Source: Norana najaformis (lineage: Eukaryota; Annelida; Clitellata; Crassiclitellata; Hormogastridae). Taken from it: a DNA stretch of 64,000 nt. Below the pieces are notes generated by a model that searched no databases, was not told the origin of the DNA, and saw only the letters and a program-made list of their open reading frames with translations. Shown piece after piece: positions 1 to 64,000 of the stretch. The translations under genes were made by a program, and so were the position numbers. The DNA lies in contig OZ029921.1 of the NCBI GenBank assembly GCA_964023275.1, positions 7,229,306 through 7,293,305 on the forward strand. Direction: 5' to 3'. The number at the start of each line of letters is the position of its first letter. Positions within the stretch are counted from its first letter, which is position 1.

Positions 1-84
1 GGACAGTTAGGCTAACTCAGCGATCAAAGCAGAGTCCGCGCTATAAACTGCATGGCTATCTCACCCTGTAAATGAAGAAATGTA

Positions 85-335
85 GTGGACTGGATAGAGT
101 AGAATGGACTAAACTGGAAGATGGAGTCGAATGAAATAGAATAAAAGAAACAAGTGGAACAGAATAGAATAAAGTTGTAAAGAATGAAATAGAGATGTGT
201 GGAATATAGTGGAATAAATTGTGGAATAGAATTTCCAACTTTTACAGGTGATGGAATGGAGTGAAAGAAAGCATAATGAGCAGACAGCGAGGGAACACGA
301 TAACTATCGAAGAGAATAGAATGTGATGGAATTCG
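85..335. repeat. Degenerate GAATA/GGAAT pentanucleotide tract
   Basis: Repeated TAGAATGGA, GAATAGAATA and GGAATAGAAT units run through this stretch. It resembles a decayed (GGAAT)n-type array and lies just downstream of the neuropeptide stop codon on the minus strand. No gene seen. Confidence 0.6.
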
Positions 336-337
336 GT

Positions 338-881
338 TTAGAACAGAATTTCGTCCTCCATCTTCGGGTGTTGTCGTCCCACCCGAGGAATCTTTGCCTG
401 AATGTGTCTTTGACTCCTCGTTTCAGTGCCAAAAATCAGCTGCTTGATTTGATCTTCATTCAGAGGAGGCGCGTAGGGTAAGCTTGATGAGGAGTGTGAT
501 GGAGAAAGGGAGTAAGAGGAAGATGCGTATTGGGAAGCTTGGGACGTGTACGGCGATAAATCGGATGAAGAGAAGCAGGAGTGAGAGAGAGGAGAGGAGT
601 CAGAGGCTGAAGGAGAAGAAGTTGATGATGAATGGGTGAGAGTGAACGAGGGGGAGGAGTAGGAAAAGGGAAAGGTGGGAAACGAGAGGCCGTTATCTTC
701 GCCTGTAGTTCTTCCCACGCGTGGAATCTTGAATAGCTGTCTCCTGCTCTCGTTTTGGACTTGGCTCAGCATTTCCTCTCGTGGCTTCGTCAGCTGGAAA
801 CACTGATGCGGGGATGATTTCCAGGGTTTCTGCGGCAGAGACGATGCCCGGCATCCTAACTTCGCTTCGTTGGACAGGTAC
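338..881 (-). CDS. Putative PRXamide-type neuropeptide precursor, 3' coding exon (5' part not found)
   Basis: The minus-strand frame is open from an acceptor-like AG at 882-883 to a TAA at 338-340. It reads like the C-terminal part of a secreted prepropeptide. Two near-identical amidation cassettes are visible. The first is QLFKIPRVGR at 710-739, preceded by the dibasic site RR. The second is HIQAKIPRVGR at 374-406, preceded by Arg. In each, Gly is the amide donor and Arg the cleavage residue, predicting peptides ending in IPRV-amide. Between them lies a Ser/Tyr/Pro-rich spacer of about 100 residues. Two cysteines (in LGCRAS and HQCFQL) lie upstream. PRV-amide endings are known from insect capa peptides, and the wider PRXamide group includes neuromedin U, pyrokinin and molluscan small cardioactive peptides; membership is inferred. 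The exon starts in phase 2, so at least one upstream exon with the signal peptide is required. I searched 900-2650 by eye and did not find it. The first in-exon ATG is at 772-770 but is unlikely to be the true start. Confidence 0.6.
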
Positions 882-1039
882 CTGAAGATTGCAGTTGATT
901 GACCGGCTGCAGATCAATCGAAATAAACATGTGAGGCCTAGGCAATAGACCTCCAGTTAACCAATCAATCAATCATTGAATCAGCTGAGAGTCACTTTAC
1001 TAAGGGTCAGTCAATCGAATGGTCGATATTTTGTCAATC

Positions 1040-1230
1040 AATGTAATTCTTTTTCCTTCTTTCCTTGCTTCCTTCCTTGCTTGCTTGCTTGCTTACTTCC
1101 TTCCTTCCTTCCTTGCTTCCTTACTTACTTACTTCCTTCCTTCCTCCATCCCTTCCTTCCTTCTGTCCTTCCTTACTCTCTGCCTTCATTCCTTCTTTCC
1201 TTCCTTCTTTCCTTCCTTCCTTTCTTAGCA
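1040..1230. repeat. (CTTC)n / (CTTG)n tetranucleotide microsatellite
   Basis: Runs of TTCCTTCC, TTGCTTGC and TTACTTAC fill this interval. The reading frames across it are low-complexity Leu/Pro/Ser/Phe and are not genes. The rest of 882-2651 shows no recognisable coding sequence. Confidence 0.9.
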
Positions 1231-1939
1231 CATTATAATGGTTAAGTGCGATTAGATTAGACGAGTGAAATCAGTAGGAAACGGAGGATTAGATCAGATT
1301 AGCGATGTATACTTTATGCGGTTGAAAATAGAGCGGTGACCTAGATGGAAGGAAGAAGCGCTTACTAGAACACCAACTGAGCAGAATCATCGTTGAAAGC
1401 AGTAACGGCCACATATTCCACGCTGCGTCCAGATAGGTTACCGATGAACAGATTACCAGTTAATTATCGATGAATTATCGAACAGCAACGGATCGATTAT
1501 CGCTCTTCTACTCCCTGTCTTGATTCGATGGTGCTGGTTCCACCCTCAGAATCTCAGACCTCATCCTCGGAACTACGAGGTTGCTACGCAGAGGCTGTAT
1601 CCGAGCCCTCGACTGTTGACGCTTTATATAGCGCCCGATAAGATACCTTCACTTTCTCGGCCACTTAGAAGGACATGACCGGCGTCTTGTCCTTACTTAG
1701 ATTCGCAGCCATCAATCATCGCTCTGAACAGAGCAGGTGGACACTCGAAATCAATGTCTCCTCAGACCAGACACTCTAGACACTGATCTATTTGTTGATC
1801 CGACACCAAAACAAGACCAGTTTATTATTATTTTTTGCCAGTGCTAGAAATGACACTGTGGGGCTTTAAAAGTTCTGCAGAGAATAGAAAAGTTTAGGAA
1901 CGGCTAGAAGATCCAGCGGAGAAAAGTGCAACAGTGTAA

Positions 1940-1945
1940 TTTATT
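1940..1945 (-). terminator. Candidate poly(A) signal for the nAChR transcript
   Basis: AATAAA on the minus strand about 710 nt downstream of the nAChR stop. Another AATAAA lies at 1820-1825. No transcript data; weak evidence in AT-rich DNA. Confidence 0.25.
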
Positions 1946-2651
1946 GTAGCTATTGTCTGTCGTTGCTATCATTATTAGTTTTATTACTGATTACATCGAA
2001 CTGTATCTTATTGTAGATTATTTTAAGAGTATGAGTATGACTAAATATAGATAACCACTGTCGTTGTGAGTTTTCACCAGATAATTTACCTATCCGCCCA
2101 GGTGATAGGTCTGGCCACATAACATTGCCTGTTTTCACGAGACATTATTTGAAAGAGCGAACTACGAAAAGAACTCGTGAAGAAATAGGCTTTTGTACTG
2201 TATTACGTTTTCTTCATTTATGTGACTTTATATCCAGTCTTTCAGGTAGTAATCCACTTCTGAGATCTTAAACGAAACTGGTAAAGATTTGTAAAGTAAC
2301 AAGGGATTTATGTAGCGCCGATTGAAAATACCTACTTAGATTTGCCGAGTCATATATTACACCGCATGGACATTCAGATATTTTACACGCATTTCTATAT
2401 GAAAAAAGCGTCACGTGTGATGTCAGCGTGTCACACATACGTCACTCCAGGCCAGATCGACGTCGCTCGCTTCATTCATTCGCTCATTAATTCACAAAAT
2501 AAATTCATTTTCTCATTCATTCAAAGATTATATAGCGCCACTTCAAGGCATCTACTCGAATGGGCTTCAGAGTAAGCCTACATGTGCTGTATAAATGCCA
2601 TATCGCGTCCCATCAGCCGTTCTATTGCAGTTGGGCGCCATATAAATTCGT

Positions 2652-3250
2652 TCAGCGGCCGGCATGTGGAAGCATCTGGACGAAGAGGGTCGTATGTGTG
2701 ACGACGCTGAGTGCGACGAAGACCCAGAGGAAGATCCGGTCGGCCAGGAGGGCTACCAGTCGCCACTCGGCCTTCGACCTGGCGCGGTCCCGCCGGTCCT
2801 GGCTCGCATCGCTGCCCTCCGTTTCGCTCCGTCGGATGTGTTTCAGCATCAGGTCCTCGCTGTAGTCGATCCTCCGGCCGCGCTGCAAACTGCGCGAACG
2901 ATGAAGCGGCGGCGGCAGGACCTCGGCACTCCCTCTAAGGCCGCTGCAGGGACTGACGCCGGAAGCACCGCCGATTGTCGCTGCTGCCGTTCGGCGTCGA
3001 CCGCCCACGTTCAGCTGGCCGTTGGAGATGGAGGAAATGTCAAAGATCTTTCGTCGGTTCTTCTCTTGGTCCGGAGTCCGCTGTTCCGCCAGGTGTTGGA
3101 GGTGGTAGGACGGAAAGAAACGGGAAGCCAGTGCAAGCGCCCAGGCAGGACAGCGCTCCGACGAGTTCTTCTTGGCGTAGATGTTCGTCACAATGACGGC
3201 CATGACCAACGCTATGCTGACCATCACCATCGTCGAAGCAAAGAACATCC
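2652..3250 (-). CDS. nAChR coding exon 7: M3, cytoplasmic loop, M4 and stop
   Basis: Encodes residues 310-508. M3 is MFFASTMVMVSIALVMAVIV. It is followed by a basic, Ser/Arg-rich intracellular loop of about 145 residues with many RR pairs and then M4 (RIFLWVFVALSVVT). The exon begins after GTGTAG at 3251-3252 and joins the preceding exon within the Gly of ILG-MFF. The whole large loop lies in one exon, unlike many animal nAChR genes. Confidence 0.95.
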
Positions 3251-6200
3251 CTACACATGCAACCACAATCACATACGGCCAATCACTTCACTGCTATGTA
3301 ATGCAATCTAGTCTAGTGACTTCTATAGCGCCGTTATCATAATGCACAAGGTGACAAGGTTACAATTGCGACTCGAGCTCCTTTCTCTTCCCCTCTAAGT
3401 GTTCCGCAGGCGCCTGTAAACTGTACTGATTAACAGTGATATTACTTTTTCGGGTCGGAAATAAGCCTACCTCTGTTGAGTTTATCCTCTAAGAGGCGCT
3501 TTATAAATCTCAAATTATAATTACAATTACAAATTACAAATACAATTACAGTCAGTGGTCGCTTCAGACAGTAAAAAATCGTAAACCGCTCGGTTGAAAT
3601 CCGACTGGTCACGCAACATGACTGGACAATCTGAAGACGCGGTGAACAACGATAAGGGTCAGAGGTCAATTACACTGAAATGCGACGTTTTGTTTACATC
3701 TTCACATCGCGTCATCGAAGTTGACCGCAGAATTAACCTACACTGTTTTAAGGCAGATTATTATCGTCCAGGGAAGCTAATAATGTACGCCTATAGGGTA
3801 TAGTCACGCGTAATTTTCAGTTTTACGAACTAAGGCGTAACTGAAGCACATCAATACCTTAACGGAATACTTACTGAGAACGAATAGAAAAGAAGGGAAA
3901 GAAATGGGATAGAATCTACTATAGAATAGAATGGAATGGAATTAAACAGGCCAGATCAGAACAGGAGAGAAAATACAGAACAGAACATAGCATAACAGAG
4001 CGGAATAGAATAACACAGAACAGAGCAGAAAGGAATAAAATAGCAAAAAGCGCAGACAGAACAGAATAGGATAACAGAGAACAGAACAGAATAGAATAGT
4101 ACAGAACAAAACAGAAAGAACAAATAACAAAACAAATAACAAATAACAAAACAAATAACAAATAACAAAAAGCATAACAGAACGGAGTAGAATTGCGCAG
4201 AACAGAACAGAATAGCACAGAACAGAACAGAATAGCACAGAACAGAACAGAACAGAAAGGAACAGAATAACATGGAGCAGAACAAAAGGAATAAGACAGC
4301 ACAGAATAGAGCAGAAAAGCACAGAAACGAAATAGCAAAAATAAGAATTAAATAGAACAGACGAATGGCTGAGTGGATCTTCGTTGCCTACCGAGGATTG
4401 GAATGGAGTCGGGGGTGGGTGGCATTGTTTCGCCGACCCTCAGCAGGAAGACGACGAGGGCCAGGAGGATCGTGATCTCGAGGTTGACCTTCTCGCCGGA
4501 TTCGACCGGAAGGAAGAAACCGAGGAACGAGATGAGGAAGATGAGGAAGCAGGGAGCGATGAGATTGACGATGTAGAACAGACTGCCACGGCGCATATGT
4601 ATCGTAAAGGTCACGTCTGGGTAGAGTTCAACGCAGCAGGCGTACTTCTTCGTATGTCGCTCGGCTGTTATTCCACCCACCTTCTCAACGGCCCACTCCT
4701 GAATTCCACCCACACAGCATGCAATCATCGTCACCATCATCATCAGCAACACCATCATCATCATCATCGTCATCAACAGCAACAACGTCATAATCATCAA
4801 CAACAACAGCGACATCATCATCATTGTCTGCAGCAAAACAACAACACAAACCACAAAATCCACCACCGCCGCCGCCACCAGCACCAACACCGGGCTACTT
4901 TGACTGGTGCCGCTCCTGAATACATCTGTGAGCTGTGCGTTCCGGTCTCCAACCACCCTGGAAGCCAAACATTGCATCCTGTGATGCTTCTTGCCTTCGA
5001 TTTTGTTTTGACAGCGAATAAGCTGGCTCACGTGACTTACCATTCGTTGGGCGCTATAGAAATCTAGAGTTTACGGTTACGATGATGGGAGATATCGTTC
5101 TTGCCCGCTGTCGCACGTTCTCCGTTGTGCCGTATTTCTGGAAAGATCCTTTCACTGATATTCTCGCCTTTCTGCTTAATGTTGATTCTATAAGATTTTC
5201 TCGAAAGCAAGTCTGTTTTTGTCTGACTGAATGCTGCGACCAGGACGCCGCTGAGGGGCTCTTGAATGGCGCTATGCAAATGTTACAGTTACCAGCACAA
5301 CCACAATCAGTATCACATTTTCAATCACAATTGCAATAACGATCGCCCTTACAATTAAAATCAAAATTAGGCCTACAACATTGGACATTCTGTTACTATA
5401 ATCGTGCTTCCCAATGGCGGATTCAGCTATAGGCCTGGGGGGAGTTCGTCCCGCGCCCCTTTTGGTTACACGCTGGCCCCCCCTCAGGCCAGAACCGTGC
5501 ATGGTGGACTGCCAGAATGTGGCGCCCCTCTGGAAATGCTCTTGCCCCCTCGTAAGCAATCCTGGAGCCGCCACTGGTGCTTCCATTAATCGTAATCGTA
5601 ATCTCGAAATTTCTAAAGCTCTACTTAAAAGCTAAGCGCAGGGCACCAGCTTATTCACGAGCGCTGCGTCAAGTCCGTGGGGTTGTCCAAAGATGCCATG
5701 TCAAGAACCAAGTCCGGTTGTCAGGAGACCAAAGATAGGAGTGAAGAGGAGGCTAGGGTAGGTTGTGTTTGAGCTGGGAGAAATGGGAAGACTGATGAGG
5801 GTGGGATTTCTTGAAAAGGTGACAGTGTCATTCTGTCTCTCTCTCTATAGAAACCTGGTTGGTGGACGTGTAGTAGACGCTGTTTTCGAAGGTACTGTTG
5901 TAGACGACGTCCAGCTGGTCTTCGCTGTGGGTCCACGAGATGAAGACGATGTCGCACTTCTGGCTGTCGAAGGGAAAGTACTTGACGTTCAGGGTGCAGT
6001 AGGTCTTGATGAGCGCCGGGTACAGCCACAGCACGGTTCCATCGGGACTCACGATCGTGTTCGTCACCACGTAGTCGTTGAATTTGTCGCCGGCACTGAA
6101 TGGAACGCAGCATTTGTTGTATCCATCACAGGGCAGCAATGATGACAATGAAAAGCGAAGAAAGGGAAGACAGAGGAATGGAAAGAGGGGAAGGCGGAAG

Positions 6201-7279
6201 GAATGCGTGAGAGAGACAGACAGAGACAGAGAGGGAGAGAGGGAGGGAGATAGAGTGTATGACAGAGAGAGAGAGAGAGAGACAGAGAGAGAAAGAGAGA
6301 CAGAGAGAGAGATGGAGAGAGACAGAGAGAGAGGGGGAGAGAGACAGAGAGAGACAACTAGAGACATTGGCAGAGAAAAACCCAGAGAGAATATGAAAGC
6401 GACAGGCAAAGATAGAGGAAGACAGAGAAAGAGCGAAGCAAAAGCAAAATATGGTGAAGTATTCCTGTAACATGTAGGGTGGTAGGGCCTTCACAGACGC
6501 TCAGGTATAGTTACAGGTTCGGCATTTATAGTAGGGCTGTAGATGTTACTTATGGTAAAGAGCTGAGCCACGTGGACAGTCATTAAAGCCTGATGTTTGT
6601 CAGCAAGCAGGTACGAAGTGTTAGCGACTTTATTTTCTTAGCCTCAGCATAAAAAGCAGATTTTATTTTCTTAGCCTCGACATAAAAAACCAGATGACCA
6701 GTCCTCTAACTCGTCGTCTGCTCTGCCTATTATGCATACGATATACTCACGGGATAGCTGCGTTCGCTAGAGGGCCCTAGTGAAAACGAAATCTTGAATT
6801 TCATTCTGTTTTCAGTGGGTATTTGAAACCTGACTGCTCGAGAGGCCAGGTAACTGACCACAACTGACCGCAGCGCCAGCCAATGCGGCAGTTTTGTTAA
6901 AGAAGGCTTAAGTTAACAATCATAAGACGAACGGCTGTGCAAAGAGGATTTTGCATGGCAACCAGCAACGGAAGCCTTTCATCATGATATGCTTTGACAA
7001 CGAATTGCCATACTTCGGGATTCTGGCTGTTAACAAATGAAAACTCACAAATTCTGTATGACGAGGTCCGGAGTCCAAATCCTATCAGCTGGTATTCGAA
7101 TCGTCTCAACTCCATACTCGGATGCGTTCCATCTCAAATATTCATCCTTCCACTTCTACGAAGATAAATAAATAAACAATTGAACAAATAACAAATAAAT
7201 GACTATTTAATTATTAAAGAGTATTGTATGTCGGCCCCAGATTATATTCTGTGTGAATCTGTACGCCTGACAAATTTTC

Positions 7280-7340
<61 letters not shown>

Positions 7341-7639
7341 TAACAACAACAACTACCACTACTACTACTACTACTACAATAACAATAACAATAACATGGA
7401 TTTGTAATTATGAAATTGCGATTTGCTGCCTATGTAGGCCTATATCTTTTTCTTTCAAACTTCTGTTAAAGCTATTACTTTATAACTATTTCCTCAAATC
7501 GTCCATTTCTTTTTTGCATTTCTCTGCTATTATTTCTTTTCTCATGCCTATCTTTCTTTTCATCTTCTTTCCCCCTCTCTCTGTCTCTCTCTCTCTTTCT
7601 CTCTCTCTGTCTCTCTCTCTGTCATACACTCTCCTCCCT

Positions 7640-7700
<61 letters not shown>

Positions 7701-10700
7701 ATACACTGTCCTCCCTCTCTCTGTCTCTCCTCTGTCTCTGTCTCTCTTCTCTCTGTCTCCTCTCTGTCTCCTCTATGTCTGTCTGTCTCTCTCTGTCCCT
7801 CTATCTCTTTCTGTCCCTCTGTCGCTTCTATGTCTGTGTCTCTGTCTCTCTTTCTCACATACACTCTCACGCACACACTCTCTCTCCTTCCTCCCTCTCC
7901 GTCTTTAATACTCTCTGATATTCTTCTGTTCCTGAGAAGTGACAACGCACCTGTCGAATGGCCAGGAGACAGGTGAATGTCTGTTCCTTCTCGTTCTGCA
8001 ACAAACAATTATTTTTTAATATTATTAAAATTAATAATAATAATTTTTCTTATTTTTATACTATAGACTTTTACTGGTCTATTCATTGCTGTCCTCGTAT
8101 TTTATTCAAAACGCTAAAACCGTCCGGAGCCATAACCCCGGCTCTCCTGGCTTCGCCCATAACAGCCATCAACAGCAACGAAGGCGCCACATGCACAGGT
8201 ATGTGAGCATAATGCGATTCCAAGACGAAGGCCAAGAGTTATGCTAATGGTCCCATCGTCTGGTCTGTATGATGGAAGAAGTGCCTTTGCAAGCTGTGTG
8301 TGTGTCAATCATATTAGAATAAGGGATCAGCTCACATTTTGTGCGGCTAAGGTTTTATCCAAACGCTTTACAAGGCAGCTCAGTCATTTCAATATCTGCT
8401 GTAACAGCTGATGCATCTCCAGTATCTTCACCTGTCGCAATCGTAATCGTAATTCCGAGATTTCTACAGCGCCCAACGAAAGCCACGTCATGGGGACCGG
8501 CAGAGAGCAGAGAGTTTATTCACAGGCGGTCAGCAAAACAAAATCGATAGGCAAAGGGTTCGGTTCTAGGTCAAGATCCAAAAGTCAGGCAGAGAGACAG
8601 CGTGGCAGCTACGGTGGGAGATGTTTGTGAGGGGAGACAACAGCCCGAGTGCAACCGGTTAGAGTTGGAGGCAGAAGATAAGCGGATCCCCACACATTTA
8701 GAGCCTCTAAGTCGGATTCTTAGCACTTTCTGGCACCAAGGTTTTACCGTGTCGAGTATATGGAAGAGCGAGATGGCTATGTTCACTTCGACTGGGCTTC
8801 TGTCGTGATGGACTGGTCTCGTTGTGCTGTCGTAGTGGCGTAACAGGAGCTGCTTGATCCGGTGCTCTCCAGATCGGTCTCGTCGCGACTGCTGGAACAT
8901 TGACCTCTGACCTTAAATGAACAAAGCGAGACCTTCAACTTTGACCTAAAGAACACACGTTTAGTATATGAACTTCGTAATCGTAATCTCAAAATTTCTA
9001 AAGCGCTGCTTAAAAGCTAAGCGCAGAGCACCAGCTTATTCACGAGCGCTGCGTCAAGTCAGTTGGGTTGCCAAAGATGTCATGTCAAGGACCACGTTCT
9101 GTTGCCAGAAGACCAGAGAGGCAGAAGGGGAAAGGAACTGTTAGGGTGGGTTGTGTTTGAGCTCAGAGAAATGGGAAGGCAGCGGAACTTTGCCTTGCAG
9201 AGCACAAAGAAAGATCTTAAGCTTGCCATTAAAATGATCAGATTGGCAGATGTCTGAGTGCGTGCAAGCCAGGCACTTCAAATCAATGTCTGGGAGCAGG
9301 AGACACTAAGTCAGAAGGCCTAAGGCTCACTAACTATCTAGTAGCGAAACCGTGCACAGATCCTCCAGAGGCACTGTAACAAAGCAAGTCCACTTGACGT
9401 AGGCCGCTGTCGGAAGTATTTGTATGACTAAGGTAAAGGCCACACTGAGTGTCTGATTATAGTTATGGGTCACACGCAGTCGTCGAGCTTCACTGGCAGA
9501 CAAAATATGTGGATCCCTGTTGTTGCCCTGGCCACAATAAGGCCTAAGATGTCTGTTGTAACTAAAGTTACTTTTAGAATTGGATGCAGTGGTAGTAGTA
9601 TCATCATGATCATGGTCATCATCATCATCAGCAGCAGCAGCATCATCAGCAGCAGCAGCAGCATCTGCATCTGCAACATCACCATCACCATCATCGTCAT
9701 AATCACCATCATCATTATTATTAAGGAGTTATGTTAGCTATCAAGGGCGTCGGCATGCACGGGTTTTAAGAGTTAGGGGTTTCCAGCTGGGTTTCATGGA
9801 CCCTGCGCCCGTGCTGACCACGATGGCCCTTATTGTACCGATTACAAGAAAAATGGTATAGGTCACCATAAATCACGATCTCTACGCTCACAGCTAACTG
9901 TCTCCGGGGGAGGCCTGCGTACATTGAGAAAGTCCAACCAACCGGTTACTATTTGCCACGCGATCTTGTAAATTCGTTGGCAGCGATGCAACACTTCAGT
10001 ATCGGCTTTTGAGGAAAGGATGTCGTCCGATGCAAGATAATTGTTAGTCGAGTATCCTTCTGTGCCCCTCTGCTCCGCCCTCTCCCTCTCATTTCTCCTC
10101 CTCACGGAAGAGTTGGGGGATATCAGCCACGGTCGTCCTATTCCATATCGCCTTTCTTTCAATTAGGAACGATCGAAGAAGAATCGCAGAGATGCCATCT
10201 ACTGGTGATGTTGCTGCGCCCAGAGAAGGATGGAAGGAGGCAGGCAGTGACACAGAGAGGCAGACAGGAAGACGGGGATGCGTAGGGAAAGAGAAGATGG
10301 AATAGGGAGGTGGGAAAGAAGGCAATTTAGAAGACGCCAGCTTTATCGGCTTTATCCATCGCTCGATACAATTTGCCACCAAAGGAAACGATCTTCACAA
10401 CGACATCATATATAGCCTGGTCTTCATAATACACTATTCACTGTCACATCTATACAAACACTGGAGGCATATCACACGTATATATAAATGCAATATTTCT
10501 ATTGTATATAATTTCATATCTATCTGGAGAGCCGGCGCCTAAGGGAGGCCAGGGTCTGGCCACAAGAAGTTACGGTCATCCCTCCCAGCTTTGATTCAGT
10601 CACCCAAAAGTGTCATCACCAGTAAACCACTTATACGTAACCTTTGAAGTTATCAGGGTTGCTCCTAAAATGCATCAAAATCACTGATAGGCTATATGGG

Positions 10701-12748
10701 CTTTGTGATTGGATTAGGGTGACAACTTCATTTGTTTGACACGCCTACACTTGTATACCAATATAATAATTGTCACCCGCTGTGAGAAAAGGTACAAAAT
10801 CTGGGGTTTCCGGAATAAATATGCCCTCAGGTTTGTTGATGTGATTGGGACAAATGTTCCAAAGTTGATCTCAGTATGTTCACAAAAACCAGTTAAACTA
10901 AAAGTCCAAAAAGTTGATCATCTAAAAACTGCGTTTTTGAGAAAATAGATTTCGGAAATTGCAGATATTTGACAAATCTCAGCTCCAAAAGTTATGAACA
11001 GCTCTGCCTAGAACGTTGTTCATGAGATGCACAGCAAGCCCTTGTAAGGAATGAAAAGTTTCTTCGGTAACAAGTCACAACTTCTTATGCAGTGACCTAC
11101 AGCTATGGTCATTGGGCCAATATAGAACCCGCAACTAACCGAGAGTAATCTTAATCGCAAACTAAAAAATCTAAAGCATAATTACTTAAACGCTAAGCGC
11201 AGGGCACCAGCTTATATAAGAGTGCTTTGCCAAGTCAGAAGGGTTGTCCAGTTACACCGTATGAAGACCGTAATCCGGTTACCAGAAGACCAGAGATAGA
11301 ACGAGACAGCTGAAGAACTGTTACGGTTGGTTGTGTTTAGAACTTTAGGTTGAGAGAAATGGAAGGCGTCGTTTTGGACGGACTGGGTAACATTTCTTGA
11401 AGAGCTGGAATCTTAATTTTGAATGGAAAGCCCGAGATATTCAAGATAAAGGGCTTGAGGCAGGTTAAGGTGGGTGAAAGACAGAAGGATGTAGGAGGGG
11501 AGAATTCGTGGAATTCAGGTGGGAGATCGTTCCAGAATCGAGGTGCAGTGTGGGATACGGAGCGTTTAGAGAACTTAAGATAAGTAGTAACTAAGAAGAC
11601 GGGCAAAACTCAGGTAAGAAAATGTTTGGGGGCAGAGCATCGTGAATGGATGGTGAAAAGTTTACGAAGACGAGTGGTTTGGGATTTTTGCAGTGTTATA
11701 CATGTAGGTTATTGAAAGAACATTGGAAATGCGTTGGGAAATTTTCTGTTAGGAGTGATATGGTGATACTTGGGTGACTTGGTGACAGTTCGGGCAAGTG
11801 CAGTTTGGATGAGTTGAAGACTCTCGATTTAGTGGATTCAATGTTAAGGAAAATAGAGTTACAGCCTGGAGTGGACACTATTGGCACAGGCCAACTATGG
11901 GACTAAAGAATGTGGCTGTCAGTGTTGGCAGGGCTTTCGTGAGGTGCCATATTAAGCGTCTGGATACATGCATTCATACGCACACATACATACATACATA
12001 CATACTTGCATGCATACATACATACGTACATAGAACGATGTGGATGAACAAAAGAAGTCATGGGTAGAAGATCAGTTCCTTTAAGCTAACCACTAGAGGT
12101 AGCACGGGTAAAAATATTTTGGTGACTTAATTTTTTTGGTTTCGGCAAACTCTCTAGGTCCTCTTCCTCGCCGTCACTGTCTTCCCATCAACAGTGTACG
12201 GCCAAAGTACTCATTTTATAGTCGAGTACGCTAGGGGCACAAGTGGAGCAGAAACCTCGAATAACCTTTCTACTCAAGTAGAGATTTTCCGCGGTCTGCT
12301 CGGCCGCGCCCTGGCTCTGTAATCCAACGATCGCGGGTTCAAGCCTGCTGAGCAGATACCATATGTAAACACATGGACAAGTTGTTCGTGCATACTTGTC
12401 TCTGTCACCAAGCAGCTCAATCTGGTACCGACGTAACCTGGAGAGTAAACGGCAAGTCCTGCGATATCCGGGACCTTGAGATTCGTTCATTTCCAGCTGA
12501 AGGGCCTAACAGTGAGAAATGAGCGCCCCCTGTTCCACTAGGGACAGGGGAGCTTCACTTACTTACTTAACCCCTGGGTTGACAGTCCAGCACGCCCAAC
12601 ACTAGACCATTGCGCACCCCGGTAGAACCCCTCTCGAAATGCCCGCACGCCAATCGGGCCGTGACCTTTGCCCCTGGTTCATACCTGAGATGAAGTGGAA
12701 GACAATGACAACCCAGCCGACAGAAGCCAAGCGAAGTCGCGGATACAT
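2652..12748 (-). CDS. Nicotinic acetylcholine receptor alpha-type subunit, complete, seven coding exons, 508 aa
   Basis: Cys-loop ligand-gated cation channel subunit of the cell-surface membrane. Coding exons in transcript order: 12685-12748, 8748-8911, 7951-7995, 7049-7155, 5855-6095, 4392-4698, 2652-3250. They sum to 1527 nt, all phases join, and the stop is TGA at 2652-2654. Order of parts: signal peptide 1-21; extracellular domain to about 245; Cys loop C160-C174, exactly 13 residues between the cysteines; vicinal pair C228-C229 in YACCVELYPD, which defines an alpha-type subunit; M1 about 247-269; M2 277-297; M3 311-333; long basic cytoplasmic loop; M4 about 480-501. Ligand-site aromatics present are W93 (loop D), W181 (loop B), Y226 and Y233 (loop C). 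The loop-A tyrosine is replaced by Q125. NAS at 101 and NST at 193 are glycosylation sequons. The 45-nt third exon matches the conserved 45-nt exon of animal nAChR genes. I cannot assign an orthologue number. Confidence 0.95.
3885..4345. repeat. AGAACAGAAT-type purine-rich minisatellite
   Basis: Degenerate tandem units of AGAACAGAATAG and CAAATAACAAA, about 460 nt, in the nAChR intron immediately beyond the exon-6 donor at 4391. Frames across it are artefactual Phe/Cys/Ser runs. Confidence 0.85.
4392..4698 (-). CDS. nAChR coding exon 6: loop C, M1 and M2
   Basis: Encodes residues 208-309 plus one base. It contains the YACCVELYPD loop C, M1 (LFYIVNLIAPCFLIFLISFL), and the pore helix beginning GEKVNLEITILLALVVFLLR. 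The GEK motif at the inner mouth and the absence of a Pro insertion predict cation selectivity. Acceptor AATTCAG before 4698; donor CTCG/GTAGGC at 4391. The open frame continues upstream of 4698 through a CAT/CAA trinucleotide tract, but that part is intronic. Confidence 0.96.
4727..4880. repeat. CAT/CAA trinucleotide repeat tract
   Basis: Interrupted CAT, CAG and CAA triplets directly upstream (transcript sense) of nAChR exon 6, starting within 30 nt of its acceptor. They keep a long frame open without coding significance. Confidence 0.85.
5587..5800 (-). mobile_element. LINE 3' fragment with (AATCGT) tail
   Basis: On the minus strand this ends in an (ATTACG)-type tail, seen on the plus strand as TAATCGTAATCGTAATC at 5587-5602. 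It shares GCTAAGCGCAGGGCACCAGC and the following CACGAGCGCTGCGTCAAGTC with the copies at 8975, 11143 and 15720. It is a 5'-truncated copy in an nAChR intron. Confidence 0.75.
5855..6095 (-). CDS. nAChR coding exon 5: Cys loop and loop B
   Basis: Encodes residues 127-207. It contains WLYPALIKTYC, the 15-residue Cys loop CTLNVKYFPFDSQKC (C160-C174) and the loop-B tryptophan in ISWTHSED (W181). Acceptor CATTCAG before 6095. The donor CAG/GTTTCT at 5854 is a weak match beyond the GT. A pyrimidine tract of (CT)n type in the transcript sense lies about 110-340 nt upstream of the acceptor. Confidence 0.95.
6205..6440. repeat. (GA)n purine tract
   Basis: GAGAGACAGAGAGA runs on the plus strand, hence (CT)n in the nAChR transcript, upstream of the exon-5 acceptor at 6096. 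Confidence 0.9.
7049..7155 (-). CDS. nAChR coding exon 4: loop D and loop A
   Basis: Encodes residues 92-126 plus two bases of F127: KWKDEYLRWNASEYGVETIR, then IPADRIWTPDLVIQN. W93 is the loop-D tryptophan. RIWTPDLVIQN aligns with the W.PD..LYN loop-A motif, but the tyrosine is glutamine (codon CAG). Acceptor CGTAG before 7155; donor TT/GTGAGT at 7048. Confidence 0.93.
7280..7396. repeat. (AAT)n, then (AAC)n and (ACT)n trinucleotide tract
   Basis: About 18 uninterrupted AAT units followed by AAC, ACT and AACAAT units, in an nAChR intron. Confidence 0.92.
7570..7900. repeat. (CT)n pyrimidine tract
   Basis: Long TCTCTC and TCTGTC runs on the plus strand, hence purine-rich in the transcript. 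It begins about 50 nt downstream of the 45-nt exon's donor at 7950. Reading frames across it are low-complexity. Confidence 0.92.
7951..7995 (-). CDS. nAChR coding exon 3: conserved 45-nt exon
   Basis: Exactly 45 nt, encoding NEKEQTFTCLLAIRQ (residues 77-91), between a TTGCAG acceptor and a CAG/GTGCGT donor. It is phase 0 at both ends. It corresponds to the 15-residue DEKNQ.. strand that many vertebrate and invertebrate nAChR genes keep as a separate 45-nt exon. It sits right beside a large CT tract, so gene finders that mask repeats could miss it. Confidence 0.9.
8748..8911 (-). CDS. nAChR coding exon 2: N-terminal helix and first beta strand of the ligand-binding domain
   Basis: Encodes residues 22-76. 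The stretch GEHRIKQLLLRHYDSTTRPV followed by DRSPVEVNIAISLFHILDT fits the nAChR pattern of an N-terminal helix, then RPV, then the PV.V..G..L.QI.D strand. The acceptor is TTTAAG before 8911; the donor is ACG followed by GTAAAA at 8747. Phase 0 at its 3' end matches the next exon. The exact 5' edge is chosen because only this AG gives the phase needed to join the leader exon. Confidence 0.88.
8975..9190 (-). mobile_element. LINE 3' fragment with (AATCGT) tail
   Basis: Same family and orientation as 5587-5800: tail at 8975-8990, then the shared GCTAAGCGCAG and CTTATTCACGAGCGCTGCGT blocks and the GGTGGGTTGTGTTTGAGCT segment. In the first nAChR intron. A related shorter tail-like element is at 8436-8480. 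Confidence 0.75.
9597..9724. repeat. CAT/CAG trinucleotide tract
   Basis: Interrupted ATC and AGC triplets in the first nAChR intron. The open frames on both strands are low-complexity Ile/Ser or Met/Leu runs, not genes. Confidence 0.85.
11143..11900 (-). mobile_element. 5'-truncated LINE (L2/CR1-like), reverse-transcriptase C-terminal remnant
   Basis: Minus-strand translation shows decayed LINE reverse-transcriptase tail motifs: GCNSIFLNI followed by an LQL-like stretch, then KFSKRSVSHTAPRFWNDLPP at about 11520-11580, the usual A..LWN.LP block. The 3' end at 11143-11165 carries the TAATCGCAA-type tail. It is interrupted by frameshifts and stops, so it is dead. It sits in the first nAChR intron. 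Confidence 0.8.
11975..12020. repeat. (CATA)n tetranucleotide repeat
   Basis: Imperfect CATACATACATA units, interrupted by TTGCATGC. Confidence 0.85.
12270..12565 (+). mobile_element. tRNA-derived SINE, family 1
   Basis: A box-B-like motif, GCGGGTTCAAGCC, lies at about 12331-12343. It is followed by a body shared with 27045-27330 (CTGTCACCAAGCAG, TGGTAC, GGCAAGTCCTGC) and a CACTTACTTACTTA tail. The frames across it are not genes. Confidence 0.7.
12685..12748 (-). CDS. nAChR coding exon 1: start codon and signal peptide
   Basis: ATG at 12748-12746 opens a 21-codon hydrophobic leader (MYPRLRLASVGWVVIVFHFI, then Ser) and ends at a strong donor, CAG followed by GTATGA, at 12684. An in-frame stop lies 14 codons upstream of the ATG, which supports this start. 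The exon ends in phase 1 and joins the exon beginning at 8911 to make Gly22. It is the weakest-linked exon because it rests only on phase, leader character and donor quality. The alternative is a leader exon elsewhere in the 3.8-kb first intron. Confidence 0.7.
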
Positions 12749-13520
12749 TCCAGAAGATGCGTTCGATGTTGGTGATGTTCAGCCAGCCGCTGAATCCGAT
12801 GGATGTCCTATACGTCCACTGATGATGGCTCCGGAAGAAACGGCTGCTGCTGCAGACTGCGCCGTGTTGTCATGGATGGACAGAGCGATCGACTCATGGA
12901 CCGCCGCACGCATCATTGAACTTTACCCAAACGATGCTACCACCCCACGCTCAGCCATACAACATATACTGGCACATATATGATTCCAAATTTGGTTATA
13001 AATATATAAATAAATATATTGCTTATAATACAAAGTTAACCTAGACACCTCACATATTTATACCCGTCAGCAGGAATAAGTTAATCTCTTGAGCAATTTA
13101 TGTGAGCTACATATCAGTAGTAGTAACAGTAATTATAATAATAATTATTATTTATTATTATTATTATTATTTAGCCGATTTATCGGCTTCCTATCAATTC
13201 ATCCCTTTGACCTTCGAGACCTTTAGCTCGATAAATTTACAGGGCCTGGAGTTCTTAACTAATCTGGGTGGTCACTTGACCAGGGTTTCGGGAGACCCAA
13301 GGGAGATCGCTTTCCTTTTCCAACTCGTTGCCTGCACAATTCAACGTTTTAATTTGATTGCCTTCCAGGGCACTTTTGAGAAGCCTGACATCAACGAAGA
13401 TTAGCCATCCCAGAATGCAATTTTTCATCCGGATAATTTTTCAGCTTCCTGAGGGATCACAAATACCTCAGGGCTAAAATTATGATAATAATAATAATGA
13501 TAATAATGATGATGATGATG

Positions 13521-13556
<36 letters not shown>

Positions 13557-13736
13557 TTTTAGTTCCTGAGGGATCATTTCTACCTCAGGTAAAAAGATGA
13601 TAACAGTAACAACCTCATTATACGTTTCACAAGCATAATATGTCCCTATATATCTTCATTGTGTGTAGCCTCTTAAAAGTACAGTCATGTTGTCTAAGTT
13701 CACTTTGCATTTCCTTAAGTACATTCTTGAAAGTAG

Positions 13737-13771
<35 letters not shown>

Positions 13772-13944
13772 TATCTGCATTGTACCGAGTGAATATAGAT
13801 CCATTTCTTTCAATTTTTCCTTCCTTTGGTGGTTTGGTTCTTCGCTTTCCTTGAATCAATCGACTGCGAGTCTCGAGTGACAGGAAATTCATCAACTAAG
13901 AATTTGACACTACACATCATATACAAACTAATAAATGCAAAAGT

Positions 13945-14085
<141 letters not shown>

Positions 14086-14547
14086 CGACAGCTAATGGAG
14101 TAATGGTTCTGTTGCGTCTCCAAGGACGCATAGGGATGGGTTAAAGCTTACTGAAACTCTTTCAGACCATCACTTGCCGGGTTAAATATAGGCCTACACA
14201 TGAAAGGTTCTACAACACATAGGGCCTCTATAGGCCTACATGCACATACAAATGTACTCCTATGTTACGATATGAAAGGTGAAAACATGTGATCGTGCAT
14301 GAGAAAACCCTCACAAGGTCGGAAAAGTTAATTTGCGAGGAAACATGCTGAGAAAGAAAGCAGCCAAATATATGAGTAAAACGAGTTCTTTGCATATTTA
14401 CATTCCATGTTGTATTAGCTATCAAACTGTACCCAGGCAAAACGTAAACTTTGTGTAAACGTTTGTTTTTAGTTGACAACGTTGAATAATGGTTTATTTT
14501 ACATTGTGAACATCTAAGTAACTTTAATGAAACGTTAGTAAGCAACC

Positions 14548-16655
14548 GGTTAGTTTACGAAAGCTTCCTAACGTTAATAAAACGTTTGTGCAGTATTTTA
14601 GTTTATGCTATAAACGACTCGTTTGCACATACTGTAGATCGACTGAGTTATTTGTACCTGTTGAAAGTAGTAACACCAAAAAACAAGTTCGTTACCGTCA
14701 GTTGATCTATTTAACAACAAAATCACAAACGTTTCGGTAACGTTGCGGAAACATGTGCAAACGTCTCTCCATTTGGTACATTACGTCGCTGAGCCAGCTC
14801 ATAGAATCCTCCAGTCAACCACCTTATTTATGCTTATGACACTCGCCTCTTCACATCTTCTCTCCAAGTTTCTTTTCCTTATCCATCACTCAATTGCTTG
14901 ATATTGTCAACCAAATCTCATAATGGATGTCCTCTAACCTCCTTTGCCTCAACCCTACCAAAACTGAATTCATTGTTCTAGGTCTACGAGATAAGATTAA
15001 AGGAATATTCGACTCTGCCATCCACCTATCAACTAAATTCCTCCACTCTCACTTTCATCTCTAATTCACCTGTACACAATCTTGGCATCACCTTCGACCC
15101 AGATGCACCTTTTCATTCATATTTGTGACCTTCGCCATATTCGTTCTATGCCCGAGCTGTCACCAGAACACCCAAGCATCACACTATCACTCCCATCTTG
15201 AAATCACTCCACTGGTTGAAAATCCTCAAATCCATTCATTTCAAAGTTCCTTCTCTAACCTTCAACTCTCTGCAACACTCCCAACCTACTTATCATTGGA
15301 AACTCTTAACAATCCAATCACCCCGCTCTACCCGTTCATTCTCTTACTTCATTTTTGCCTGTCCCTCAGTAATTATTCAAGTTTTCTAACAAATAGGCCT
15401 ACCACACTGCACCTCGACTCTGGAACGATCTCTTTCACGAATTTCGCATAATTTCCGTTCCTCTATCTCTTCTATAGCCTAATTCACCCACCATCACCTT
15501 CTCAAACCCGCTACCTATTATCACTCCTCAGGCATTCCATTCAAAACTAAGTCTCACCTTTTTAAAACTGTCTTACCCTGATCCATCCAACCAGCTGCCT
15601 TACCATTTCTCTCAACCTAAACACAACCCACCGTAACACCTTCTCTGTCCCCTTCTCTCTGGTCTTCTGGCACCAGGACATTATTCTTCATATGACATCT
15701 TTGGAAAACCCCTCTGACTTGACGCAGTGCTCGTGAATAAGCTGGTGCCCTGCGCTTAGCTTTAAAGTAGCACTTTATAAATTCTCGAGATTATGATTAC
15801 AATACAATCGGTTAGGCTACGACAGTTTGCATGACGTTTTAAAAACGTTTGTATATAATTTTACTCTGCAATAGACGACTAAATGTTGCACACAGATCGA
15901 CTGTGTCTTGTACCAGAAGAACATGTTATCGCGTAAATACAAGCCTCTTTCACACACAGATGATTTATTTAACATCCCAGCCACAGATGTTCGGAAACGT
16001 GTTACAATAATCGGTGAGGCTTCAAAAGTTTACGTAATGTTCATTAAAAGTTGTACAAAAATTGTTTATTCTGTACATACATGGCATATAGACTGACTGC
16101 GTTTTTATAGGTCTACCAGTGAACACAGTAACTACAGCGCATAGGCCTACATACAGTTCCACTCTAACACAAAGATGACTCACTTAACATCCAAGTCATA
16201 TTCGGTAACGTTGCAGAAATATGTTTAACTAATCGGTTAGGCAACAAACGTTTTCGTAACGTTCAGAAAAACGTTTGTATCATATTTTTTATTCTGTATA
16301 TAGTATACACAACTTGACTGCACACTGATTGATTGTGTTTTGCAACAAGTGAACAGCGCACCGCGTGTAAATACTAGTCTCTTTAACACAAAGACGTATT
16401 TAGTTAACATCCAAGTTACAAACACTTTGGTAACGTTGCGGAAACACGTTTAAACAAACGGTTATGTTTCAAGTTTGCAAAACGTTCACAAAATTTTGGC
16501 ACAAAATTTTACTTTAATCTATAGGCGGCCTATACAGATGATTTGTTTGCATGCAGATTGTGTTTTGCATTCGTTGAACATGGAAGCACATGGTCATAAT
16601 CTGGGTCAGCTATTATTACAAAACAATAACCCAAAACTAACTGTAAAGATGTTTA
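14548..16655. repeat. Satellite-like tandem repeat, about 203-224 bp units, split by a LINE
   Basis: Unit starts at about 14548, 15806, 16009, 16231 and 16455, each beginning near AATCGGTTAGG or a close variant. Shared internal blocks are AAAACGTTTGTA, GATCGACTG or TTGACTG, TTTAACAT(C)CCA and GGTAACGTTGCGGAAACA. The first unit is separated from the other four by the LINE at about 14800-15805. Spacings of 203, 222 and 224 bp are measured between the last four starts. Degenerate; no coding potential. Confidence 0.75.
14810..15805 (+). mobile_element. LINE (L2/CR1-like) fragment with reverse-transcriptase remnant and GATTACAAT tail
   Basis: Plus-strand translation in shifting frames shows a YADD-like LYAYDT, NPTKTEFIVLG, NLGITFDPD, LKSLHWLKI.. 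and RIHFKV-like blocks, and LDSGTISFTNF-type decay of the terminal A.RLWN.L block. These are hallmarks of LINE reverse-transcriptase C-terminal halves. The 3' end shares GCGCTTAGCTTTAAAG and CACGAGC with the other copies in reverse complement and ends ATTATGATTACAATACAA. Several frameshifts make it dead. It is inserted inside a tandem repeat. Confidence 0.82.
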
Positions 16656-16659
16656 TGTT

Positions 16660-16790
16660 TTGAGTTAGAGGTTAGAGAAGGAACTTTGAAATGAATGGAT
16701 TCAGTGATTTTCAATTACCTCATGTTTTGAAGTTGGGTGTCTCTTGGATATCTCCAAGGCCACAACTAAACCAATCCAATTTGAAGCTGC
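16660..16790 (-). mobile_element. LINE reverse-transcriptase scrap
   Basis: The minus strand of 16665-16705 matches the segment CCATTCATTTCAAAGTTCCT of the LINE copy at 14810-15805. About 60 nt match clearly by eye and the rest is uncertain. Confidence 0.5.
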
Positions 16791-18664
16791 TTATAATTAG
16801 TTCAAAACAGATCACTTTAAAAACAAAAACTTATAAAACGATATTACTGAAGCATTTTAACAAATAGCTATAATAATTACAGTAACAAAACTAATGACAA
16901 ACAGTAAAAGCAACGAAAATATTGTGCAACTGAGACCGAACCAAATTTAAACAATTTTGTATAAGGTAAGGTAATAACAGTCCCTGATCTCACCAACTAA
17001 ACTAGTCATCTTGACAAGTTGAACTACGTTCCAGCTAACCTATGCTATTATGTAAACTCTCTGATGCAGCTTTTGCATGGCCTTGCAATATCTTACATTC
17101 AAAGCCATTATCCTTTGTCCACCCAGAAAACCTTACATAATACATTGGGATTCAAAACCTATACAGAGAACTTAGTTGCCGAATCAGTAACTGTTCCTTT
17201 GGGTCTCAGTAATAGTATTAATATTAACAGCAATATTAACAATATAATAATAATAGCGGTGGTGAAGAATCTCACCTTAATTAACTCACTGAAAAATGAG
17301 CAGGGTCAAGGCCATACAGTCGCAATAGAAAAACGTGTACATTTACATGTACATTAAAATGATAAAGAATGTAGTATTAAAAAATTAATAATGTCTTTGC
17401 ATCAGTAAAAACAAAACAGAATAAATGCTAACACTCACACACAAAAAATGTCCAAACACAAAGCAATCAATCTGCACTAAATTATGTTACAGCTATCAGC
17501 ATTTCTGAGGTCGATCAGTTTTTGTAGAGCATCGGCACCCGCTCCAAGGCGCCTGTGATCCTCGTGGCACTTAAAACTGGCAAATATAACACTAGAACAT
17601 GTTCAGTTTTGTAGTTTCATTGCTCCTGTCTCATAGTCAAACAGTAACTTCATTCACAAAACTTCAGATCACAATCTTATTGTGATTGTGAGCACGTCAC
17701 CACCGGTCATAACAAGACAACATAAACCGACGAAACTAGGACACTTTCTAAATACCAACCAATGTCATTTAAACATCTTGTCATAAACAGGCTACCAAAT
17801 GTTATAACAACTCTTTGCCAACTCATCCAAACAGGTCACCATCAGGTCTGTTTAAGTACCCTTTTTAAGTACAAAACAGTCATCTGACTAACACGATTAA
17901 AGCACCCGTTTGTGCTGCCCATTGCTTACAAACATCAGCTAACATCTACACATCTTACGTCTTAAATGGTCTACAGTTCTTCAAAAGCACTCATTGCAAA
18001 ATCGGAATGTTCTTGCAGAAGTTTGGTTCTGCATAACGAAAACCTTAGCATACAAAAGCACAACTATACTTGAATCAATGACTGCGTCTTGGATGGATGA
18101 CTGATTTCGCTAAAATCTGTAAAAATAAGTCTTATGGACATTTTTGGCAAAAGAATTCTTTTCCATAGGCTGGCATCATATCTAACACATTAATTCATTC
18201 CTGAGCCAAGACATTGTTGTAAGCCAGTTTTAAGCACAATTTCCGGTATTTATATAATAAACTTATTATTTAATATCGCTGTTTTTATGACCATAATTGT
18301 TACAGCTGTAAATAATAATAATAAATCATTGTTTCTGATAGCTCTATCTGTTTGTATTTGAGTTTGCTATTACTTCAAAACCACATAATACAATAGTGTT
18401 ATCGTATTTTTTTGAGAAAAGACACACTGTTTTTATAAACTAGCTAGAAGTCTGACAGTATATTATTTTATAACATTTTTATGGTACTTTTAAAATATTG
18501 CTTTAATTCAAGGTAAAAGTATTCCATCTGTAAAGGGCAAAATTATGATGTATAATACCAAAGTTATTATTAGTATTTCCTTCTTTCTCTCCTTAGCAAG
18601 ATTTTTTGCTAATTATGTTATAATTAGCATTAGTAATAATTAAAAATAATTAAACAACTGAAGT

Positions 18665-18670
18665 TTTATT
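18665..18670 (-). terminator. Candidate poly(A) signal for NUP210
   Basis: AATAAA on the minus strand 103 nt past the NUP210 stop (TAG at 18773-18775). It is the nearest such hexamer in AT-rich 3' flank. Confidence 0.45.
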
Positions 18671-18772
18671 AAATTAATTAATAATTGTTATCATTATCAT
18701 TTGTAAATGGTTATAATACACTTATTAACGACACCAGCCCTGGAAAAGCAAAACTGTTCGAATTTCAGGTGG

Positions 18773-50630
<31,858 letters not shown>

Positions 50631-51429
50631 GCTGCTCTGACAAAATTTTCTTTGTCTTATTGTTACAGCGCCATTAAAGCCTCGACCTCATTGCCAGAAC
50701 GCGCAAGACAAAATCTTAAATTCCGCTAAAGAAGAAAGCCGTAATATTGGCCTCAATTATGTTTACAGTGACATTGCTTACTGTAATTTCATTAAAAGTG
50801 CTTCAGAGTTCAGATAAGCTCGTTTATCTCACTTGATTGATCATGTATGCATTAATATCATTTTATTAGTTGCCAGATCTGTTAACGCACAATAACGTGA
50901 TAATTAAACTAGAATTAATAAGTGATGATCAGCTACAATTTTTCTTTAATATAGTGCAGTGTAAACCACCGAAAAGAGACCAACTCATACTCGGCGATTA
51001 ATAAAATCAAATCAGCAAGAGCCACGTTAATGTTAACTTGTGCACCCTTTGCAAGACCATGCAGTCAGAATTCAAGAAAAACGGGAAATTAAAACAGATA
51101 ATGGCCCTTATGCATGGATTCTACTGGGTAATGTGTCTTGTACTGTTACATCTTTTCATTTTAATCATTCATGAACAATTTATGCCATCGAAGAACTTAG
51201 AAAGCTCTTATATCTGAAACGATTGCGTGCAGTCTTATTTACTTTCATTGGTATACGCAGCAGGGATACAGACGGCGAGCTGTCGGCCAATCACAAGTTG
51301 CTTTGCGCAAATTTTAAAAGACCGATGTACAATTTTAATTACTTTTATTTTGTTAATAATATTAACTTATTCATAGTTAATCCTTAAGAACAACAGAATT
51401 ACAGCTGTTATTAGCGGTCAGAGACTGTG
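50631..51429. promoter_or_regulatory. Head-to-head intergenic region, probable bidirectional promoter of NUP210 and DEPDC1
   Basis: 799 bp separate the two start codons, which point away from each other. On the DEPDC1 side there are an inverted CCAAT box (ATTGG 51247-51251), a CCAAT box (51287-51291), an E2F-like TTTGCGCAAA (51302-51311) and an adjacent TTTTAAA (51312-51318). Paired CCAAT boxes with a downstream CHR-like element are typical of animal G2/M promoters. Assignment here is inference. No TATA box stands out on either strand. Confidence 0.6.
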
Positions 51430-52625
51430 ATGGCTGGGCATAGCGGAGAAACGGCTGTTCATGTGATGAACCTTTCTGAGCCATACCGTGCAACTCAACT
51501 GGTATGTTTTGACAGTTTTGTAGTGTCATCGCTTTCGTTTTAAATATACATCTTCACTGTTGTTATCCAGCTCCATGTCTGATGATATAGTAGAAGTGCT
51601 TAGCCTTTTAAAATAAAGCCATGAAAAAGACCGTGGGCTTCAAATAGTCGTGAGAGGGAATACAAACCTGCTGCGACTTCTGTTGCTGCCAGTTGCCTCC
51701 CAGGGATTATCAACTGGTGATCAAAACATAACACAACGAATGTGCAGTAAACGTAAATCGTCGAAATTTCTCAGTGCAACATGTGATGATGATGATGTTG
51801 ATCAGTCAGTTCAAACCAAGCCTGAGAGAACTCTGTGGTATGAAATGTTATTGACTTCTATTTAACCTCGGCATGACATGACTAGTCCTGTACCTCACTG
51901 TCTGATATTGCTATTGATAGTGGACAGTTGTGCTCAGTTTATGACTGTGATCACTAGAGGGCCTGAAGTCTAAATATTTTTGTGTGGTAGTGGGGATTTG
52001 AATCCCTGTCCTCTGGATTGATAGTTTAGAATGCTAACCAATAGGCTATCACTCCTCACAGTGTGCAGTATGTAGCACCCTATTACAGCCTTTGATATGT
52101 TGGTAACTATATTGTGTGCTGTGCTGCAGTGGAGTGGCATTGTAGAGTCATTTGAAAGTGGAATGGAGGTTGGACGTCACTGGCGACAGTTGAAATACTA
52201 TGATGACAGCTTCACTGCTTCTGAGGCTGTGAACTACCTTCTGCGCCACCTTCAGCGAAATCCAAACTTCGGTCTGTCAGTCACGAGGTGGGTAGAAAGT
52301 AATTATAGATGTGAAATTAAAATTAGGCACCTGAATGCTGGTATGTCCACCTTTTGTATCTGGTACTAGGGTTTGAAGCATTGTATTGTTTTAATGTCAC
52401 TAATAATTATGAAAAGCTGTATTAGTATCATTGGCAGTACATTTTCCCAGTATTTTTAAGAGCCCTTATGCTATGTGAATTGTGGTTGAGAGGAATTGGT
52501 TGCATTTTCAGGCTGCAGTCTGTCCAGCTTCTTCGGAAATTGCACAAGGCAAAGGTTTTTGAAGACGTTCGAGGTGCAAAGTACGACAGAGAAGATTTTA
52601 CTGAGAACAACAGTCGACTGTATAG
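51430..52625 (+). CDS. DEPDC1: DEPDC1 exons 1-3: DEP domain
   Basis: Exon 1 (51430-51501) encodes MAGHSGETAVHV.., then PYRATQL, and ends CTG/GTATGT. Exon 2 (52130-52287) begins WSGIVESFESGMEVGRHWRQ and includes the DEP core. Exon 3 (52512-52625) has LQSVQLLRKLHKAKVFEDVR, then NNSRLYR. Phases are 0, 2, 2. The RF continuation into exon 4 matches the family's QLFRF segment. The length and order fit a canonical DEP domain. Confidence 0.94.
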
Positions 52626-55600
52626 GTACATGTAACTTTTTCGAAAGGCATTTGGTCATCATGGATTTGAGAGATTAGACTATCTAATCTATTTTAAAAT
52701 CCAATCTAGAACTTATAAAATTTCACTGTAATAGAGTAGTGCACGAGGTATGAGTTGGTGGTTGCTAAGTAACTGGTAAGTTTTTCAAAAACTTTTTAAT
52801 GTTATGGCTTAAAAAACGCTAGCTTGTCACTGTACATGATATGTGACATCTTGTTAAATGTATTTAAGTCGTCTTACTTTAACTATTCTATATCTTACCT
52901 TATCTTACTAGTATTAAGACATGAGAAGGCATGTCCTTTAAGGCGAGTGTAGACCTCAGCTGAACATCACTGTCGTAACTTACATCTTAACTTACCTGTA
53001 ATTACATAACTCACTTTACCTTAACCTACTTTTTATCTTATCTCTAATTATTTATCATTTACGTATGTTAGACTTATGTTACCTTGATGATGTTTTTGGT
53101 GTTTGTAGGTTTTGCCATCGAAATGCTGGGCCGCGATCTCCCTTCTCATTCTGCCGTGCTCTGATAAACGTCCATACCCCGGGAAAGTCATTCTCTCCTG
53201 CCGAACCATCAGTGGGCAATAAAGTGAAAAGAATGATTACATTTGATGACAAAGAAAACCAAATGGTGCCCAGAAACTCAGTTTTTTAGCAGTTTTTTTA
53301 GAAATTCATGGCTTTTTATTATATTTACTGAATGCCATTATCAAATCAAACATGAGTTGATTAGCAACATTTGTACTTAGTACCTGTATAATAATATATT
53401 TAGACATATATCTATATGTGCATACATGGTCTGCTGGCAGTGATGCTGTATGGCAGTTATTATGAGGACATTTTGTCATGGCTTTACTTTCATGAGGAGC
53501 AAGAGAGGGGTAGAGGAAAGGTGAGAGAGAGAGAGAGAGGGAGGGAGAAACAGAGAGCTACAGAGGATTTTCCTCGGAAGGGACATTTTGCTGAACTTGA
53601 ATGCAGATACTTTGTGTGGGTTAGGCTAGTTAATAATAATAATTGTTTTGGTCTGATTATTTAGGATATTTAAGACAGTACTTGTGTAATGTTTTAGCTA
53701 CAAGATGATTTTCTACTGAAGAGAAGAAATATTCCTAATGAGAATGTTTTAATAAAGCAATTCATGGCTAAGGAGGATGTTCCAGTGAGACAATCCATTC
53801 CAGTGAAAGAGCCTACACCAACTCTTAAAGAAAACCAGAGTCTTCTTGGTGCACTGCAGCAGACGTTGTTGCCTAAAATACCTGTTATGTCAGAATTCCC
53901 AAATTCCATTTATTCTGGTCAGACGGCTGCTGTGCAACCTTTTAAACCAGCAGCACAGTCAAATGTTGTGTCATTGAAACAGTCCAAAAATCAAGAGACT
54001 GGGACCAGGTTGCAGGGTAAAGCAATGCAAAGAAGGGCACTGATGCAGGTCAATGTAACGCCTCATCCTAAATCTGTCGAATTAGGTAGAGCAGGCAGAC
54101 AGGTCCATACAGCTAATCGTGATTCCCAAAAGATTTCACAATTTGAAACGATCGAGTTCCCGACATTGAAAGCAAATACGTGTATTTCAGTTTCTCAGAG
54201 AACTGGTGAAAAAAGACAGACACGGGTAGGCACTGCCGTTGTCCGGGATTCAGCAAAACAGCCTATTGAAACAAAGCCAAGTAATTTGCCAACTGCAGGG
54301 CAGCATGGGACAACGCAACAGATTAATACAGGGATACGATCTGCTTTGAGTCTGTGGAAGAAACCATCTGCACTTTCAGTAAATGAAGACGAGTTAAAGC
54401 AAAGATGTTTTGATGAATTCAAAGTTAGGCAAGTATTTATTTTCTTATCTTTATATAAAACCTGTAGCACCATTATTGTTGAGCCATGTAACCAATAAGG
54501 AATGGTTGGTTGTTTTATCACGGCTGTTGTGTTTGCACCAAAGGATCCTAAACTGTTACTAGAGGCATCTAATAAGCAAGCAATTACTTCACCTGCTAAT
54601 ACACAAAGCAGTCAGTGGCTGGTACTGGGCATCTGTGCAAGGGGGAGCTTCTCTCCCTCTCCTCCCTCTTCCATAAGCGCTTGAAGACCGTATTATTCCC
54701 CACTTCTGGGACGATGGGCCGGGAGCGCCTCTGATGAGGCTACCTTGAAGCGGCGCTTTACAAATTTACGATTACGTAGCTCTTGGTCGATTGTCCTATG
54801 CGGTGGTTATCTTGAAGACTGTCCAGGACATTATATAGTGAGCACTGATGCAGTTTATGAATTTTACAACTCATCGCATTATATTTTGATTGTAAACGTC
54901 ATATAATCATGGGAGTGCCATGCAAACATTGGGTGGGCCAGTGGCATCACCATAGCAGATTGGGAAGACACTTCAGCTGAGAAACAGATTCCACACGTTA
55001 AACTGATTACAAGCAGCATCAATTATAATATTCTATGACACTATTAAATAATTAGTATTCTGCTGAATTTCAGTGTAAAGTAGGGCAGTTTTACTTACCG
55101 GCACTTGTCTATTCCAATACATGTTACAGTGATGTTTTAATGATTAGTAAATGTCTAACCAATCATTTAATTCAATCTAGCTTGCTCTGTTCATTTCCTT
55201 AGGAATATGATGTAAGTGGACATATCTTTAAGTTTAAGGTTTATAGATGTTGTTTGGTTTTTAAAAATGGTCATCTTCAGAGTCGTGGTCAGTTAACTCT
55301 CTTGTTCTGGACCAGTCAAACTTAGAAAGTGAAGTTTCTCAAAGGCTATGATTGACACAACTATAAAAAACTGTATACAGATCTGTATGTATAACAAAAG
55401 GTGCAGCTAAAGAGGAGCGGAAATTGTTCTTGCAGAGCAGATTGAAGATTAATTGGAAGATTGGTTCAGAAGGATTTGTAAATTCATAGTATTTGTAACC
55501 GTGAAATAACTGTATCTTAATACTAAGTTTAACTATGCTTTGCAGAGGGAGCAATGAGGGGGAAAAGTTGCAGAAACTATTCTTTTAAACTGATTGCTTG

Positions 55601-58600
55601 TTTCTAGGCTTTGTATTGTTTTGGGTGTCAATGATCTCAATGAATTTTATGTTCCTGCTCCGGGTGACCATGAAAATGTCTTTCGCAATTTGACCTGTGC
55701 TGATGGTGAGGGCTACCCATCTGAAATCGACCGTGAAGGTACGTGGCTTTTCAGAATCTGTCAATAGGCTGTCAATATAGAAATGTTTAGCTACTGGGTA
55801 TCTTCTGCTTGTATAAGATGAATCTCTACTGGGTATCTTCTGCTTGTGTAAGATGAATATTTGTGCACACTTCTCTGGTGTTAGCTCCTTTTCACTAACC
55901 ACGGCCAGCTCGGCAAAGCACAAAAACATTTGAAATCAGAGGGTCTCTTTCACAAAGTGAAGGCTAATATGATATTAACATTATGCTGTAATTCAAATAC
56001 CACCTATTGTCACATAGCACAAATGCTGCAGTTTAAACACTTTAAAAGTGCAGTAAAACCAGCACAAGGGTTGTTATACCAACTTTTATAGCTTCTTTCC
56101 GAAAAAGACAGTAAAGTAACATTAAATGAACAAAATATAAATTTTCAGGCTATTTTGCCAATTACTTAACACTAACAATCTGTTTTCACAACACTGATAG
56201 CAAAATAAGCACAATAACTCCACAGATAACTCAGTAATAGGCCATATATTATTATAAAGCTGGAAAATGTGTCCAAGCATGTATGGTCGCTAACGTTTGG
56301 CCATGACTGTTGACATGAGTGCTAGCATTTAGTGTTTTATTTTGCTTTTCTTTATTAATTTTCTTATTTTATGCAGTGACTTGCAATGGCAAGTTTATCC
56401 TTTGAAGTTTGCTTGTCTGAATGCCTAACTTTCAGTGTTATACTTTAATCAATTTTTTTGGCAGGTTTATGCTTTGCATTAGATTTACATTTAAATTATT
56501 TTACCCCTTTACTGAGTCGGCATACAGATGCTTTGTTTTTGACAGTGGCAGTTTTTGTTTTAGGTCCATTCCCAGCATGGTTGCATTCTGCTATGAAGTA
56601 TCTTACTCACTGTAAGTTCAAAAGCTTTTACTGGGATGCATATATTGACTTTGGAGCAATCTAATCATTGGTTGAACAGTTATTGCCAGTTCAGACTTTT
56701 TTGCTGTGGCTCAACGCTTGCAGGCTATTCCTCTATGGTCTGTTCAGGCCTATGGGGTATTCACAAGTGTGAGCTATACCAAACTTTACACATTTTCCTA
56801 ATTTTTACTGGTTATACGTGTGTGCAGGTTGTGTCCAGGTGTGGGTTATATGCGTGAAAAAATGGTAAATTAAATAAAACTTTGTGTGCATGTGCATTTG
56901 GTGTGCACTGTATGCAGCCCAACGTACCTGTCAGCTACTGTTGTTTCAGTGGCGGGCCATCCTTCTTAAAGCCAGTTATGCTGAGTGGGTGACCACTGCT
57001 GCAAACTGCTTTGGCCGAAACAAATTAGACGAATGCAGTTTCTGCTTCCTGCCTGCATCTGTGCAGAATTGTCTATCAGGGAACTGGTAAAGGCTAGTTT
57101 TGTTAAGCTTAATATTGCGTTAAATTATCTTTCTGGAATTTTCTAGGGCCACTTGAGGCTGTGGGCAGTCTTCCAAAGTATTCTGGTTTTGAGAAGGACG
57201 TTTTTCAAGCAGTTGTTGACTACTTTGAGGGTCCAGACGTGAAACCCATCTTCATGAGGCGCCTGAGCCAAGCTGTGTCCAAAAGTTTTGGTGAGACATG
57301 TTTCTCAGAAGATACTGCACAGTTGATTGCAAACAGAATTTAATGTGACTTCTCCAGAAAGTTAAAGTTTATGAATTTAGTTATAAATATATGTAAGTAA
57401 TTTTTAGAAATTATGCCTCAGGTGACTACTTTTCTTTCTTTCCATCAATTCTTTCACTGATTCCAGATTTGACATGTCACTTCTACAAACTATGTACAGT
57501 TGATCGAGATACTAAAGGCAGATCCAGAAACTGGCAGAGTCCTGCTTAATTAGGGTCACCTATTAACTTTGATTAAGTTAGATGGCAATAGCAGTGTATT
57601 TGTAACACCATTATCATTATAATTCATTAGAAACATGCACAATAAGAGCACAACTGTGTACAGAACATGCTAAATTACTGTATACAAACAATGCACAAAA
57701 GCAAAATAAAAAACTGTATGAGCTTACAAGCCAACTAAACTGAAGTATTCCCAGGAGAACTTATGGGAAAAACGTAAGAGTAATATGTACACAATTTAAT
57801 GAGCTGTCAAGTAGATGAAATTAAAAGGCCTCTCTTCTGCTTTTTAAATAATAAACAGTATTGATAACAATTACGAAAATATTAAAAGAAAAATTATCAT
57901 GCTTTGTTGCTTTGGATAAATGTAAAAACATAAATATAATATTTTCTAGATATACAAAACAAGAATGAATAAATTCTGTAATTGTTTATGTTCTGTGATA
58001 TTGTCACTTTCATAGTACATCTAAATTTTCGGGAACAAGAAAATGCTACAGAAGATAGGAAAGAAGAGAAGGAAGAGGAGGCATGCATGGAAACGTCATT
58101 TGGGCTTGGCACCGATGAACCACGAACACGGCTCATCCGCCAACTGCCTATCCGTTGTGGTCGAGTGCCTCGAGCACGGTCTTGCCTTGCCCAGCCGCGG
58201 GTCATCGCTTCTCCACTGAAGAACTGCTCAAATCCAATGTCACTGGTGGCCAGTGGACTAGACCTCAGTCAAGTACCAGGTGATACATTGCCCCTAATGG
58301 GATGTCACAAAATGGTGCTCTATAGATGTGTTGTTATGTTACAGTAATGGAAGAATTAAAGCCCATCACGGTATGACTGGCTCTGGACTACTAATAGGTA
58401 TTTTGCTACACCAAGTTCTTGTAATGGGCCATTTTCTTCTTGTGTTGACAGCAGATATGAATTGCCAGTTTATACATGATGCACTGGAATTTGTTACCTT
58501 GATGGTAAGGCTAAGTTGAGACTAAGACTGTGATCCTTCAGTTACCTTTATTCTGCCAATGCCTGACAAACATTTTGCTGGTGTAGTTTGTGAGTGCATA

Positions 58601-61600
58601 AGTACATTTGGTTGATGTAAACTTACATTTTCTGCCTACTAGCCTTGAGGATACCCCGATAAGATTGTCTATTTGGAAGCAAAAATGAGGACTCTCCTTA
58701 TTATGGAGCTATATAAATATTTGGTTGCATTACATTAGAGTAGTTTTAACTCTGTTGTCTTTGTAATTGACTTGCAGGTGATCGTGAGTACAATGGTAGT
58801 TCACTTTCCTATCTTTATTCGATGCCCGATGTGAGCTTCTTAGACCAGCCTTTGTTTGACACAACTGCAGGAGTGAGCAGATGTCCAAAGAAAGCGCTGT
58901 CTTATTCTGGCTTCCAGTCACAGAAAGGTTAGTGATTTCTTGTGACAGATATTAGGTGTTACATGAGGAAAAAGTTAAAGCACTTGTAGCAACTACCAAT
59001 GCTATACCTTTTCTAGGAATATTCAACTGAGTGATCGTGCCCTGTACAGATTCCAACAATCACATATTGAAACTTGCTTAGTTAGTTACTTATTTGGACA
59101 TTTATTTGGGACTTGTATCTTTGTATCTGAACGTTTGTGTAGAAAGCACCTTTTGAGGATCTCTGAAGCGAATTAAGTGTCTCCTCTATTGGTGTGTTGC
59201 ACTTGGGATACAGTTGACTGTTTTACTTCATACTGTACTGTGTTGGTTTAGAACGGGGTTGTCCAACATGGGGCGGGCGGGCCATGATCCAGCCCACCAA
59301 AGGGTTCATCCCGGCTTGCCAAGCCTTTCAAAATATTGATTTTTGTGTCTAAAATTGTGAACTGCTTACCTGCTAATATGTAGAATACTTGTGTAAGCAA
59401 AAGCAATGTCAGGTATTCCATTAGTGCAAAAAAATTCAACAAAAATGTGATTGTGTGGTATGTGATCTTAGGGTAGGCAAATAAAATTATTGTTTCATTA
59501 GCGTGCATTGCGTTGTTTTGATTATTGATGAAATTCTGTCTTTGGCCCCCAAAGTCTTAGAAAAAAGGCAATGTGGCCCTTCCCTGCAAAGGTTGGACAC
59601 CCCTGATGTAAGACTTCTTAACGTTGGTTATTTACAGTGGTAATCATGGCAATCACTGTATCATGGCTGCTAGCTATGAAAGCTTAACTTCTGCTATCCG
59701 AGAGCCTTCCGAAAGAATTCTTGTAAATGCTATTAATTTACAATTGAAAATTAATTTGCCTTGTAACATTATGTTACACCGTTAAAATTATTTGAAAAGA
59801 CAGTTCATTAATGTAAGACCATATGTGCATAGCAAGGTCATTATGTAAGTCATTTTGTTATTTAATTTGATTTTTAAAGTAATTTTCAATATTAATTGTC
59901 ATTCCTCTGAAGATATGTCTGCCGTGTCCGTTTGGGGCAACGCTGAGACAAACCACAATCGCAGACGCCATCGCCCTACATTATCTTTGTTTCACTCTTC
60001 TCTGCCATCTGAAGAAACCATTCCAAGGACTGGTTTTGATGACCCTTTCCAGTTAGCTGCCTCAGAGGCAGGTGGCATGAAACCGATGCGATGGGACCGC
60101 TCGCAAAGCATCATGCATCTTCCGGACGCCAGATGCCAGTGCCCAGCAGACTATTCCTCCTCGACATATTGTAAGGTGTGTTGAACCTCTTGGGTCTGAG
60201 CAGATTTTAGAAGGTAGAATTTTATTTCATTTCACGGATTTTGTGGTGAGAGGTAAGAAGCAGTGACGTAAAGTATTAACCCTCTTCCCATTTACCCTGA
60301 GAATACTCACCGGCAATGTTTGGTACTGCAGCGTTCACCCCAAGATGACTCACGAATCAAAGTCCTAACCTTACCCCTAGAGTTTAGCATGAAATATCTC
60401 ATTTTTATTATTACTGTTGTATTGCTCTATTATTTAGATCATCTATGAAAACAAATGGCATCATTCTATTTTTAGTATTGGTATTTCCAGTTGCAATGTT
60501 TAAACCTGAAAACAGTGTGTTTATGCAAAATTAAGGAAATGACGACGTCATATCGTTAATTTGTTAATAAACAGAAAAAGTGTTAATAATAGTTTGGCAT
60601 TGGAGAGTTTTCATTGAAAGCACAACAATCCAAGATAAAAACAGGTTTCAAGGAGCAGTCACAAATTGCCAATTTTGCAATCCAAGTTGCCAGTTTTGTA
60701 CATACGACATCACCAGCATTTTTTAGAATTTGCACTCATCATAAATGTGATTACGTTAAAGTGTGATGCTGAACACATAGTAGCAGTATGTAAGGCACTG
60801 GAACCCTTTGTGACATGCATTATTACAATGTAAATTCTGTTAGCAAGATTGATGACATGGAACCCGTTTAATTCATGTCAAGAACACAACTTGTAGTCTG
60901 TCTAGATATTTATTAAGCTCTTTTTAGAACTAGTACTGAAACGCATGGGGCATGGCTATGTAAAGTAGGTAAAAGGTGCATCATAAGGTAAACTGAAAAT
61001 GTGTTTTGCTGCATCAGGTGGAACATATAAGGTTTTCAGTGGATTGTTCCAGAGATTGTTCCTGAAAGAAAGTCAGTCCATTGCACAAGAAAGCATGCTG
61101 TGCCCCAGCTGCTGTCTTGGAGTATGGGACAAGGAAGTTCCCATGACTGTAGAACATAGCGACTGTACACTCAGCTGACCCAAAACAGGAACACAGAGTT
61201 CTTTGACATTTTCTGGGGTAGCTCGTACTACTGAGGCTTATATCAAAGAGGAGGATCTTGATTCATACTCTTTTTCAACAGGGAACCAGCGCTGTGTTTC
61301 TCCCATAAATAGTAGTCTGAAGTTTGGCTGGTTGGCTTCAGTTTGAGTGGCACAGTTGAGGATGAACTGTAGCTAGCATACCCAGAATTTTGGCAGACCT
61401 GCAAGAATAGACTTACAGTCTTGTTATTAATATGGATCCTAATGCGGCTCTGGGCTCCTAAAGATAGGATTGTAAGGCCATTCCATTGTGATGTATGGTA
61501 CTAAATGTTCACTTCTATTACTAAAATAAGAATGTAAATCAGAAAATGAGATTTATAGGGTGATTTTTAATTATGAACTTTTGCTATATGAAGCATGGCG

Positions 61601-63127
61601 ACTTTGCTGTGGTCTGTTCTGTTCTGTTCTGTAATGTCCTGGTAACTTGTGACAGGAACTCTTGAGCCTTACAAATGCATTACTTACATGCTTTCCCTTC
61701 TTTCATTTCTATCACAGGCAGAAAAAATTCTGTCTTGTTTGATGGCGGATTGGTGTTGGGTTGCTGCTGAGAAATGCCACAGCAGTATGTCAGTGTCCAG
61801 TTACATTACAATGTAGATTGCATTACAGTAGATATTTATACTATTAATAAAAATGAATTTTTATAATTTTCTGTTTTTTTTTATCAAATGAAGACATCAC
61901 ATTCGTGTGCAAACTTAGCACAACAAAGCCGTCGTTCTTGTGACTTGAAGTCTCACTCACATCTAGACAATACTTCAGAGTCGTCGTCTCTGTTCTATCT
62001 AACCCGGTCAACTTCACGTGGAGCCGTCACGGCCTCATACCGTTTGGCTGTTGATAAAAATGAGTCCTTCTCGACACCAGTTGGAAAGAGCTTGTTCAGC
62101 AGTGCAACAAATCATCACAAAAGTCTAGGTTAGCAGTTATATTATATGGAGTGGATGAAACAAATGCACCTGAAACTAGTTGTAACGTTGTCTTTAGGAG
62201 CCGTGTCGAAAACCGCGCTCTATAATGAGGCCTTGCTATATTGATGAATGTCTCTGACCGTGTTATGTCAGATTTTGTGCTATAAAGAAGCTTGTTATAA
62301 CATTCTGTTGTGTCTAACAGAAAACTCTGTTAAGAGGTTCAGTTGTTAAAATAATTGATGCTTAACCAGTAAACTATGAACAGTTTTCAGCCTCCTTTCT
62401 AAAATGGGTTATTTAGCCTTTTATCTATCGCTTGCTGAGAAGGTTTTAGATATCTGTTATTGCACATTATAGGATGAAACTATTTTCGGTAAAATGTTCT
62501 AACTCTTATTCAAGCTGATATCACAAATACATCCATCCTTAATTGCTTGAATTTACTCAAATCAAAGGTTAGCTCATTATTGGTGCTCTGTTAAACTGCT
62601 AACGACTGTCGCCTGCTACTTGTTTGTCTCGGTTATGCACCATTAGATTGAAGTTTTGCACTTTCCTTTTTATCTGTATCCAGAATAAAAATTTACTGTT
62701 TTTACACACCTTAAAATATTACCCAGTCTTAGCAAGTTCTTCAAAACCATTTTGCGTTAGTTTTACAACTTTGACATCAATCTCTATTCCAATTACTGGT
62801 ACTTTTGAATTTTTGTAAACTGTTAGCATTTTGTCGATGTTTTGACACTAAAAGGCTTCAGACAAATTACCTTACACTTGTCCTACCATACATTAGCTTG
62901 ACATACATTATTTTACCACACCATAATTTACCTTACCATAACTTTTGTTCTTATGAGCAGCTACAAGGCGGGACAATAGTGAGAAGTTTCTGGATGTGCT
63001 TCAGATGTTTTCCCTTTTGCTGCCTGTTTCTGAACACTGCCGTCTCATAATCCTCCTCCGTTTCCTCGGCAGAATTTCAGCAAATGAAGACCTCGTTCTG
63101 GATGAACAGCTGTCAGTCTGCCAGATG
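51430..63127 (+). CDS. DEPDC1: DEP domain-containing protein 1, 13 exons visible, truncated at the window end
   Basis: DEP plus RhoGAP-like protein; vertebrate DEPDC1 proteins act in mitosis and transcriptional control. Exons: 51430-51501, 52130-52287, 52512-52625, 53109-53280 (3' edge uncertain), 53698-54428, 55608-55738, 56564-56611, 57147-57290, 58016-58279, 58778-58927, 59913-60175, 61894-62128, 62961-63127. About 883 codons so far, all phases joining. DEP domain (about 19-113): EPYRATQL, FTASEAVNYLLRHLQRNPNF, VQLLRKLHKAKVFEDVRG. The GAP-like part has FPAWLHSAMKYLTHWP and KYSGFEKDVFQAVVDYF. The RSQS motif and FLDVLQMFSLLLPVSEHCRL match the C-terminal half of the family. The final part (family segment after TRSLMIHTFSRC) is not in the window. 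The ATG at 51430 follows TGTG and is the only start giving the PYRAT block. Confidence 0.94.
51955..52065 (-). mobile_element. tRNA-derived SINE head, minus strand
   Basis: Minus strand TGTGAGGAGTGATAGCCTAT, TGGTTAGCATTCTAAACTAT (box A and anticodon arm), then GGACAGGGATTCAAATCCCC (box B). In DEPDC1 intron 1, about 65 nt before the exon-2 acceptor. Confidence 0.7.
53109..54428 (+). CDS. DEPDC1: DEPDC1 exons 4-5: long linker with two KEN motifs
   Basis: Exon 4 (53109-about 53280) has three phase-0 donor candidates: after 53223 (AAA/GTGAAA), 53265 (ATG/GTGCCC) and 53280 (TCA/GTTTTT). All join exon 5 in frame, so its end is uncertain. Exon 5 (53698-54428, 731 nt) encodes a Lys/Gln/Thr-rich, probably disordered linker of about 243 residues, much longer than the human counterpart as I recall it. 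KEN occurs at 53251-53259 (only if exon 4 runs past 53259) and at 53827-53835. Exon 5 ends at a GC donor (AG/GCAAGT, 54429-54430); GT alternatives nearby break the frame of exon 6. Confidence 0.8.
53505..53560. repeat. (GA)n purine tract
   Basis: AGAGGGGTAGAGGAAAGGTG, then GAGAGAGAGAGAGAGGGAGG, in DEPDC1 intron 4. Confidence 0.85.
54635..54790 (-). repeat. Short GCGCC element (family B), reverse orientation
   Basis: GGGAGCGCCTCTGATGAGGC, TACCTTGAAGCGGCGCTTTA, CAAATTTACGATTACG. Reverse complement of the layout at 25455 and 41975; ends in the GATTACG tail. In DEPDC1 intron 5. Confidence 0.65.
55608..57290 (+). CDS. DEPDC1: DEPDC1 exons 6-8: RhoGAP-like region
   Basis: Exons 55608-55738, 56564-56611 and 57147-57290. 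Exon 6 reads CIVLGVNDLNEFYVPAPG. Exon 7 is only 48 nt and encodes PFPAWLHSAMKYLTH, matching LPHWVLSAMKCLANWP of human DEPDC1. Exon 8 starts by completing the Trp of HWP and has YSGFEKDVFQAVVDYFEGPD. An open frame extending upstream of exon 7 is intronic. A catalytic Arg finger is not evident, as in the family's degenerate GAP domains. Confidence 0.9.
58016..63127 (+). CDS. DEPDC1: DEPDC1 exons 9-13: Ser-rich region and conserved C-terminal block, incomplete
   Basis: Exons 58016-58279, 58778-58927, 59913-60175, 61894-62128 and 62961-63127. Exon 9 starts VHLNFREQEN and carries an Arg/Pro-rich stretch. Exon 10 has DREYNGSSLSYLYSMPD. Exon 11 has WDRSQSIMHL, matching RSQSLLL in vertebrates. Exon 12 has RSTSRGAVTASYR and TPVGKS. 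Exon 13 has EKFLDVLQMFSLLLPVSEHC and ends QM/GTGAGT in phase 0. The gene continues past 64000. Confidence 0.9.
59253..59605. mobile_element. hAT-like non-autonomous element (MITE)
   Basis: Left end ACGGGGTTGTCCAACATGGG; right end on the reverse strand CAGGGGTGTCCAACCTTTGC. These are imperfect terminal inverted repeats of the hAT CAGGGGTGTCCAA type, with GGGCCAT.. and GGGCCACATTG subterminal matches, about 353 bp, no transposase. An 8-bp target duplication is not clear. In DEPDC1 intron 10. Confidence 0.75.
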
Positions 63128-64000
63128 GTGAGTTCATTAGTAGCTGCTATAAAGTTTCCATTTAAGAATATTTGTGCAGCATACATGCTGTTACATTACA
63201 GATACGTAAAACGTCTAGCGTTATAGTTTTACGACTTTGAACCAAATCTGTGAAGCAAATAACTATTGAATTGTATTGTATTGTACTTGATAACTTATGT
63301 AGTGCTTCTTACAGAACAAACTACTCAGATGCACTTCCAGCATGAGAGCCCCTAGGAAATAAGAAAATAATAATAAGGAAATAAACTGTAGACAAGCATA
63401 AATTAAGTTCTGAGTACCCAACCTAGAGGGCTTTTATGGAAGAAATTGCTGCAAGAATTTGATCAAAGTTTAATGGTTCTGTTTCATGCAGAGCTAGCTA
63501 TCACATTTTGCTGAATATTTACAAAGTAGTGTGTTTGACACAAATATATTACATGAGCTAAGTATTTTACATTTCCTGGAAGTACTCAGCAAACTCAGGC
63601 TATTTTTGGATAGTTTCATGCTTGTATGTACTACTGAATTTGCTGTCCAGGCATTGATTGTTTTTGTAATTAGTTGATCGTAAGAATGGTGCTTTGATGC
63701 TTTATTATTGTTCGGTGGATCATTACTCGTATGCTTCTAAAAGTAATGTCTGCAAATAATAGACACTACTGACCTATTGCCAGTGTGGCATGTAATCAGA
63801 CATCAGACATAAGTGTACCAGTAGCTGCATTCGGTCACTAGAAACGTTGAATTGTGGCTACACCAGTGTCTGCTGTTTGCAGGCATCAATTGCAAGAGCA
63901 CATGTTTGACTGACAGACATATTCCCAAGTGAGCCACTCTGTGATTTGCCAATGGGACTGCTAGTCCAGCGACTGGAATGGCCTATTTATGAATCAGCAA
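63128..64000. other. No exon recognised; probable DEPDC1 intron
   Basis: Follows the exon-13 donor GTGAGT. I looked for the next family block on the plus strand and did not see it. AT-rich, no clear repeat apart from short AATAATAAGGAAATAA stretches near 63370. Confidence 0.6.

Follow-up and report, generated by a model that had tools for sequence, protein, structure and literature searches.

Near the start of a 64,000-base stretch of the genome of the annelid Norana najaformis (the window; C9:7,229,306-7,293,305, contig OZ029921.1), a minus-strand reading frame carries two copies of the motif KIPRVGR, which raises the question of whether the locus encodes a neuropeptide precursor and, if so, of which family. 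The explanation that best accounts for the data, with a probability of roughly 0.9, is an annelid gene, one of two sisters, whose product is the precursor of a secreted neuropeptide or peptide hormone. The first-pass annotation had likewise read the locus as encoding a neuropeptide precursor with a pair of IPRV-amide cassettes, and the evidence below supports that view: the product is best read as a PRX-amide preprohormone, whose peptides would act on a G-protein-coupled receptor.

Translation of the minus strand confirms that KIPRVGR is encoded at 730..710 and at 394..374 in a common frame, as had been reported. This frame, open over 913..338, contains ESRRQLFKIPRVGRTTGEDN and ends in TRSQRHIQAKIPRVGRQHPKMEDEILF followed by a stop codon. 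Cassette 1 (QLFKIPRV-G-R, 739..710) is directly preceded by Arg-Arg and cassette 2 (HIQAKIPRV-G-R, 406..374) by RSQR, so that the basic site before and the Gly-Arg after each copy are both present as described. The cassettes lie 112 residues apart, close to the earlier estimate of about 110, the two KIPRVGR copies being 336 bases apart, and the Ser-rich spacer noted between them is seen in the translation of 452..705 on the minus strand, where the DNA is CT-rich. The frame therefore combines what is expected of a neuropeptide preprohormone, namely a near-identical repeated peptide, basic cleavage sites and an amidation Gly.

The repetition of the motif is unusual for this DNA. A six-frame scan for 7-residue repeats in a shared frame (excluding low-complexity words, and with copies at most 200 residues apart) returned seven in the window, one of which is KIPRVGR; the other six sit in an FCSVL-type DNA repeat at ~4.0-4.3 kb. 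After Markov randomisation in 500-base blocks, no such repeat appeared in any of 30 runs. Similarly, six frames of the window contain three PR[LIVMFY]G[KR] sites, two of them contributed by the cassettes, where 100 randomised versions averaged 0.29. Of the 21 bases in a KIPRVGR core, three differ between the copies (CCA/CCT, CGC/CGG and AGA/CGA), and all three differences are silent, for which the rough chance is ~0.025 if ~29% of changes are silent. Upstream of the two cassettes, the flanking sequences show a weak similarity (matched by 81 of 2000 shuffles), so part of the cassette identity may be plain duplication; the similarity of the downstream flanks is not significant (507 of 2000).

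To place the motif in the whole genome, the assembly (608,420,607 bases in 17 contigs of 19-64 Mb) was searched. A search with the precursor piece gave one match at E <= 0.001. Degenerate code for KIPRVGR has three matches in the 608 Mb, two of which are the window cassettes, and a reversed control pattern also has three, so the KIPRVGR count alone is at the chance rate. Two such matches 336 bases apart in one frame, however, are unlike chance. The third lies on another contig, at C5:28,797,123, within a 205-residue open frame that also carries NIPRVGK, 204 bases upstream of its KIPRVGR. Because this C5 frame has its own cassette pair, arranged like that of the window, the two frames probably represent sister precursors. 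An IPRVG[KR] motif arises in only 1 of 20,000 Markov versions of the C5 frame and in 1 of 20,000 residue shuffles, and six frames of the 19.8 kb surrounding the sister contain no PR[LIVMFYG]G[KR] site other than the two C5 cassettes.

These results bear on the possibility that the window frame is a chance opening in low-complexity CT-rich DNA. The composition of the spacer would fit such an origin, as would the equal genome counts of the KIPRVGR pattern and its reverse; a Pro/Leu-rich second frame is also open across the spacer (460..765), and the openness of the frame is consequently weak evidence by itself. The silent-only differences, the basic flanks, the randomisations without a single repeat and the two cassettes of the C5 frame nevertheless make a chance origin very improbable.

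In the sister frame, the predicted cleavage sites yield QVYNIPRV-GK as cassette 1 (8 residues) and QVFSKIPRV-GR as cassette 2 (9 residues). The predicted lengths thus follow one scheme in both genes: an 8-residue first peptide of the form Q[LV][FY]xIPRV and a 9-residue second peptide of the form xxxxKIPRV. PRV-G-[RK] is found in all four cassettes of the two frames, which places them in the PRX-amide superfamily, with amidation itself predicted from the Gly. When the two precursors were compared by BLASTP, the best piece (E 7e-5, for a single comparison) set cassette 1 of the window against cassette 2 of the sister, which differ in rank. Further pieces had E values of 5e-4, 0.001 and 0.008, one of them continuing into spacer sequence (18 of 59 residues identical), and beyond the best piece the precursors have little else in common. 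The IPRVG core, by comparison, is constant over the four cassettes while its codons vary (Pro CCA/CCT; Arg CGC/CGG/AGA/AGG; Val GTG/GTA/GTT; Gly GGA/GGC). Since the residues are unchanged and the codons, including four for Arg, are not, the purifying selection on the peptides suggested by the first-pass annotation appears supported. It had proposed to look for the cassettes in related species; within the host genome, the sister frame keeps both IPRV cassettes. A protein search with the C5 piece found no third gene, its matches being the piece itself and two weak loci (E 0.245 and 1.4) with internal stops and with neither PR[VILM]G[KR] nor IPRV in six frames. Taken together, a two-gene annelid family of IPRV-amide precursors is very likely real.

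A complete precursor requires a signal peptide upstream of the cassettes, and the model proposed here supplies it from a separate exon. The coding part of candidate exon 1 (1366..1414, minus strand) starts at an ATG at 1414, in a frame that begins MWPLLLSTMILLSWCSS, and comprises the predicted signal peptide MWPLLLSTMILLSWCS plus one base. Between 880 and 3000, this is the sole minus-strand ATG frame to pass the stricter signal filter. It also passes the looser filter, as do 119 window frames (0.93 per kb and strand), so the signal frame by itself is unremarkable and proves little. The candidate intron (907..1365, minus strand; 459 bases, phase 1, GTAAGC...CTGCAG) holds a GGAA/GTAA simple repeat. 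Its donor, GTAAGC at 1365, leaves one base and scores 1.8 (90th and 95th percentiles of the window, 0.5 and 1.9), and its acceptor, TGATCTGCAG followed by CC at 906, lies just past the stop at which the open cassette frame begins, gives two bases and scores 1.4 (percentiles 0.3 and 2.3). Candidate exon 2 (338..906, minus strand) would encode the remainder of the preprohormone and ends with the stop codon TAA at 340..338. The spliced model (1414-1366 joined to 906-338) predicts 205 residues. Exactly one signal-exon model was obtained at the real anchor, and 42 of 3000 random anchors yielded any model, under thresholds chosen after the real scores were known.

Two other acceptors were considered. 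The exon start at 881 that had been proposed earlier fits less well: the acceptor there is phase 2 and scores 0.2, and it was set aside for 906, whose phase 1 matches the donor at 1365. An acceptor at 829 outscores 906 (2.3), yet its phase is 0, and in that phase the signal frame offers no donor better than -2.2; this acceptor was likewise dropped in favor of the phase-matched site. Excision of the spacer as an intron was rejected: all five GT sites between the cassettes have donor scores of -6.5 or lower, and the Ser-rich spacer is therefore probably translated. A TATA-like sequence, GGCGCTATATAAA, lies at 1623..1635 on the minus strand, ~210 bases upstream of the ATG. It has 20 window matches at <=2 mismatches versus 1.04 expected, which identifies it as one copy of a dispersed element, and it was dropped as promoter evidence. 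Neither AATAAA nor ATTAAA occurs from the stop codon to the window start.

The sister gene agrees with this model in part. Two acceptors score above -3 there, and both are phase 1 like that of the window gene, although weak, at 0.1 and -1.0. Downstream of sister cassette 2 there is a strong donor, with a score of 5.1. Within ~8.7 kb upstream, no phase-matched signal exon passes the filter, and the donor that goes with a signal-like ATG at 28,796,185 scores 2.4 but belongs to phase 2. The suggested search for a signal-peptide exon has thus produced one phase-matched candidate, at the window locus (1366..1414), and none within that distance of the sister.

In the proposed pathway, the modelled signal peptide would direct the precursor, 205 residues long, into regulated secretion. 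There, convertases would cleave it at the RR that precedes cassette 1, at the RSQR that precedes cassette 2 and at the Arg behind each Gly. Conversion of the Gly to a C-terminal amide and of the N-terminal Gln to pyroglutamate would then give the predicted products, pQLFKIPRV-amide and HIQAKIPRV-amide. Their receptor is most likely G-protein-coupled and of the neuromedin U/pyrokinin/ecdysis-triggering-hormone (ETH) group. With two defined peptides per gene and two genes, the predicted products can be synthesised and tried on candidate receptors together.

Searches against general databases gave no relatives. The best Pfam match to 338-880 is DUF515 (E 0.58, far below its cut-off), four PDB sequences were found at E up to 10 (best 0.35), and the window contains no Rfam family at the gathering score and no tRNA. 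A 136-residue piece had 14 pattern stretches in viral contigs and 136 in prokaryote contigs, none of which was confirmed, as expected of an animal gene. Among the open-literature papers listed for a KIPRV- or IPRV-amide peptide, none was a neuropeptide paper by title; the string PRV is absent from the main texts of PMC8557429 and PMC3890597. The precursor matched no named precursor among those compared here. Annelid PRX-amides are little charted in the literature covered.

The first-pass annotation had compared the peptides with insect CAPA. The PRV-amide end is indeed shared with arthropod CAPA (periviscerokinin), which ends in PRV- or PRI-amide, but the likeness is weaker than had been suggested. 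CAPA peptides, in the passage cited, end in FPRV/I-amide (PMC9853942), whereas all four cassettes here have IPRV, and the window precursor contains no WFGPRL peptide.

Pleurin, a trochozoan [FY]PRI-amide precursor, is a second comparison. Its copies end in PRI or PRV (PMC7749107), a single intron is seen in the genes that one study compared, as in the candidate model here, and an oyster paper describes sequences that encode pleurin in two annelids, Capitella and Alvinella, although the occurrence of pleurin in annelids is disputed between the papers as excerpted. The pleurin peptides given in these sources, such as VFYTKSDDNDYPRIa (PMC7749107) and IFYTNKEGNDFPRIamide (PMC5996578), have 14-15 residues, an F[YF]T-type start and an [FY]PR[IV]-amide end; the window peptides have neither the FYT-type start nor [FY] before PR, nor that length. 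An assignment to pleurin is accordingly improbable.

The strongest rival is the annelid small cardioactive peptide (sCAP), because a Platynereis precursor has been assigned to sCAP by motif and the genome holds no [LF]AFPRMG cassette. The window gene would then be the annelid counterpart of the sCAP/pyrokinin peptides (neuromedin U group), equivalent to the Platynereis 'sCAP' precursor and acting on a neuromedin U-type receptor. This is a serious, if tentative, possibility. The Platynereis precursor was placed in pyrokinin/sCAP by motif in the passage cited (PMC3890597), and slug sCAP precursors likewise hold two peptides, as described in part of PMC7749107. Two amidated PRX peptides, a spiralian host and a Platynereis member are thus common ground, and the Platynereis precursor may be the same thing as the window precursor. 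In addition, the sole genome-wide match to [LF]AFPRMG code is not a cassette, being followed by Asp and lacking a cleavage site, and another precursor may therefore fill the sCAP role. Against this assignment, the slug peptides described in that excerpt end in AFPRM-amide (PMC7749107), which has no counterpart here, where the tail is IPRV; the Platynereis member could be compared by description only. The main text of a Urechis paper, moreover, contains neither sCAP nor pyrokinin. If the window gene proves to be an annelid sCAP, less is gained, namely a clear description, at the genome level, of the family and its duplication.

The tail itself, judged by sequence, is nearest to that of panarthropod ETH, through the Ile before Pro and a nearby Lys. 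ETH is usually present in two copies per precursor, and its Pro follows an aliphatic residue and has a Lys in the vicinity, features that QVFSKIPRV of the sister also shows (consensus FFLKASK[NS]VPRIamide in the passage cited, PMC9853942). The window gene could then be an ETH-type precursor outside panarthropods and the ligand of an orphan ETH-type receptor, a reading for which the orphan state of lophotrochozoan ETH-type receptors, as given in the section used of PMC8557429, and the label ETH in an annelid G-protein-coupled receptor figure legend (PMC7854359) also speak. The long consensus, however, fails: by eye, only the Lys and an aliphatic-PR-aliphatic pattern (VPRI versus IPRV) are common. 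ETH peptides are longer, whereas those predicted here have 8-9 residues and no FFLKAS part, their copies are separated by a 112-residue spacing, and the host is an annelid. De Oliveira 2019 reports, in the passage cited, no eth orthologue outside panarthropods, and the phyla listed there with an ETH receptor do not include annelids as far as that passage shows (PMC6660194). The excerpted oyster paper links ETH with pleurin instead. Given the omission of annelids from that receptor list, the ETH reading is considered unlikely, and it is somewhat less likely still that the two IPRV-amide genes constitute an ETH-type ligand system in an animal without arthropod moulting. Were the ETH-type reading true, the genes would supply the missing ligand for the spiralian ETH-type receptors, for which the excerpt of PMC8557429 gives no known ligand, and would push the origin of the ligand back to the protostome ancestor.

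Several other features lie near the precursor gene on C9. A Cys-loop subunit resembling those of nicotinic acetylcholine receptors has its exons at 2652-6490 on the minus strand (Pfam Neur_chan_LBD and Neur_chan_memb). The last of them ends at 2652, and the candidate signal exon lies ~1.2 kb farther downstream. Scattered minus-strand exons of a NUP210-like nuclear pore glycoprotein extend over window positions 21133-46262, with NUP210_Ig and Ig_NUP210_9th above their cut-offs and Ig_NUP210_3rd slightly below. Just downstream of the precursor gene, long TCTG/TGTC simple repeats are present (L002 9169-9810, where L002 is C9 sequence downstream of the window). The next gene downstream (L002 3-3597, minus strand) includes a PDZ exon (PDZ_6, E 6.4e-6), whose 26.3 bits fall just short of the cut-off, 27. 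It also has an open frame of 842 residues, with repeats of the GYNPEPQPRTQPQY type and no Pfam match at E 0.1.

Several observations concern the host assembly. Eclosion hormone (PF04736) has no match in it, nor any positive among the control genomes, and PF14830 (Haemocyan_bet_s), a molluscan family, has none in the assembly and none in the 14 control genomes, so that its absence does not prove that the host is no mollusc. TTAGGG-type arrays are found at 9 of the 24 contig ends examined (of 34), and TTAGG-only arrays at 0 of 24; most arthropods have TTAGG telomere repeats, and an arthropod host was accordingly dropped. PF16915 (Eryth_link_C), an annelid family (erythrocruorin linker), has 29 matches at E <= 0.001 (best 8.1e-32) and none in the 14 control genomes, which, together with the telomere arrays, makes an annelid host very probable. 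Thirteen of these 29 matches form an erythrocruorin-linker cluster within ~160 kb, at about 36.72-36.88 Mb of C5.
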